Both the position numbers and the translations under genes were made by a program. Of a DNA stretch of 64,000 bases, positions 1-64,000 are shown piece by piece. This DNA comes from Salinicola endophyticus (lineage in GTDB: Bacteria; Pseudomonadota; Gammaproteobacteria; Pseudomonadales; Halomonadaceae): positions 2,604,001-2,668,000 of the forward strand of contig NZ_CP159578.1 in assembly GCF_040536835.1 (NCBI RefSeq). The letters run 5' to 3'. The notes beneath the pieces were generated by a model that worked only from the letters and a program-made list of their open reading frames with translations, had not been told where the DNA came from and did not search any database. Numbering within the stretch: position 1 is the first letter of the stretch; the number at the start of each line of letters is the position of its first letter.

Positions 1-3000
1 GGCGTTCGGCTTCGGCGTGGTCCTGCGGCCAGCCGGCGCCGGCATCGGCCAGGGCGCGCTCGGCCCAGCCCTCGGGCAGTTGGCGCAGCACCTCGAGCCA
101 GGCCACGGCAAGCTGGTCGGTGATATTGAGCGCCTGCTGGTGGCGCGTCAGGCGGCTCTCCAGCGCCTCCTGCTCGCGGCCGTTGTGGCGGCGCTTGTCG
201 CGGGTCTCCTTGAGCGTCTGCTTGAGCCGTCCGATATCGCGCTCCAGGGTGCGGTTGCCCCCCTTCTCGTCGCGCACATCGAGAAAGGCACGAATGCGCT
301 CGAAATCGAAGTCGGCCCGCCGGTTGGCGGCGGTCAGGGCGGCCTGCAGCGCCGCCTCGCGCTGCTCGGCCTGCTGCATGAAGTCCGGGCCACCCTCGGC
401 GACGAAGGCCGCCAGCCGGCGCAGACGCTCGCGCTCACCGTCGGCGAACAGCTGGCGCAGCTGCTCGCGGTGGCTGTCGCGTCGCGCGTCCAGCGCCTCG
501 CTCTCCAGCGTCAGCTCGGCCAGGGTCTCCTCGAGTTCCGCCGACTCCTCGGCCACTGCAGCGAGGCTGGCGTCGATCTCCTCCAAACGCTCGACGCCGC
601 CGGCACTGGCGAAGCGCTCCGCCGCCAGCCAGCCCTCGCCGTGGGTCTCGAACTCCCGCGCCAGACGTTCCCGCTCGGGGGCGTGCTCGGCGAGCCGCTG
701 CTCGACCTGGACGCGCGCCTGGCGCGCCGCGGAGAGCGCCGCCTCGCCCCCCTCTTCGAGAAAGCGCTGGTAGTCGTCGATCGCCTTCAGCGCGGCCTCG
801 CCGAGGCGCGGTGTCAGCGCCTCCTGCTCAGCGAGGAGGTGGGCCTGGCGCTCCTCCAGGGCCGCCAGTTCCACCGCTGCCTCGCGTCTCACGGCCTCGG
901 CCGCGCGCAGCGCCAGGGCGAAGCGCTCGCCGTGCGGGTCGAGACGCTCGATCTCGGCGCTCAGCGCCGCCAGGCGCTGGCGGTCGATCTCGAGACGCTG
1001 CTGGGTCTCGTCGCGCAGCGCGGTGAGATAGGCCGGGTCGAGCGCGGCTTTGACCGCCAGCGTCTCCACGCCCTGGATCGCCCCCAGTGGCAGCTCGCCG
1101 CGGGCCAGCGTAGCGCGCAGCCGCTCGCCTTCGAGTACCGGCACCCCGCAGCCGCCATCGATCAGGCACTGCGCTGCCTCACGCGCCGCGTCCTCGCCCT
1201 CGACCACCGGCGCGAACAGCTGCCCCGCGGCCTGGGCCAGCCAGTCACGGCGTACCTGGGTGTCAGCCTCGACCGCGGCCAGCACCTCGTGCAGCGGGCG
1301 GAAATCGATCTCGCGCGCCTCGAGCAGGCGCTGCGCGTCGCTCTCGGCCGCCAGCCGGGCCAGCGGATCGCCGCTCAGGCTCTGCAGATAGCGCTCACGG
1401 GCCTCGATTGCCCCGTCCAGGCCATCGCGCTCGCGCAGCAGCCGTGGATAGCGCGCCTTGGCATCCTTGAGCCACACCTCCGGCGACTGCTCGCTGCAGT
1501 CGTCGAAGTCCGTCTGCGCCTGCACCAGGCGTTCGAGCTCGCTGCGCTGCTGGCTCAGTTCGTGCAGCCGATCCTGACACTCCCGCGACTGACGGTAGAG
1601 GGTGTCGCGCAGATGTACCGGTGCGGCATCGGCATGCCAATGGCGGTAGCGCTCGGCGGCATCTTCCAACGGCGCCAGGCGTTCGAGACGGGCGTCGATA
1701 TCGGCCAGCTCGCGCCGCGCATCGGCCAGGATCTGTTCATGCTCGCTCAGCGCCGTGCGCCGCGCGTCCCAGAAGCCGATCGCCGAGTGCGCCGGCCACT
1801 GTTCATTGAACGCCTGCCACGCCTGACGCCCGGCGGCCAGCGGCGCCAGTTCACCCTCGAGTCGCTGGCGCTGTTCGCGCCGCGCCTGCAGCGCTTCACG
1901 GGCCCGTTCACGCTGACCGTTGAGATTGGCGGCCTGGGCGTCCCACTCACCGAGTTCCGCCTCCAGCGTCTCCTGACGCTCCTGTTTGAGGGCCAGCACC
2001 TCTTCCGGCGTGGCGTCAGGGTGCTCGCGCTCGAAGGCCGCGTACCACTGCGCCGGCTGCTTGAGTTCGCCCATGCGTCCGAGGTGTTCGGCATGCTCGC
2101 GGCGCGCCTGTTCCAGCGCCTCGCGGGCGGCTTCGCGGCTCGCCTCGGGCGTCTCCAGCTCGGCTTCGCTGAACAGCCCCTCGGCGAGCGCCTGGGTGTA
2201 GACGCTCTGGTTGTCGATGAAGTCGCGCTGACGCGACTCCAGCTGCTCACGCTCCTGCTCCAGGCGCTCCAGCGACTCGTCGAGCTGCTCGGCGTCCAGC
2301 CGCAGCGAACGGCGATATTCGCGGTCGGCGATCACCTCTTCACGGAAGCGGTTGCCGTCGAGCCCTTCGAACGCCTCGGCGGCCTCGTCGAGCACGCCCA
2401 GGGCGCGGTAGCGGGCGGCGTCATCGGCGAAGGCGTGGCTGTCGGCCAGCCAGGCGCGCGCCTGATCGAAGGCGACATGGCCGATGTCCCGCGCCACGAT
2501 CCAGCTCGCCTGGGGCAGATGCACCAGGCGGCGGTGGGTGTCGACCCGCGCCCCGCGCTCGGAGAGCGCCAGGCGCACGTTGCGCTCGGCCTGCCGGCTC
2601 AGCTTGGCCAGCAGCCAGGTGGAGACCCGCGGACGCTCGGTGTCGCCGATCGCCCAGGCCAGCCCGGTCGCCGCCTCGGCGACGCCGGCTTCCAGCGTCT
2701 CACCGGCGTCGCGCTGCCCCGGCAGCCCCGGCAGCGGCGCCAACGCCTGGCCGCCGAGCAGCCGCTCGGCCTCGAGCAGTGAGGCGTCCAGCGCGGCCAG
2801 CTGGCGCCGCGACTCGAGCAGGCTCTCGCCCTCTTCGTTGAGGGTAGCGAGCCGCTCGACCTTGTCGTCGGCGCGCTGCTGGTCGCTCTCGGCTTCGGCC
2901 AGGCGGTGGCGCAGCTCGGTGATGCGGGTGCCGGAGTTTAGGATGACGTCCTCGATCAGCTCCTCTTCCTCGTCGGTCTCGCCGCGAGTGGCCCCGGAGA

Positions 3001-3706
3001 GAATCTGCGGCGCCAGCACTTCATAGAAGAATGCCTGATCGGCCTTCTCGCCGGCCCGCGGCTTGATCGCGTTGAAGATCTGGCTCTTGTCGGCACCGCC
3101 CTCCTTCTGGAACGCCGCCAGCTGGGCCAGCTCGCGCCGCGAGATGTGCACCCCGACCGCCTCCAGCCACTCTTCGCGGTTGGTGGCACGGGTGACCCCA
3201 TGGGCACGCATCAGGCTCTGGAAATCGGCATTGGCGTAGAGCGCCAGCTTGCCATCGCGGGTGATATGGTGAACCGGCACGTCGGAGAGCTGACCCGGAT
3301 AGTGGTAGAACACCAGCCCGCTGCCGTCGCTGTAGCCGTACATGCCGAAGACGAAGGTCTCGCCGGAGACCTCCTCGCCGGCCACCGCGAGCATGTCGTC
3401 CTGCTGGGTACTGCCCTGCTGGGCGCGGAACTCGACCCGCAGATGGGTCCAGCTGCGCGCTTCACCGGCGACCTTGGAGGGCGAGCACTTGCGCCGCGTG
3501 CGCGTGAGCAGCTGGCGGTCGCGCGAGAGCATGCCGATCAGCGCCTCGGCCATGGTGGTCTTGCCGAAACCGTTCTCCATGCTGATCGCGCTCGACTGCC
3601 CGCGCAGATCGATCAGCAGGTGGCGCATCTTGGCTTCCCAAGGCGAGGCGATATCACCATGCTTGTTGAGCAGGTTGGCGATCTCGATGCGGTGAATGAC
3701 GCTCAT
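1..3706 (-). CDS. mksB: SMC/MukB-like ATPase of an MksBEF/Wadjet-type condensin (3' end outside window)
   Basis: The frame is open from the ATG at 3706 to the window edge, giving 1235 codons without a stop, so the protein is truncated only by the window. The N-terminal head carries a P-loop of the form NGFGKTT at residues 45-51. From about residue 270 onward the sequence is almost entirely charged, Glu/Arg/Gln/Leu-rich coiled coil. The ABC signature and Walker B of the C-terminal head are not reached, so the full protein should be well over 1300 residues, closer to MukB than to a compact JetC. The start overlaps the stop of the preceding gene by 4 nt (ATGA), so translation is coupled. In such systems the SMC ATPase with its kleisin entraps or extrudes DNA, for chromosome organisation or, in Wadjet systems, plasmid restriction. 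The family is inferred from the P-loop, coiled coil and gene order. Choosing between MukB, MksB and JetC needs the missing end. Confidence 0.8.
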   Translation of the reverse strand, partial: MSVIHRIEIANLLNKHGDIASPWEAKMRHLLIDLRGQSSAISMENGFGKTTMAEALIGMLSRDRQLLTRTRRKCSPSKVAGEARSWTHLRVEFRAQQGSTQQDDMLAVAGEEVSGETFVFGMYGYSDGSGLVFYHYPGQLSDVPVHHITRDGKLALYANADFQSLMRAHGVTRATNREEWLEAVGVHISRRELAQLAAFQKEGGADKSQIFNAIKPRAGEKADQAFFYEVLAPQILSGATRGETDEEEELIEDVILNSGTRITELRHRLAEAESDQQRADDKVERLATLNEEGESLLESRRQLAALDASLLEAERLLGGQALAPLPGLPGQRDAGETLEAGVAEAATGLAWAIGDTERPRVSTWLLAKLSRQAERNVRLALSERGARVDTHRRLVHLPQASWIVARDIGHVAFDQARAWLADSHAFADDAARYRALGVLDEAAEAFEGLDGNRFREEVIADREYRRSLRLDAEQLDESLERLEQEREQLESRQRDFIDNQSVYTQALAEGLFSEAELETPEASREAAREALEQARREHAEHLGRMGELKQPAQWYAAFEREHPDATPEEVLALKQERQETLEAELGEWDAQAANLNGQRERAREALQARREQRQRLEGELAPLAAGRQAWQAFNEQWPAHSAIGFWDARRTALSEHEQILADARRELADIDARLERLAPLEDAAERYRHWHADAAPVHLRDTLYRQSRECQDRLHELSQQRSELERLVQAQTDFDDCSEQSPEVWLKDAKARYPRLLRERDGLDGAIEARERYLQSLSGDPLARLAAESDAQRLLEAREIDFRPLHEVLAAVEADTQVRRDWLAQAAGQLFAPVVEGEDAAREAAQCLIDGGCGVPVLEGERLRATLARGELPLGAIQGVETLAVKAALDPAYLTALRDETQQRLEIDRQRLAALSAEIERLDPHGERFALALRAAEAVRREAAVELAALEERQAHLLAEQEALTPRLGEAALKAIDDYQRFLEEGGEAALSAARQARVQVEQRLAEHAPERERLAREFETHGEGWLAAERFASAGGVERLEEIDASLAAVAEESAELEETLAELTLESEALDARRDSHREQLRQLFADGERERLRRLAAFVAEGGPDFMQQAEQREAALQAALTAANRRADFDFERIRAFLDVRDEKGGNRTLERDIGRLKQTLKETRDKRRHNGREQEALESRLTRHQQALNITDQLAVAWLEVLRQLPEGWAERALADAGAGWPQDHAEAER

Positions 3707-4686
3707 TGACGCGGCTCCTCGTCTTCCTGGCCACCGGGGGCCTTGTCTTCCGACCCGGCGGCTGCGGCCTCGTCTTCCTCGGCCACGGGCTCGTCCGCTG
3801 CCATCGCGTTCGCCTCGCTCTCTTCAGCGACACCGGGCTGGGCTTCAGCGGAATCGGGCTGGACTTCAGCGGCGCTCGACTGAGCGTCTGCCTCGGTGTC
3901 AGGCGTCTCTGCCGTCGCCAGCAAGCGCTCGCCGTCGCTACCCTCGGCGGCGGTCAGTTCGATCAGATGGGTCAGGTGGTGCACGCCGATCTGCTCGGCC
4001 TCGAGTGCCCCCAGCAGGGTCTGCTGCCACACGTCCTCGTCGCCGGACTCGCGCACCAGGTCGAGATGCCCGGCGCGTACCAGCAGATCGATGAACGCCT
4101 TGACCCGGCGCGGGATATCCTCGCCGCGCTCGTCGAGCAGCACCCGGCTGTTCTCCGGGGCGCTCTCGCCCAGCCCGCGCAGGATCTCGAGCTGATCGCG
4201 CACCAGCTCGACCAGCTCACGGGTGACGAAAGTCGCCTCCTGATAGCGGCTGACATCCGAGAGCGCGCGGTTGAGTCGGGTGTAGATCAGGGTGTGCAGC
4301 AGCAGCCACAGCTGCAGATACCACAGCGCCAGCTCGGCGCGGCTCTCCTGGCGCAGCTTGAGCGCCTCGAACACCGCATCGCGGGTATAGAGCGGCGGCT
4401 GCTCCAGCTCCGGGTCCGGCAGCAGCGCGAAGAAGCGCGAGCCCGGCGCGATACCGGGATAGTCACCGGCCTCGAACACCTTGAGGCGCATGCCCTGGCC
4501 GGCAAGAAAGTCGCGCAGTGCCTCGCGCTCGCTCTCCTGGGCGTCATCGATCAGCGCGCAGACGTCACGCTCGGAGAGCTGACCCTCGCGCGCAGCGCGC
4601 CGCTTGCGACCGCCGCTGGGGACGCGTTCGGCGGTGCGATAGCGCAGCAGATAGGCGACCACCTCGCCCATTTCCATCATGTTCAT
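3703..4686 (-). CDS. mksE: MksE/JetB-like condensin accessory subunit with acidic C-terminal tail
   Basis: 327 residues. The start ATG at 4686 is 2 nt past the stop of the upstream kleisin-like gene, and the stop overlaps the SMC gene by 4 nt, so this is the middle gene of a tight three-gene operon. Residues about 1-245 are mixed helical and fit the winged-helix KITE-type subunits that bridge kleisin and SMC heads (MukE, MksE, JetB). I recognise this by position and size rather than by a decisive motif. Residues about 250-327 form a low-complexity Ala/Glu/Asp/Ser/Pro tail with strong negative charge. This is unusual for the family and may be an acidic extension suited to a salt-loving host. 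A hydrophobic helix around residues 119-134 (LALWYLQLWLLL) looks like a buried packing helix, not a membrane span. Confidence 0.7.
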   Translation of the reverse strand: MNMMEMGEVVAYLLRYRTAERVPSGGRKRRAAREGQLSERDVCALIDDAQESEREALRDFLAGQGMRLKVFEAGDYPGIAPGSRFFALLPDPELEQPPLYTRDAVFEALKLRQESRAELALWYLQLWLLLHTLIYTRLNRALSDVSRYQEATFVTRELVELVRDQLEILRGLGESAPENSRVLLDERGEDIPRRVKAFIDLLVRAGHLDLVRESGDEDVWQQTLLGALEAEQIGVHHLTHLIELTAAEGSDGERLLATAETPDTEADAQSSAAEVQPDSAEAQPGVAEESEANAMAADEPVAEEDEAAAAGSEDKAPGGQEDEEPRQ

Positions 4687-4688
4687 AG

Positions 4689-6101
4689 TCAAACGTCCTG
4701 GTCTGGCATCGTCGTCTCGCGTACGCGCAGCGACGGTGTGACGGCGCCTTCGATCCGGCGCCCGTCGGGCAATTCGATGGCGAAGGGCGTGTCGTCGATC
4801 CCCACGCTGAGATGATCGTCGAGCAGTTGGGTATCGACGAAGGTGTTGAGCAGCTGGGGCAGACAGTCGAGCGCTTCGTCGTCGAAGCGGTGCCACCCCT
4901 CACGCAGCGCTTCAGGCAGCGACAACGGCGCCTGGCGCAGACGCTGGCGCAGTGCCGGGCCACGCGCCTTGAGATAGCGCGCCAGCAGCGGATCGGCCCC
5001 GGGCCGGTCGCCGGCCTCGTCGAACACCAGCGCGGCACCGCTGCGCTCGGCGCGGCGGGTCTCCACCAGCGGCAGCAGCGTCTCCACCCGGGGCATCGCC
5101 ACCTGCGTACCCAGCGGCATCATGCGCGCCACCACCGCGTCCTGCAGACGCTGCGGCGGTGGCGCCAGCAGCAGACGCTGGGCCAGCCCGGCGAAGTCGA
5201 TCACGCCCATCGACTGGATGCGCCCCTCGGCGATGTCGGAGAGCAGCTCGGAGAGGCGCCGCGAGAGGTTCTCGATGGCGTTGAGCACGCGGCCGATCGC
5301 CCCCGAGAGCATGCGCAGGTCCCACTCCGTCTCCTGCTGCTCGGCCCAGTGGGCGAAGTGCTCGGCGACGCCAGGAGCGGCGAGCTGGGCGCGGGCACTC
5401 AGCAGGGTGTTCTGGATCGTGCTCAGGGCGTTGTGGTAGTGGCGCTCGTTCTCCTCCAGCGCCGCCAGTTTGCCCTCGTGGGTGGGGTTCTCGCGCACCC
5501 GGCGCAGCTCCTGAGTCAGCGCTCGGATCGCCATCAGGATCTGCTGGGTGATATCGGGCACCCGGGCATAGTCACCCCGTGACAGCGCCGCCACCACCTT
5601 GGCCGCGTCATACTCGGAATAGAGCAGATCCTCGACCTGACTGGCCAGGGTCACCGCCTGGCGCCCGCTCGGGGTGAGGCGCACCTGGCCGGTCTGTCCC
5701 TGCTTCTCGATCAGCGCGGTGCGCTTGGTACTGCGCACGCTGCGCTCGCCCGGGGCCAGTTCGTCGCCGGCGGGGCCGGCCTGCCATTCGCGATAGTGGA
5801 TCTCGCTGGGGGTGGCGAGCAGATTGATCACGAAACTCAGATCGTCCGCCGGCAGCGACGGGTACTCGCCACGTAGATGCGCCAGGCAGCGGCGCTGGGT
5901 GACGAAAGCGCTGTTGGTGGCGAAATCCACCTCGAGCAGGTAGTCGAGCAGCAGGCAGCCCAGGTCGAGCCAGTAGCCGTCACGCAGGCCGCGCCGCTGC
6001 TCCTGGGTGACCTGAACGAAGGGCGAACCCGGCTCGTGGGCACTGTCATGCAGATCGAGCAGCCGCGTCGTCGCGACCAGCAGCTTGTTCCAGGCGGTCA
6101 T
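4689..6101 (-). CDS. mksF: MksF/JetA-like kleisin subunit of the condensin
   Basis: 470 residues from the ATG at 6101, chosen because GGAG lies 6 nt upstream; an in-frame start 27 nt earlier lacks this. The N-terminal third looks like a winged-helix dimerisation domain ending in LTPSGRQAV, a typical wing-strand phrase of MukF/MksF-like proteins. It is followed by helical segments (about residues 160-300) and a C-terminal region rich in charged helices. This layout matches kleisins: an N-terminal winged helix, a helical neck-binding segment, and a C-terminal cap-binding region. It is the first gene of the operon mksF-mksE-mksB, the same order as jetA-jetB-jetC. A jetD/mksG-type nuclease gene, if present, would lie to the left of the window. 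The call rests on architecture and synteny, so it could equally be labelled JetA. Confidence 0.72.
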   Translation of the reverse strand: MTAWNKLLVATTRLLDLHDSAHEPGSPFVQVTQEQRRGLRDGYWLDLGCLLLDYLLEVDFATNSAFVTQRRCLAHLRGEYPSLPADDLSFVINLLATPSEIHYREWQAGPAGDELAPGERSVRSTKRTALIEKQGQTGQVRLTPSGRQAVTLASQVEDLLYSEYDAAKVVAALSRGDYARVPDITQQILMAIRALTQELRRVRENPTHEGKLAALEENERHYHNALSTIQNTLLSARAQLAAPGVAEHFAHWAEQQETEWDLRMLSGAIGRVLNAIENLSRRLSELLSDIAEGRIQSMGVIDFAGLAQRLLLAPPPQRLQDAVVARMMPLGTQVAMPRVETLLPLVETRRAERSGAALVFDEAGDRPGADPLLARYLKARGPALRQRLRQAPLSLPEALREGWHRFDDEALDCLPQLLNTFVDTQLLDDHLSVGIDDTPFAIELPDGRRIEGAVTPSLRVRETTMPDQDV

Positions 6102-6748
6102 GTCGACTCCAGACAGGAAAAACCGCACCCGCCCATGGCGCTGCCGCGGGTGCTCGTGAAGCGCCGCATTATGCCAAGGTTACGGTTTCAGGTCATGACG
6201 ATCCGGGTAACGGAGCGCTTACCGACTCGATGCGCGCCGCCAGTTCGCCGACCAGCCCAGAGCGTCTCGGGACGCGTAGAGGGAGGATCTTGGATGTCTT
6301 CTCGATGGTGCCAACGGCTGAAAGTCATATCGCTAACACCCAAGCACTACGCTGATGCAGCGTTCGAGATGCAGGCAGGGGCGGCCTGGATCTCAACACG
6401 AATCCTGGGTGTAGCCGCGGCTTGCTTATGCAGCTTGGTGTCCATGAACCTGCTCCCGAATAAAGTGCTATAAAAATTCTCTGCTGCCGGTAGAAAATAA
6501 TCCCTATAGACAACTTGAGCATACAGAGCACCAAATCCAGCCAATCCTGGAGAAACATGCCGTAGCAGTAGAGGTAACTATCAGTAAAGCCGACAACACT
6601 GCGGGTTACTTCTTGCAGACGAACCGTCCCAGGGCCACATAAAAAAACAGACAACCCATTAAAACCTGTCAAACCTACAGCCACTTTTACCTCACGACTG
6701 ACTTTAATGCACTTGGAGGTTATCTAAAACAGACTTGAGGAATTAGCC
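6102..6748. other. AT-rich intergenic stretch between condensin operon and Gly-rich gene cluster
   Basis: No convincing full-length gene. From about 6300 the base composition is visibly richer in A/T than the GC-rich genes on either side, which suggests acquired DNA. On the minus strand a GTG at 6684, preceded by GAGG, opens a 119-codon frame to 6325. Its hydrophobic, cysteine-containing product matches nothing I know and I do not call it a gene. The only recognisable piece is a transposase-like N-terminus at 6347-6445, listed separately. A promoter for the Gly-rich cluster should lie near the right end, but I see no confident -35/-10 pair. Confidence 0.6.
6347..6445 (-). pseudogene. Possible remnant of a transposase N-terminus
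   Basis: An ATG at 6445 with an upstream GGAG starts a 32-codon frame beginning MDTKLHKQAAATPRIRVEIQ. This resembles the N-terminal helix-turn-helix entry of integrase-type (IS481-like) transposases, where a HK.A..TP.IR.EIQ phrase is common. After about 22 residues the similarity stops and the frame ends. No catalytic DDE domain follows. I read it as a relic of an insertion element in an AT-rich accessory stretch. The match is from memory of the family and short, so confidence is low. Confidence 0.3.
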
Positions 6749-7210
6749 ATAAAAATTCGCTTCAAGTGCCGCTTGCCCGCTGTCATTCTCTCTGTCGGAT
6801 TTGCGGGTTTTGCCCACGCCGGCATCTCCATTAGTGAAGGATCTCTCTCAACCCCAGACTACAGTGGACCGGGTATTACTCAGGCACCTGGGCATCTTCT
6901 GGTGGCTTCCAGTGATGGCGGTGATGGCGGTGATGGCGGTGATGGCGGTGATGGCGGTGATGGCGGTGATGGCGGTGATGGCGGTGATGGTGGAGATGGC
7001 TCACCCGGTGGAGATGGCGGTGACGGTGGCGACGGTAATGGCTCACCCGGCGGAGCCGGTGGTGATGGTGCAGATGGCGGCGACGGTGGTGATGGCTCCG
7101 CGGGTGGCGACGGCAACAGCGATGGAGGCACCGGCAATGGCAGTGGCAATGGTTCCGGCAACGGTAACGGCACCGGTAACGGCAACGGCAACGGCAACGG
7201 GATTGGCTAA
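6749..7210 (+). CDS. Exported Gly/Asp-repeat protein 1 (GGD triplet repeats, GN-rich tail)
   Basis: I do not recognise a named family. With a start at the ATA at 6749 the product is 153 residues: a good signal peptide (basic n-region KIRFKCR, hydrophobic core, AHA cleavage site), a short linker, then nine consecutive GGD-type triplets. Broken GGD/GSPGG repeats follow, and a tail of GNGSGNG/GNGNG repeats. The ATA has TGAGG 8 nt upstream. The next usable codon, TTG at 6773, has no ribosome-binding site and would delete the basic n-region, so ATA (or a miscalled ATG) is preferred. The mature part is nearly all Gly, Asp, Asn and Ser with no hydrophobic core. It would suit a polyglycine-II or extended fold, or a hydrated acidic polymer. 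It leads a cluster of four similar genes. Function unknown. Confidence 0.6.
   Translation: MKIRFKCRLPAVILSVGFAGFAHAGISISEGSLSTPDYSGPGITQAPGHLLVASSDGGDGGDGGDGGDGGDGGDGGDGGDGGDGSPGGDGGDGGDGNGSPGGAGGDGADGGDGGDGSAGGDGNSDGGTGNGSGNGSGNGNGTGNGNGNGNGIG
6914..6985 (+). repeat. Eight perfect tandem copies of the 9-mer GATGGCGGT
   Basis: Eight exact copies of GATGGCGGT lie head to tail inside the first Gly-rich gene, each encoding Asp-Gly-Gly, followed by degenerate copies (GATGGTGGA and similar). Because the unit is 9 bp, gain or loss of copies by slippage would change protein length by three residues and leave the frame intact. Confidence 0.95.
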
Positions 7211-7243
7211 TCCTATCTTTTGCCTCGGAAAAGGAGATAGCAG

Positions 7244-7531
7244 ATGAAGCCTTCGAAGACGCTCATGATTGCTCTGACCACCTTCATTATTGGCACTTCG
7301 GGTATTGCCTTGGCCAGCGACCCAATCAGTCCCGACTGTGCTTCGCTTGATGGAGCCGCGGGACAGGATGGAGCCAAAGGCACTGCCGACTGCCCCAACG
7401 GGGGCGATGGTGGCAACGGCAAGATAGGCCAGAATGGCGGCAAGGGTGGCGACGGTGGCAACGGCACCAACGGTGGAGATGGCGGCGACGGTGGCAACGG
7501 TGCACCTGGAGCTGATGGCAAGGATGGGTAA
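7244..7531 (+). CDS. Exported Gly-rich repeat protein 2 with a Cys pair
   Basis: 95 residues, ATG at 7244 preceded by AAAAGGAGA, a strong ribosome-binding site. The N-terminus is a clear signal peptide (basic MKPSK, hydrophobic core, cleavage near ALA-SDP). The mature protein begins with a short segment containing two cysteines about 18 residues apart (CASLDG...TADC), able to form a disulfide after export. It then carries GGDGGNG, GGKGGDGGNG and GGDGGDGGNG repeats and ends GAPGADGKDG, which looks like short collagen-type Gly-X-Y triplets. It lies 33 nt after the first Gly-rich gene and 3 nt before the third, so one operon is likely. No family recognised and no enzymatic motif present. Confidence 0.7.
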   Translation: MKPSKTLMIALTTFIIGTSGIALASDPISPDCASLDGAAGQDGAKGTADCPNGGDGGNGKIGQNGGKGGDGGNGTNGGDGGDGGNGAPGADGKDG

Positions 7532-7534
7532 ATC

Positions 7535-7906
7535 ATGAGCACGCCAAAGCCCCCCTGGAAAGAATTGCTGATCATTCCCCTGGTGGTTTTCCCTCTGGTA
7601 TCTCCTGTCTCGCAAGCAGGCTCGGCTCTAGACAGTACCTATACCCTGGCCGCCAATGGTGGTGATAGTGGTGACGGGGGAACAGGTACTGCAGGTGGTG
7701 ATGGTGGCGATGCCGGATCCGGAAACCATTCGAACGGTGGCGATGGAGGCCATGGGGGAAACAGCGGGGCCTCTGGGACCGGTAGCTCAGGTGGCGATGC
7801 CGGCCATGGTGCAGACGGTGGTGACGGAGGCGACGGTGGATCAGGAGACGGATCCAGTGGGGGCGATGGTGGTGACGCCGGAAGCGGCAGTAGCTCGACC
7901 GGATAA
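7535..7906 (+). CDS. Exported Gly/Asp/Ser-rich repeat protein 3
   Basis: 123 residues. The start codon is 3 nt after the stop of the preceding gene, implying translational coupling. The N-terminus (MSTPKPPWKELL, then a hydrophobic stretch and a cleavage site near VSQA-GSA) looks like a signal peptide. The rest is GGDGGDAGSG, GGDGGHGG, GGDAGHGADGGDGGDGG and serine-containing variants, ending in GSGSSSTG. The motif GGDGGDAG followed by S/P and G also occurs in the fourth gene, linking the two as closer paralogues. Codons for Gly include many GGT and GGA, unlike the GGC-dominated neighbours, in keeping with a foreign or recently evolved origin. Function unknown. Confidence 0.68.
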   Translation: MSTPKPPWKELLIIPLVVFPLVSPVSQAGSALDSTYTLAANGGDSGDGGTGTAGGDGGDAGSGNHSNGGDGGHGGNSGASGTGSSGGDAGHGADGGDGGDGGSGDGSSGGDGGDAGSGSSSTG

Positions 7907-7930
7907 CAGTGATCGCGGGAGGCGGCAGTC

Positions 7931-8311
7931 ATGGCTCTGAGGATGTCCAGAAAGCAACTCTTGTCAGCTGGTCTGCTGGCCGTGTCATTGCATGTTACGC
8001 CCGTTCTCTTGGCGGTGGCCGTGGGTATCGATGGAGTTCAGGCCCAAGCCAGCGACTGTGGCGATGGAGGCAATGCCAGCGGTGAAGGCAATGGCGGCAA
8101 TGGTGGCGACGCCGGTGCCGGCAGCAACGGCGACGGAGGGGATGGCGGCAACGGCGGCAGCCAGGGAGGCAACGGAGGCAATGGCGGTAACGGCAGTGGC
8201 TCCGGTAACGGAGGTGACGGCGGTGATGCTGGTCCGGGAGGGGAAGGTGGCAAGGGTGGCGCCGGCGGCCCCGATGGTGGAAAGGACGGGAGTGATGGCC
8301 GCGACGGGTAA
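7931..8311 (+). CDS. Exported Gly-rich repeat protein 4
   Basis: 126 residues from ATG 7931 (GGGAGG upstream); an internal ATG at 7943 is an alternative. A long signal peptide ends near VQAQA-SDCG, leaving one cysteine close to the mature N-terminus. The body is GGNGG, GGDGG, GSGNGG and GGDGGDAGPGG repeats, with a more charged end containing GGKGGAGG and KDGSDGRDG. It is the last of four tandem genes with separate signal peptides but the same repeat grammar, 24 nt after the third. No membrane anchor, LPXTG, RTX nonapeptide or enzymatic motif is visible. What it does is not known. A structural, surface-coating, ice- or ion-binding role would be guesswork. Confidence 0.68.
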   Translation: MALRMSRKQLLSAGLLAVSLHVTPVLLAVAVGIDGVQAQASDCGDGGNASGEGNGGNGGDAGAGSNGDGGDGGNGGSQGGNGGNGGNGSGSGNGGDGGDAGPGGEGGKGGAGGPDGGKDGSDGRDG

Positions 8312-8378
8312 TACGTCGCATAAAAACACTTAATAGTTGTCGCCCCCTCTTCGTCAACTGAACATTCGAGCCCCTACA

Positions 8379-8485
8379 CCTAGCCGAGGTAGTAGGCGCA
8401 AACCCATTGGCCGTCAGGATCGCCAGCGACGAATCTGCGGCCGAAGTCCGCCAGCCGCTCTCAGGTGACTCTGCCTAGCCGAGGT
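8379..8485. repeat. 12-bp direct repeat CCTAGCCGAGGT, two copies 95 bp apart
   Basis: CCTAGCCGAGGT occurs at 8379-8390 and 8474-8485. On the minus strand each copy reads as a protein end of the type xx-Leu-Gly-stop (YYLG and HHLG). Before the first is an open stretch translating to a plausible C-terminus (ADFGRRFVAGDPDGQWVCAY). This may be debris of a decayed minus-strand gene between the Gly-rich cluster and the GST gene. Confidence 0.45.
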
Positions 8486-8547
8486 GATGGACGCTATGCC
8501 GCCAGGCCTGTCGGGAGCGGGGCCACTGAGGCAGTGGCCCGGCATCT

Positions 8548-9183
8548 CTACGGGGCTGTCGGATCAGACTCGGCCATCAACTCGGCAATTCTCGCCTCGG
8601 CCCGCTTTTTGGCGGGACGCTCCAGCAACGGGGCGACGTAGGCGTCGAATTCCGGCCGACGCGGAATCGCGTCGAACGTCATCCCGAAGTTGAGCAACGA
8701 AACCAGATAGACATCCGCCGCACTGAAGCGCTCACCCGCGACAAAGGAGCGTCCGGCCAACCAGCATGCCAGTGCGTCATAGGTCATCTCGAACGACCCG
8801 TAGCCAGACTGTCGCTGCATCTCGGGGGTATCGGCTTTCCAGCCGGCGGCATGGTCGGACATGGCCGGTTCAGCACAGGCAGCGGTGAAGAAAAACCAGC
8901 GGTAATAGTCGCCACGCGCAGGCGGTATCGGCGCCAGGCCAGCCTCGGGGAAGGCGTCAGCCAGATAAGCGCAGATCGCCGCCGCTTCGGTGACCACGAC
9001 ACTGCCGTGACGAATGGCGGGCACCTTGCCCATAGGATTGATGGCCAGGTAATCGGGCGCTTTCATGGGGGCACCGAAACTCAGCACTCGGGTCTCGTAA
9101 GGCTGGCCAACTTCCTCCAGCATCCATTGCACCGTATTACCGCGTGACTGGGGGTTGGTGTAGAAGATCAATTCCCGGCTCAT
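8548..9183 (-). CDS. Glutathione S-transferase family protein
   Basis: 211 residues. The N-terminal thioredoxin-like half starts ELIFYTNPQSRGNTVQWMLEE, with Ser13/Arg14 at the place of the glutathione-activating residue. The cis-proline motif is in MGKVPAI, and TEAAAICAYL corresponds to the usual E-S-xx-I glutathione-binding turn, though the Ser is replaced by Ala. The C-terminal half is the all-helical GST domain with SAADVYLVSLL, the N-capping/hydrophobic staple region (S/T-xx-D). It probably conjugates or reduces an electrophile with glutathione in the cytoplasm; the substrate cannot be read from sequence. It lies 36 nt downstream of a WYL-type regulator on the same strand and is probably co-expressed with it. 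Confidence 0.9.
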   Translation of the reverse strand: MSRELIFYTNPQSRGNTVQWMLEEVGQPYETRVLSFGAPMKAPDYLAINPMGKVPAIRHGSVVVTEAAAICAYLADAFPEAGLAPIPPARGDYYRWFFFTAACAEPAMSDHAAGWKADTPEMQRQSGYGSFEMTYDALACWLAGRSFVAGERFSAADVYLVSLLNFGMTFDAIPRRPEFDAYVAPLLERPAKKRAEARIAELMAESDPTAP

Positions 9184-9219
9184 GGTGTTCTCCTGGCGTC
9201 TGGTGGGTGTCAGGAGACT

Positions 9220-9918
9220 CTAACGCTCACCACTGTCAGTTTTTGTCAGTAGGGTTTTGCGCCACTCCTTCATCATCTGGTGACGGCGCCTGGGAGTTCT
9301 CTCGGGCAATATGCTGGCGCCGAGGATGCGATCGACGCGGAAGTGACGATAGGCATTACGCAGCTCACACCAGGCGGTCAGCACCCGGATCGAATCGAAG
9401 AAACCCACGTTCACCGGCCACACGATCCGTTCTGTCCTCGCCCCTGTCTGGTCGGTGTAATCCAGCGCCAGCTTGCGCTCCTCGCTCAGGGCCTGACGAA
9501 TCAGGGGCAGGTCTTCCCGTGTCGTGGGCTCCCAGCTGGGGACGATAACCAGGGCATCGTCCTCGAAGCGATAGCGCAATGCCGCGGGCAGAATCGCTTC
9601 GATCTTGGCCATGGCCTCCCGCGCCGCCTGCCCCATGGGCCCGTCGGTGCGCTCTCCGGCCCATTTGAGGCCCAGCGCCAGCGCTTCGATCTCCTCAGCC
9701 GAGAACATCAGCGGCGGTAGCAGGAAGCCAGGATTGAGCACATAGCCCACGCCCGCTTCACCGTCGATCGGCGCGCCCTGCTGGCGCAGACTGGCGATAT
9801 CTCGATAGAGCGTACGCACGCTGACACCGGTCGCCTCGGCCAGCACGCTAGCGCTCACCGGGCGACGGTGACGACGCAATACCTGCAACAGGTCGAACAG
9901 ACGTTCGGAACGGGACAT
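9220..9918 (-). CDS. YafY-type HTH/WYL-domain transcriptional regulator
   Basis: 232 residues from ATG 9918. A TTG 21 nt upstream is possible but the ATG fits the conserved MSRSERLFDLL opening. Residues 1-60 are a winged HTH (ASVLAEATGVSVRTLYRDIASL), followed by a GYVL wing. The middle and C-terminal part is the WYL ligand-sensing domain, with the region IVWPVNVGFFDSIRVLTAWCELRNAYRHFRVDRI containing the usual Trp/Tyr/Arg positions. Such proteins sense a small molecule or nucleic acid and usually control neighbouring genes. The adjacent GST gene is the obvious target. No operator can be assigned. Confidence 0.9.
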   Translation of the reverse strand: MSRSERLFDLLQVLRRHRRPVSASVLAEATGVSVRTLYRDIASLRQQGAPIDGEAGVGYVLNPGFLLPPLMFSAEEIEALALGLKWAGERTDGPMGQAAREAMAKIEAILPAALRYRFEDDALVIVPSWEPTTREDLPLIRQALSEERKLALDYTDQTGARTERIVWPVNVGFFDSIRVLTAWCELRNAYRHFRVDRILGASILPERTPRRRHQMMKEWRKTLLTKTDSGER

Positions 9919-9947
9919 ATCATCATCCAGGATGAACAAGCGCGCCG

Positions 9948-11633
9948 TCAGCCGCGCAGCTTCTTCACCGCCGCCTCGATGGAGCGTTCATAGCGCACCA
10001 GCGGTGGCCGCACGCCGTTGGCGAACAGCACCCGGCGCATGTCACTGCGGGTCCCGGTCAGGGCGATGCGGATACCGGCACGGCGCGAGGCACCGAGTAC
10101 GCCCTCCAGGGTACGGGCGGCGCTGACATCGATGAAGGGCACCTGGCTGAAATCGAGAATCAGCCCGCGGTGGCGATCGGATACCCGCGAAAGGATCGAC
10201 TCGATCGAGGTGGCGGCGCCGAAGAACCAGGCGCCGGAGAGCCGATAGACCACCAGTTCGGGGTCGGCGGGCGATAGCCCCGAGTCATGATAATCCAGGC
10301 TCGCGTCCGCCACGTCCTCCGGCACCCAGGGCATCTGCGCCGCCCCCACGCTGTGCGACATGCGCTGGATGAACAGCAGCGCACCCAGCAGCGTGCCGGC
10401 CAGAATCCCCTCGATCAGATCGCGAAAGACCGTTAATGACAGAGTGATCAGCAGCACCGCGGCATCCCCCCGCGACGCTCGCAGCAGGCTGGCGAAAGCG
10501 TGCTTCTCGACCATGTTCCAGGCCACCACCGCCAGCACCCCGGCCAGGCTCGCCAGCGGCACGTAGTTCAGCAGCGGCGCTGCCACCAGAATGAACAGCA
10601 GCAGCAACAGCGCATGCAGCATGCCGGCGAGCGGGCTCACGGCACCGGCGCGCACGTTGGTGGCCGTGCGCGCGATGGTGCCGGTGACACAGATACCGCC
10701 GAACAGCGCCGAGGCGACGTTGGCCGCGCCCTGCGCCACCAGCTCGCAGTTGGCGCGATGACGCCGCCCGCTCATGCCATCCGCCACCACCGCCGAGAGC
10801 AGCGACTCGATCGCCCCCAGCAGCGTGAAGGCCACGGCGCTGGGCAGAATCTCGATCACCTGATGCCAGGAGAATGCCGGCAGCGACGGCATCGGCAGCG
10901 TTTGCGGAATCCCGCCGAAGGCGGAGCCGATGGTCGCCACCGGTAGATCCAGCAGCGTCGCCGCCCCCGCCGACACCGCTATCGCCACCAGCATACCCGG
11001 CCAGCGCGGTCGCCAGCGTTTGATCAGGACGATGATAGCGATGGTCGCCAGCGCCAGTACCAGAGTGATCGGGCTGGCCGTGGGCAGCGCCTGCCAGATC
11101 GCCGGCAGCTTCTCCAGCAGCGGGCCGGGCTCCTGCCCGGCGAAGGTCAGCCCCAGCAGCGGCTTGAGCTGGCTGGCGAAGATGATCAGCGCGATCCCGG
11201 CAGTGAAACCGACCGTGACCGGATAGGGGATCAGGCGAATCAGACTGCCCAGCCGCAGCCAGCCGATCATCGCCAGCATCACCCCGGACAGCAGCGTGGC
11301 CAGCAGCAGCCCGGCCATGCCGTGGGCCTGTACGGTCGCCGCCACCAGCACGATGAACGCGCCCGCCGGCCCGCCGATCTGAAAGCGGCTGCCGCCCAGC
11401 AGCGAGACCATGAAACCACCGACGATCGAGGTGTAGAGCCCCTGGGCAGGAGAGGCGCCGGAAGCCATGGCGATGGCCATCGACAGCGGCAGTGCGACGA
11501 CGGCCACGGTCAGCCCGGCAACCAGATCGGCGCGCAGCTTGGCGAGCCCATACCCTTCGCGCAGGACGGTCACCAGCTTGGGGGTGAAGAGCGCCGCGAA
11601 ACCCGGCGACCTGGCGGTGCGGACATGCTTCAT
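9948..11633 (-). CDS. SulP/SLC26 family inorganic anion transporter with STAS domain
   Basis: 561 residues. After a short cytoplasmic N-terminus the protein has about 10-12 membrane segments. The SulP signature region is ALPLSMAIAMASGASPAQGLYTSI, followed by IGGPAGAFIVLV, the anion-binding re-entrant motif. The last roughly 120 residues are a cytoplasmic STAS domain with LILDFSQVPFIDVSAARTLEG, the loop equivalent to the anti-sigma-antagonist phosphosite. It should sit in the inner membrane and carry sulfate, bicarbonate or a dicarboxylate; family members differ and the sequence does not decide. No carbonic anhydrase or sulfate assimilation gene is adjacent to hint at substrate. Confidence 0.93.
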   Translation of the reverse strand: MKHVRTARSPGFAALFTPKLVTVLREGYGLAKLRADLVAGLTVAVVALPLSMAIAMASGASPAQGLYTSIVGGFMVSLLGGSRFQIGGPAGAFIVLVAATVQAHGMAGLLLATLLSGVMLAMIGWLRLGSLIRLIPYPVTVGFTAGIALIIFASQLKPLLGLTFAGQEPGPLLEKLPAIWQALPTASPITLVLALATIAIIVLIKRWRPRWPGMLVAIAVSAGAATLLDLPVATIGSAFGGIPQTLPMPSLPAFSWHQVIEILPSAVAFTLLGAIESLLSAVVADGMSGRRHRANCELVAQGAANVASALFGGICVTGTIARTATNVRAGAVSPLAGMLHALLLLLFILVAAPLLNYVPLASLAGVLAVVAWNMVEKHAFASLLRASRGDAAVLLITLSLTVFRDLIEGILAGTLLGALLFIQRMSHSVGAAQMPWVPEDVADASLDYHDSGLSPADPELVVYRLSGAWFFGAATSIESILSRVSDRHRGLILDFSQVPFIDVSAARTLEGVLGASRRAGIRIALTGTRSDMRRVLFANGVRPPLVRYERSIEAAVKKLRG

Positions 11634-11687
11634 GTTGGCGAGGCCTCTCGAGTCCAGCGTGGGCGATGATAGCGGTGGGATTAGGGG

Positions 11688-11948
11688 TTAAGACTCGCCG
11701 GGCGCGGTCTTGAGACGCACACCGCGCCCGGTGGCCTGGCTGATCGCCTCATCGCCGATCAGCTCGACACCGGCGCGCTCCAGCGCCTCCACCACCTTGG
11801 TCAGGCTGCCGATGACGCCGCGCACGGTGCTGGGGCTGGCTTCCATGCGCTGGATGGTGGGCACCGACACCCCCGCCAGCGCCGCCAGGGCACGCTGATC
11901 GATGCCCAGCAGGGCACGGGCGGCACGCATTTGAGGACCGGTGATCAT
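11688..11948 (-). CDS. Small Cro/C1-type helix-turn-helix regulator
   Basis: 86 residues from ATG 11948, chosen because GGGAGAG lies just upstream; an in-frame start 33 nt earlier lacks this. Residues about 5-60 form an XRE HTH (MRAARALLGIDQRALAALAGVSVPTIQRME). A short C-terminal segment with VEALERAGVELIGD is typical of the small HTH proteins that often accompany other genes. There is no toxin, phage or restriction gene beside it. Upstream, between 11990 and 12067, the DNA is AT-rich and contains a perfect 19-bp palindrome and repeated TGATAT words, which makes autoregulation likely. It may also affect the divergent aldo/keto reductase gene. Confidence 0.88.
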   Translation of the reverse strand: MITGPQMRAARALLGIDQRALAALAGVSVPTIQRMEASPSTVRGVIGSLTKVVEALERAGVELIGDEAISQATGRGVRLKTAPGES

Positions 11949-12048
11949 CGCACTCTCCCGCAGATCGGCATTAGCGCCCATTCACCTGCATTTGATCATT
12001 GATATCCACCGAGTCTAGCGCATCGATAACCATTTCTAAATATCCTTA

Positions 12049-12067
12049 TTGATATTTCAAATATCAA
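12049..12067. promoter_or_regulatory. Perfect AT-rich palindrome, probable operator
   Basis: TTGATATTT-C-AAATATCAA is a 19-bp perfect inverted repeat in the 251-bp gap between the small HTH gene (minus) and the aldo/keto reductase gene (plus). Related words (TTGATATCC near 11999, AAATATCC near 12039) surround it. The arrangement fits an operator array for the adjacent HTH protein. That assignment is inferred from proximity. Confidence 0.6.
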
Positions 12068-12199
12068 AATTGGAATTTACTACACCACCTTCCGGCCGAC
12101 ACCTTACGACCCCGACGCTCCCCGACGAGCGTGTCTGGCACTACGTTCCAGGCGCTGGCTGCTAGGTTAGAAGGTGTACATGCATTCGGGAGTCCCATC

Positions 12200-13186
12200 A
12201 TGCAATTCCGTCGTCTCGGCCAGACCGGCCTCAAGGTCTCTCCGCTGTGTCTCGGCACCATGACCTACGGCACGCCACGCTGGCGCGACTGGGTCCTCGA
12301 CGAGGCCCAGAGTCGGCCCTTCATCCAGCAGGCGCTGGAGGCCGGAATCAACTTCTTCGATACCGCCGACATGTACTCCGACGGCGAGTCCGAGCGCGTA
12401 GTGGGCAAGGCGCTCAATGACTTCGCCCGGCGCGAGGAGGTCGTGGTGGCGACCAAGGTCTACAACCCCACCGGCAACCGCTCGCCCAACGAACGCGGGC
12501 TCTCGCGCAAGCATATTCACCACGCCATCGACGCCTCGCTCGGTCGGTTGGGGATGGAGTACGTCGATCTCTACCAGACCCATCGCTGGGACTACGACAC
12601 CCCCATCGAGGAGACCATGGAAGCGCTGCACGAGGTGGTCAAGGCGGGCAAGGCCCGCTATATCGGCGCCTCCAGCATGCACGCCTGGCAGTTCGCCAAG
12701 GCGCAGCACGTCGCCGAGCGCAACGGCTGGACGCGCTTCGTCACCATGCAGCCGATGGTCAATCTGATCTACCGCGAGGAAGAGCGCGAGATGCTGCCGC
12801 TGTGCCGCGACCAGGGCGTAGGTGTGATCCCCTGGAGCCCGCTGGCGCGCGGCATTCTCGCCGGCAGCAAGGCGGTGGGCAGCGAGGGCAGCACCACCCG
12901 CGCACGTAGCGACGAGCAGATGCGTGCCTGGAACCTGGGCCAGGATCGAGACGCCCCGGTGATCGAGGCGCTGGGCCAGGTGGCCGCGCAGCGCAATGTG
13001 TCGCCGGCCCAGGTCGCGCTGGCGTGGCTGTTGCAAAAGCCCGGTATCACCGCACCGATCGTCGGCGCGAGCAAGGCACATCATCTCGATCAGGCGCTGG
13101 GCGCACTCGATATCACCCTGAGCGAAGAGGAGATCGCGGCGCTGGAGGCCCCCTACGTGCCCCACGAGGTGGTCGGCTTCAGCTGA
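12200..13186 (+). CDS. Aldo/keto reductase (NADPH-dependent)
   Basis: 328 residues from ATG 12200, where CGGGAG precedes the start; an upstream ATG at 12131 would add a non-conserved leader. The catalytic tetrad of aldo/keto reductases is present: Asp54 and Tyr59 in FFDTADMYSDG, Lys86 in ATKVYNP and His128 in QTHRWD. The protein opens with RRLGQTGLKVSPLCLGTMTYG, characteristic of the AKR11/AKR12-like (YajO/TasA-type) branch. The barrel ends with the PIVGASKAHHLDQAL phosphate-binding region for NADP. It reduces carbonyl compounds in the cytoplasm, physiological substrate unknown. It stands alone, divergent from the small HTH regulator. Confidence 0.93.
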   Translation: MQFRRLGQTGLKVSPLCLGTMTYGTPRWRDWVLDEAQSRPFIQQALEAGINFFDTADMYSDGESERVVGKALNDFARREEVVVATKVYNPTGNRSPNERGLSRKHIHHAIDASLGRLGMEYVDLYQTHRWDYDTPIEETMEALHEVVKAGKARYIGASSMHAWQFAKAQHVAERNGWTRFVTMQPMVNLIYREEEREMLPLCRDQGVGVIPWSPLARGILAGSKAVGSEGSTTRARSDEQMRAWNLGQDRDAPVIEALGQVAAQRNVSPAQVALAWLLQKPGITAPIVGASKAHHLDQALGALDITLSEEEIAALEAPYVPHEVVGFS

Positions 13187-13377
13187 GCCGGGCTCAGCGC
13201 TCGACGGCTTGCCGGCAGCGGCCGCCACGAGTGGCGCAGGCGCAGGCGCGGTGGCATCATGAAACTCGGCGCTCCGCGAGGTCGCCGATCCACACCAGAA
13301 TTTGTACGACACGCCAGGCCGGTGACGCTACCGGCCTACCACCATGGCCGCCAGAATCGACGAGGTAGTGCACGCCA

Positions 13378-14568
13378 ATGTTTGAGAAGATCGAGCGCGT
13401 TCCCGGGGATGCCATTCTCGGGTTGATCGAAGCCTACAACCAGGATAGCAATCCGCAGAAGGTCGATCTCGGCGTCGGCGTCTATCGCGATGCCCACGGC
13501 CACACGCCGATCATGCGCGCCGTGAAGCAGGCCGAGGCGTATCTGCTGGAGCACGAGCAGACCAAGAGCTATATCGGCTCGCACGGCGATCCGCGCTACG
13601 GCAAGGTGCTGCTGCCACTGGTGCTGGGCGCCGACTCCCCCGTGCTGGCGGCCGACCGTGCCAGCGCCACGCAATCGCCGGGCGGTACCGGCGCACTGCG
13701 GCTAGCGGCGGACTTCATCAAGTCGAACCTGCCGGGCAAGCGCATCTGGCTCTCCGACCCCACCTGGCCCAACCATCTGGGCATCTTCGACGCCGCCGGC
13801 ATCGAGATGCGCAAGTACCCCTATGTCAGTGCCGACAACCGCCTCGACTTCGACGCCATGCTGGCGACGCTCAAGGAGGTGCCGCAGGGTGACGTGGTGC
13901 TGCTGCACGCCTGCTGTCACAACCCCTCGGGCTTCGATCTCGACCGCGAGCAGTGGCAGCAGGTGCTGGAAGTGGTCAAGTCGCGCGGCCTGCTGCCGCT
14001 GGTGGACTTCGCCTACCAGGGCTTCGGCGAGGGACTGGAAGCAGACGCCTACGGCGTGCGGTTGATGGCCGAGAACCTCGACGAGGTGCTGATCACCAGC
14101 TCCTGCTCGAAGAACTTCGGCCTCTACCGCGAACGCACCGGCTGCCTGATCGTGATCGCCAAGAATGCCGAGCAGATGCAGAACGTGCGCTCGCAGATGG
14201 CGATCGTGGCGCGCGAGAACTACTCCAACCCGCCCTCCCACGGTGCCGCCGTGGTCACCGAGATTCTCGAGTCGGCGGAGCTGGCGCGGGTATGGCGCGA
14301 GGAGTTGACCGAGATGTGCGACCGTATCAACGGCCTGCGTAGCGACCTGGTCGCCGCGCTCGAGCCCTACGGTCTCGACAAGCGCTTCGCCCACGTCGCG
14401 GCCCAGCGCGGCATGTTCTCCTACACCGGGCTGAGCACCGAACAGGTCAAGCGCCTGCGCGACGAGTTCAGCATCTACATGGTCGGCTCTGGCCGCGCCA
14501 ATGTGGCCGGCTTCACCAGCGAGAACCTGCCCTACGTGGCCAAGGCGATCGCCGCCGTGGTCGACTGA
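13378..14568 (+). CDS. tyrB: Aromatic amino acid (aspartate/tyrosine/phenylalanine) aminotransferase
   Basis: 396 residues, the usual length. Class I PLP-dependent aminotransferase: Lys245 in SSCSKNFGLYRER is the Schiff-base lysine. Asn182 in ACCHNPSG, Asp210 and Tyr213 in VDFAYQGFG are the cofactor-binding residues. SDPTWPNH matches the aspartate-aminotransferase Ia subgroup (AspC/TyrB/PhhC). It interconverts aromatic amino acids or aspartate with their 2-oxo acids using 2-oxoglutarate. Whether it is best called TyrB, PhhC or AspC cannot be settled from sequence. Monocistronic, followed by a very strong terminator hairpin. Confidence 0.92.
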   Translation: MFEKIERVPGDAILGLIEAYNQDSNPQKVDLGVGVYRDAHGHTPIMRAVKQAEAYLLEHEQTKSYIGSHGDPRYGKVLLPLVLGADSPVLAADRASATQSPGGTGALRLAADFIKSNLPGKRIWLSDPTWPNHLGIFDAAGIEMRKYPYVSADNRLDFDAMLATLKEVPQGDVVLLHACCHNPSGFDLDREQWQQVLEVVKSRGLLPLVDFAYQGFGEGLEADAYGVRLMAENLDEVLITSSCSKNFGLYRERTGCLIVIAKNAEQMQNVRSQMAIVARENYSNPPSHGAAVVTEILESAELARVWREELTEMCDRINGLRSDLVAALEPYGLDKRFAHVAAQRGMFSYTGLSTEQVKRLRDEFSIYMVGSGRANVAGFTSENLPYVAKAIAAVVD

Positions 14569-14603
14569 CGGGGCCGAGACAGCAGCGGCACCGAAAGCGC
14601 ATC

Positions 14604-14642
14604 AACGCAGAACGCCCGGCCATTGGCCGGGCGTTCTGCGTT
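14604..14642. terminator. Bidirectional rho-independent-type hairpin
   Basis: A perfect 18-bp stem (AACGCAGAACGCCCGGCC and its complement) closes a 3-nt ATT loop. It lies between two convergent genes, the aminotransferase and the EF-hand protein, and would stop transcription from both sides. Confidence 0.9.
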
Positions 14643-14665
14643 ATCGATACGGCAACCGCGCCGGG

Positions 14666-15112
14666 TCACTCGGTGGGCGCGAGGGTATCCGAGCCCATCG
14701 CTTCGCGGAAGCGCTGGTGGGTGATGCCGCCGGCCTCGGGGTCGGCGAGCCGCTCGAACAGCGCCTGCTGATTGGCACTGACCGCTTCATCACGGTCGAT
14801 GACGCCATCGTCGTTGACATCGAGCTGGTCGAAGCTCAACGCATTGGGACGCTGATCCACCGGCGTCTGGGCACCGCCATCGGTGAAGGCGGCATTGTCG
14901 CGCCCCACCCCGCCTGACTTCTCGATCGACTCACGGTCGACCTGAGAGGCGTTGGCCGGCGGCTGCGGCTGACCGCTGTCGGCCTTCACCCTCAGGCTCG
15001 AGTCGTCGCCCGCAGCGCCGTTGCCCGTTTGCGCCAGGGCGGGCAGCGCGCTGCCCGCGGCGAGCAAGCCGATACCCAGACGCAGAGCCCAGGGACGTGT
15101 CCAAGAACGCAT
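14666..15112 (-). CDS. Secreted EF-hand calcium-binding protein
   Basis: 148 residues from ATG 15112, which has GAGAGGA upstream; an ATG 15 nt earlier is poorer. A Sec signal peptide (RPWALRLGIGLLAAGSALPALA) cleaves near residue 27. The middle is a disordered Gly/Asp/Gln/Pro-rich segment. Near the C-terminus one canonical EF-hand loop runs from Asp98 to Glu109 (DVNDDGVIDRDE), with Ca-ligating positions 1, 3, 5, 9 and 12 all acidic or Asn. A second, degenerate half-hand follows (ITHQRFREAM). It should bind calcium in the periplasm; its partner is unknown. It converges on the aminotransferase gene. Confidence 0.85.
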   Translation of the reverse strand: MRSWTRPWALRLGIGLLAAGSALPALAQTGNGAAGDDSSLRVKADSGQPQPPANASQVDRESIEKSGGVGRDNAAFTDGGAQTPVDQRPNALSFDQLDVNDDGVIDRDEAVSANQQALFERLADPEAGGITHQRFREAMGSDTLAPTE

Positions 15113-15178
15113 GGCAGATCCTCTCAAGACGATGTCCTCTTGAGACCTCTGCCGGGCAAAAAAATTCGCGCCTCGGCC

Positions 15179-15202
15179 CCCTCGGACCTAGCGGCCCGAG
15201 GG
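15179..15202 (-). terminator. Possible terminator of the dkgB-like gene
   Basis: CCCTCGG and CCGAGGG pair around a 10-nt loop just after the stop of the minus-strand reductase gene. A run of seven T (minus strand) follows, but about 15 nt beyond the stem, so the fit to a classical terminator is imperfect. Confidence 0.4.
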
Positions 15203-15225
15203 AAGCGATACTATTTGAGGCGAGC

Positions 15226-16038
15226 TTACTCGTCCCAGGTCGGGGCAAAATCAGGATCGGCAATGCGCTCGCCGCGGTCGAGTCCATCGATCTCGGCGAT
15301 CTCGGCATCGCTCAAGCGAAGCTCCAGCGCCTCGAGATTGGCCTTCTGGTGTTCTGGCTTGGTCGACGACGGAATGACGATGATATCGCGGGCGGCGACC
15401 CAGGCCAGCGCGATCTGCGCCGGGGTCACCGCATGGCGCTCAGCGATGCGCTGGAGTACGTCATTGTCCATTACCCGGCCCACCGCCAGCGGCATGTAGG
15501 CGGTCACCTCGAGCCCCTTGGCCTGACAATGCTCGACCAGTGCACGGTTGGCCAGGAACGGATGCACTTCGATCTGGTTGGTCACCAGATGCTCGCCGCC
15601 GGGCAGCGCCAAAGCCTGATCGATCTGCGCAATGGTGAAATTGGACACCCCGATATGCCGGGTCAGGCCGCGCTGGCGACAGGCGTCGAGTGCGCCCAGA
15701 TAGTCCGCCATGGGCACCTTATCTTCTGGCGAAGGCCAGTGGATCAGGGCTAGATCGACGTGTTCGAGGCCGAAGGCGTCGAGACTCTGTTCCAGGCTGG
15801 CGGTGAGCGCCGCCGGCTCGAGCTGATCCCACCAGATCTTGGTGGTAATGAAGAGCTCGTCGCGGGGGATGCCGCTCTGGCGCACCGCCTTGCCCACCGC
15901 CGCCTCGTTGCCATACATCTGGGCGCTATCGAGGTGGCGATAACCGAGGTCGAGCGCCGAGGTCACCGAGTCGATGACCGCCTGCTCCTTGAGGCGATAG
16001 GTTCCCAGACCCGGCTGCGGCAGAAGATGACGTGACAT
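15226..16038 (-). CDS. dkgB: 2,5-diketo-D-gluconate reductase B-like aldo/keto reductase
   Basis: 270 residues. The aldo/keto reductase tetrad is complete: Asp37 and Tyr42 (HLDSAQMYGNE), Lys67 (TTKIWW) and His100 (LIHWPSP). Length and phrases such as RHIGVSNFTIAQIDQAL and VIPSSTKPEHQKANLEAL match the DkgB/AKR3-5 branch, which in enterobacteria reduces 2,5-diketogluconate, methylglyoxal and other small aldehydes with NADPH. The start at 16038 gives the expected short N-terminus. It is divergent from the flavoprotein gene that follows, with no obvious operon partner. The precise substrate is inferred from the family only. Confidence 0.88.
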   Translation of the reverse strand: MSRHLLPQPGLGTYRLKEQAVIDSVTSALDLGYRHLDSAQMYGNEAAVGKAVRQSGIPRDELFITTKIWWDQLEPAALTASLEQSLDAFGLEHVDLALIHWPSPEDKVPMADYLGALDACRQRGLTRHIGVSNFTIAQIDQALALPGGEHLVTNQIEVHPFLANRALVEHCQAKGLEVTAYMPLAVGRVMDNDVLQRIAERHAVTPAQIALAWVAARDIIVIPSSTKPEHQKANLEALELRLSDAEIAEIDGLDRGERIADPDFAPTWDE

Positions 16039-16164
16039 GAAGCTGCTCCTCGAATCGTGCGGGGGGTGAAAAAACCAGCGAAAAGCGGTGCCCGCCTCGC
16101 CCGCATTCGGGCACCGTGCCTGACCATGCTAGACTCAAGTTCGGTTTTCTGCCCGGATCGAGGC

Positions 16165-17286
16165 ATGTCAGACGCCACGCCCTCCTCTCCTCGCCAACAG
16201 CTGCTTCTCGTCGGCAATGGCGATGCCCATCTGCATGTCGCCAGCCACGCGCGCGAACTGGCGCAGGCGGGTATCGACGTCACCCTGATCACGCCACAGC
16301 CGTTCGCTTTCGCCGACTGGCTGGGCGGCATGCTCGGCGGCGAATGGCAGCTCGACGACGTGCGCCTGCCGGCGGCACGCATCACCGCCCACGGCGCCAC
16401 CCATGTCGCCGCCAGCGTGGTCGCCGCCGACCGCGGCAACCGCCGGGTGACCCTGGATGACGGTCAGCACCTCGACTACGACTGGCTGTCGATCGATCTG
16501 CCCGCGGTAGTCGATGCCCAGGCCATTCCCGGCTTCTACACCGCCCAGGGCGTCTACGGCGCCAGCGCCGATTCCCTCTGGGCGCTGCGCCAGCAGCTCG
16601 AGAGCGAACTGGCTGACCCCGCCCGGCGCCTGCCCAGTGTGGCGGTGCTGGGCGGCGGCGCCCTGGGGGTGGAGCTGGCGGCCAACCTGCTGGCGTTGGG
16701 GGAGCGCTACGGCCGCCCGCTGCCGGTGGCGCTGATCGGCAACGAGCGCCAGCCGCTGCCCGACGCCTGCCGCCGCGCCAACCGCTGGCTCACCCGGCGC
16801 CTGCAGCGGCGTGGCCTGCGCCTCGAGCTGGTGGCCACAGCCGCGCGCTACGAGCGTGACAGCCTGATCCTCGACGACGGTACCGCCGTCGACGCCGACC
16901 TGCTGCTGGTGGTCGAGGCGCTGCGCCCGCCGCCGGCGTTCGAGGTCTTCGGACTGGCCCATGACGCCCAGGGCCGGGTGGAGGTCGATCCGCGCCAGCG
17001 CAGCCGCGAAGATCCGCGGGTGTTCGTCAACCAGGCCAGCGCCCCCGGCGAGCCCACTCGTCGCGCCACCCGTGAACGTGGCGCTAGCCTGCTCGCGGCG
17101 CTGCTGGCGCTGGGCGATGCCCCCACCCCGGCCCGGGCCCATGCCAGCCAGTGGAAGGCACTCAATCTGGGCGATCTGCGCGATATCGCCTGGCGCGGCT
17201 CGCTATGGTGCCGCGGGCGCTGGGTACGGCGGCTCAAGCATCGCCGCGACCGCCGCGAGGTCGCGCGCTACCTGGACGACACCTGA
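16165..17286 (+). CDS. FAD-dependent pyridine nucleotide-disulfide-type oxidoreductase
   Basis: 373 residues from ATG 16165 (GATCGAGG upstream); the open frame extends further upstream but without similarity. The N-terminal dinucleotide fold starts QQLLLVGNGDAHLHVA, where the FAD motif is altered (GNGDAH in place of GxGxxG). A second, canonical NAD(P)-binding motif VAVLGGGALGVELA is near residue 160. The distribution of regions resembles NDH-2/selenide-dikinase-associated FAD proteins and the Pseudomonas-type FAD/NAD oxidoreductases. The C-terminus ends in a very basic Arg/Lys/Trp segment (WCRGRWVRRLKHRRDRRE) that could contact the membrane. The electron acceptor is unknown, and the atypical FAD motif makes the cofactor uncertain. 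Confidence 0.75.
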   Translation: MSDATPSSPRQQLLLVGNGDAHLHVASHARELAQAGIDVTLITPQPFAFADWLGGMLGGEWQLDDVRLPAARITAHGATHVAASVVAADRGNRRVTLDDGQHLDYDWLSIDLPAVVDAQAIPGFYTAQGVYGASADSLWALRQQLESELADPARRLPSVAVLGGGALGVELAANLLALGERYGRPLPVALIGNERQPLPDACRRANRWLTRRLQRRGLRLELVATAARYERDSLILDDGTAVDADLLLVVEALRPPPAFEVFGLAHDAQGRVEVDPRQRSREDPRVFVNQASAPGEPTRRATRERGASLLAALLALGDAPTPARAHASQWKALNLGDLRDIAWRGSLWCRGRWVRRLKHRRDRREVARYLDDT

Positions 17287-17333
17287 GCCGATCACGCCCG
17301 GGCGCCGACACCCACGCTGATTGCGGCACAAAA

Positions 17334-17364
17334 ACGCGACCCCGGCACCAGGCCGGAGTCGCGT
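17334..17364. terminator. Terminator hairpin between convergent genes
   Basis: ACGCGACCCCGG pairs with CCGGAGTCGCGT (one mismatch) around a 7-nt loop. On the minus strand the stem is followed by TTTT, placing it as the terminator of the yceI-type transcript. It can also serve the plus-strand flavoprotein gene. Confidence 0.75.
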
Positions 17365-17410
17365 CAGCGAACAGCCACCGCGTCCTAGCGCGGTGGTCCA
17401 GCGTTATCGC

Positions 17411-17995
17411 CTATTGGCGGATGCCTTCGAGTACCACATAGAGATCCACGCTGCGCATCGGCTCCGGGAACTTGCTCATGTCGATATCGAAGTCGGCCAG
17501 ATTCAGCGTAGTGGTCGCCTCGAAGCCCTGGCGATAGCCACCCCAGGGGTCGTCGCCGCCGCCGATGTGATCGACATCGAAGGTCACCTCGCGCGTCACC
17601 CCGTGCAGGGTCAGCTCCCCGGTCATCTCGCCCTCTTCGCCATCGTCGTCGATCTGGAAGCCGGTGGACTTGAAGCTCGCCTGCGGATACTTGCCGGCGT
17701 CGAGGAAGTCGCCGCTCAGGATATGCTTGTCGCGCTCGGCGTGATTGCTGTCGAGGCTGTCGACGTCGACCTTGACCGCCACGCTGGACTGCTCGGGCGC
17801 CTCGGGGTCGTAGCTGAAGTCGCCACTGAACTGCTTGAAGTCCCCCAGGATATAGGAGTAGCCGAGGTGGCTGATCTTGAACTGGATGAAGGCGTGCTGG
17901 CCTTCGCTGTCGATCTTGTAGTCGGCGGCCTGGGCCTGGGCCAGCGGCAGCGCGGCGGCGACCAGGGCGGCTAGAGCGGTCTTCTTCAGCAGCAT
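17411..17995 (-). CDS. yceI: YceI family periplasmic polyisoprenoid-binding protein
   Basis: 194 residues from ATG 17995, selected because GAGGAG is 6 nt upstream and a signal peptide (MLLKKTALAALVAAALPLAQAQA) starts exactly there. The mature protein is the lipocalin-like YceI beta-barrel, with the typical opening YKIDSEGQHAFIQFKISHLGYS, the central SAKVDVDSLDSNHAERDKHIL-type strand and LTLHGVTREVTFDV. Family members bind a long isoprenoid such as ubiquinone precursors, and are linked to acid/osmotic stress. It lies 70 nt downstream of a cytochrome b561 gene, the same pairing as E. coli yceJ-yceI, so one transcript is likely. Confidence 0.93.
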   Translation of the reverse strand: MLLKKTALAALVAAALPLAQAQAADYKIDSEGQHAFIQFKISHLGYSYILGDFKQFSGDFSYDPEAPEQSSVAVKVDVDSLDSNHAERDKHILSGDFLDAGKYPQASFKSTGFQIDDDGEEGEMTGELTLHGVTREVTFDVDHIGGGDDPWGGYRQGFEATTTLNLADFDIDMSKFPEPMRSVDLYVVLEGIRQ

Positions 17996-18065
17996 ACGAG
18001 ACTCCTCGTGGATTGAGCTCTTGGGGGGTGGAGCGAGCGTCGGCACGGCCAGCGCTCGGAAACGC

Positions 18066-18623
18066 TCAGCGACGCCGCGCGGCGCGCGTCGTCAGCATTC
18101 GGGTCAAGGTGTCCTGGCGGTCGAACCAGTGGTGCTTGAGCGCGGCCAGGGTATGGCCGACGGCGAGAATCACCAGCGCCCAGGCGGCGTACCAGTGCAC
18201 GCTACCTGCCAGCACCGCCTGATCCGGCAGCCCCGAGACCAGCGCCGGCACGCTGAACCAGCCGAACACGCTGATGCCCTGGCGCTCGGCGGTGGAGATC
18301 AGATAGCCCGAGAACAGCACCACGAACAGCAGCAGATAGAGTAGCCCATGCCCGACGTGAGCCGCACGCCGCTCGAGTACACTGCCGTGGGCACGCGGGG
18401 TGGGCTGGGTCAGGCGCCACGCCACCCGCGCAAGACTCGCGGCCAGCAGCAGGATACCGATCGATTTATGCCACCACGGCGCCAGATGGTACCAGGTGTC
18501 ATAGTAGCCCAGGCCGGTCATCCACCAGCCCAGCGCGAACAGGCCGAGCACCGCCAGCGCGCTGAGCCAGTGCAGCGCGATGCTGATCCTGCCCCAACCG
18601 CTGTGAGAATTGCGCCACATCAC
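18066..18623 (-). CDS. yceJ: Cytochrome b561 (YceJ/CybB-type di-heme membrane protein)
   Basis: 185 residues with four membrane helices. The four heme-ligand histidines of the bacterial b561 family are visible: His18 in ALHWLSA, His52 in WWHKSIG, His143 in VHWYAAW and His157 in VGHTLAAL. The sequence ISTAERQGISVFGW between helices is typical of the YceJ branch. It should transfer electrons between the quinone pool and a periplasmic acceptor; superoxide:ubiquinone oxidoreductase activity is known for a relative. The downstream YceI protein, which can bind an isoprenoid quinone, fits the same electron-transfer context. Confidence 0.93.
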   Translation of the reverse strand: MMWRNSHSGWGRISIALHWLSALAVLGLFALGWWMTGLGYYDTWYHLAPWWHKSIGILLLAASLARVAWRLTQPTPRAHGSVLERRAAHVGHGLLYLLLFVVLFSGYLISTAERQGISVFGWFSVPALVSGLPDQAVLAGSVHWYAAWALVILAVGHTLAALKHHWFDRQDTLTRMLTTRAARRR

Positions 18624-18725
18624 TCTGCCCCCATCCGCGTTTCAGCTCAGCATACGGGGAATGACGCACGCCGACAGCCAGAGCTGGGGAAAACGATTGA
18701 TGACGAAAAGGAAACGATAGATACG

Positions 18726-18746
18726 AAAAAGCCCGCCGTAGCGGGC
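18726..18746 (-). terminator. Rho-independent terminator of metZ
   Basis: On the minus strand GCCCGC-TACG-GCGGGC is followed directly by TTTTT. The loop is an extra-stable C(UACG)G tetraloop. It lies just downstream of the metZ stop at 18772. Confidence 0.85.
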
Positions 18747-18771
18747 CTTTCGGTCAATCGTTCCAGAGGTC

Positions 18772-19974
18772 TCAACTCAGAGAGTCGAGCCCCCGAGCCA
18801 GATCCGCCTGCAGATCCTCCAGCGTCTCCAGCCCCACCGCGAGGCGGATCAGCCCATCGCTGATGCCCGCCGAAGCGCGCTGGGCGTCGCTCAGACGGCC
18901 GTGGGTAGTCGTCCCGGGATGGGTGATGGTGGTCTTGACGTCGCCCAGGTTGCCGGTGATCGACATCACCCGCGTGTGGTCGATCACATGCCAGGCGGCC
19001 TCGCGCCCGCCCGCGATCTCGACCCCCATGACCGCGCCGAAGCCGAGCTGCTGGCGCTGGGCCAGGGCGTGCTGGGGGTGGCTGGCGAGACCGCTGTAGT
19101 GGACCCGCGCCACCGCCGGCTGCTGCTCCAGCCACTCGGCCAGGGCCTGCGCATTGCGACTGTGGGCGTGCATGCGCAGGCTCAGCGTCTCCAGCCCCTT
19201 GAGGAAGATCCAGGCGTTGAACGGGCTCATGCACGGGCCGCAGGTGCGCACCACACCGAACAGCTGCTCCAGCTCCTGGTCGCGGCCGACCACGGCACCG
19301 CCGATCGCCCGCCCCTGCCCATCGAGATACTTGGTCGCCGAGTGGATCACCAGATCCGCGCCCAACTCCAGCGGACGCTGCAGCGCCGGAGTCAGGAAGC
19401 AGTTGTCGATCGCCAGCCAGGCTCCGTGGCGATGGGCAAGCTCGGCCAGCTGGGCGATGTCGACCAGCTCGTTGAGCGGGTTGGAGGGCGTCTCGGCGAA
19501 CAGCAGCTTGGTCTTGGGCGTGATCGCCGCTTCCCATCCGGCGAGATCGTTGAGCTCCACATAGCGCGGCACCACGCCGAACTTGGCCAGGTACTTGTCG
19601 AACAGCGCGATGGTCGAGCCGAATACCGAGCGCGACACGATCACCTCGTCGCCGGCCTGCAACAGCGCCAGCACGGTCGAGAGAATCGCCGCCATGCCCG
19701 AGCTGGTGGCGACGCAGCGCTCACCGCCCTCGAGCGCCGCCAGGCGCTGCTCGAAGTTGCGCACGGTGGGGTTGGTGAAGCGCGAGTAGACGTTGCCGGG
19801 CTCCTCGCCCTTGAACTTGCGGGCGGCCTCGGCGGCGCTGCCATAGACGAAGCTGGAGGTGGGGAAGATCGGCTCGCCGTGCTCCTGCTCATGGGTGCGT
19901 TCATGGCCGGCACGGATCGCCAGGGTCTCGAGGCCGAGCGAGAGGTCGTCGTCCGGGGCGTCATCTAAGGGCAT
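18772..19974 (-). CDS. metZ: O-succinylhomoserine sulfhydrylase
   Basis: 400 residues, a Cys/Met-metabolism PLP enzyme (gamma family). Lys215 in HSATKYLDGQG binds PLP. SSGMAA at 91-96 and the N-terminal YSRFTNPTVRNFEQRLAALEGGE hold the phosphate-binding and substrate loops. The GQGRAIGG phrase after the lysine and the metZ position downstream of purF match the Pseudomonas-type O-succinylhomoserine sulfhydrylase, which makes homocysteine directly from O-succinylhomoserine and sulfide. A cystathionine gamma-synthase is less likely from this context. It lies 69 nt after purF, separated by a hairpin. Confidence 0.92.
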   Translation of the reverse strand: MPLDDAPDDDLSLGLETLAIRAGHERTHEQEHGEPIFPTSSFVYGSAAEAARKFKGEEPGNVYSRFTNPTVRNFEQRLAALEGGERCVATSSGMAAILSTVLALLQAGDEVIVSRSVFGSTIALFDKYLAKFGVVPRYVELNDLAGWEAAITPKTKLLFAETPSNPLNELVDIAQLAELAHRHGAWLAIDNCFLTPALQRPLELGADLVIHSATKYLDGQGRAIGGAVVGRDQELEQLFGVVRTCGPCMSPFNAWIFLKGLETLSLRMHAHSRNAQALAEWLEQQPAVARVHYSGLASHPQHALAQRQQLGFGAVMGVEIAGGREAAWHVIDHTRVMSITGNLGDVKTTITHPGTTTHGRLSDAQRASAGISDGLIRLAVGLETLEDLQADLARGLDSLS

Positions 19975-20015
19975 GCGGGTACACTCCTGAATATCGTCTG
20001 GACCCTGACTGAGAC

Positions 20016-20036
20016 AGCCCCGCCGGCGGCGGGGCT
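20016..20036 (-). terminator. GC-rich hairpin after purF
   Basis: AGCCCCGCC-GGC-GGCGGGGCT, a perfect 9-bp stem with a 3-nt loop, lies between purF and metZ. No T run follows, so it may attenuate the message or mark an mRNA end and need not terminate fully. Confidence 0.5.
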
Positions 20037-20043
20037 CACCGGC

Positions 20044-21573
20044 TCAGTCGTCCGAGCTGTCGTTGTGCAGATCGACCACGGCATTGACCCGCTCGCGCCC
20101 CTCTTTGGCCGCGTCGCTGCGGGCGGCCTCGAGCGCGGCGAGATAGGCCTCATCGATATCGCCAGTGACGTAGCTGCCGTCGAACACCGAGCAGTCGAAG
20201 TCGTCGAGGGCCGGGTTGACCTCGCGGCAGGCCGCCTTGAGATCCTCCAGATCCTGATAGATCAGGCGGTCGGCGCCGATCAGCTCACCCACCTCGGCGT
20301 CGCTGCGGCCATGGGCGATCAGCTCGGAGGCCACCGGCATGTCGATGCCGTAGACGTTGGGGTAGCGCACCGCCGGCGCGGCGGAGGCGAAGTAGACCTT
20401 GTTGGCCCCGGCATCCCGAGCCATCTGGATGATCTGCTTGCAGGTGGTGCCACGCACGATCGAGTCGTCCACCAGCAGCACGTTCTTGCCGGCGAACTCG
20501 CTACCGATGGCGTTGAGTTTCTGGCGCACCGACTTCTTGCGCTGGGTCTGCCCCGGCATGATGAAGGTGCGGCCGATGTAGTGGTTCTTCATGAACCCTT
20601 CACGGAAGGTCACCCCGATGTGCTGCGCCAGCTCCAGCGCGGTGGTGCGCGAGGTGTCGGGGATCGGGATCACCACGTCGATGTCGTGCTCCGGCCATTC
20701 GCGCTGGATGCGGTCGCCGAGCTTGCGCCCCATCTGCATGCGGGTGCCGTAGACGTAGGCACCGTCGAGCTTCGAATCCGGGCGCGCCAGATAGACGTGC
20801 TCGAAGATGCACGAGGTCAGCCGGGGGCGATCGGCGCACTGCTGGGTGTGCACATTCTTGTGCATGTCGACGAAGATCGCCTCGCCCGGCGCCAGATCGC
20901 GCACCAGCTCGAAGCCGCTGACATCCAGCGCCACCGACTCGGAGGCGATCATCACCTCCTGCGCCGGGCGCCCTTCGGCGTCGACGCCCTCGCGGGTGCC
21001 GTAGACCACCGGGCGGATACCGTGGGGGTCGCGGAAGGCGACCAGCCCGAAGCCGCTGATGATGGCGACCGCTGCGTAGCCGCCACGGCAGCGGCGATGC
21101 ACCCGGCGCACCGCATCGAAGATGTCCTCGGGGGTGAGGTAGAGCCCCTGCTTGCCCAGCTCGTGGGCGAACACGTTGAGCAGCACCTCGGAGTCGGAGC
21201 TGGTGTTGATGTGGCGCAGATCGGAGGAGAACAGCTCCTGCTTGAGCTGGTCCGAATTGGTCAGGTTGCCGTTGTGCGCCAGCGTGATGCCGTAGGGCGA
21301 GTTGACGTAGAACGGCTGCGACTCCGCCTCGCTCGCCGAGCCCGCCGTGGGGTAGCGCACGTGGCCGATCCCCAGATTGCCCTGGAGACGCTTCATGTGG
21401 CGGGTGTGGAAGACATCCCTCACCAGCCCATTGTTCTTGCGCAGCAGAAACCGACCGTCATCCCAGGTCATCATGCCGGCGGCGTCCTGTCCGCGGTGTT
21501 GTAAAACCGTCAGCGCGTCATAGATCGACTGATTGACCGCTTCATTGGCCATGAGGCCCACGATACCGCACAT
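20044..21573 (-). CDS. purF: Amidophosphoribosyltransferase (first step of purine synthesis)
   Basis: 509 residues beginning MCGIVG, so Cys2 becomes the N-terminal glutaminase nucleophile after Met removal with no propeptide. The glutaminase domain (to about 230) includes [11 protein letters not shown] and AHNGNLTN. The phosphoribosyltransferase domain carries [17 protein letters not shown] and the PRPP loop [13 protein letters not shown]. It transfers ammonia from glutamine to PRPP to give 5-phosphoribosylamine. Gene order cvpA-purF-metZ matches Pseudomonas and Halomonadaceae chromosomes. The start is unambiguous because the catalytic Cys must be second. Confidence 0.97.
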
Positions 21574-21601
21574 GCCGCCTTACCTCGCTTGATTGCGCCC
21601 C

Positions 21602-22213
21602 TCAGGGCGCCGGTTGCGCGGCCGGTGCACCACCCGGAGGTGGCACGGCACGGCCGCTCTGCTCGACTGTCGAAGTCGTCGTACCGGGCAGCGTCAACGG
21701 CAGACGCCGCATGGCGTCCTCCGCCTGCGACGCATCCACGTTCCAGCCCTCGAGCTGGACCACCGCCCAGGCCCGCAGCGATTCGAACGCGGGACGCAGC
21801 TGGGCCTGCTGCCAGGCACTCAACTGAGCCAACGGCGTCAGCCCGATCACCACGGTGGCGATCACCAGGATCGCCGCGCCCCGGGCCAGGCCGAAGCAGG
21901 CACCGGCGACCCGGTTGAAAAAACCCATCCCGACCCACTCGATCGCCGCATTGAGCAGGCGGATGACGAAGCCACACACCATCACCACGACGAAGATCAC
22001 CAGGACGAAGCCGAGGACCAGACGCGCGTCCGGATGTGAGATGTAGGGCTCGAGCATCTCGCCCAGCGGCTGCGCGAAGACCCGCGCCGCGAGCAGTGCG
22101 ACGATCCACGCCCCCAGGCCCAGCGCCTCGCGTACCAGGCCGCGCATGAAACCTGCCAGCATCGAGATCGTCAATACCAGCAGGAAGGCGTAGTCGAGCC
22201 AGGTGAGCGTCAT
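21602..22213 (-). CDS. cvpA: CvpA family membrane protein (colicin V production)
   Basis: 203 residues with four membrane segments in the first 135. The opening WLDYAFLLVLTISMLAGFMRGLVREALGLGAWIVA is the CvpA signature. The C-terminal about 50 residues are a low-complexity Pro/Ala/Thr tail outside the membrane. In enteric bacteria CvpA supports colicin V export and envelope homeostasis, including resistance to bile and cationic stress; its biochemical role is unsettled. The start overlaps the stop of the SPOR-domain gene by one base (TGATG), so the two are translationally coupled. purF follows 28 nt later. Confidence 0.93.
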   Translation of the reverse strand: MTLTWLDYAFLLVLTISMLAGFMRGLVREALGLGAWIVALLAARVFAQPLGEMLEPYISHPDARLVLGFVLVIFVVVMVCGFVIRLLNAAIEWVGMGFFNRVAGACFGLARGAAILVIATVVIGLTPLAQLSAWQQAQLRPAFESLRAWAVVQLEGWNVDASQAEDAMRRLPLTLPGTTTSTVEQSGRAVPPPGGAPAAQPAP

Positions 22214-22944
22214 CAGCTACCCGGTTTGCGAATCAGCAGCCCCGACAGGTTGGCGGACTGCTTGAGTTCGGCGCGCGCCTTCTCGCCCGCCTCCGAGGAG
22301 GCGAAAGGCCCGACATAGACCGAGGTCAGGTTGTTGTCGCGCGGCTGCGAATAGGCGGCGAAGCCCTGCGCCTTGAGCTTGGCCGCGAGCCGCGTGGCGT
22401 TGTCCTTCTGGCCGAAACTGCCGACCTGCACCACCCAGCCGCCATCCTTGCTGGCGGCGGTACGCGCAGGGGTGCTGGGCGCCGGTTCGGGTTTGGCCGG
22501 CGCCGGCTGAGCGGCCGGCGCCTGGCGCTCGGCCGGCTGGCTGGTGTCCGACTGAGCCAGCTCGGCGATCGGGTCGGTGCGCGGCTGGGTCGCCTGCGAG
22601 CCACCGCCCGTGGTACCCGCGCCGCTGCCGCCGCTCTGCCCACTGTTGTCCGCACGCTGTCCGAAGCTATCCGCGCCGCCGCCCAGTTGGGCGCGGGTGT
22701 CGGGCTCGGGTACCGCGCTGGCGTCGCCGCCGCTGTCGCGCTGAGCCACCGAGGCGGGTGGCTGCGGCGCTTCGATGATGCGCTGGCGCGCCTCGCCCCC
22801 ATCCACCGGCTGCTCGATCACCATCACCGGCTCCGGGCCCTGCTGACGCGGCTCCGGGTCGTCGAACAGCATCGGCACGAAGATCGCCCCCAGGGCCACC
22901 AGAATGACCGCACCACTGATCCGTTCACGCCATCCGTACTTCAT
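22213..22944 (-). CDS. dedD: SPOR-domain inner-membrane protein (DedD-like)
   Basis: 243 residues: a short basic cytoplasmic start (MKYGWRERISG), one membrane helix at about 11-28, then a long disordered periplasmic linker rich in Gln, Pro, Ala and Gly. The C-terminal SPOR domain (about 168-240) is WVVQVGSFGQKDNATRLAAKLKAQGFAAY followed by TSVYVGPFASSEAGEKARAEL. SPOR domains bind glycan strands lacking stem peptides at the division site, so it should localise to septal peptidoglycan. Position between folC and cvpA is that of dedD in many gammaproteobacteria. Confidence 0.92.
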   Translation of the reverse strand: MKYGWRERISGAVILVALGAIFVPMLFDDPEPRQQGPEPVMVIEQPVDGGEARQRIIEAPQPPASVAQRDSGGDASAVPEPDTRAQLGGGADSFGQRADNSGQSGGSGAGTTGGGSQATQPRTDPIAELAQSDTSQPAERQAPAAQPAPAKPEPAPSTPARTAASKDGGWVVQVGSFGQKDNATRLAAKLKAQGFAAYSQPRDNNLTSVYVGPFASSEAGEKARAELKQSANLSGLLIRKPGS

Positions 22945-23029
22945 AAGACCTCCTCAAGCGGGCCTGTTCGAACCCCGGTCATCCGTTGGCCGGGGCGATG
23001 AAAAATGCCGATCCGGTGCACCGCGCCCC

Positions 23030-24301
23030 TCAGCCGGTCGCCGCCGTCAGCGCACCGAGGGCTTCGGCCACGGTCAGGAAGGAGCCGCACACCAGCACCT
23101 CCTCGTCAGCGGCGAGCCGCTCGCGCAGCCACGCCACGCCGGCTGCCGGCGAGTCACAGCGGGCCAGCAGCGGCGCCCCGGCGGACTCGATCGCTGCACC
23201 CAGCTTGGCCGCCGAGCGTCCGCGCGGGCCGTCCAGCCCGACCGCGACCCAGGCGTCGACCGCCGGGCCGAGCGCCGCGATCAGCGCCTCGGCGTCCTTG
23301 TCGCCGAGCACGCCGAGCAGCCCGATGCGCCGCGTCGGTCGCGGGCGCGCCGCCAACCGCTCGGCCACGTAGGCCGCCGCGTGGGGATTGTGCGCCACGT
23401 CGAGACACCAGTTGCCCAGCCACTGCAGACGCCCGGGCAGCGATACCGTGGCGAGCGCTTCGCGCACGGCGTCGTCCCGTGGGGTGACGCCGAGCAGCGT
23501 CAGCACCTGCAGCGCCACCGCGGCATTGTCCAGCGGCAGGCCCGGGTCGGGCAAGCTATCGAACTCATAGCGCCCGCCCTCGGCGTCACTGCCCTGCCAC
23601 TGCCAGCCGTCATCCCGAGCGTCGGGCGCGAACGCCTGGCCCAGCCAGTAGGCCGGCGCTGCCAGCGCGTCGAGGCGGGCCGAGACACTGGCGGGCAGCT
23701 GGCGACTGCCGAGTACCGCCGGGCGCCCCTGGCGCAGGATGCCGGCCTTCTCGAAGCCGATACCCTCGAGATCGTCACCCAGGAAGTCGGCGTGGTCGTG
23801 GGCGATGGTGGTGATCACCGCGATATCGGGGTCGACCACATTGACCGCGTCGAGGCGTCCGCCCAGACCGACCTCCAGGATCGCCAGCTGCGGCTGGCGT
23901 TCGGCGATCGCCCACAGCGCCGCCAGGGTGCCCGCCTCGAAGTAGGTGAGACTCACCGCCTCACCCGCCAGGCGTGCAGCCTCGACCCGCTCGAAGCCCG
24001 CGACCAGCAGCGCATCGTCCGCCGGCTCGCCGTCGAGACGCAGGCGCTCGTTGTAGCGCAGCAGATGGGGAGAGGTGTAGCAGGCGGTGGAGAGGCCGTG
24101 GCACGCCGCCAGGCGTTCGAGCAGCGCCACCGTCGAGCCCTTGCCATTGGTACCGGCCACGGTGACCACCTGCCCCGCCAGCGGCCGCTCGTTCAGCCCC
24201 AGACGCGCCGCCACCGTGGCGACGCGCTCGAGGCCGAGCTCGATGGCGACGGGATGCTGGCGCTCGAGTCGCGCCAGCCACGCATCCAGCGCCGCGGACA
24301 T
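23030..24301 (-). CDS. folC: Bifunctional folylpolyglutamate/dihydrofolate synthase
   Basis: 423 residues from ATG 24301, one base after the accD stop; the open frame continues upstream inside accD but that part is not conserved. Mur-ligase fold: P-loop VTVAGTNGKGSTVALLE near residue 45, the folate-loop region TSPHLLRYNERLRLDGEP, the Mg-binding EVGLGGRLDAVNVV and the HNPHA motif of the C-terminal domain. It adds glutamate to dihydropteroate and then to folates using ATP. Tight spacing to accD indicates co-translation in the accD-folC-dedD-cvpA-purF series. Confidence 0.96.
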   Translation of the reverse strand: MSAALDAWLARLERQHPVAIELGLERVATVAARLGLNERPLAGQVVTVAGTNGKGSTVALLERLAACHGLSTACYTSPHLLRYNERLRLDGEPADDALLVAGFERVEAARLAGEAVSLTYFEAGTLAALWAIAERQPQLAILEVGLGGRLDAVNVVDPDIAVITTIAHDHADFLGDDLEGIGFEKAGILRQGRPAVLGSRQLPASVSARLDALAAPAYWLGQAFAPDARDDGWQWQGSDAEGGRYEFDSLPDPGLPLDNAAVALQVLTLLGVTPRDDAVREALATVSLPGRLQWLGNWCLDVAHNPHAAAYVAERLAARPRPTRRIGLLGVLGDKDAEALIAALGPAVDAWVAVGLDGPRGRSAAKLGAAIESAGAPLLARCDSPAAGVAWLRERLAADEEVLVCGSFLTVAEALGALTAATG

Positions 24302-24302
24302 C

Positions 24303-25232
24303 TCAGCGCGACGCCTGGGAGACGTCGGCCTCGTCCGGCAGCGGCGAGAAGTCCGCCTCGGTTTCACCACCCAGCGACGGCTGGTGGGTGAGGATACGCA
24401 GCACGTTGCCCAGCCGCGCCCGCAGCTCGGGGCGCGCAACGATCATGTCGACGGTGCCGTGCTCGAGCAGGAACTCGCTGCGCTGGAACCCTTCCGGCAG
24501 CTTCTCGCGCACGGTCTGCTCGATCACCCGCGGGCCGGCAAAGCCGATCAGCGCATTGGGTTCGGCCACGTTGAGGTCACCGAGCATCGCCAGCGACGCC
24601 GAGACACCACCGAACACCGGATCGGTCAGCACCGAGATATAGGGCACACCGGCCTGCTTGAGCTTCTCCAGTGCGGCAGACGTCTTGGCCATCTGCATCA
24701 GCGAGAACAGCGCCTCCTGCATGCGCGCGCCGCCGGAAGCGGCGAAGCACACCAGCGGGATCTCCTGCTCCAGCGCCAGGCTCGCCGCGCGCACGAACTT
24801 TTCGCCGACGATCGCGCCCATGGAACCGCCCATGAACGAGAACTCGAACGCCACCGCAACCACCGGCAGACCGTCGAGGGTACCGCGCATGGCGATCAGG
24901 GCGTCGTTCTCGTCGGTCTCCTTCTGCGCCGCCGAGAGGCGATCCTTGTACTTCTTCGAATCGCGGAACTTGAGCCGATCGCTCGGCTGCAGGTCGGCGG
25001 CGATCTCCTCGCGCCCTTCGGCATCGAGGAACCAGTTGAGCCGCTTGCGTGCCGTGAGTCGCAGGTGGTGCTGGCACTTGGGGCAGACGTTCTGGTGTTT
25101 CTCCAGCTCGGGGAGATAGAGCACCGAATCGCAACTCGGGCACTTGCGCCACAGGCCGTCGGGCACGCTGGCGCGGCGGTCGTTACGCTGGGTGCGGCTC
25201 ATCGACGGGACGATCTTGTCTAGCCAGCTCAT
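24303..25232 (-). CDS. accD: Acetyl-CoA carboxylase carboxyltransferase beta subunit
   Basis: 309 residues. The N-terminal zinc ribbon has Cys31, Cys34, Cys50 and Cys53 (CPSC...CPKC). The crotonase-fold carboxyltransferase core includes the acyl-CoA oxyanion region [23 protein letters not shown] and [21 protein letters not shown]. With AccA it transfers carboxyl from biotin to acetyl-CoA, the first committed step of fatty acid synthesis. The short charged C-terminal tail is non-conserved. It sits between trpA and folC as in Pseudomonas. Confidence 0.97.
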
Positions 25233-25338
25233 GTCGGGAGAGATTCCATCAGTTTAAGGAAACGGGTCCGCGCCGGCGGTCAGCCACACGCCGGCGCGAC
25301 ACGGAAAGCGCAGATGATACCAGAATGCCCTGCGCAGC

Positions 25339-26166
25339 TCAGGCGCGCGCGTCGCGATCCAGCGCCTCGCGCATCTCGCCGAGGATCTCGCGCAGCGCCT
25401 GCGGGATCGTCTCGGGGGTATCGGCGCGTTCGGCGATACGTCCAACCAGGGCGCTGCCGACGATGACCCCGTCGGCAACGCGGCCGATAGCCGCCGCGGT
25501 GGCGCCGTCACGGATGCCGAAGCCGACGCACAGCGGCAGCTCGGTGAGCGCACGCAGGCTCGCCAGCTGAGCCCCTACGGCTTCGGCATCGAGGGTCGCC
25601 GCACCGGTGACGCCCTTGAGCGACACGTAGTAGAGATAGCCCTGGCCGTGGTGACAGATCGTCGTCGCGCGCTGCTCGGAGGTGGTCGGCGCGAGCAGGA
25701 AGATCGACTGCAGACCGTGGTCGGCGAACAGCGCCGCATTCTCGCCCATCTCCTCCGGCGGCATGTCGACCGCGAGCACGCCGTCGACGCCGGCATCCCG
25801 AGCCTGACGCGCGAAGGCCGCATAGCCCATGCGCTCGATCGGGTTGAGGTAGCCCATCAGCACCACCGGGGTCTCGCTGTCGCGTTCACGGAACGCCGCC
25901 ACCATCTCCAGCACGTGGCTCAGCCGCGTGCCGTGGAGGAGCGCGCGCTCGCACGCCTTCTGGATCACCGGGCCGTCGGCCATGGGGTCGGAGAACGGTA
26001 CGCCCAGCTCGATCACATCGGCCCCCGCCTCGACGCAGGCGTGCATGAAATCGACGGTGTGCGCCGGAGCCGGGTCGCCGGCGGTGATGTAGGGAATCAG
26101 CGCCTTGCGCCCCGCTGCCTTGAGCGCGGCGAAGCGCCGGTCGATACGATTCGCGTGTTGGTTCAT
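25339..26166 (-). CDS. trpA: Tryptophan synthase alpha subunit
   Basis: 275 residues. The catalytic acids are Glu53 ([11 protein letters not shown]) and Asp64 (MADGPVIQ), equivalent to Glu49/Asp60 of E. coli. The phosphate-binding ends VGFGIRDG and GVIVGSALV are present. It cleaves indole-3-glycerol phosphate to indole, which is channelled to the beta subunit. It follows trpB by 14 nt, forming trpF-trpB-trpA; anthranilate synthase, trpC and trpD are elsewhere, the split arrangement typical of pseudomonads and relatives. Confidence 0.97.
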
Positions 26167-26180
26167 GTCGGTCCCCGCCG

Positions 26181-27395
26181 TCAGAATTCGATGCCGTCGA
26201 TCTTGGCCACGGTATGGATGTCCTTGTCACCGCGCCCGGAGAGGTTGACCACGATGTGCTTGTCCTGCGGCAGGCTGGCGGCCAGCTTCTTGGCGTGAGC
26301 CAGCGCGTGGGCCGACTCCAGCGCCGGCATGATGCCCTCGACCCGGGTCAGCTCGCGGAAGGCGGCGAGCACCTCGTGGTCGTCGGCGGCGACGTACTCG
26401 ACCCGCCCGACATCCTTCCACAGCGCGTGCTCAGGGCCCACGCCGGGATAGTCCAGACCCGCCGAGACCGAGTGGGTGTCGGCGATCTGGCCGCCCTCGT
26501 CGGACATCAGATAGGTGCGGTTGCCGTGCAGCACGCCACGCGGCGCGTTGGCGGTCAGCGGCGCAGCGTGGCGGCCGGTGGCGAGGCCATCGCCGCCGGC
26601 TTCGACGCCGTACATGGCAACCTCTTCGTCTTCGACGAAGGGATAGAACAGGCCCATGGCGTTGGAGCCGCCGCCGACGCAGGCGACGAGCGCATCCGGC
26701 AAGCGCCCGATCTGCTCCAGCGACTGGCGCCGCGCTTCGCGGCCCGCCACGGCGTTGAAGTCACGTACCAGCATCGGATAAGGGTGCGGACCCGCCACGG
26801 TGCCGATGATGTAGAAGGTATTGTCGACGTTGGTGACCCAGTCGCGCAGCGCCTCGTTCATGGCGTCCTTGAGCGTGCGCGAGCCGGACTCCACCGGCAC
26901 CACCTTGGCCCCGAGCAGGCGCATGCGGTAGACGTTGAGCTTCTGACGCTCGACGTCCTCCGCGCCCATGTAGACCTCGCACTCGAGTCCCAGGCGCGCG
27001 GCCACCGTGGCAGTGGCGACGCCGTGCTGGCCGGCACCGGTCTCGGCGATCACCCGCGGCTTGCCCGAGCGCTTGGCCAGCAGCGCCTGGCCGATGGTGT
27101 TGTTCACCTTGTGCGCGCCGGTGTGGTTGAGATCCTCGCGCTTGAGCCAGATCTGGGCACCGCCGATCTCGCGTGACCAGCGCTCGGCATGATAGAGCGG
27201 CGACGGCCGGCCCACGTAGTGGGTCAGGTCGCGGTCGAACTCGGCCTGGAAATCGGGGTCGTGCTTGAGGCTCGCATAGATCTTGTCGAGCTCTTCCAGC
27301 GCGAAGCTCAGCGTCTCGGAGACGAACCGCCCGCCGTAAGGGCCGAAGTGGCCGCTCGCATCGGGCAGTTGCGTCAGGTCAAAGAATCGGCTCAC
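26181..27395 (-). CDS. trpB: Tryptophan synthase beta subunit
   Basis: 404 residues from a GTG at 27395. This start is chosen because GAGGG lies 6-8 nt upstream and the protein then opens [23 protein letters not shown]. The longer open frame upstream is the end of trpF in another frame. Lys96 in HTGAHKVNN binds [15 protein letters not shown] and the phosphate loop GGGSNAMG are intact. It condenses indole with serine. The gap to trpF is 10 nt. Confidence 0.96.
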
Positions 27396-27405
27396 GAGTG
27401 GACCC

Positions 27406-28071
27406 TCATGGTGTCGCTGCGTGGATGGTGGTCGCGCCGGCGGCGCGGACATGCTGGCAGAAGGCGTGCATGCGCGCGGCATCCTTGATGCCGTGGCGCG
27501 GCGCACCGGTGTCCGAGCGCGCCTCGACGCCACCGGAAACGTCCACCGCATAGGGCGCGACGCGGGCGATGGCGGTGGCGACGTTGTCCGGCGTCAGACC
27601 ACCGGCAAGGATAACAGGTTTGCCCAGATCACCGGGAATGCGCGCCCAGTCGAAGGTCTCGCCGGTGCCCCCCGGTACCCCGGGGCGGTAGGCGTCGAGC
27701 AGCAGCGCCCCGGCGCCGGCGTAGGTCGCGACGGCGCGCCGCAGATCGAGATCGTCGCGCATGCGCAGCGCCTTGATCCAGGGCTTGGCGAAGCGCGCGC
27801 AAAACTCCGGCGGCTCGTCGCCATGGAACTGCAGCAGGTCGAGATAAGGCAGTGCCGCCTCGACGCTGGCCGCGTCGGCATCGACGAACAGCCCCACCCG
27901 GGTGACGAAGGGCGCCACCTCGGCGCTGAGCGCGGCCAGCCGCGAGGCGTCGATGGCCCGGGCACTGCCCGCCCACAGCACGAAGCCCAGGGCGTCGGCG
28001 CCACACGCCACCGCAGCGTGGATATCCTCGCGCCGGGTCATGCCGCAGATCTTGATTCTCACCTGGCTCAT
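27406..28071 (-). CDS. trpF: Phosphoribosylanthranilate isomerase
   Basis: 221 residues from ATG 28071 (GGGATAAG upstream). Catalytic Cys9 in [10 protein letters not shown] and the general-acid Asp in the AYRPG...GGTGETFDW region are present. [10 protein letters not shown] and VDVSGGVE form the phosphate-binding end of the barrel. It performs the Amadori rearrangement in tryptophan synthesis. It lies first in trpF-trpB-trpA, 58 nt after truA. Confidence 0.95.
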
Positions 28072-28129
28072 GGGCTTATCCCTTCTGGTGCCCCGGGGAG
28101 GGCGTGTCTGGCCGGCCGCGCCGCTCGCG

Positions 28130-29110
28130 TCACGGTGCGGATTCGGCGGCGGAAGTCGCCGCGAGGGCATCGGGATGGGTATCGACCACGTTACCCTCGG
28201 CGTCGATCCATTTCGGCCACACCCGCCGCCGACGCATCAGCGGCGTGTCGGGAATCAGGTCGCGGTCGCCGGTCCAGTCACCGCGGAATGCCAGCATCTG
28301 CGGGCCCAGCGGCTCTTCGGGCAGGGCGAAGCGCTCGTCGAAGCGCACGTCGACGAAATGCAGCCCACAGGCCGGCGCAGTAACGTTGCCCAGGGTCCGA
28401 TCCTTGAGCGCCAGCAGCTCGGCGGGATAGGACTCGGGCTGTTCGCCGCGCCCTACCGCCACCAGTACCCCGGCGATATTGCGAATCATATGGTGCAAGA
28501 AGGCGTTGGCCTGGACGTCGATCACCACCAGGGTGCCGTAGCGGCAAACCTCGATGGCGTGCAGATGGCGAATCGGCGTCTTCGACTGGCACCCCGCAGC
28601 GCGGTAGCTGGAGAAGTCATGTTCGCCCACCAGCACCTGGGCGGCGCAATGCATGCGCTCGGCATCCAGCGGCTCGCGACACCAGGTGGCCTGGTGGCGC
28701 TCCATCACCGGGCGCGTCGGCTGATTGAGGATGACGTAGCGATAGCGCCGGGCCAGCGCCGAGAAGCGGGCGTGGAAATCGTCGTTCACCGGCACCAGCC
28801 AGCGTACCGCGATATCCCGCGGCAGGGTGGCGTTGGCGCCGAACAGCCACGCTTTCTGGGTACGCGGCGTGGGCGCGTCGAAGTGCACGATCTGGCGCGT
28901 GGCATGCACGCCGCTGTCGGTGCGGCCGCTGCACAGCACCTTGACCGGGGCCGCGGCGATCCGCGACAGCGCGGCCTCCAGAGTGCCCTGGACCGACTCG
29001 GCGTGGCTCAGCCGCTGCCAGCCGCAGTAGCGGGTGCCGTCATACTCCACGCCGAGGGCCAGGCGGCCACTCAGCACCTGGGTATCGTCCTGCCGGGTAA
29101 AAAACGCCAT
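28130..29110 (-). CDS. truA: tRNA pseudouridine(38-40) synthase
   Basis: 326 residues from ATG 29110 (an in-frame TTG 12 nt earlier is less likely). The catalytic aspartate is Asp65 in [27 protein letters not shown] at the N-terminus and [20 protein letters not shown] are TruA signatures. It isomerises uridines 38-40 in the anticodon arm. The last 50 residues, rich in Ala/Asp/Glu, exceed E. coli TruA. The fimV-truA-trpF order is shared with Pseudomonas. Confidence 0.96.
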
Positions 29111-29133
29111 CGAAACCTGCAACGCGGGAAAAC

Positions 29134-31857
29134 TTAGGGCCGACCATTATCCCGATGCAACGGCTCGAATTCCACCTCCTCGACCTCCCAGCCAACGGGT
29201 ATTCCGCGCTGCAGCGACGTGTCGTCCGGGGATACGCCCTGTTGATGAGCGGTGTTGCGAGGCGGGGCGTTGCCAGCGGACGTATCCCGAGACGACGTGC
29301 TGCCAGGAGAGGCTGCGTCGACGCTCTGGGGGGACGTCTCGGTAGAGGCCGGCTCGCCCATCGGGCGCCAGGTCTGCGAATCGAGAGCGAGCGGCGGCAT
29401 CTCGATCTCGGACGCGGAGTCGCTCGGCGGCGCTGGTGGTGGCGATGGTGCGTCATCGAGCTCCAGTATCGGTGGCTGGTAGTCGATGCGCAGCGCCTGG
29501 GGCGCCAGATCATCGCCAAAGGCCAGCGTTGCAGAGGTGGCGTCGCCGTCGCTTCCCCAGCGCCGTGCGCGGTGCTCTTGCGGCGCCTCGCTGGCGGCGG
29601 CAGCGCCCTCCGGCTTCTCGCCGTACGGCTCCTGCTCTCCCTGCGCCCCATCAACCTGCCCCTCGCTAACCTGTACTGCGCCCTCCTGCGCACCGGCCAG
29701 GCGATGCTCGCCGGGCTCGGCTGCGGATGGACCCACCGTGGGCGCCGGCGCCGCACCAAGCGTCTCCGGGGCCACGTCGAACGCATGCGGCAAGGGTTCG
29801 AGCGCCAGCGTCGGCGCAGCGTCGGGGCGTGTCTCGATGCTCTCCGCGTCGGCACCCTCCGAGCCAGGCGGCGTCGATGCGCGCTCGATGGGTGCCGAAT
29901 CAGAGGAGGGCGTCCTCTCGGGCACAGATGGCGCCTCAGGCGCGGGCGACGCCTCGCTGCCCAGCGCGGCGTCGAACAGCGCATCCACATCCTCGACCCG
30001 CGCCAGCGAAAGCGCTCCTTCGTCCTCCGCCAGCAGGCTCGCGGCGGCGGTATCGGCTGCTGCGGCCTGTGCGTGATCGGTGGCCACCGCGCAGCTCTCA
30101 TCGACATAGCGGGCGCGGTAGTCGGCGGCCAGCGCTTGCGCGGTGCGCCGCTGCCCGCGGCTGGCGCTGTCATCGAATCCGGCCAGCACCCGCTCCATGG
30201 CCTCGATCTCACGCAGCTCACCCAGCGCGCGAATCAGGCTCAGTCGATGGCGCGGATCTTCTGTCAGTCGCGGTTCGAGCCAGTCGCGGGCAGCGGCGAA
30301 ACGGCCGTAGGCGATATAGATATCGGCCTGACTGATCGCCGCGGCGCCCGTCTCGGTCTCGGCGCCGTCGTGATGCCCACGGCGACGCCTCCTGCCGCGC
30401 TTGATGCACGCCAGCAACTTACCCGGCACCCGGCGGCGGGGCGCCCCCGGGGGCTCGACGTGCGCCTCGGGAGCGTTGCCTTTCATCTCGTTTTCGCCCC
30501 TATGCGCTATCTGGGCCCGGGCGCGGCGCCGCTGCCACAGCAGGGCCCACAGCAGTCCGAGTATCGCCAGCGCACCGAGTAGCGGCGCCCAGGAGACGGC
30601 ACGCTGCCATAGGCTCGGGGCAGCCGCGCTGGCGTTTGACGCCGTGGCCGCCGGAGACGTCGAAGACGCCGATGGGGTCAACGATGTGGACTTGGCCGGC
30701 GAAGGCGACGAGGTGGCAGCCGCCGAGGAAGCATCTGGGGCGGCATCGTCAGTCGCCGCCTCACCAGCGGTTGGCGTCGAACCGGAAGCCGCAACGCCAT
30801 CATCCACGGTAGACGCATCGGCGGCTGTCCCAGCCGAAGTCGATAACGTCGAGGTCGATGAAGCCGGGGCCGAGTCAGCCGAGGCGTCGCCGGTTGGCAC
30901 CGCTAATCCCTTGGCCGCCACCACGGCAGCCTCGCCCGTCTCGAGCGGCGTGGCACGTGCGGCGAGCGCCATCGTTAGACGCTCGCGCTGGCGCTCGAGA
31001 TCGGCGATGGTCGCCAGCTGTCGCTGGGGCTGCCGGGTCAGCGCTGCGACCTGGCGCGCCAGCGCCTCAGTGTCATCTGGTCCTGACACCTGCGCCGGGC
31101 GCCGCTGCCCCAGGCTCTCAGACTCCGCTTGTGATCCGACGTCCGCGCCATCCGCAGCGTCGCGCAACGCCCGAAGCGCCTGCGGCGCCTGATCGGTCAG
31201 TGCCGCGACCGTACCCACCGGCGGCACGTCGAGGCTCACGCCGGCACGCAACCGGTCGAGATCCCCGCCCACGAAAGCACGGCGATTGGCACGATAGAGC
31301 GCCAGCATGGCCGCCTCCAGGGAGACCCCCTGGTGCGGTGGCAGCGCGGCCGCCAGGGTCGAGAGCGTGGCACCGGGGGCGACCGTCAGCGTCTGCGGCC
31401 AACCGGCGGCGCTAATCTCCGGCGACGCGGCGCCGGCAGCCGCCAGTAGCGGCCGTGCCGCGGCATAGTCGGGCGGGTCGAAAAGCAGCGACACGTCGCG
31501 CTGCCACTGCCCCTGGGGCCAGCTCACGGTCAGCAGCAGATCGAGAAAGGGTTCGCGCACGCGCTGATCACTGTCGAGCACGATGGCGAGCCCGCCGTCA
31601 CGCTTCTCGACTCGCGCGGTGATGCCATCGCCGAGGGCGTCCGGCGTCAACCCAGCGCGCCGGTAGGCCGCCGCGTCGGCCAGCGTCACCGTGACCTGGG
31701 CGGGCTCCAGCCTGGCGCTCGCGGTCAGCGGCAGCACGGCATGCAGCGGCCGATTGAGTGGTGATACCGTCAACGGCTCCCCGATGCCCAGGGCTTGTAC
31801 TCGAGTAGCCAGCAGCAGCCCGCAACCGCCGATGAAGAGCGTGACCCATGACCGCAT
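29134..31857 (-). CDS. fimV: FimV-like inner-membrane/peptidoglycan-associated protein
   Basis: 907 residues. A signal peptide (to about residue 22) is followed by LGIGEPLTVSPLNRPLHAVLPL, the FimV N-terminal region. A LysM-like segment lies around 150-215, a coiled coil around 270-305 and a Ser/Thr/Ala linker around 320-430. A membrane helix (SWAPLLGALAILGLLWALLW) precedes a long acidic cytoplasmic part with one TPR-like stretch (AYGRFAAARDWLEPRL). FimV organises cell poles, type IV pili and cyclase signalling in Pseudomonas. The usual C-terminal motif with KLDLARAY..MGD is not seen. The protein instead ends GWEVEEVEFEPLHRDNGRP, so this is a diverged Halomonadaceae-type form. Confidence 0.85.
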   Translation of the reverse strand: MRSWVTLFIGGCGLLLATRVQALGIGEPLTVSPLNRPLHAVLPLTASARLEPAQVTVTLADAAAYRRAGLTPDALGDGITARVEKRDGGLAIVLDSDQRVREPFLDLLLTVSWPQGQWQRDVSLLFDPPDYAAARPLLAAAGAASPEISAAGWPQTLTVAPGATLSTLAAALPPHQGVSLEAAMLALYRANRRAFVGGDLDRLRAGVSLDVPPVGTVAALTDQAPQALRALRDAADGADVGSQAESESLGQRRPAQVSGPDDTEALARQVAALTRQPQRQLATIADLERQRERLTMALAARATPLETGEAAVVAAKGLAVPTGDASADSAPASSTSTLSTSAGTAADASTVDDGVAASGSTPTAGEAATDDAAPDASSAAATSSPSPAKSTSLTPSASSTSPAATASNASAAAPSLWQRAVSWAPLLGALAILGLLWALLWQRRRARAQIAHRGENEMKGNAPEAHVEPPGAPRRRVPGKLLACIKRGRRRRRGHHDGAETETGAAAISQADIYIAYGRFAAARDWLEPRLTEDPRHRLSLIRALGELREIEAMERVLAGFDDSASRGQRRTAQALAADYRARYVDESCAVATDHAQAAAADTAAASLLAEDEGALSLARVEDVDALFDAALGSEASPAPEAPSVPERTPSSDSAPIERASTPPGSEGADAESIETRPDAAPTLALEPLPHAFDVAPETLGAAPAPTVGPSAAEPGEHRLAGAQEGAVQVSEGQVDGAQGEQEPYGEKPEGAAAASEAPQEHRARRWGSDGDATSATLAFGDDLAPQALRIDYQPPILELDDAPSPPPAPPSDSASEIEMPPLALDSQTWRPMGEPASTETSPQSVDAASPGSTSSRDTSAGNAPPRNTAHQQGVSPDDTSLQRGIPVGWEVEEVEFEPLHRDNGRP

Positions 31858-31967
31858 GCTGTCTCCGCCTGCGCGATGGTTTCAAAGACAAGTGTTCACA
31901 TGGATGATCGGCCACAGAGACACATTCTTTAACATCACGTAACACAACATCCAGCGAGCCTGAACAC

Positions 31968-31998
31968 AAAAACCCCGCCAGCGTAGACGCTGACGGGG
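31968..31998 (-). terminator. Rho-independent terminator of asd
   Basis: On the minus strand CCCCGTCAGCG-TCTA-CGCTGGCGGGG (one G-U wobble) is followed by TTTTT. It lies 40 nt past the asd stop codon. Confidence 0.88.
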
Positions 31999-32037
31999 CT
32001 CGTGGTGCAAGCGGCTGACGCGTGTCAGCGCATCGAT

Positions 32038-33153
32038 TCAGGCGTGTTCGCGCACGATCCGCAGCATGCGCTTGAGCGGCTCGGCGGCCCCCCACAGCAG
32101 CTGGTCGCCGACGCTGAAGGCGGTCAGATACTCGCCGCCCATGGCGAGCTTACGCAGGCGCCCCACCGGGATGGTCAGCGTGCCGCTGATCGCCGCCGGC
32201 GTGAGCTGCTCGATCGTCTGGTCCTTGTCATTGGGTACGACCTTGACCCACTCGTTGTGCTTGGCCAGACGATCCTCGATCTCGTCGAGCGGTACGTCCT
32301 GGCGCAGCTTGATGGTGAACGCCTGGCTGTGCGAGCGCATGGCGCCGATACGCACGCAGAGGCCGTCGATCGGGATCGGCTGACTGCCGGTGGCGAGGAT
32401 CTTGTTGGTCTCCACGCCGCCCTTCCACTCTTCCTTGCTCTGCCCGTTCTCCATTGCCTTGTCGATCCACGGCAGCAGGCTGCCGGCGAGCGGCGCGCCG
32501 AAGTTGTCGGTGGGGAAGGCGCTGCTGCGCAGGGTCGCGGTGACCTCGCGGTCGATGTCCAGAATGGCGCTGGAGGGCGTCGCCAGCTCCTGGGCCACGG
32601 CACCGTTGAGCGCCCCCATCTGGGCCAGCAGCTCGCGCATGTGCTTGGCGCCGGAGCCGGAGGCCGCCTGATAGGTCATGGAGGTCATCCACTCAACCAT
32701 ATTGGCCTCGAACAGCCCGCCCAGCCCCATCAGCATCAGGCTGACGGTACAGTTGCCACCGACGAAAGTGCGGGTGCCCTTGGCCAGCTGGGCGTCGATC
32801 ACGTGACGGTTGACCGGGTCGAGTACGATGACCGAATCGTCGGCCATGCGCAGGGTGCTGGCGGCGTCGATCCAGTAGCCCTTCCAGCCCGCTTCGCGCA
32901 GCGGCTGGTAGACGGCAGTGGTGTAGTCACCGCCCTGGCAGGTCACGATCACGTCCATCGCCTTGAGTTCGGCGATATCGTTGGCGTCCTTGAGTGCCGG
33001 CACCTCCATGCCGATATCCGGCCCCGGCTGCCCGGTCTGGGAGGTGGAGAAGAACACCGGCTCGAGACCGGCGAAATCGTTGTCATCCAGCATGCGCTGC
33101 ATCAGCACGGAACCGACCATACCGCGCCAGCCGACGAATCCGACTTTCAACAT
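32038..33153 (-). CDS. asd: Aspartate-semialdehyde dehydrogenase
   Basis: 371 residues from ATG 33153. The NADP fold starts [19 protein letters not shown]. The acyl-forming cysteine is Cys135 in [10 protein letters not shown], identical in position to E. coli. The substrate-binding phrase [14 protein letters not shown] and [16 protein letters not shown] are intact. It reduces aspartyl phosphate to aspartate semialdehyde for lysine, threonine, methionine and diaminopimelate, and ectoine where that pathway is present. It follows leuB with a 222-bp gap containing a perfect 20-bp palindrome, so it may have its own promoter. Confidence 0.97.
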
Positions 33154-33240
33154 AGATTGGTTACCCCGAAGGCGGAGGGAGCCACGACCGACCACGGCGG
33201 TTATCTCCCGGCCGACACGGCTCCGCTTCCATGAACGTCT

Positions 33241-33260
33241 GCCGTGACGCGCGTCACGGC
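33241..33260. promoter_or_regulatory. Perfect 20-bp palindrome upstream of asd
   Basis: GCCGTGACGC followed at once by its reverse complement GCGTCACGGC, with no spacer, 88 nt upstream of the asd start and inside the leuB-asd gap. No T tract follows on either strand, which argues against a terminator and for a protein-binding site or a fold-back in the leader. Confidence 0.45.
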
Positions 33261-33375
33261 CCCCTCAAAAGAGTCTCAGTCTAGCAGCCCGCCGGGCCCG
33301 GCGCCGATCCGCCGCAGTCGCCAAGCGCCTGAAGACGACGACCGTGCCTGCGCGCGGGCCGCAGGCGCGGTGGAA

Positions 33376-34455
33376 TCAAGCGTTGGCGAACGCGGCCACC
33401 ACGGCATCCCCCATCTCCACGGTGGAGACCTGGCGGGTACCGGGATAGGCGATGTCCGCGGTGCGCAGGCCAGCATCCAGCACCTGCCCCACTGCGCGCT
33501 CGATGCGCTCGGCCAGCGCGCTCTCGCCGAGCGAGTAGCGCAGCATCATGGCCACCGACAGAATCGTCGCCAGCGGATTGGCCAGCCCTTGGCCGGCAAT
33601 GTCCGGCGCGCTGCCGTGACACGGTTCGTACATGCCCTGCTGGCGCTCGTTGAGCGACGCCGAGGGCAGCATGCCGATGGAGCCGGTGAGCATTGCCGCC
33701 GCATCGGAGAGAATGTCGCCGAACATGTTGCCGGTGACCACCACGTCGAACTGCTTGGGCGCGCGCACCAGTTGCATGGCGGCGTTATCGACGTACATGT
33801 GCGACAGCTCGACGTCCGGGTACTCGGGTGCCAAGCGGTTCATCACCTCACGCCACAGGATGGTGACCTCTAGCACGTTGGCCTTGTCCACCGAGCAGAG
33901 CTTGCCACCGCGCTTCTGCGCCATCTCGAAGGCGACCCGGCCGATACGTTCGATCTCCGACTCCGAATAGACGTAGGTGTTATAGCCCACGCGCTCGCCG
34001 TTGCGCGCCTCGATGCCCCGCGGCTGACCGAAGTAGATCCCCCCGGTCAGCTCGCGCACGATCATGATGTCGAGCCCGGAGACCACCTCCGGCTTCAGCG
34101 TCGAGGCCTCGGCGAGCTGCGGGTAGAGCAGCGCCGGGCGCAGATTGGCGAACAGGTTGAGGTTCTTGCGCAGCCCCAGCAGGCCCTTTTCGGGGCGCTT
34201 GGAGAGATCCTCGAGTGCATCCCACTTGGGGCCACCCACCGCGCCCAGCAGAATGGCGTCGGCCGCCTTGGCCTTGACCAGGGTCGACTCGGGCAGCGGA
34301 TGCCCTTCGGCGTCGTAGCCGGCACCGCCGACCAGCCCCTGTTCGAGCTCGGCGTCGAGCCCGGCGACCCGGCAGGCGTCGAGCACCTTGACCGCTTCGG
34401 CGGTGATTTCCGGCCCGATACCGTCACCGGGCAATACCAGAATCTTCTTGCTCAT
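33376..34455 (-). CDS. leuB: 3-isopropylmalate dehydrogenase
   Basis: 359 residues from ATG 34455 ([16 protein letters not shown]). The beta-decarboxylating dehydrogenase motifs are present: the substrate-binding arginines in [29 protein letters not shown], and the metal/NAD region [25 protein letters not shown]. It oxidises and decarboxylates 3-isopropylmalate to 2-oxoisocaproate in leucine synthesis. It lies 54 nt after leuD in the leuC-leuD-leuB operon. Confidence 0.97.
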
Positions 34456-34509
34456 GCGTAATCCTTGAAAACCCGCCTGGAGAGCGGTGTCGATGCGGGT
34501 GTCAGTCAA

Positions 34510-35154
34510 TCAAGCGTCGCGAAACAGCCACGGCTGCGCCTGGCGATGGCGCTGCTCGAAGTCGCGGATCGCCCCCGCCTGTTCCAGCGTCAGGCCGATG
34601 TCGTCGAGCCCTTCCAGCAGGCAGTGCTTGCGGAACGGGTCGACCTCGAAGGCGATCGTCTCGCCGCTCGGCGTGGTCAGCTGCTGGCGTTCGAGATCGA
34701 CGTCGAGGCGATAGCCTTCGCTCGCCTCGGTCTCCTGGAACAGGCGCTCGACGGTCTCCTCGTCGAGGGTGATCAGCAGGATGCCGTTCTTGAACGAGTT
34801 GTTGTAGAAGATATCGGCGAAACTGGGCGCGATCACCACGCGGAAGCCGAAGTCGTCCAGGGCCCAGGGCGCGTGCTCACGCGAGCTGCCGCAGCCGAAG
34901 TTGCGCCGCGCCAGCAGTACCTGGGCACCGCGGTAGCGCGGCTGGTTGAGAACGAAATCGGGGTTGAGCGGACGGCTGGAGGCATCCTGGCCCGGATAGC
35001 CCTCGTCGAGGTAGCGCAGCTCGTCGAACAGGTTGGGGCCGAAGCCGGTGCGCTTGATCGATTTCAAGAACTGCTTGGGAATGATCAGGTCGGTATCGAC
35101 GTTGGCCCGATCGAGCGGCGCCACCAACCCCTGCAGGTGTTCGAATTTCTTCAT
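34510..35154 (-). CDS. leuD: 3-isopropylmalate dehydratase small subunit
   Basis: 214 residues from ATG 35154. Swivel domain: [16 protein letters not shown] at the N-terminus and the substrate loop [17 protein letters not shown]. It pairs with LeuC to isomerise 2-isopropylmalate to 3-isopropylmalate. Separated from leuC by 31 nt. Confidence 0.97.
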
Positions 35155-35185
35155 CGTCGTCACTCCTCGTGAATGGGGCCGGGTC

Positions 35186-36646
35186 TCAGGCGCTGAGCGC
35201 GTCGTCACGATTCCGCGCGCTGCCGGGGTCGTAGTCGCGCACGTCGACGAAGTGCCCTTCGATGGCGGCGGCGGCGGCCATCGCCGGGCTCACCAGATGG
35301 GTGCGCCCGCCGTAGCCCTGGCGCCCCTCGAAGTTGCGGTTCGAGGTCGAGGCACAGCGCTCGCCGGCGCCCAGCTTGTCGGCATTCATCGCCAGGCACA
35401 TGGAGCAGCCCGGCTCGCGCCATTCGAAGCCGGCCTCGATGAAGATCTTGTCGAGCCCCTCGGCTTCGGCCAGACGCTTCACCAGACCGGAACCCGGCAC
35501 CACCATGGCGAGCTGGATGTTGTCGGCGACCTTGCGCCCCTGAGCCACCTTGGCCGCTTCGCGCAGGTCTTCGATACGCGAGTTGGTACAGGAGCCGATG
35601 AACACCTTGTCGAGGCGGATATCGGTAATCTTCTGCCCCGCCTCGAGCCCCATGTACTCGAGCGCGCGCTGCATGCCGCGCGCCACCGTCTCGTCGTCGG
35701 CGGTGGCCGGATCGGGCACCTCGGCGGAGACGTTGACCACCATCTCCGGGCTGGTACCCCAGGTCACCTGCGGCTCGATGGCGGCAGCGTCGAGCTCGAC
35801 CACCTTGTCGAAATGGGCATCGGCGTCGGAGACCAGGTCACGCCACGCCGCGACCGCTGCCGGCCACTGCTCGGCGCTGGGGGCGAAGGGGCGCCCGCGC
35901 AGGTACTCGATGGTGTGGTCGTCGACCGCCACCAGACCGACCCGGGCACCGGCCTCGATCGCCATGTTGCAGATGGTCATGCGGCCTTCCATCGACAGTT
36001 CGCGAATCGCGCTGCCGGCGAACTCGATGGCGTAGCCGGTGCCACCGGCGGTGCCGATACGGCCGATGATCGCCAGCACGATATCCTTGGCGGTGACGCC
36101 GAGCCCCAGCTGACCCTCGACGCGCACCTGCATGTTCTTCATCTTCTGTGCGATCAGGCACTGGGTAGCGAGCACGTGCTCGACCTCGGAGGTGCCGATA
36201 CCGTGGGAGAGCGCGGCGAAGGCGCCATGGGTAGCGGTGTGCGAGTCGCCGCAGACCACGGTCATGCCGGGCAGCGTGGCGCCCTGCTCCGGCCCCACCA
36301 CGTGAACGATGCCCTGACGCTCGTCATTGATGCGGAACTCCTCGATATCGAAGCTCTCGCAGTTGGCATCCAGGGTCTCGACCTGGATGCGCGAGACGTC
36401 ATCGACGATCCCCGCGTTGCCGGCGCTGCGCTCCTTGGTCGTGGTCGGCACGTTGTGGTCCGGCGTGGCCAGGTTGGCGTCACGGCGCCACGGCTTGCGC
36501 CCGGCCAGACGCAGCCCCTCGAACGCCTGCGGCGAGGTGACTTCGTGCAGCAGATGACGGTCGATGTAGATCAACGCCGAGCCGTCGTCGCGGCTGGTCA
36601 CCAGATGCTGCGCCCACAGCTTGTCGTAGAGCGTTTGGCCTGCCAT
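35186..36646 (-). CDS. leuC: 3-isopropylmalate dehydratase large subunit
   Basis: 486 residues from ATG 36646. The aconitase-type 4Fe-4S ligands are in IGSCTNSR and [41 protein letters not shown] is the substrate-binding signature. It is the first gene of leuC-leuD-leuB and is divergent from a LysR-type regulator gene across a 200-bp region with several dyads, which suggests control by that regulator. Confidence 0.97.
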
Positions 36647-36762
36647 GTCTCGATCTCCTCCGTCGCCCGTCTCGACGCGGTTGCGCGACGCTGTCGGTAT
36701 GCCGCGAGTGGCCCGGCCACGGGCCGCTCGGGGTTGGGAGAGCCAAGATACGCCCGAGCCAT

Positions 36763-36798
36763 GCATAAAAGCAATTCATCTTGATTATGCTTTGAATT
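36763..36798. promoter_or_regulatory. Dyad-rich leuC/lysR-type intergenic operator region
   Basis: Two nested inverted repeats, GCATAA(36763-36768)/TTATGC(36785-36790) and AATTCA(36773-36778)/TGAATT(36793-36798), lie in the only AT-rich part of the gap between leuC (minus) and the LysR gene (plus), 49-84 nt before the LysR start. LysR regulators bind T-N11-A dyads between divergent genes, which is the basis for this call. No footprint can be asserted. Confidence 0.5.
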
Positions 36799-36846
36799 CC
36801 ACACCAGAATAGATGGATCCATCAGCCGTGCCGCGAGGGCCACACC

Positions 36847-37746
36847 ATGGACACCCAGAGCCTGCAGGCCTTCATCGCCGTTGCCGACACCGCCTCCTTC
36901 TCGCTGGCCGGCGAGCGCCTGCACCTGACCCAGCCGGCGATCAGCAAGCGCATCGCCGCGCTCGAGGCGCAGACCGACGCCAAGCTGTTCGACCGTATCA
37001 ACCGTCGCGTCAGCCTCACCGAGGCGGGTCGCCTGCTGCTGCCGCAGGCGCGCCGTATCCTGCAGCTGGTCGAGGAGAGCCGGCGCCAGCTGCACGACCT
37101 CAGCGGGCAGGTCGCCGGCAGTCTGACCCTGGCCACCAGCCACCATGTCGGGCTGCACCGCCTGCCCCCGGTGCTCAAGGCCTATACCCGGCGCTACCCG
37201 GGGGTCGATCTCGATCTGCGCTTCCTCGACTCCGAACAGGCCTACCAGGGAGTGGTCTCGGGGGCGATCGAACTGGCGGTGGTGACCCTGGCGCCACGCC
37301 CCAACCCGCAGGTGGAGTCGGTACCGGTATGGACCGACCACCTGCGCTTCGTCGCCGCCCCCGAACACCCGCTGGCCGGGGCCGATCGCGTCTCGCTAGG
37401 CGAGCTGGCCAACCATCCGGCGGTGCTGCCAGGCCCGCTCACCTTTACCCGTGACATTGTGGTCGACGCCTTCTCCCACGCCGGCCTCGCGATCAGCGTG
37501 GCGCTCTCTACCAACTATCTGGAGACACTCAAGATGATGGCCGGCATCGGGCTGGGCTGGAGCGTGCTGCCGGAGAGCATGATCGACGCCGAGGTGACGG
37601 TGCTGGACGTCGACCACCCGCCGCTGGTGCGCCGTCTGGGCTATCTGGTACATCGCGAACGCACCCTCTCCAACGCCGGCCGCGCCATGCTCGCCCAGCT
37701 CGAGGCGGCACGCTCCGACCTCGCCGAGGCGCCCGATCGCACCTAA
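36847..37746 (+). CDS. LysR-type transcriptional regulator, divergent from leuCDB
   Basis: 299 residues, standard length. N-terminal HTH: LQAFIAVADTASFSLAGERLHLTQPAISKRIAALEAQTDAKLFDR. The effector-binding domain follows from about residue 90 (GSLTLATSHHVGLHRLPPVLKAY). The position divergent from leuC is the same as for a LysR gene in Pseudomonas and suggests control of leucine synthesis or autoregulation. The ligand is unknown. A MITE-like repeat starts 24 nt after its stop. Confidence 0.92.
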   Translation: MDTQSLQAFIAVADTASFSLAGERLHLTQPAISKRIAALEAQTDAKLFDRINRRVSLTEAGRLLLPQARRILQLVEESRRQLHDLSGQVAGSLTLATSHHVGLHRLPPVLKAYTRRYPGVDLDLRFLDSEQAYQGVVSGAIELAVVTLAPRPNPQVESVPVWTDHLRFVAAPEHPLAGADRVSLGELANHPAVLPGPLTFTRDIVVDAFSHAGLAISVALSTNYLETLKMMAGIGLGWSVLPESMIDAEVTVLDVDHPPLVRRLGYLVHRERTLSNAGRAMLAQLEAARSDLAEAPDRT

Positions 37747-37769
37747 GCTTCAGCGGACCGCCAAGAGCT

Positions 37770-37957
37770 AGGTGCTGCCTGAAAAGTCAACGAGCGAAGG
37801 TCAGGCCGGGGCGCGTAGCTAAGGCAAAAATCGGCGAAAACGAACCGGGCTGGCGCTCCAGTTTACGGGGTGTAAATGAGCATTTTTGACCGGGCTGGCG
37901 CTCCAGCCGATTTTTAACGCCGCATGTGCGAGCACAGTACTTTTCAGACAGTGCCTA
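37770..37957 (+). repeat. MITE-like intergenic repeat, copy 1 (intact ends, internal insertions)
   Basis: The left end AGGTGCTGCCTGAAAAGT (37770-37787) and right end ACTTTTCAGACAGTGCCT (37939-37956) are imperfect terminal inverted repeats (15 of 18 match), and the core is flanked by TA on both sides. Inside, AAAAATCGGC and GCCGATTTTT form a further dyad, and GTTTAC/GTAAA a smaller one. The sequence is closely shared with 39651-39785. Copy 1 additionally carries CCGGGCTGGCGCTCCAG twice (37845-37861 and 37890-37906). No transposase gene lies inside. Confidence 0.8.
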
Positions 37958-37997
37958 ATACATCGAAGAACTGAGACATCAGGGGGAATCACCGACC

Positions 37998-39629
37998 ATG
38001 GCCTCGTCAGCGTCATCCGCGCCCGGGAGCGGCGTGATCGAGCCGGAGCGGGCAAGCCGTGATGACAGCGCGAGCGAGCGCGAACCCAGCCGCCCGCCGC
38101 AGCGCCTGGGCCTGATTCCGGCCCCGGAGCTGCCCGAGCGTATCGCCGCCGGGCTGGCCGAGGAGCTGCCGACGCTGCTCGCGCGCCATACCGACGACCG
38201 CCACGTCTGGCGGGTCGAGTGCGTCACCGACCCGCTGATCGGTGCCGACGGTACCGGTGCCGAGCTGATCCAGCAGGCCGCCAGGCTCAAGCGCGAGCAC
38301 GGCTGGGACTACGCACTGTGCATCACCGATCTGCCGCTGTTCCGTGACGGCCGACTGATCGTGGCCGAGGCCAGTGAGGCGTGCGGCGTGGCGGTGATCT
38401 CGCAGCCGGCCCTGGGCGCCTCGCCGCTGCACGACCGGCTGCGCGAGGCGACGCTGCACCTGATCAACGAGATGCACCACGGCAGCGACCCCGACGATCG
38501 CGAACGCCAGCAGGCGCACGTCGACCGCAGCCGCCGCACCCGCCGCGCCCACGGCATCCGCAACGCCAGCGCGCGTCAGCTGATGGGCTCACGCCTCGCC
38601 GAGTGGCTGACACCGATCCGCCGGGTCACCCCGGACGACAGCCAGCGACACACCTGCGACGGAGAACCGGGAGGGCAGCGCGACGAGTCGAGCGAGCGGA
38701 CGCGTCAGCAAGCGTCCGAGGAGCGGCACTACAGGCCGCGGGAGGCGTCGGATACCTCCTCCCCCGAGGGCGCCAGGAACGACAACGATAGACACGGCGG
38801 CGGTAGAGAAGGCAACGACAGAAACGACGACAGCGGCAGCCAGCGCGATAGGCGTCAGCCCGAGATCGACGTGCGCTTCGTCTCCACCGCCCCCGTACGC
38901 GGCCATCTGCGCCTGCTCGCGGGCATGGTGCGCGCCAATCGGCCGTGGACCATTCTGCCCGCGTTCCGGCGTATCGTGGCGGTGGCCTTCGCTACCGGCG
39001 CCTACGGACTGATCTTCCCTACCCTGTGGCGCCTCAGCGCCGCCTACGAGGGCTACCGCTTCGTGCTGCTGATGGTCGCCGCGATCGCCGCCATGGTGAT
39101 CTGGCTGATTCTCGATCACGGCCTGTGGGAGCCCCAGCGCTATACCGGCTCGCCGCACCTGACCCGGCTCTACAATCTGACCACGCTGCTGACGCTGCTG
39201 CTGGGCGTGTTCTGCTATTACGCCATTCTCTTCGCGCTGTTTCTGGTGGCGGTGATCCTGTTCGTCCCCGCCAGCCTGCTCGAAGCCACGGTCGAGTCCT
39301 CCATCAGCTGGTGGAACTTCCCTGCGCTGGCGTGGCTGGCGACCTCGGTGGCCACCGTGGCCGGCGCCCTGGGCTCGAGCCTGGAGAGCGACGAGACCAT
39401 CCGCGGCGCCACCTACGGCTACCGCCAGCAGCTCCGCCAGCGCAAGGTCAAGGCGCGCCAGCAGCAGGCGCAGGAGGAAGGCCACCAAGGCAACGACCGC
39501 GATGGCGAGGAAACAACGGGCACTGAAGAGAACCGCGGCCGCGGGAGTGAAGCGCCCGAGGAAGAGCGCGAGGGTGGTGAAGACGCGGGTCGCAGGCGCG
39601 ATCGTCGCGAAACGCAGGGCGGCGAGTGA
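37998..39629 (+). CDS. Two-part membrane protein of unknown function with disordered linker
   Basis: 543 residues; I do not recognise a characterised family. Residues about 35-195 form a soluble N-terminal domain (LGLIPAPELPERIAAGLAEELP, then YALCITDLPLFRDGRLIVAEAS and ATLHLINEMHHGS). About 200-290 is a highly charged, low-complexity Arg/Asp/Glu/Ser/Gly/Asn linker. About 318-475 holds four to five membrane helices (AVAFATGAYGLIFPTLWRL, FVLLMVAAIAAMVIWLIL and others). The tail is again disordered and acidic/basic. GGGGGA lies about 10 nt before ATG 37998. The gene stands alone, flanked on both sides by copies of a MITE-like repeat in the same orientation. Confidence 0.75.
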   Translation: MASSASSAPGSGVIEPERASRDDSASEREPSRPPQRLGLIPAPELPERIAAGLAEELPTLLARHTDDRHVWRVECVTDPLIGADGTGAELIQQAARLKREHGWDYALCITDLPLFRDGRLIVAEASEACGVAVISQPALGASPLHDRLREATLHLINEMHHGSDPDDRERQQAHVDRSRRTRRAHGIRNASARQLMGSRLAEWLTPIRRVTPDDSQRHTCDGEPGGQRDESSERTRQQASEERHYRPREASDTSSPEGARNDNDRHGGGREGNDRNDDSGSQRDRRQPEIDVRFVSTAPVRGHLRLLAGMVRANRPWTILPAFRRIVAVAFATGAYGLIFPTLWRLSAAYEGYRFVLLMVAAIAAMVIWLILDHGLWEPQRYTGSPHLTRLYNLTTLLTLLLGVFCYYAILFALFLVAVILFVPASLLEATVESSISWWNFPALAWLATSVATVAGALGSSLESDETIRGATYGYRQQLRQRKVKARQQQAQEEGHQGNDRDGEETTGTEENRGRGSEAPEEEREGGEDAGRRRDRRETQGGE

Positions 39630-39650
39630 TCGCCGCCCCGGCCGTATCCA

Positions 39651-39785
39651 GCTAAAAAGTCGACGAGCGAAGGCCAGGCAAGGCGAAAATCGGCGAAAGC
39701 GCGGAGTTTACGCGGTGTAAATGAGCATTTTGAGCCGATTTTTAACGCCGCATGGGCGAGCGCAGTACTTTTCAGACAGTGCCTA
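39651..39785 (+). repeat. MITE-like intergenic repeat, copy 2 (left end degenerate)
   Basis: Same orientation and core as copy 1: CGACGAGCGAAGG, AAAATCGGCGAAA, GTTTACGCGGTGTAAATGAG, CCGATTTTTAACGCCGCATG and the right terminal repeat ACTTTTCAGACAGTGCCT (39767-39784) followed by A. The left terminal repeat is reduced to CTAAAAAGT. The final CTA of the element is, on the minus strand, the TAG stop codon of aroC. Confidence 0.8.
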
Positions 39786-40874
39786 GAGTTGGCCCAGACG
39801 CGGGGTACCTACCCGCACATCGGCATTCTGACCACGATGGCGCAGCCAGTGATCCATCAGCGTCAGCGCCATCATCGCCTCGGCGATCGGCGTGGCGCGA
39901 ATCCCCACGCAGGGGTCGTGACGCCCCTTGGTGATCACCTCCACCGGCGCGCCGTCGACATCGATCGAGCGCCCGGGCTGGGTAATGCTGGAGGTCGGCT
40001 TGAGCGCCAGGTGCGCCACCAGGGGCTGGCCGGTGGAGATACCGCCGAGCACGCCGCCGGCGTGGTTGGAGAGAAAGCCCTCCGGGGTCAGCTCGTCGCG
40101 ATGCTCGCTGCCGCGGCTGGCGACCACGCCGAAACCGTCGCCGATCTCGACCCCCTTGACCGCATTGATGCCCATCAGGGCATGGGCCAGGTCGGCGTCC
40201 AGGCGGTCGAAGACCGGCTCGCCCAGCCCCACCGGCAAGCCGTCGGCCACCACCGTGATCTTGGCGCCGACGCTGTCCTGGTCGCGACGCAGCTGATCCA
40301 TGTAGGCCTCGAGCTCGGGCACCTTGTCCGGATCGGGGCAGAAGAACGGGTTGTCGTCGACGCCTTCCCAGCCCTTGAACGCGATCTCGATCGGGCCGAG
40401 CTGGCTCATGTAGCCGCGCACGCGCACGCCCTGCTGCGCCAGCCAGGCCTTGGCGATGGCCCCGGCGGCCACGCGCATCGCGGTCTCGCGGGCGCTGGAG
40501 CGGCCGCCGCCACGATAGTCGCGGATACCGTACTTGTGGTGATAGGTGTAGTCGGCATGTGCGGGGCGGAACTGCGCCTGGATCTTGGAGTAGTCCTTGG
40601 AGCGCTGGTCGGTGTTCTCGATCGCCAGCCCGATCGGGGTGCCGGTGGTGCGCCCCTCGAATACCCCGGAGAGTATCTTCACCTGGTCCGGTTCGCGCCG
40701 CTGAGTGGTGTGGCGCGACGAACCCGGACGCCGACGGTCGAGATCGCGCTGCAGCTCCGCCTCGCTGAGCGCGAGTCCCGGCGGGCAGCCATCGACGATG
40801 GCGCCCAGCGCCGGGCCGTGGCTCTCACCGAAGGTGGTGACGGTGAACAGTTTGCCGAAGGTATTGCCGGACAT
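39783..40874 (-). CDS. aroC: Chorismate synthase
   Basis: 363 residues. The FMN/substrate motifs are present: [18 protein letters not shown] near the N-terminus, [31 protein letters not shown] and [18 protein letters not shown]. It converts EPSP to chorismate using reduced FMN. The stop codon TAG lies in the end of a MITE-like repeat, so the natural C-terminus may have been trimmed or replaced by insertion, though length is normal. prmB lies 38 nt upstream, the usual partner. Confidence 0.97.
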
Positions 40875-40912
40875 GCGGGTTCCTCGGAGAAAAGGGAGCG
40901 AAAGCGAATCGG

Positions 40913-41857
40913 TCAGGCGGCGAACTGGGCCGCATGGGCGTCGAGGGTCTCGGCATCGAGTACGAAGACGCCCTCACCGCCGCGCTCGAAGTCGAGCCAC
41001 AGGAACGGCACCTCGGGGAAGGCGGCCTCGAGATGATGCTGGGAGTTGCCGACCTCGACCACCAGGGTGCCGTCGTCGCTGAGATAGCCACGTGCCTCGC
41101 GCAGGATGCGGCGCACGATATCGAGGCCGTCGCTGCCCGCGCCCAGCGCCAGGTCCGGCTCGTGGCGATACTCCGCCGGCATCGCCGCGAGGTCGCGGCT
41201 GTCGACGTAGGGCGGGTTGCTGACGATCAGATCGTAGGTCTGCCCGGCGACGCCCTCGAACAGGTCGGAGGCCACCGCGCGCACCCGGCGTCCCACGTCG
41301 TGACGCACGATATTGGCCTTGGCCACCGCCAGGGCGTCGGGGCTGATGTCGACCAGATCCACCGCACAGGTGGGCAGGGTCAGCGCGGTGGCGATGCCGA
41401 TGCAGCCGGACCCGGTGCACAGGTCGAGCACCCGCGCCGGCGGCATGGCCTCGAACCAGGGCGCAAAGCCCGCCTCGATCAGCTCGGCGATGGGCGAGCG
41501 CGGAATCAGCACGCGCTCGTCGACCTCGAACGGGTAGCCGGCGAAGAACGCCTCCCCCAGCAGATAGGGCAACGGCCGTCGGGTCTCGATACGCTGCCGT
41601 GCCAGGCCCACGATGCGTTCGCGCTCGACGCCGAGCAGGCGCGCGTCGAGCACCGCCGGGTCGGCGTCCCACGGCAGGTGCAGCGCCCCGAGCACCAGCG
41701 CCACCGCTTCGTCCCAGGCGCTGTCGGTCCCGTGGCCGAAGTGCAGGCGGTGGGTGAGAAACTCACTGGTGGCCCAGCGCAGGCAGTCGCGAACGCTGAT
41801 CAGCTCGCTGGCGAGGGCGTGATCGGTGAGCGTCAGGGTGGTCGCCGGGCTGGACAT
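40913..41857 (-). CDS. prmB: Ribosomal protein uL3 glutamine N5-methyltransferase
   Basis: 314 residues from ATG 41857. Class I SAM-dependent fold: [17 protein letters not shown] binds SAM, and the NPPY motif ([17 protein letters not shown]) positions the Gln side chain. The N-terminal helical domain opening [31 protein letters not shown] is diagnostic of PrmB rather than PrmC. It methylates Gln in ribosomal protein L3. It forms an operon with aroC. Confidence 0.94.
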
Positions 41858-42045
41858 GGGTCGGGCTCGCAAATGGCTGAAAAACGGACGACGATTGTAC
41901 CCGCAAGGGTCGGCGCTTCACAGCCGGGCATGCGTCCGCGGTGACAATCCTTTACCCTTGCGCCCGCGAAGCGAGCGCGCCAGGTGCGGCCCGATGGCAA
42001 ACCCCGGCCGGCATCGACCGAGACAGCAGACAGAGGCAGAGCGGC

Positions 42046-42642
42046 ATGACGCAGATTTCCGGCGACGATCCGTCAGGCGATGACGACGCCGATCTCGGCG
42101 CCTTTCGTCAGGCGCTGGAGGCGGCCGGCGTAAAGAAACTCGAGCTCAACCGCGCCGATACCGGGCGCCGCCGCCGGCACTCGCTCAACGCCACGGCACG
42201 CCGCGAGGCCGCCGAACAGGCGCCGCCGCAGGCGCTCTCCACCCTCTCCGACGGCGGCGTCGAGGCGGTCACCCCGCATCAGTCGCTGGCTTTCGCGATT
42301 CCCGATCTGCCGCCACGCACCTTCGCCCAGCTCAAGCGCGGACGCATTCCGTGGGAGGGCGGACTCGACCTGCACGGTTATACCCTCGACGAGGCGCGTC
42401 TGGAACTGGAGTCGTTCATCGACGACGCCATCGCCAACCGCCTGCGCTGCGTGCTGGTGGTCCACGGCAAGGCACGCAGCACCAGCGCGGGCGGCACTGC
42501 CTATCCGGTGATCAAGAGCCACGTCAACACCTGGCTCAGGAACTGGTCACGGGTGCTCGCCTTCTGCTCCGCCAGCGAGATCGATGGTGGCACCGGCGCG
42601 CTCTACGTGCTGCTGCGCACCCGCGGTGGCGAGCCAGAGTGA
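42046..42642 (+). CDS. Smr/MutS2-domain protein (SmrB-like)
   Basis: 198 residues from ATG 42046 (AGAGGCAGAG upstream). The N-terminal half is charged and probably flexible. The C-terminal Smr domain starts at about residue 105 with LDLHGYTLDEARLELESFIDDA, then VLVVHGKA (the HGK nuclease/nucleic-acid loop) and LAFCSASEIDGGTGALYVLLR. In E. coli, SmrB cleaves mRNA at collided ribosomes. The DLHG and HGK-type residues needed for that are kept here. It is divergent from prmB. Confidence 0.9.
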   Translation: MTQISGDDPSGDDDADLGAFRQALEAAGVKKLELNRADTGRRRRHSLNATARREAAEQAPPQALSTLSDGGVEAVTPHQSLAFAIPDLPPRTFAQLKRGRIPWEGGLDLHGYTLDEARLELESFIDDAIANRLRCVLVVHGKARSTSAGGTAYPVIKSHVNTWLRNWSRVLAFCSASEIDGGTGALYVLLRTRGGEPE

Positions 42643-42751
42643 GCCCCGGTGTTCACGCCTGACTCGCGCCCAGAACTCTGTCTACGAGCGCGCTCTGGGG
42701 AGGTTCTCTTTAACGAGGCCGTTCTTTAACGAGGGCTCGCTCCACGGGAGC

Positions 42752-43825
42752 TCACTCCTGGCGCTTGGGCGACGACAGCGGCAGCGGCATGTCGACTCGG
42801 GGTAGCCCACTGCTGCGCGGATGCCGGCGCGAATTGACCGGCTCGCCGCTGGCCCAGGTGTGGTCGCGCTGCGCCTCGTAGCGGTCGAGCGCCTGGGCGG
42901 CGAGATAGCGGCCGAGTTCGATCAGCGCCTCGGCGCGGTGGAACTCGTAGGCCCCGCAAACGCTCTTGGGCACCTCGATCAGCACGTCCGGCGGATAGCC
43001 GGCGATCTTGTACTTGGCCAGCGCCGCCTGGGTGATATCGAACGACGCCAGCATCATGTCGAGCTTGCTCCAGGCGCGCTCGGTCTGGCTCGACCAGGTG
43101 TCGCCGGGGCTCTCCTCCTCATCGCTGAAGGAGGAGATCATGCCCTGAACGCGGTTGCGCACGCCCCCCAGCCAGCCGCTGAAACTCTTGCCCGCGGCCT
43201 CGCGCTCGCGCTCGCGCTGCTCCTCCTCGGCGGCGCGTTCGGCCGGCAGCAGCGCCTCCAGACTGATCGGCCGAGGGGTCTGTGCGGTGGCGTTGACCGC
43301 GAGCACGATATCCGCCGACACCGAGACCGTGGGGATGATCGGCAGCGGGTTGAGCAGCCCGCCGTCGACCAGCACCTGGCCGTGCTCCTGCACCGGCGTG
43401 ATGATCCCGGGGACGGCGATGGAGGCACGGATCGCGCGTAGTAGCGAGCCGCTCTGGAACCACACCTCGCGCTGGCGGGTGAGGTCGGTGGCCACCGCGG
43501 TGAACGGCAGCGGCAGCGCCTCGATCTGGATATCGCCGACCAGCGACTTCAATTTGGTCATCACCTTGCCGGCACGCATCGCGCCCATCGCGCTCCAGGT
43601 GATATCGACCAGCCGCAGCACGTCGAAGTAGTCGAGCTGACACACCCAGTCGCGGTAACCCTCGAGCTGCCCGGCGGCGTGGATGCCGCCGATCAGCGCG
43701 CCCATCGAGCAGCCGGAGATCGAAACGATCTCGTAGCCACGCGCCTCGAGCTCTTCGATCACGCCGATATGGGCATAGCCGCGGGCACCGCCGCTGCCCA
43801 GCACCAGTGACACGCGTGGTTTCAT
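42752..43825 (-). CDS. Patatin-like phospholipase (RssA/NTE type)
   Basis: 357 residues. The oxyanion hole GSGGARG is at 11-17, the nucleophile Ser40 is in GCSMG and the catalytic Asp154 in VDGGLLNPLP, so the Ser-Asp dyad is complete. The middle insertion with an acid/Arg-rich stretch (EERAAEEEQREREREAAGK) is a charged helix. The C-terminus is disordered. It probably deacylates phospholipids or lysophospholipids at the cytoplasmic face of the membrane. It is on the same strand as two alpha/beta hydrolases but separated by 100 nt. Confidence 0.9.
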   Translation of the reverse strand: MKPRVSLVLGSGGARGYAHIGVIEELEARGYEIVSISGCSMGALIGGIHAAGQLEGYRDWVCQLDYFDVLRLVDITWSAMGAMRAGKVMTKLKSLVGDIQIEALPLPFTAVATDLTRQREVWFQSGSLLRAIRASIAVPGIITPVQEHGQVLVDGGLLNPLPIIPTVSVSADIVLAVNATAQTPRPISLEALLPAERAAEEEQREREREAAGKSFSGWLGGVRNRVQGMISSFSDEEESPGDTWSSQTERAWSKLDMMLASFDITQAALAKYKIAGYPPDVLIEVPKSVCGAYEFHRAEALIELGRYLAAQALDRYEAQRDHTWASGEPVNSRRHPRSSGLPRVDMPLPLSSPKRQE

Positions 43826-43925
43826 CGTCCCCTTCTCCTGCCTGTCGCTTGCACGTCCATCTCCGTCATGACCTCGCTCACCGCAGGTGCCCGCTCCTGG
43901 ACGGCCACTGCCACTTGCCGGGCGC

Positions 43926-44831
43926 TCACGCCAGCGCCGAGGCGTCGCCCACCCGGGTAAAGCGTACGACCTCCGCTGCCACCTGCGCCACCCGCGTCCG
44001 CTCGAGATGCAGATGGTGGCCGCCGCTCACCACCCGCCGCTGCAGCCGGCGCACCCGCTGGCAGCTCTCGGCCAGCTGCTCGCGCTCGCCCAGCACCCCG
44101 GCCGTGGCCTGGATCAGCAACGTCGGCGCGACGATCTCACCGAGCAGGGCCAGCATCTGCTCCGGGCTCAGACGCAGCAGCGAGGGCCAGATCAGACGCC
44201 GGTCGCTGCGCCAGTAGAACAAGCCATCCTCGCCACGGCGCAGCCCGCGCTCGACGATCGGGCGCGCGGTATCGGCATCCAGGCGCGTGCGGCCGCCGTT
44301 GACCCGGGCCTCGAGCGCCGCTTCCAGGGTGGCATATCCGTGCTCGCCGCGCCGTGGCCGCCGACGTGCGCGCAGCCCCAGCCGCAGCTGCTCCGGCGCC
44401 TGCTCCGGGGTGGTGGTCAGCGGCGCGAGGCCATCGATCAACACCAGCCGGGCCACCCGCGCCGGCAGCGCGGCGGCGAGCAGGCTGGCCACTCCCGCCC
44501 CCATGGAGTGGCCGAGCAGCGTCAGCGGCGCCGGGCCCAGCGTCTCGACCACCTCGACCAGCTCGGGTAGATAGCCCCAGGGCGAGTAGTCGCCCCCGTC
44601 ACCGCGATGTGGTGAGCGGCCGTGGCCGGGAAGATCGAGCGCCACCACCCGAATACCCAGCGCCTCGACCAGCAGCGGGGCCAGACGCGAGAAGGTCGCC
44701 GCGTTGTCGAGCCAGCCATGCAGCGCCAGCCATACCGGGGCTTCCGCCGCCCCCCACACCTGCGCCGCCAGGCCGGCCTCCCCCAGCGTCGTCTCTATCG
44801 GCCCCGCGTTCGCGCTATGGCTCAACGGCAT
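43926..44831 (-). CDS. Alpha/beta hydrolase
   Basis: 301 residues. Alpha/beta hydrolase fold with LALHGWLDNAATFSRLAP (oxyanion HGW), DLPGHGRSPH, nucleophile elbow GHSMG (Ser109) and a C-terminal catalytic His in SGGHHLHLE. The family resembles the MhpC/serine-hydrolase-like 'hydrolase of unknown substrate' next to other esterases in Pseudomonas. It overlaps the preceding hydrolase gene by 10 nt, so the two are translated together. Substrate unknown. Confidence 0.88.
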   Translation of the reverse strand: MPLSHSANAGPIETTLGEAGLAAQVWGAAEAPVWLALHGWLDNAATFSRLAPLLVEALGIRVVALDLPGHGRSPHRGDGGDYSPWGYLPELVEVVETLGPAPLTLLGHSMGAGVASLLAAALPARVARLVLIDGLAPLTTTPEQAPEQLRLGLRARRRPRRGEHGYATLEAALEARVNGGRTRLDADTARPIVERGLRRGEDGLFYWRSDRRLIWPSLLRLSPEQMLALLGEIVAPTLLIQATAGVLGEREQLAESCQRVRRLQRRVVSGGHHLHLERTRVAQVAAEVVRFTRVGDASALA

Positions 44832-45625
44832 GCCGCGCCCTCCAGCATCCGCTCGAGCGTAGCGAGCAGCGCCGCGCGGGTTGCCTCGGGATGCTCGAAC
44901 GGAAACATATGGCCGCCGGGCACACAGTCCAGCGCCACCCCCGCCCGCGCCAGCTGGCGCCGGCGCGTCTGGGTGAGCAGGGTCGAATCCTCACCGGCGA
45001 TCACCGTGAGTGGCACCTCGAGATGCTTGAGCACACCGGAGAGGTGATCGGGGAGATGGCGAAACACCGCAGCTTCATGGCGCGGTGCGAACAGCAGGCG
45101 GGTCGCCCCCTGCTCATCGAGTCGAGTGGCACCGCTGACATAGTCGGTCAGCGCCGCCTCGGTGAAACCCTTGAACAGCGTGTGCTGACGCAGCGAGTGA
45201 CGCATCGCCTCGCGGCTCGGCCAGTACTCGCGACGCTTGAGCGTCTTGCCGGCCGGGGTGATACGGTCGATGAATCCGGTCAGTTTGGCCAGCTTGAGCA
45301 ACAAGGCATCGCGCCCGATCAGCAGCGGCGGGTCGAGCGCGACCACCGCCCGGAAGTGCTCCGGCGCGCGACAGGCGCCCATGATCGAGAGCACCCCGCC
45401 CATCGAATGCCCCACGGCGATCACCGGGCGCCCCACCGCGCGCACCGCGTCGAGATACTCATCGCACAGCGAGCGCCAGTTGCGGTCGACCGGAAAGTCG
45501 GGATGGTGAGCCAGGCGCTCCAGGGGGTGGAGCTCGAAGCGCTCACCCAGTGGCGCCAGCAGGGTGCGATAGCTGGCGCCGGTGAAGCCATTGGCGTGCG
45601 CGAAGACCAGGGGTTGAGGCAGCAT
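44822..45625 (-). CDS. Alpha/beta hydrolase
   Basis: 267 residues from ATG 45625. The open frame runs 156 nt further upstream, but conserved sequence begins LPQPLVFAHANGFTGASYRTLLAPL. The elbow is VGHSMGG with Ser74; the aspartate is probably in VIAGEDSTLL and the His in VPGGHMFPFEHP. HANGF replaces the common HGxxG oxyanion motif, as in a group of proteobacterial hydrolases. It is paired with the following hydrolase gene (10-nt overlap). Substrate unknown. Confidence 0.87.
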   Translation of the reverse strand: MLPQPLVFAHANGFTGASYRTLLAPLGERFELHPLERLAHHPDFPVDRNWRSLCDEYLDAVRAVGRPVIAVGHSMGGVLSIMGACRAPEHFRAVVALDPPLLIGRDALLLKLAKLTGFIDRITPAGKTLKRREYWPSREAMRHSLRQHTLFKGFTEAALTDYVSGATRLDEQGATRLLFAPRHEAAVFRHLPDHLSGVLKHLEVPLTVIAGEDSTLLTQTRRRQLARAGVALDCVPGGHMFPFEHPEATRAALLATLERMLEGAACR

Positions 45626-45764
45626 CGATCGTCGAATTCCCGTAAACTGTCGCCTTTTCGTCGCATGGTCACCGGCGTCGGGGTGGCGCCCTGGTGGGCG
45701 CTTTCCGGGCGTCTTTTCCCCGCGCGCCGAGACGCGCCGACGTGCGTGCGTACGTTGTCCATAC

Positions 45765-45789
45765 GGGCACTCATGTGGCATGAGTGCCC
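45765..45789 (+). promoter_or_regulatory. Perfect hairpin/operator ahead of the small membrane peptide gene
   Basis: GGGCACTCATG-TGG-CATGAGTGCCC is an 11-bp perfect inverted repeat with a 3-nt spacer, ending 24 nt before the GTG at 45814. No T run follows. It could be a repressor operator or a leader hairpin controlling the 36-aa peptide and the permease. Confidence 0.55.
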
Positions 45790-45813
45790 GCTCTACCGTA
45801 GAAGGATTGTAAC

Positions 45814-45924
45814 GTGTCCCGTAAAGGTTCCCACCGCGACACTCGTCTGAGAAATCGGCTGTTCTGGGCCGTCATCCTCGCCGCCCTGGTGGTCGGCTTC
45901 TGGCTGGTTCGCGGCGGAGAGTGA
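45814..45924 (+). CDS. 36-residue single-pass membrane peptide
   Basis: The GTG start has GAAGGA 8 nt upstream and the frame ends TGA at 45924, three bases before the permease ATG. The product has a basic, hydrophilic N-terminus (SRKGSHRDTRLRNRL), one hydrophobic helix (FWAVILAALVVGFWLV) and a short RGGE end, the shape of a small membrane regulator. The close spacing to the AEC permease and the clean ribosome-binding site make it a credible gene although it is too short for ordinary gene finding. It may belong to the permease operon as a partner. Function unknown. Confidence 0.65.
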   Translation: MSRKGSHRDTRLRNRLFWAVILAALVVGFWLVRGGE

Positions 45925-45927
45925 TCC

Positions 45928-46875
45928 ATGGGCCTGCTGGCGGCATTCACCCATACCCTCGAAATCACCCTGCCGGTCTTTCTGATGGTGTTCCTCGGCC
46001 TGGGGCTCAAGCGCCTGGGCTGGATCGATGCCGCCTTCATCAATACCGCCTCGTCACTGGTGTTCCGGGTGACCATGCCGACGCTGCTGTTCCTCAGCAT
46101 CATCCAGGCGGATCTCGACAGCGCCCTGCAGCCGCGGCTGATTCTCTACTTCGTCGGCTTCACCCTGGCGAGCTTCTGCCTCGCCTGGCTCTGGGCAATC
46201 TGGCGCCACCCCTACATCGAACGCGGAATCTTCACCCAGGGCGCCTGCCGCGCCAACAACGGCATCGTCGGCCTGGCCCTGGCGGCCAGTCAGTACGGTG
46301 ACTACGGGCTCTCCGTGGGCGGCATTCTGGCCGGTGCGGTGATCGTGGTCTACAACGTGGTCTCGGTGATCGTGCTCTCGGTCTACAGTCAGGACGTGCC
46401 CACCGACCTGCGTTCGCTGGCGCGCAATCTGGCCAAGAACCCGCTGATCCTGAGCGTGGTGCTGGCGATCCCGGTCGCGCTGCTGGGGCTGGAGCTACCC
46501 GCCTGGCTGCTCACCTCCGGCGGCTATCTGGGCTCGATGTCGCTGCCGCTGGGCCTGATCTGCATCGGTGGCACGCTCTCGATCACCGCGTTCAAGCGCG
46601 GCAGCACCATCGCCCTGGATGCCAGCCTGTGGAAGCTGGTGTGGGTCCCGCTGCTGGGTGTTCTCGGCGCCCTGGCACTGGGCATCCGCGGGCCGGCCCT
46701 GGGTATCCTGTTCCTGTTCCTGGGCAGCCCCGGCGCGGCGGCCTCCTTCGTCATGGCCAAGGCGTTCAAGGCCAACGACAAGCTGGCCGCCAATATCATC
46801 GTGATCACCACCTTCGGCTCGATGTTCAGTCTGAGTCTGGGGTTGATCGTGCTGAAGTGGCTGGGGCTCGTCTAG
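45928..46875 (+). CDS. AEC family transporter (auxin efflux carrier/malonate permease type)
   Basis: 315 residues, about ten membrane helices in two repeats. Features of the AEC/BASS-like fold: LMVFLGLGLKRLGWID at the start, GACRANNGIVGLALAA (conserved RANNG in helix 4) and SPGAAASFVMAKAF in the second repeat. Members export or import small carboxylates. No malonate or auxin gene is near, so the substrate is unknown. It starts 3 nt after the 36-aa peptide gene. Confidence 0.9.
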   Translation: MGLLAAFTHTLEITLPVFLMVFLGLGLKRLGWIDAAFINTASSLVFRVTMPTLLFLSIIQADLDSALQPRLILYFVGFTLASFCLAWLWAIWRHPYIERGIFTQGACRANNGIVGLALAASQYGDYGLSVGGILAGAVIVVYNVVSVIVLSVYSQDVPTDLRSLARNLAKNPLILSVVLAIPVALLGLELPAWLLTSGGYLGSMSLPLGLICIGGTLSITAFKRGSTIALDASLWKLVWVPLLGVLGALALGIRGPALGILFLFLGSPGAAASFVMAKAFKANDKLAANIIVITTFGSMFSLSLGLIVLKWLGLV

Positions 46876-46920
46876 GTCCACACCAGAAACGCCAAGGGTT
46901 TGGAAATGGGCTGTTCGGGC

Positions 46921-48501
46921 TCAGTGCTCGCGCTGACCGTCGACCAGGCGCTTGAGCGCCAGCGGATTGCTCTCCTCGAGCGCCTGCGGGCGCAGCGCAT
47001 CGGGCAGGTTCTGATAGCACACCGGGCGCAGGAAGCGCTTGATCGCCGCGCTGCCCACGGAGGTGGTGCGCGCGTCCGAGGTGGCAGGGAACGGCCCGCC
47101 GTGAACCATCGCATCGCACACCTCGACCCCGGTGGGCCAGCCGTTGGCCAGGATGCGCCCGACCTTGCGCTCCAGCGTCGGCAGCAGCGCACGCGCCGCG
47201 TCCAGATCGGCATCATCCATCTGCAGAGTGGCGGTGAGCTGCCCCTCCAGCGCCTCGGCGACCCGCTTGACCTCGGCGGCATCGCGGCAGGCGACCACCA
47301 GTGCCGCGGCGCCGAAGATCTCGTCCTGTAGCGTGGCGTCGGCGAGCAGCGCTTCGCCACGGGTCATGAAGAGCCCGCTGATACAGCGGTTGGGCTGGCC
47401 CTCGGCAGCCGCCCCGCGCGCCACCTCGTGCACCTGCGGATGCGCCGAGAGCGCCGCCACGCCGTGGGCGTAGGCGTCGTGAATGCCCGGCGTCAGCATG
47501 GTCTGGGGCTGGCTCTCCTCGACTGCCGTGGCGGCCGCCTCGACGAAGGCATCGAGTTCGGGTCCTTCGATCGCGATCACCAGCCCGGGGTTGGTGCAGA
47601 ACTGCCCGGCCCCCAGGGTGAGCGAGCCGACGAACGCCGTGCCCAGCTCGCGGCCGCGGGCGGCGAGCGCCGCCGGCAGCAGGAACACCGGATTGGTGCT
47701 GCTCATCTCGGCATAGAACGGGATCGGCTCGGGGCGCTGCTGGGCAATCTGCCAGAGCGCCAGCCCGCCCTTGCGCGAGCCGGTGAAGCCGCCAGCCTTG
47801 ATACGCGGGTCGGCGACCAGCGCCTGCCCCACTTCCAGCCCCGAGTCGTGGAGCAGCGAGAAAACGCCCTCGGGCAGGCCGCAACGCGCCACCGCCGCCT
47901 GCAGCGCACGCCCTACCAGCTCGCAGGTGCCGGGGTGAGCCGGGTGCGCCTTGACCACCACCGGGCAGCCGGCCGCGAGCGCCGATGCGGTATCGCCGCC
48001 GGCCACCGAGAACGCCAGCGGGAAATTGCTGGCGCCGAAGACCGCCACCGGCCCCAGTGCGATATGCCGCTGACGTAGATCGGCCCGCGGCAGCGGCTCG
48101 CGCTCAGGAAGCGCCGGGTCGACGCGTACGTCCAGCCACTCACCGTCGCGCACCACCCGCGCGAACAGCCGCAACTGACCACAGGTGCGGCCACGCTCGC
48201 CCTCGATGCGCGCCCGCGGCAGGCCGCTCTCGGCCACTGCGCGGGCGATCAGCGGCTCGCCGATGGCTTCGATCTCCTCGGCGATCGCCTCCAGAAAAGC
48301 GGCGCGCGCCTCGTTACCGGTCTCGCGATAGGTGTCGAACGCCGCCCAGGCCAGCTCGCAGGCACGAGCGACGTCCTCGACGCTACCACCGTGGAATTCG
48401 GTCGGCAGGCGCTCGCCACTGGCCGGGTCGATGGCCACGATGGGATCGCGACTGCCCATGACGGCCTGCTGCCCAATCAACAATTCGCCAGTCAACTTCA
48501 C
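46921..48501 (-). CDS. Alpha-ketoglutarate semialdehyde (2,5-dioxovalerate) dehydrogenase
   Basis: 526 residues from a GTG at 48501 with GGAGG 5 nt upstream, which decides the start. Aldehyde dehydrogenase fold: active-site Cys in [10 protein letters not shown], general-base Glu in [14 protein letters not shown](P) loop [47 protein letters not shown] is diagnostic of the ketoglutarate semialdehyde dehydrogenase group used in uronate/aldarate and pentose oxidation. It oxidises 2,5-dioxopentanoate to 2-oxoglutarate, the last step of the pathway whose other enzymes follow in this cluster. It lies 134 nt after the GntR gene. Confidence 0.9.
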
Positions 48502-48635
48502 GTTGCCTCCTGCACCGATGGTCGGATGCGATATCGCCGAGCGGCGCGCATGGAAAGGCGGCGCCGACTCGGAGTGGATGGGGATCGTCGGCCGCAGACG
48601 GGTCATGCCGCGCCCGCGCAGGCGGCGAAGTGGCG

Positions 48636-49373
48636 TCAGCCGCGATCCTGATAGGCGGCGTAGTTGTCGTACGCGCGCTGGAGATGTCGCAGCATGGCGT
48701 CGCGCGCCGCTTCCGGCTGGCCCGACACGATGGCCGCGAGCACGTCGGCGTGCTCACGCGCCACTCGCTCAAGGTAGTGGGTCATGGCCGCCGGGTCGAG
48801 TTCCACCGCCACCAGCTTGGTGCGCGGGATGGCGCCCTCGTGCAGCTGATCGTAGAGGGTGACGAAGAACGGATTGTGGCTGGCTTCGACGATGGCGCGG
48901 TGGAAGCGATAATCCTCGTGACGCGCCTGACTCCCCTCCCGGCTGGCGCCGACCAGCGCCTCGTGGGCCTGCGTCAACGCCTCGATGTCAGCGTCATCAC
49001 GACGCTCCGCGGCCAGCGCCGCAGCCTGCGAATCCAGCGCCAGACGCAACTCGAGCACGTGGAGGATGTCCTCTACGGTGGTGGCACTGATGCGGCGCGC
49101 CGGGAAGGCGCTGGCCGGCGCCGAGCGCAGCACCCGGGTACCGATACCGCGGCGAGTCTCCACCAGCCCCATCGACTTGAGATGGGCGATCGCCTCGCGC
49201 ACCGCGGTACGGCTGACCCCGAACATGTCGCACAGCTGGCTCTCGGTGGGCAGCTTGTCGCCCACCGGAATCTTGCCCTCGGTGATCAGGGCCTCGAGCT
49301 GGCGTGCGATCTGGCGCGACAGACTCTCCTGCATCGAGATGCGCTGCACGCTGAAGGCCTGGGTCTGCTCCAT
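48636..49373 (-). CDS. GntR/FadR-type (FCD domain) transcriptional regulator
   Basis: 245 residues from ATG 49373 (GAGGAA upstream). Winged HTH at 10-80 ([46 protein letters not shown]). The FCD ligand domain follows, with its metal-site histidines in [14 protein letters not shown] and late His residues (MLRHLQRAY). Position between uronate dehydrogenase and the semialdehyde dehydrogenase indicates control of uronate/aldarate use, as with ExuR/UxuR or GudR-type FCD regulators. A candidate operator lies in front of the TRAP genes. Confidence 0.9.
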
Positions 49374-49511
49374 CGTTTCCTCTACCTCTGCTGTGCCGGA
49401 TACGCCATCGAATGTCGCCATCCGATATCTACGCCGCGTGACCCGCGGGCGTGGCCGCATCTTGGCTGTCGATTAGCGCTAGCATACCAGCTCGCCCGAA
49501 CAGCACGTCAT

Positions 49512-50312
49512 TCACCCCTCGTCGGGGTGGCCCTGGGCGACGAACTTGCCACCCTGGAAGCGCACTGCCGGATCAGCGGTGTCGAGGTGGCCGTCGGCGG
49601 CCTCGACCGCCTCGCGCCAGGGCGCGGAACTCTGGCGCGGGCGCCAGCCGAGGAACTGTGCATGGCGGTTGTCCCACCACTGCTCGGCGTTGTCGGACGC
49701 GCCATAGACCACGGTGTGGCCCAACTGCGGCGCGGCGAAGGCGCGTGCCAGCAGGTCGACGAGATCTTCCACCCCGAGCCAGGTGGCCAGCATGCGGGTG
49801 TCCTTGGGCTGCGGAAAACAGGAGCCGATACGCAAGCTGAGCGTCTCGACGCCGAACTTGTCGTGATAGAGGCTGGCGAGATCTTCGCCAAAACACTTGG
49901 AGACGCCGTAGAGCGAGTCGGGCCGGTGCGGTACCTGGCTGTCGAGCCGCGTGGTGCGCGGATAGAAACCGATGGTGTGGTTGGAGCTGGCGAAGACCAC
50001 CCGCGGCCGGCCGTGGCGGCGCACCGCTTCGTAGAGGTTGTAGACGCCGACGATGTTGGCCGGGAGGATCTCGGCCCACGGTTTCTCCACCGAGATGCCG
50101 CCGAGGTGGATCACCCCGTCGCAGCCCGCGACCAGGTCCGCCACGGCCGCAGCATCCGCAAGCTCGCAGGTGACGATCTCCTCGTGCGCGGCGGCCGCGC
50201 CCGGATCGACGATATCGGAGAGCCGCACCTGGTGCGCCAGACGCGCGAGATGGGGGCGAATCGCCTGCCCCACGCCCCCGGCGGCACCGGTCACCAGTAA
50301 TCGATTCAGCAT
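49512..50312 (-). CDS. udh: Uronate dehydrogenase
   Basis: 266 residues from ATG 50312 (GAGGAA 7 nt upstream). Extended SDR fold: NAD motif TGAAGGVG at 8-15, catalytic Tyr135 and Lys139 in YGVSKCFGE. HLGGISVEKPW, VFASSNHTIGFYPRT and LSLRIGSCFPQP match characterised Udh proteins closely. It oxidises D-galacturonate and D-glucuronate to aldaro-lactones with NAD+. It follows the TRAP large permease by 59 nt, so uptake and first oxidation are co-expressed. Confidence 0.95.
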   Translation of the reverse strand: MLNRLLVTGAAGGVGQAIRPHLARLAHQVRLSDIVDPGAAAAHEEIVTCELADAAAVADLVAGCDGVIHLGGISVEKPWAEILPANIVGVYNLYEAVRRHGRPRVVFASSNHTIGFYPRTTRLDSQVPHRPDSLYGVSKCFGEDLASLYHDKFGVETLSLRIGSCFPQPKDTRMLATWLGVEDLVDLLARAFAAPQLGHTVVYGASDNAEQWWDNRHAQFLGWRPRQSSAPWREAVEAADGHLDTADPAVRFQGGKFVAQGHPDEG

Positions 50313-50371
50313 CGCGAATTTCCTCATGTTCGATGGCAAAGCGGAGAGTGCCCGGCGTACCGGGCACGGGC

Positions 50372-51652
50372 TCACTGCAGCAGATGGGGCAGCGTCAGCG
50401 AGATCGCCGGTACATAGGTGACCAGCATCAGCACCGCGAACAGCGCCAGGTAGAATGGCCAGATCGTCTTCACCGTCTGTTCGATCTTGATCCCGCCGAT
50501 CGCGCTGCCCACGAACAGGCACCCCCCCACCGGCGGCGTACACAGCCCGATGCCCAGATTCATCATCATCAGGATGCCGAACTGGGTCGGGTCCATGCCG
50601 AACTGCTGCGCCACCGGCAGAAAGATCGGGGTACAGATCAGGATGAGTGGCGCCATGTCCATGATCATGCCCAGCGCCAGCAGCAGCAGGTTGAGCATCA
50701 GCAGCACCACGATCGGGTTGTCGGAGACCGAGGTCAGACCGTTGGCGAGCATCTCGGGCACGCTGTAGAGCGCCAGCAGATAGGAGAACGCCGAGGCGCA
50801 ACCGACCAGGATCATCACCAGCGCGGTGGTCTTGACCGCCTGATAGACCGCGGTCTTGAACGCCGCCCAGCGCAGCTCGCGGTAGACCAGGCCGGTGACC
50901 ACGATGGCGTAGAGCGCACCGAAGGCGCCGGACTCGGTCACCGTGAGGACACCCGAGAGCACGCCGCCGACGATGATCACCGCGGTGAGCAGACCCGGCA
51001 GCGAGGCGCAGAAGCTGATCAGCAGCGCCGCCCAGCCGGGAAAGGTTTCGCCGCCGTAACCGCGCTTCACCGCCACCACGTAGGCCGCCACCGCCAGCGC
51101 CAGACACATCAGAATGCCCGGCACGATCCCGGCCACGAACAGCTGGGTGACCGAGATCCCGCCACCTGCGGCCACCGCATAGAGAATCATGTTATGGCTG
51201 GGCGGGATCACCACCCCGGCGATCGACGAGGTGACCGTGACATTGACCGCGTAGTCGGTGTCGTAGCCCTTCTCCTTCATCACCGGAATCAGGATCGAGC
51301 CCAGCGCCGAGGTATCCGCCACCGCCGAGCCGGAGATGCCGCCGAACAGCATCGACGAGGTGACGTTGACCATACCCAGGCCGCCGCGCATGCGTCCTAC
51401 CGCCGCCGAGGCGAAACGTACCAGCCGCCGCGAGATACCGCCGTGGAGCATCAGCTCGCCGGCGAAGATGAAGAACGGGATCGCCAGCAGCGAGAACACC
51501 GAGATTCCCGAGACGATGCGCTGAAAGCCGACGAACAGCGGCAGCCCCTCGTAGAGAAAGGTCACCACCGCCGACAGCCCCACCGCGAAGGCGATCGGTG
51601 CGCCCACGATCAGGCCCAGCGCGAACACCCCGAACAGAATGATCAGTCCCAT
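50372..51652 (-). CDS. dctM: TRAP transporter large permease DctM
   Basis: 426 residues from ATG 51652, 2 nt after the dctQ stop. About 12 membrane helices; DctM phrases include PFFIFAGELMLHGGISRRLVRFA, SSMLFGGISGSAVADTSALGSILIP and IPPSHNMILYAV. Forms the Na+-driven membrane complex with DctQ. The neighbours point to uronates or aldarates as substrate. Confidence 0.95.
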   Translation of the reverse strand: MGLIILFGVFALGLIVGAPIAFAVGLSAVVTFLYEGLPLFVGFQRIVSGISVFSLLAIPFFIFAGELMLHGGISRRLVRFASAAVGRMRGGLGMVNVTSSMLFGGISGSAVADTSALGSILIPVMKEKGYDTDYAVNVTVTSSIAGVVIPPSHNMILYAVAAGGGISVTQLFVAGIVPGILMCLALAVAAYVVAVKRGYGGETFPGWAALLISFCASLPGLLTAVIIVGGVLSGVLTVTESGAFGALYAIVVTGLVYRELRWAAFKTAVYQAVKTTALVMILVGCASAFSYLLALYSVPEMLANGLTSVSDNPIVVLLMLNLLLLALGMIMDMAPLILICTPIFLPVAQQFGMDPTQFGILMMMNLGIGLCTPPVGGCLFVGSAIGGIKIEQTVKTIWPFYLALFAVLMLVTYVPAISLTLPHLLQ

Positions 51653-51654
51653 GG

Positions 51655-52173
51655 TCAGTGCCCCTTGCGTGTCGAGAGCGCGCGCTGGATCAGCTCGGCC
51701 CCGGTGAAGATCACCAGCAGCACTCCGCAAGCCACCAGCGGTGCCGAGCGCCAGCTCTCCGACAGCCCCAGCATGGGGATCGGACGGTCGGCGTTGTTGA
51801 GCATCATCAGCCACCCCTGCCACGCCATGACACCGCCGAAGGCGATCACGAAGGCGTCGGCGATCAGCTGCATCAGCAGGCGCAGCGGGCGCGGTGCGCC
51901 CTCGCGCAGGAAGTCGATGCTCAGGTGGGAATGGAACCTGACCCCGGCGGCAGCCCCCAGACAGGTGATGTAGACCACGATCAACAGCGACGACTGCTCG
52001 ATCCAGGTCGGGGTGTCGTTGAGCACATAGCGGCCGAAGACCAGCCAGCCGAAGGAGAAGATCAGAAATACCAGCAGTACGCCGGCGACGACCAGGCAGA
52101 GTCGCGCCAGCGTATCGAGCACCTTGTCACACGCCGAGGTGCCAGCGGCCACGGGCGGCTGGGAGTCGTTCAC
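51655..52173 (-). CDS. dctQ: TRAP transporter small permease DctQ
   Basis: 172 residues, four membrane helices, with the family region WIEQSSLLIVVYITCLGAAAGVRFHSHLSID. It bridges DctM and the binding protein. Lies between dctP (85-nt gap) and dctM (2-nt gap). Confidence 0.93.
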   Translation of the reverse strand: MNDSQPPVAAGTSACDKVLDTLARLCLVVAGVLLVFLIFSFGWLVFGRYVLNDTPTWIEQSSLLIVVYITCLGAAAGVRFHSHLSIDFLREGAPRPLRLLMQLIADAFVIAFGGVMAWQGWLMMLNNADRPIPMLGLSESWRSAPLVACGVLLVIFTGAELIQRALSTRKGH

Positions 52174-52258
52174 GGAGGTGTCCTGTCACTGTGCTGTCAA
52201 CGACAGCGAGAAACGCAGCGCGCCTCACCGCGGAGGCGCGCCGACGCCACGGGCGAGA

Positions 52259-53260
52259 TCAGGGGGTCTGACGAATCTCGTCGATCAACGAAGCAAGCTC
52301 GGGGTGCTTGTCGGTGAATGCCTGGTAGAGCGGCTCCATACGCTGCTGGAAGGCGGCCTTGTCCTTCACCTCATTGATCTTCACCCCCGCCTTCTCGACG
52401 ATCGCGCGGCTCTTCGCCACTCGCTCCGCCCACAGCTGGCGCTGCGCCTGGGCGGCGTGCTCGGCGGCGGTGCGCACGGCGCGCTGGTCGGCGTCGGAGA
52501 GCGCTTCCCAGCTCGACTTGGCTACGCACAGGCACTCGGGAATGATCAGGTGCTCGGTGAGCGAATAGTACTTGGCCACTTCGTAGTGGTTGCTCGACTC
52601 GAACGAGGGGAAGTTGTTCTCGGCACCGTCGATGACCCCGGTCTTGAGCGACTGGAACACTTCGCTGTAGGCCATCGGCGTGGCGTTGCCACCCAGCGCA
52701 TCGACCATCTGCACGTAGAGATCGTTGTTCATCACCCGCAGCTTGAGCCCCTTGACGTCGTCGGGGGTCTCGATCGGGCGCTTGGTGTCGTAGAAGCTGC
52801 GCGCGCCGGAGCCGAACCAGGAGAGCGCGATCAGATTCTTCTCGGCCAGGGCGGCGGCAAAGCGCTTGCCGATGTCGCCATCCATGACCCGATACATCTG
52901 CTCGACGTCCTTGAACAGAAACGGCAGCGAGAGCACATCGGTCTCCGGCACCACCGGGCCCATCGGCCCCATGTTGAAGTTGCCGAAATCCAGCGCGCCG
53001 CTACGGGCCTGTTCGATCGCATCCGGCTGATCGCCGAGAACGCCGTTGTTGTAGACCTTGGGCTCGACGCGGCCGTCGGTGGTCTTGGCCACCTCCTCGG
53101 CGAACGACTTCAGCGCCAGCGAGTTGGGGTAGCCGTCGGGGTGCACGTTCCAACCGCGCCAGGTCGCCGCCTGGGCACCCAGGCTGGCGCCCAGCAGTAC
53201 GCCGGCGGCCGCGAGAGAGAGGCAGGTACGCGAGACACGCGCAGAGAAGAGTGAGGTCAT
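52259..53260 (-). CDS. dctP: TRAP transporter periplasmic solute-binding protein DctP
   Basis: 333 residues from ATG 53260 (GGAG 6 nt upstream). Signal peptide to about residue 29 (GVLLGASLGAQA). DctP-type fold: the conserved Arg of the ligand carboxylate site is in LKLRVMNNDLYVQMVDALGGNATPMAYSEVFQSLKTGVIDGAENN. TRAP binding proteins of this group (UehA/UxuP-like) capture uronates and sugar acids; the operon with udh supports glucuronate/galacturonate. It is the first gene of dctP-dctQ-dctM-udh. An inverted repeat 84-114 nt upstream may be its operator. Confidence 0.93.
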   Translation of the reverse strand: MTSLFSARVSRTCLSLAAAGVLLGASLGAQAATWRGWNVHPDGYPNSLALKSFAEEVAKTTDGRVEPKVYNNGVLGDQPDAIEQARSGALDFGNFNMGPMGPVVPETDVLSLPFLFKDVEQMYRVMDGDIGKRFAAALAEKNLIALSWFGSGARSFYDTKRPIETPDDVKGLKLRVMNNDLYVQMVDALGGNATPMAYSEVFQSLKTGVIDGAENNFPSFESSNHYEVAKYYSLTEHLIIPECLCVAKSSWEALSDADQRAVRTAAEHAAQAQRQLWAERVAKSRAIVEKAGVKINEVKDKAAFQQRMEPLYQAFTDKHPELASLIDEIRQTP

Positions 53261-53343
53261 GACGCGCTCCATGTCGAATGGGCGCAGCCTTCGAGGCCGC
53301 CGTCCGGCGTCTTCGCCAGACCGATCGCGACACCGCACAGGCC

Positions 53344-53374
53344 GCAATGTTGTTATCATCGCCGCCAACATTGC
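53344..53374. promoter_or_regulatory. Inverted repeat upstream of the uronate TRAP operon
   Basis: GCAATGTTG and CAACATTGC (perfect 9-bp arms) are separated by 13 nt, 84-114 nt upstream of the dctP start. A TATGAT hexamer (minus strand, 53380-53385) lies immediately upstream and could be the -10 box, placing the repeat around the transcription start. A repressor site for the GntR or LacI regulator of the locus is the simplest reading. Confidence 0.5.
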
Positions 53375-53473
53375 CATACATCATACTTATTCAAATATTA
53401 GACTTTGGGATTCTCGCCGCGTTACCCGGTGGGCGACATGGCTGCCCCCTTGGGCGCTATCGCGCCGCCGGCG

Positions 53474-55414
53474 TCAGCGCCCCTGTCGGCGCGAGTCCGG
53501 GTCTCTCGCGCCCGCCCCCGGCTTCTTTTCCGCCGAAGCTCCCCCCTCGGTCTGGTCACGCTCCCCCGACGCTGCGTGCCGATGCTGAGTAGCGCCGCTG
53601 GCCAGGCAGGACTTGCTGTCGCGGCTCTGCTCGCCATCTTCACGCTGCAGACACGGCTCGGCCGATGCCGAGTAGGTCGTCACCGTACTGCGCCCTCCTC
53701 GCTTGGCGCAGTAGAGCGCTTCGTCGGCCAGCCGCAGCAGGCCGTCAGGGCTTGCACTGTGCATCGGGAAGCTGGCGATACCGGCAGAAAAGGTGACATG
53801 GCCAAGGCTCATGTCGCCACGCTTGAGCGGCCTCGATGAGAGTCGCCCCAGCAGCCGCTCGAGACGCACGGCCAGCGCCCCCGCTGAGGTGTGGGAGAGC
53901 AGCGCGAACTCCTCGCCGCCCAGGCGACAGACGCTCTCACCGGCCTCCTTGTTCGCCTTGAGCAGGGTCGCCACCTCGACCAGCACGCCATCGCCGGCAT
54001 CGTGTCCGAAACGGTCGTTGATGCGCTTGAAGTGGTCGAGATCGATGATCGCCAGGGTCAGGCATCCACCGCCCGTCGCCGCCCGCCGGCACGCCTGGGC
54101 GTAGGCCGCGTCGAAATGGCGTCGGTTGTAGAGCCCGGTCAGGGCGTCGCGGTAGGACAAGCCTTCGAGCTCTTCGACCAGGCCCGCCAGCTCCGCGGTG
54201 CGCTCCGTCACCTGCTGCTCCAGCGTCTCGTGGGAGCGGGCCAGTTCGCGATGGACCCGATGGTAGCGATGCAGCGAGATCGCCACGCAGGAGAGGGAGA
54301 AGGCCAGCGTGCCGAAGCTCAGCGGTATCGGCTGCCACGGGATGAAGCCGTGGGCCACCAGGATGTCGGCCAGCAGCAGCGGTGCGAACACTGCGAAGCT
54401 CAGCACCACGGTGCGCTGGGTGCCATCCAGCACTCGCCATTGCCCCAGCGCCAGTGTCAGCATCGTCGGCAGCGTCAGCACCAGCAGGACGTCGAAGATG
54501 GGAAAGGTCAGCGACAGGTTGATCACGCCGCCCTGGACCAGCCCGACCACCAACACCACGTAGGCGAGATGCAGCGCCCATAGCCGCTGCATCCAGCGCC
54601 GCGCACTCCCCTTGAGCCAATGGGCCAGGATCAGCCCGGTCGCCACCGGCAGCATGTAGTAACTGAAGGCCCGGATCAGATCCCATCCCAGCGGGTTGCC
54701 GGCGATCAACTGCCGCGCCGGCGCCTCGGCCAGCAGCATCAGCCCCGAGGCGCCGGCGAACAGCGCGATGGCGCCGAAACTGCGCCGCTCGACGCCACTA
54801 ACGGCGAAGATCGCGGCGAATACCGACAGCGCCAGCGCCAGCGCGCTCACCGCCACGTCCCAGGCCGAGCGCCGGATGATCTGACGATAGGCCTCTCCGC
54901 GCTCCATCAGGTACACCTGGCCCCACAGGCCGATACTGGTGTAGTCGGAGAAGACACGCACCCAGAGAGTCTGCCCGCCAAAGCCGTGGGGCAGCGCGAT
55001 CATGTGCCATGGCCAGCCGGCAAAGGCGATGCTGTCGCCATCAGTGAAGTCGCCATGCTGGTAGATCAGCTGGTCGCCGAGATAAACCTGCGCGATCAGA
55101 TCGATGCTGGAGATGAACAGCACCGGGTCGTGCCATTGATTGTGCGGTAGACGCAGGCGAAACCACACCTTGTCGCGGCCGTCACGCTGCGGCGGGTTGG
55201 CGGGAAAGGCGATCGGCTGCCAGCCACGGTCGTCAGCGTGAAGCCAGGCCGGCAGCCCGGCGCCATCCCGCGGCGAGTCGCCCCAGCGGTACTCCCAACC
55301 GCTCGGCTCGACGCTCGGCGTCTCGCCCTGGGGCTCGCGCGTGGCCCAGCTCCAGGCCACCCACATTCCGATCAGCAGTACGCAAAGGCCGGTGACGACG
55401 CCGATTACGCGCAT
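53474..55414 (-). CDS. 7TMR-DISM sensor diguanylate cyclase (GGDEF protein)
   Basis: 646 residues from ATG 55414 (an ATG 18 nt earlier is also possible). One N-terminal membrane helix is followed by a periplasmic jelly-roll-like sensor (about 35-180, with KVWFRLRLPHNQWHDPVLFIS). Seven membrane helices (about 190-380) and a short coiled coil come next. The GGDEF domain starts DALTGLYNRRHFDAAYAQA, with the active site RLGGEEFALL. The GGEEF active site is intact, so it should make cyclic di-GMP. An inhibitory I-site RxxD is not evident before it. The last about 60 residues are disordered. Periplasmic domains of this family bind carbohydrates. Its location inside the uronate locus suggests it may link sugar-acid sensing to cyclic di-GMP. 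Confidence 0.9.
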   Translation of the reverse strand: MRVIGVVTGLCVLLIGMWVAWSWATREPQGETPSVEPSGWEYRWGDSPRDGAGLPAWLHADDRGWQPIAFPANPPQRDGRDKVWFRLRLPHNQWHDPVLFISSIDLIAQVYLGDQLIYQHGDFTDGDSIAFAGWPWHMIALPHGFGGQTLWVRVFSDYTSIGLWGQVYLMERGEAYRQIIRRSAWDVAVSALALALSVFAAIFAVSGVERRSFGAIALFAGASGLMLLAEAPARQLIAGNPLGWDLIRAFSYYMLPVATGLILAHWLKGSARRWMQRLWALHLAYVVLVVGLVQGGVINLSLTFPIFDVLLVLTLPTMLTLALGQWRVLDGTQRTVVLSFAVFAPLLLADILVAHGFIPWQPIPLSFGTLAFSLSCVAISLHRYHRVHRELARSHETLEQQVTERTAELAGLVEELEGLSYRDALTGLYNRRHFDAAYAQACRRAATGGGCLTLAIIDLDHFKRINDRFGHDAGDGVLVEVATLLKANKEAGESVCRLGGEEFALLSHTSAGALAVRLERLLGRLSSRPLKRGDMSLGHVTFSAGIASFPMHSASPDGLLRLADEALYCAKRGGRSTVTTYSASAEPCLQREDGEQSRDSKSCLASGATQHRHAASGERDQTEGGASAEKKPGAGARDPDSRRQGR

Positions 55415-55533
55415 GATGAGCTCCCCCCTCAAGGAAGCTCATAGTGTCATGAAACCAAGTGTCAAGATAAGTATCCAAAGGTGATTTGACTAGGCTCTCA
55501 CCTGCACTCTGGTGTCCTGTCCTGGCGCTCAAG

Positions 55534-55560
55534 CCCTGCCACCATCCCTACCCCTACCCC
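55534..55560 (-). promoter_or_regulatory. Possible G-quadruplex upstream of the GGDEF gene
   Basis: On the minus strand four G runs (GGGG-TA-GGGG-TA-GGG, then 9 nt, then GGG) fit a G-quadruplex pattern. They lie about 120-146 nt upstream of the GGDEF start, on the mRNA-sense strand. The rest of the 285-bp gap (55415-55699) is pyrimidine-rich on the plus strand with no gene or clear terminator. Confidence 0.4.
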
Positions 55561-55699
55561 TATCTTCACCATCTATCTCTCTATAGCCTATCCACGACTC
55601 TGCCTGGCACCGGCACCCCATGCCGCCTCATGCTGTCTCCTACCCCTCCTCGTCCACCGGCGTATCGCGGCGGGTGCAACTACCGCTGCGCGGTTCGGC

Positions 55700-57028
55700 T
55701 CAGCGTACCAGCGCCGGGCGTTTGGGGTCGAAGCGCCAGCCATCGATCAGATACTGCATCGCCATGGCGTCGTTGCGGCTGCGTAAATCGAGCGAGCGGT
55801 AGAGCGCGTGGGCCTGTTCGAGCTGCGCCATGTCCAGCTCGATGCCCAATCCGGGCGTGGTGGGCACGCGCAGCTTGCCGTCGCGGATCGCCAACGGCTC
55901 GCGGGTGAGGCGCTGGCCATCCTGCCAGATCCAGTGGGTGTCGATGGCGGTGATCTCCCCCGGGCAGGCGGCGGCGACGTGGGTCATCATCGCCAGCGAG
56001 ATATCGAAGTGGTTGTTGGAGTGCGAGCCCCAGGTCATGCCCCACTCATGGCAAAGCTCGCCGACCATCACCGCCCCCTGCATTGTCCAGAAGTGACAAT
56101 CCGCCAGCGGAATATCCACCGCATTGAGCGCCACCGCGTACTGCAACTGCTTGAAGTCGGTGGCGATCATGTTGGTGGCGGTCTTCAGGCCGGTACGTTT
56201 CTTGAACTCGGCCATCGTCTCGCGCCCGGACCAGCTCGCCTCCTGCCCACAGGGATCTTCGGCATAGCTCAGCAGATGCTTGATCGGGTCGAGCACGCGC
56301 ACCGCCTCGTCGAGCGTCCAGGCACCGTTGGGGTCCAGGGTCAGGCGCGCCTCGGGGAAGGCGTCGTGCAGCGCGCGGATACACTCCGCCTCCTCCTCGC
56401 CGCGCAGCACGCCCCCCTTGAGCTTGAAATCCTTGAAGCCATAGCGCGCATGGGCAGCCTTGGCCAGCTCGGCGACCGCGTCCGGCGTGAGCGCCTGGCG
56501 ACGTCGAACTTCGTCCCAGGCGTCCACCGGGTTGTCGGCTTTCGGGTAGGGCAGATCGGTCTTGGCCGGATCGCCGAGCAGGAACAGATAGCCCAGCGCC
56601 TCGACCTCGTCGCGCTGGCGGCCGAAACGCCCCAGCAGATCCGCCACCGGCTGGCCCAGCGCCTGCCCGTAGAGATCGTAGAGCGCCGACTCGATGGCGG
56701 TCAGCACATGCACCGCCACACGCAGATCGAAGGTCTGCTGGCCGCGCTCCTCGCGCCCGTTGCCGGCCAGCGCCAGCCGCGCCCGGTTGAGGACCTGCTT
56801 GACCTGGTCGATACGCGCCCCCTCGACCAGCGCCCGGCACTGCTCCAGCCCCCGCAGGATACCCTCGCTGGAGGGAATCTCCCCCACCCCGCGCTGCCCG
56901 CTGTCATCCTCCAGGATCAGCACGCAGCGAATGAACCAGGGGGCATGACCGCCGCTCAGATTGAGCAGGAAACTGTCGTAGCCGGCCACCGGCACGACCG
57001 ACATCTTGGTGATCTTGGGGAAACTCAT
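55700..57028 (-). CDS. gudD: D-glucarate dehydratase
   Basis: 442 residues from ATG 57028 (GAGGAG upstream). Enolase superfamily, glucarate dehydratase subgroup: base Lys204 with Lys202 (FKDFKLKGG), metal ligands Asp232, Glu257 and Asn286 ([15 protein letters not shown]), Asp310 and the His336 base ([12 protein letters not shown]). Numbering is offset by 3 from E. coli GudD. It dehydrates glucarate to 5-keto-4-deoxyglucarate. It lies 59 nt downstream of the galactarate/talarate dehydratase gene. Confidence 0.96.
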
Positions 57029-57087
57029 CTCGCACTCCTCGGTATTTGATCGTTGCGGGAACGCTGCAGCCATTGATTCAGTGTTTC

Positions 57088-58218
57088 CTAGCCGCGTTTG
57101 CCGAATTCGGCGCTATCCACTGTCCACTGGCGTGCCTGCTCGGTCAGGGTGAAGCCGAGCCCCGGGCGGTCCGGTACCAGCATGCGCCCGTCGCGGGTCT
57201 CGAGACGCTCGTTGAACAGCGGCTCCAGCCAGTCGAAGTGCTCGACCCAGGGTTCGCTGGGATAGGTCGCCGCCAGGTGCAGGTGAATTTCCATGGCAAA
57301 GTGCGGTGCCAGCTGCAGGCCGGCGCTGCTGGCCAGGGTGGCCAGCTTCAGAAACGGTGTGATACCGCCGATGCGCGGCGCATCCGGCTGGATGATATCG
57401 GCGCTGCGATGGTCGATCAGCGCGCGGTGCTCGGCGACGCTGGCGAGCATCTCGCCGGTGGCGATGGGCGTATCCAGGGCGCTGGCCAGTGCGGCGTGCC
57501 CCTCGACGTCGTAGGCGTCGAGGGGCTCCTCGATCCACACCAGGTGGTAGGGCTCCATGGCGCGGCCGAATCGCAGCGCGGTGGCACGGTCCCACTGCTG
57601 GTTGGCGTCGATCATCAGCGGCACGTCGTCACCCAGGTGGCGGCGCACCGCCTCGACGCGCTGCAGGTCAGCCTTCATATCGGGCTGGCCGACCTTGATC
57701 TTGACCCCCTTGATACCGTTCTCCAGCGAGCGGGTGGCGTTCTCCTTGACCTCCTCGATCGGCGTATGCAGGAAGCCACCGGAGGTGTTGTAGCACTGTA
57801 CCGAGTCGCGATGGGCACCGATCAGCTTGGCCAGCGACAGGCCCGCGCGCTTGGCCTTGAGATCCCACAGGCCGACGTCGACGGCGGCGATGGTCTGGGT
57901 CGAGAGCCCGCTGCGCCCCACCGAAGCGCCGGCCCATACCAGCTTGTGCCACAGCTTGTCGGTGTCGTTGGGGTCCTCGCCGAGAATCGCCGGCGCGATC
58001 TCCTTGGCATGCGCGAACTGGCCGTAGCCCCCGGCACGCTTGGAATAGCTGAAGCCGATGCCGCGATGACCATCACGCGTCTCGATCTCGGTGAACAGAA
58101 ACGACACCTCGGTCATCGGTTTCTGGCGTCCGGTCAGCACCTTGGCATCGCTGATCGGCGTCGCCAGGGGCAACAGCACGTGGGAGAAACGGATCCAGCT
58201 GATGGCGTCGTTGTTCAT
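57088..58218 (-). CDS. L-talarate/galactarate dehydratase
   Basis: 376 residues. Enolase superfamily, mandelate-racemase subgroup: KxK at Lys173/Lys175 (GVKIKVGQP), metal ligands Asp204, Glu230 and Glu256, Asp279 and general-base His306 ([12 protein letters not shown]). [22 protein letters not shown] and [15 protein letters not shown] match the Salmonella talarate/galactarate dehydratase (offset about 22). It converts galactarate, from galacturonate oxidation, to 5-keto-4-deoxy product. First gene of talrD-gudD; a LacI-type operator and sigma70-like promoter lie upstream. Confidence 0.93.
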
Positions 58219-58295
58219 CGCGTCACCTTGTCTCGTGGGTCGTCGCAGGGGGAGAGATTTGGCCGCGGCGACGTTCTCGGGCTCGTTGGCGACGT

Positions 58296-58315
58296 GAATG
58301 ATTGCGCTATCATTC
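58296..58315. promoter_or_regulatory. LacI-type operator
   Basis: GAATGAT-TGCGCT-ATCATTC: perfect 7-bp arms around a GCGC centre with a CG at the dyad axis, the form bound by LacI/GalR regulators. It lies 78 nt upstream of the talarate/galactarate dehydratase start and just downstream of a promoter-like sequence, so bound repressor would block transcription. The LacI gene is the next gene upstream. Confidence 0.7.
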
Positions 58316-58344
58316 AGCCACCCTAGAGAGGTCGTTGGACACGG

Positions 58345-58372
58345 ATAGTAGCGCGGAGCATTTGTATGACAA
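58345..58372 (-). promoter_or_regulatory. Sigma70-like promoter of the aldarate dehydratase operon
   Basis: On the minus strand TTGTCA (58372-58367) and TACTAT (58350-58345) are spaced 16 nt. Transcription would start near 58338 and pass through the LacI-type operator. Confidence 0.5.
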
Positions 58373-58427
58373 AGATGCTGACAGGCAAATTACGACCAAA
58401 GCACTAGGGTTTGCACACTGCGACAGC

Positions 58428-59459
58428 TCAGGTGGTAGCGCGGTCGACCAGGCTGAAACCGACATCCTCCACCACCCCGCTGCGCTCGAACTGGGGTCGC
58501 GCCATGCGTTCGAGCAGCTGCTCGGCGGCGCGGCGGCCGATGGTGGCCCCATCGATGCGCACCGTGCTCAGGGCGGGAAAGCTGGCCGCGGCATAGCTGC
58601 TGTCGCCGAAGCCCATGATGGCCAGATCATCGGGGATCGCCAGGCCGCGACTCTGGGCCTCGGCGATCACCCCCAGGGCGAGGATATCGGAGCTGCAGAC
58701 GATCGCCTCGAGGGCATGGTGATCGAGCAGTTCGGCCGCCATCTCGCGCCCCCAGGGCATGCTCGAAGGGGTTCCCACCCGACGCAGCGGCAGCGCCTGC
58801 TGCCCCGCCTCGGCCAGGCGCTCGCGCAGGCCATCGATACGCCGTTCGGCGCGGGTGTCATCGGCACTGATCACCCCGAGGCGGCGGTAACCCCGCGCCA
58901 GCAGGTGATCGGCCACGGCGCGCCCCACGGCGTGATGGGAGAACCCGATCAGCATGTCGATGGGGTCGTCGCTCATGTCCCAGATCTCGACCAGCGGCAC
59001 CCGGCTGGCCGCCAGCCGCTGCCGGGTCAGGGTCGAGTGGTGGCAACCGGTGAGCACGATACCGTCGGGGCGGCGGCTGAGCACCGTCTCGACCACGCCC
59101 TCCTCTTCGTCGGGGGTATAGCCGACCAGCCCCAACAGCACCTGGTAGCCGCGCGGCACCAGCAAGCCGGTGACCGTCTGCACCACCTCGGCGAACAGCG
59201 CGTGGGCCACCGTCGGCACCATGAGCGCCACCAGACGGCTGCGACTGGAGGCCAGCGCGCCAGCGACCTGATTGGGCACGTAGCCGGTCTCGATGACCGC
59301 GCGGCGCACCCGCTCACGGGTCGCCTCGCTGACCAGCTCGGGACGATTGAGCGCCCGCGACACGGTCATCGGTGCCACGCCGGCGACCCGCGCCACATCG
59401 GTCAGACGGGCGCTGCCGGTGGCCCGGGCCGAGCGCGGCTTGGCATCATGCTCACTCAC
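58428..59459 (-). CDS. LacI family transcriptional regulator of aldarate catabolism
   Basis: 343 residues. HTH at about 18-40 (ARLTDVARVAGVAPMTVSRALNRPELVSEATRERV) with the minor-groove hinge GALASSRSR. Periplasmic-binding-like effector domain to the end (GIVLTGCHHS, IMGFGDSSYAAASFPALSTVRID). It resembles the GntR(gluconate)/GudR-type LacI branch sensing sugar acids. It lies 15 nt after sixA, so it may be read from the gpsA-sixA transcript. The operator-bearing gap to the dehydratase genes supports control of that operon. Confidence 0.9.
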   Translation of the reverse strand: MSEHDAKPRSARATGSARLTDVARVAGVAPMTVSRALNRPELVSEATRERVRRAVIETGYVPNQVAGALASSRSRLVALMVPTVAHALFAEVVQTVTGLLVPRGYQVLLGLVGYTPDEEEGVVETVLSRRPDGIVLTGCHHSTLTRQRLAASRVPLVEIWDMSDDPIDMLIGFSHHAVGRAVADHLLARGYRRLGVISADDTRAERRIDGLRERLAEAGQQALPLRRVGTPSSMPWGREMAAELLDHHALEAIVCSSDILALGVIAEAQSRGLAIPDDLAIMGFGDSSYAAASFPALSTVRIDGATIGRRAAEQLLERMARPQFERSGVVEDVGFSLVDRATT

Positions 59460-59474
59460 TGCGGGGCGGGCGCC

Positions 59475-59948
59475 TCAGCCATGGGGTGGCGCGACGAAGG
59501 CGCCGAGGCTGGCGCAGCCCGCCGCCCACACCTCGCCTTCGAGCAGTGCCACCCCGGCGGTGGGAAAGCCCATGGCCGCGAGCGGCCCGCCATCGACCAG
59601 ACGTCCGGCCAGGGTGCCGACCAGCGGCATGTGGCTGACCAGGATCAGCGGTGACGGCGACGCCCCCAGCGCGCTCAGGCGCTCGATCAGGGCGTCGACG
59701 TCATCCTCCGGGGTCATGCCGTCGCAGGTGTCGAGGGAGACGCCCAACGCCGCGGCGATGGGCAGCGCAGTCTGCTGCGCGCGCCGATACGGGCTCGCCC
59801 ACAGGGTCGCCGCCGCCAGTTCCGGGCGGCTGGCAAGCCAGCGCGCCGCCGACTGCGCCTCGCCTTCGCCACGCGCGGTCAGGCGACGTTCGGCATCGGG
59901 TATGCCGGGCCCCGCCTCGCCGTGGCGCACGATCGCCAGCCAGCTCAT
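59475..59948 (-). CDS. sixA: SixA-type phosphohistidine phosphatase
   Basis: 157 residues, histidine phosphatase fold without insertions. Catalytic His9 is in the RHG motif ([11 protein letters not shown]); the second His is in LVSHMPLVG and an Arg in SPYRRAQQT. SixA dephosphorylates histidine phosphocarriers such as ArcB Hpt or the nitrogen PTS. It overlaps gpsA by 4 nt (ATGA), the common gpsA-sixA arrangement. Confidence 0.92.
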
Positions 59949-61042
59949 GCGTCACCGTCCGGTGCCAACTGATGGGCCTGCGAAACCGCCTCGCGCGAGA
60001 GCATGAACTCGACGTCGCTGCTCTGTTCGTTCTCCATCAGCGCCCGCGCCATGTCACGCGCCGGCACGCCGTCGAACATCACATGGTGCAGCCCCTGGGC
60101 CAGCGGCATGTAGATGCCCTCCTCACGCGCCTTGGCACACACCAGCTTGACCGTATTGACGCCCTCGGCCACCTGGCCCAGGGCCGCGATCGCGTCGTCG
60201 AGGGTGGCGCCCTCGCCCAGCGCATAGCCGACGCGGTAATTGCGCGAGAGCTTGGACGAGCAGGTGACGATCAGATCGCCGACGCCGGAAAGCCCGAGAA
60301 AGGTCATGGGATTGGCACCCAGAGCCACCGCGAAGCGGCTCATCTCGGCCAACGCGCGGGTCATCAGCATGGCGCGGGTGTTCTCGCCCATGCCCAGCGC
60401 CGCCGCCATGCCCGCGGCGATGGCATAGATGTTCTTGAGCGAGCCGCCCAGCTCGGCGCCGTAGCGGTCGTTGCCGGCATAGACACGGAAGTAGCCGCAG
60501 CCCAGCGCGGCCTGGACATAGGCCCGGGTGACCGCATCGTCGCTGGCGATCACCGTCGCCGTGAGCTGCTTCTGGGCGATCTCCGCGGCCAGGTTGGGCC
60601 CCGAAAGCACGCCGATGTGCGACGAGCCGGTCGCCTCCTCGATCAACTGGCTCATCAGTTTGAAGCCTTCGGCCTGGATCCCCTTGGTGGTGGTCACCAG
60701 GATCTGCTCCGGGCGCAGGTGCTCGCGCGCCTGCTCGAGCACGCTGCGAAACGCCTTGGAGGGGATGGCGATGAATACCACCATGGCCTCGGCCACGGTG
60801 GCGGCCAGATCAGTGGAGGCCACCACCGCCGGGTTGATCGGGTAGTCGGGCAGATAGCGGCCGTTGCGGTGCTCGTGATTGATCTGGTCGACCAGCGCCG
60901 CATCGCGCAGCCACTGGCGTACCGTGGCGCCATTGTCGGCAGCGATGCTGGCGATGGCGGTACCGAAACTGCCGCCGCCGAGCACGGCGACCCGCATGGG
61001 CTCCGAAGAGCGGGAAGCTGACTGCGAGGGGGATTCTGACAT
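59945..61042 (-). CDS. gpsA: Glycerol-3-phosphate dehydrogenase [NAD(P)+]
   Basis: 365 residues from ATG 61042; a second ATG at 60997 ([16 protein letters not shown]) would give the more usual N-terminus without the Ser-rich leader. NAD motif GGGSFGTA, catalytic Lys in [12 protein letters not shown] and the [20 protein letters not shown] substrate region are present. It makes sn-glycerol-3-phosphate for phospholipids. Followed by sixA with overlap. Confidence 0.96.
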
Positions 61043-61087
61043 GGTCGATCCGTGGCCACTGAACGATACAGACAGTGTAACGAAAAT

Positions 61088-61117
61088 CGCCCCGGACGGG
61101 GGTGCCGTCGCGGGGCG
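61088..61117 (-). terminator. Terminator candidate after pntB
   Basis: CGCCCCG pairs with CGGGGCG, extended by GAC/GTC with one bulge, and is followed on the minus strand by ATTTTCG. It lies 37 nt past the pntB stop and before gpsA. Confidence 0.65.
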
Positions 61118-61153
61118 AAATGCGCTCGGATCAGGGTCGCGCGTGGCGCCGCC

Positions 61154-62599
61154 TCAGTCGATCATCGGCACCAGGGCGTCGATGCTGCCGCGGGCGTCGC
61201 CGTAGAGCATGCGCGTGTTCTCCTTGAAGAACAGCGGGTTCTCGATACCCGAGTAACCGGTACCCTGGCCACGCTTGCACACGAACACCTGCTTGGCTTC
61301 CCACACCTTGAGTACCGGCATGCCGGCGATCGGGCTGCCCGGATCCTCCTGCGCCGCGGGATTGACGATATCGTTGGAGCCGATGACGATCACCACGTCG
61401 GTGCTGGCGAAGTCGTCGTTGATCTCGTCCATCTCCATGACGATGTCGTAGGGCACCCGCGCCTCCGCCAGCAGCACGTTCATGTGTCCGGGCAGGCGCC
61501 CCGCCACCGGGTGGATGCCGAAACGCACGTTCTTGCCCGCGGCGCGCAGCTTGCGCACCAGCTCGCTCACCGCGTTCTGGGCCTGGGCCACCGCCATGCC
61601 GTAGCCCGGCACGATGATCACACTGTCGGCGTCGTTGAGCGCACTGGCGACACCACCGGTGTCGATCGACACCTGCTCGCCCTCGATCTCCGCGGCCTCG
61701 CTCTGGGTCGCACCGAAGCCGCCCAGGATCACGCTGACGAAGTTGCGGTTCATCGCCTTGCACATGATGTAGGAGAGGATCGCACCGGAGGAGCCGACCA
61801 GCGCCCCGGTGACGATCAGCAGGTCGTTGGAGAGGGTGAAGCCGATCGCCGCCGCGGCCCAGCCCGAGTAGCTGTTGAGCATCGACACCACCACCGGCAT
61901 GTCAGCGCCGCCGATCCCCATGATCAGGTGCCAGCCGATGAAGAAGGCGAGCAGCGCCAGCAGCACCAGGGTCCAGGCACCGGCACCATTGAAGTAGCCC
62001 ACCGCCAGCAGCACGCAGAGCAGCGCGGCGCCGGCATTGAGCAGATGCCCGCCCGGCAGCTTGTGCGGCTTGCCGCCGATCTTGCCGGCCAGCTTGCCGA
62101 ACGCCACCACCGAACCGGTGAAGGTCACCGCGCCGATGAACACACCCAGCACCACCTCGATCTGCAGGAAGGTCAGCTCCAGCGGGGTCTTGTGGGCCAG
62201 GGTCGCGGCGAACGCCGAGAACCCTTCGACATCGATCCCGGCGACGCGGGTAGCCACCACCCGAGCGCGCTCCATCTCGGCGTTGAAGCCGATGAACACC
62301 GCCGCCAGGCCGACCACGCTGTGCAGCGCGGCAACCAGCTGCGGCATCTCGGTCATTTCGACCCGGCGCGCCAGCCAGGCGCCGGCCAGGCCGCCGATCA
62401 GCATCAGCGGAATCAGCCAGCCGAGCCCGCCGACGCCGGGGCCGAGCGCGGTGAACACCACCGCGATCGCCATCCCCACGATGCCATACCAGACCGCCCG
62501 CTTGGCTTTCTCCTGATTGCTCAGCCCGCCCAGCGACAGGATGAACAAAACACTCGCCGCGATCGCCGCGGCGGAAACGAACTCATGTTGCAACATCAT
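61154..62599 (-). CDS. pntB: NAD(P) transhydrogenase subunit beta
   Basis: 481 residues: about nine membrane helices (domain II), then the NADP-binding domain III from about residue 300 with [37 protein letters not shown] and [15 protein letters not shown]. It pairs with PntA to drive NADPH formation with the proton gradient. pntA lies 13 nt upstream. Confidence 0.97.
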
Positions 62600-62612
62600 C
62601 TCTCTCCGCGGG

Positions 62613-64000
62613 TCAGGATTTCTGGAACATGGCGAGCATGCGTCGGGTGACCAGGAAGCCCCCGACGATATTGATCGAGGCGATCAGCACCGAAATGCCC
62701 GCGAGCAGCCCGACCAGCCAGCTGCCCGAGCCGATCTGCAGGATCGCCCCGAGGATCACGATCCCCGAGATGGCGTTGGTCACCGCCATCAGCGGCGTGT
62801 GCAGCGAGTGGCTGACGTTCCAGATCACCTGGAAACCGACGAAGCAGGCCAGCGCGAAGACGATGAAGTGCTGCATGAACGAGGCCGGCGCGACCATGCC
62901 CAGCAACCACATCAGCACGCCTCCGGCCGCCAGCAGGCCGACCTGGCGCTTGGTCTGGGCGAGGAAGCTTGCGTGCTCGGCGGCGCGCTTCTCCTCCGGC
63001 GTCGGCTCCTTGGGCTTGGCCTTGGGCTTGGCCGCACCGATCGCCTTCACCTTAGGCGGCGGCGGCGGGAAGGTGATCTCGCCGGCATGCGTGGCGGTGG
63101 CGCCGCGGATCACGTCATCTTCCATGTCATGGACGATGACGCCATCCTTCTCCGGCGTCAGATCGGTGAGCATGTGGCGAATGTTGGTGGCGTAGAGCAG
63201 GGATGCCTGGGTCGCCATGCGCGAGGGAAAGTCGGTATAGCCCACCACGATCACGCCGCTGTCGGTGACGATCCGCTCGTCCATCACCGTCAGATCACAG
63301 TTGCCGCCCTTCTCGGCGGCGAGATCGACGATCACCGAGCCAGGCTTCATCGCCGCCACCATCTCCTCGAGCCACAGCTTGGGCGCCGGGCGCCCGGGGA
63401 TCAGCGCGGTGGTGATGACGATATCGACCTCAGGGGCCTGCTCGCGGAACAGCGCCAGCTGCTTCTCGCGGAACTCCGGGCTCGAGGGCGAGGCGTAGCC
63501 GCCGCTGCCCGAACCATCCTGGCTATCCTCGAAGTCGAGGAACAGGAACTCGGCGCCCATCGACTCGATCTGCTCGGCGACCTCCGGGCGCACATCGAAG
63601 GCGCGCACCACCGCCCCCAGGCTGGTGGCGGTACCGATGGCGGCAAGCCCGGCCACGCCGGCGCCGAGCACCAGCACCTTGGCCGGCGGTACCTTGCCGG
63701 CGGCGGTGACCTGGCCGGTGAAGAAGCGCCCGAACTGGTTGCCGGCTTCGATCACCGCGCGGTAGCCGGCGATGTTCGCGGTGCTCGAGAGCGCATCCAT
63801 CTTCTGCGCCCGCGAGATACGCGGCACCATGTCCATCGCCACCACGGTGGCGCCCTTCTCGCGGCAGCGCGCCAGGCGCGCCTCGTTCTGCGCCGGCCAG
63901 AAGAAGGCGATCAACGTCTGCCCGTCGCGCAGCCGCTCGATCTCGGCATCGAGGGGTTCGCGTACCTTGATCACCACCTCGGCGGTTTCCCACAGCGCTT
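62613..64000 (-). CDS. pntA: NAD(P) transhydrogenase subunit alpha (5' end outside window)
   Basis: The frame is open to the right edge; 462 codons are visible and the first about 50 residues lie outside. The NAD-binding domain I has [28 protein letters not shown] and the mobile-loop [15 protein letters not shown] Pro/Lys-rich linker (PPPPPKVK) joins it to about four C-terminal membrane helices. Fused alpha subunit as in E. coli, not the split pntAA/pntAB. Operon with pntB. Confidence 0.96.

Follow-up and report, generated by a model that had tools for sequence, protein, structure and literature searches.

Identification of a Probably Mobile Four-Gene Operon for Small Glycine-Rich Proteins with Signal-Like Starts in Salinicola endophyticus, Kushneria aurantia, and Pantoea

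Organization of the Four-Gene Operon

Our analyses of a 64,000 nucleotide stretch of the genome of Salinicola endophyticus (NZ_CP159578.1, positions 2,604,001–2,668,000; hereafter the window, in whose numbering positions are given) have identified at 6749–8311, on the + strand, four adjacent open reading frames (genes 1–4) that encode proteins of 153, 95, 123, and 126 amino acids (aa) and are separated by gaps of 33, 3, and 24 nt. The reading frames and the dN/dS values given below confirm a preliminary description of this locus, in which four adjacent Gly/Asp-repeat genes with these lengths and spacings were proposed. Gene 1 (6749–7210) encodes a protein with a signal-like start, a GGD array, and a Gly-Asn-rich tail (7127–7200), similar to that carried by its counterparts; gene 2 (7244–7531) a protein with a pair of Cys residues (C32/C50) and a predicted glycine-rich polyproline II bundle; gene 3 (7535–7906) a Cys-free protein with a Gly/Asp/Ser domain; and gene 4 (7931–8311), the best conserved of the four, a protein with a single Cys located after its putative signal. 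The Cys pair, the single Cys, and the Gly-Asn-rich tail had all been pointed out previously. GGX repeats are present in all four proteins, whose mature parts have a Gly fraction of 0.48–0.54 and zero aromatic residues, and the outward residues are mostly Asp and Asn. All four proteins also appear to have separate signal-like starts, as had been proposed: their first ten residues carry a net charge of +1 to +4, each contains a hydrophobic segment (highest Kyte-Doolittle mean over 11 residues, 2.2–3.0), and an AxA site is found in genes 1, 2, and 4, with SQA instead in gene 3.

The start codon of gene 1 at 6749 is ATA, K. aurantia has ATG at the same position, and the only later common in-frame start (TTG at 6773) would remove the charged part of the start region. 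In view of the K. aurantia ATG and of a conserved upstream block, either the ATA is used or the window allele is weakened. This block (6705–6751, + strand; TAATGCACTTG..TCTAAAACA..CTTGAGG), which was aligned with the K. aurantia locus (L029) and ends at the gene 1 start codon, is a candidate leader or promoter; no counterpart could be recognised ahead of the Pantoea operons, and a scan of 6300–8700 for promoters and terminators yielded no sigma-70-type promoter and no terminator match. Within gene 1, a near-perfect 9-nt tandem array (6912–7000, + strand; 9.9 copies, 96% matches) occupies a region that is shorter by 18 residues in K. aurantia, and this array varies the length of the gene 1 protein without a change of frame.

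Purifying Selection on the Glycine Frames

Between the window and K. aurantia, the differences in each of genes 1–4 cluster at third codon positions. The dN/dS values in the Gly frame are 0.14, 0.18, 0.14, and 0.14 for genes 1–4, respectively, compared with 1.25–1.96 in the other two frames. Over 16 gene comparisons, the in-frame dN/dS is 0.04–0.25 in 14 (dS being beyond computation in the remaining two), and the off-frame value is 0.74–3.97 in 29 of 32 (the remaining three having a dS of zero). Because the ratios are low in frame and high off frame, the Gly frames represent genes under purifying selection; dS exceeds 1 in most of the window–K. aurantia and L041–L044 comparisons, so that the ratios are rough, but the contrast between frames holds.

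The gene tables of the Pantoea plasmids with four-gene loci contain out-of-frame calls for genes 3 and 4 in all seven cases, for gene 1 in five of seven, and for gene 2 in none; the gene calls are correct in P. ananatis PA13. The alternative frames are also open in GGD/GGN-coding DNA, so that annotation can choose the wrong frame, and the wrong-frame annotation of most members has hidden the operon from protein databases. It is thus a conserved operon concealed by gene callers, whatever its function. Our literature searches found no publication on these four genes, and the word "glycine" is absent from the LPP-1 paper (PMC3505739).

Genomic Surroundings of the Operon

The operon is located in a block of about 3.7 kb (6218–9943) that also contains a glutathione S-transferase-like gene (8548–9183, − strand) and a WYL-type regulator (9220–9939, − strand; PADLOC WYL model, E 4.7e-64). 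In three close relatives, the flanks are retained at 90–97% and window positions 6218–9943 (or 6212–9954) are replaced by 55 or 156 bases, while in a fourth, more distant relative the operon is likewise absent and the alignment resumes only at 12187. Among 18 genomes of the genus, gene 2 is found only in that of the window and the glutathione S-transferase-like gene in one (at E 1e-40); the left neighbour is present in all 18. The G+C content of the block is 60.5%, versus 70.0 and 67.0% on its two sides. Because the block is absent from this site in close relatives, its horizontal gain is probable, gain being likelier than loss in all of the relatives; its edges are unmarked by repeats (none of at least 9 bases within the ends compared), and no tRNA was found near four related loci. 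An integrase is encoded upstream of the K. aurantia operon. The four-gene set is probably mobile. For the genes at 3703–4896 and 4689–6128, called "condensin" in the preliminary description, neither Pfam nor NCBIfam yielded a match at the thresholds applied, so that this label is only tentative for the neighbour at 4689–6128.

Distribution in Kushneria, Pantoea, and Other Bacteria

A scan of genome contigs identified Kushneria aurantia, which comes from mangrove leaves, as a carrier of all four genes in the same order, with gaps of 33, 4, and 24 nt and identities to the window of 70, 66, 67, and 79% for genes 1–4, respectively. Relatives of gene 2 were found in eight other genomes of 146, six of which share its Cys-pair motif. 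In the other two (G144 and G009), the match falls within a long frame (680 and 556 aa, respectively) and was set aside as compositional, as was one in a further genome (G401). Within the genus of genome G074, which we infer to be Kushneria, gene 2 is present in seven of 10 genomes; one of these is K. aurantia with its four genes, and in the other six gene 2 stands alone within the 10 kb examined and is frameshifted in one. A gene 3 search of the 146 relatives retrieved the window's own genome only; K. aurantia apparently lies outside of these 146, so that this count underestimates the spread of gene 3. A second gene 3 match within the own genome (window 60875–61000, E 0.026) is not a Gly-rich exported gene in the frame read and was rejected. 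The gene 4 profile likewise matched the own genome only among 369 genomes of the class.

A distant search of plasmid DNA (91 records, six of them examined; 11 further plasmid or genome matches may represent unrelated Gly-rich genes) identified Pantoea loci with four hypothetical genes. The full set of genes 1–4 occurs in order in seven Pantoea loci (viz. L041–L045, L050, and L052), and in the five loci measured genes 2 and 3 overlap, the overlap being either 4 or 23 nt. The four genes therefore recur together in the same order in K. aurantia and Pantoea, a point that the preliminary description had proposed to check, and because Pantoea shares the gene order the arrangement is not particular to the window's organism. 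When the L044 operon was used as a query, matches were obtained in 36 of 72,556 plasmid records, all from Pantoea, 29 of which cover at least 80% of the query; the L043 operon has 17 plasmid matches, again all from Pantoea, five of them with at least this coverage, and its match in the biocontrol strain Pantoea vagans C9-1 is a partial one. The matching Pantoea records are largely from plant sources, and one plasmid (NZ_CP134734.1) carries two divergent copies of the operon. A tblastn search of plasmids with the database protein P0006 yielded nothing useful.

Two records differ in organization from these loci. A gene 1-like piece is found in one of 5,426 E. coli genomes, strain A28 from an echidna, as a lone open reading frame flanked by insertion sequences (L049, 5868–6245). 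In P. ananatis PA13, a single 234-aa open reading frame (L051, 4194–4838) joins a gene 2-like part that lacks the Cys pair to a gene 3-like part; it is either a natural fusion or a single-record oddity, and only the PA13 record matches it.

Correspondence between the Individual Genes

The correspondence of gene 4 between the window and Pantoea is unmistakable at the sequence level: an alignment of six sequences has 59 invariant columns and a gap-free Gly domain, and the match lies 11–19 SD over shuffles that preserve the Gly units, none of 200 of which reach it. For window gene 3, the best match is Pantoea gene 3 (hhalign score 101.5, versus 44.8–72.8 for the others), and between 0 and 3 of 200 shuffles equal it. 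For gene 2, the correspondence is supported by the Cys motif but not by the repeat domain, for which Pantoea gene 3 is a slightly better match; for gene 1, the basis is gene order and the Gly-Asn tail. Pantoea gene 1 scores highest with window gene 1 (60.2 versus 33.0–45.1), but the highest score of window gene 1 is with Pantoea gene 3 (84.2), and two of four gene 1 comparisons with Pantoea fail to exceed shuffles. The earlier proposal that the four genes originated by duplication was not borne out.

Relationship to Known Protein Families

None of the four proteins has a match in Pfam (up to E 1) or PADLOC, and NCBIfam and PHROGs yielded weak matches for gene 2 alone, far below the cut-off, in agreement with the earlier view that they belong to no recognised family. 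They share with RTX proteins a Gly/Asp-rich composition and some GGxGxD words; unlike these, which use type I secretion, they have Sec-type starts, and the complete nonapeptide GGxGxDxUx (U, hydrophobic) has zero matches in each of the four. Mycobacterial PE_PGRS domains are similarly GGX-rich and are modelled as polyproline II sails in the available part of PMC13243192, but the window proteins are much smaller, occur in Gram-negative hosts, have a Sec-type start, and lack an N-terminal PE domain. They are thus not fragments of RTX or PGRS proteins. A collagen-like assignment was also rejected: no run of at least six G-X-Y units (X and Y other than Gly) is present in the four proteins, and the NCBIfam Scl match of gene 2 scores 14.7 bits, the cut-off being 325. 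A phage origin was rejected as well: a search of 50,697 phage records with the Pantoea operon yielded nothing, and gene 2 alone has a weak PHROGs tail-fibre match (E 0.088).

We have newly defined a gene 2 family by a Cys pair following a signal-like start (CxxxNG..G..G..G....C..GG.GG.G), a sequence signature that gene 2 carries and that is shared by proteins from Kushneria, Xenorhabdus, Pantoea, and records labelled Salmonella. When 27 database proteins were examined by a pattern test, 12 carried the Cys pair. The family alignment of 21 rows, in which the Cys and Gly columns are invariant, includes 10 of these 27; P0008 and P0009 were omitted though they have the Cys pair, and the 15 others lack the pair or were unused. 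The Xenorhabdus members bear the database name "collagen-like surface protein", which derives from composition; they share with gene 2 the Cys-pair motif, a GGX domain, and a signal-like start, and these small proteins have, to our knowledge, no known function. Six metagenomic proteins (P0017–P0021 and P0027) are small, exported-type GGX proteins with an added conserved C-terminal region (CRQ... SWEYPA-like) and form a separate branch.

Predicted Fold of the Gene 2 Product

A confident structure model was obtained for gene 2, one member of the four, which predicts that its product is a glycine-rich polyproline II bundle of the springtail antifreeze type; modelling of gene 4 gave no usable structure. 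The polyglycine-II bundle suggested earlier is a fair model for gene 2. In a Foldseek search with the gene 2 model, the only PDB matches were springtail antifreeze proteins, none of them significant. Sequence searches of the PDB gave nothing useful, the sole match of a wide gene 2 profile being an insignificant one to Obg (1lnz, E 5.3), and a fold search of BFVD gave nothing below E 1.5.

The springtail antifreeze proteins (snow flea antifreeze protein, 2pne/3bog; GrAFP, 7jjv) resemble gene 2 in having Gly at each third residue and a Cys near the domain start, and their antiparallel polyproline II bundle may be shared by gene 2, for which such a fold is predicted. Their G-X-X tripeptide periodicity is found in gene 2, where the frequency of Gly at i+3 after Gly is 0.85 (0.83 in the snow flea protein), and it is weaker in genes 1, 3, and 4 (0.64–0.73). 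According to the available part of PMC10235112, the springtail fold has inward Gly residues and a flat Ala/Ser/Thr/Val face, and is "unique to Collembola". By composition alone such a face is lacking in gene 2, whose outward residues are Asp/Asn-rich, the Ala/Ser/Thr/Val fraction of its non-Gly residues being 0.12 versus 0.48 in the snow flea protein; the corresponding values for window genes 1 and 4 are 0.30 and 0.28, and gene 3, at 0.57, would pass. The window system also differs from the springtail proteins in being a bacterial four-gene operon with putative export signals, and sequence searches established no homology between gene 2 and these proteins. Other Gly-rich polyproline II bundles, including bacterial ones (viz. 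Obg, acetophenone carboxylase, and PE_PGRS), are described in the available parts of PMC8409303 and PMC13243192, where such segments are suggested to be able to associate. The phage adhesin tips (gp38) and the Obg N-terminal domain resemble the gene 2 prediction in this respect (PMC8409303, in part), but are portions of larger proteins with other roles.

Proposed Function and Alternative Explanations

Our preferred, although tentative, proposal, to which we assign somewhat less than an even chance, is that the operon encodes four co-exported bundle-type proteins that form a hydrated coat, a function we infer from a fold predicted for one of them. The probably horizontally acquired operon would direct the joint production of four small products, exported by the general (Sec) route. 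In the predicted gene 2 fold, glycines are packed inside and Asp, Asn, and Lys lie outside, and the Cys pair may form a disulfide; the products of genes 1, 3, and 4 would be bundles of the same kind or edge strands. The four subunits could join edge to edge via backbone hydrogen bonds left open by the bundles, so as to cover or surround the cell with an acidic, strongly hydrated coat or matrix; this may aid survival where surfaces, for example those of leaves, are salty or drying. A reference title indicates a mangrove-leaf origin for a Kushneria. The Asp share of the outward residues is 0.53–0.85 in the two halophiles (eight genes) and 0.10–0.56 in five Pantoea loci (20 genes), a difference that fits solvent-facing positions adapted to salt, with the two groups being non-independent samples.

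The higher Asp share in halophiles would also suit a flexible acidic sponge for ions and water, in which disordered products of no fixed fold provide osmotic or cation-binding buffering within the periplasm or capsule. The Gly content of the mature parts, their zero aromatic residues, and the failure to model gene 4 are also in keeping with such a role, which we regard as rather unlikely: the gene 4 pattern is kept position by position and gap-free across orders, which a free composition does not need, its match is lost when the Gly units are shuffled (0 of 200), and the Cys and Gly columns of gene 2 are invariant. That the four genes are functionless low-complexity passengers is scarcely credible. 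One can point to their restriction to a single genome among the 18 of the genus, the ATA start of gene 1, the frameshifted gene 2 in one Kushneria, and the gene 1-like piece that is all E. coli A28 retains, but the in-frame dN/dS of 0.04–0.25 in 14 of 16 comparisons already contradicts this explanation, and the gene order conserved between orders also speaks against it.

Specific roles in ice binding or antagonism are each improbable. The bundles might bind ice or block its growth like the springtail proteins, each of the four variants serving a different face; ice nucleation is known in Pantoea, and the only matches of the predicted gene 2 fold are springtail antifreeze proteins. Dominance of the outward residues by Asp and Asn (Asp+Asn 0.49–0.63 in window genes 1, 2, and 4, versus 0.16 in the snow flea protein) disfavours for these genes the ice-associated material mentioned in the preliminary description, and we know of no freezing pressure in the habitat of the halophiles. 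Gene 3 is an exception, being as rich in Ala/Ser/Thr/Val in the two halophiles (0.57 and 0.50) as the snow flea protein (0.48), but only 0.29–0.33 in Pantoea; in composition, gene 3 of the halophiles departs from the Asp/Asn pattern and could carry another surface. According to PMC3918373 (in part), a Halomonas sp. and Enterobacter agglomerans inhibit ice recrystallisation. A secreted set of small peptides directed against competitors or plant and insect hosts would accord with the mobile block, the plasmid location, and carriers tied to plants and insects; however, the loci examined share no adjacent gene for immunity, dedicated export, or processing, the mature parts lack hydrophobic or cationic segments, and PADLOC and PHROGs yield no family.

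A broader extension of the coat proposal, which we consider distinctly unlikely as a whole, is that bacteria possess a mobile set of four exported components, glycine-rich polyproline II bundles that together build an extracellular material, and that the springtail antifreeze fold has a bacterial counterpart, through convergence or with bacteria as its source. If our proposal is right, a rare fold class whose known examples are single proteins or domains would gain a multi-component bacterial system, which would provide several natural sequences for learning what separates such bundles from disordered Gly-rich chains, as well as a genetic handle on the role of exported Gly-rich bundles.

Genes Neighbouring the Related Loci

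Neighbouring genes at the related loci hint at envelope chemistry, although they are not constant. Two small Pantoea plasmids carry a DsbA/ScsC-like gene downstream of their operons (L043, 5386–6186; L045, 7080–7877). Further exported-type Gly-rich open reading frames include a fifth one directly downstream of gene 4 in P. alfalfae (L043, 4981–5313) and two about 1.5 kb past the operon of L041 (10917–11402 and 11486–11968, − strand). In an unrelated small genome (G249, contig C22; L026, 4194–10027), small exported-type Gly-rich genes (three consecutive, then one) are interleaved with two DUF3857-transglutaminase genes, a possible cross-linking partner whose domain is absent from the window's genome; a relative of the third of these Gly-rich genes is found in three of 14 genomes of that family.
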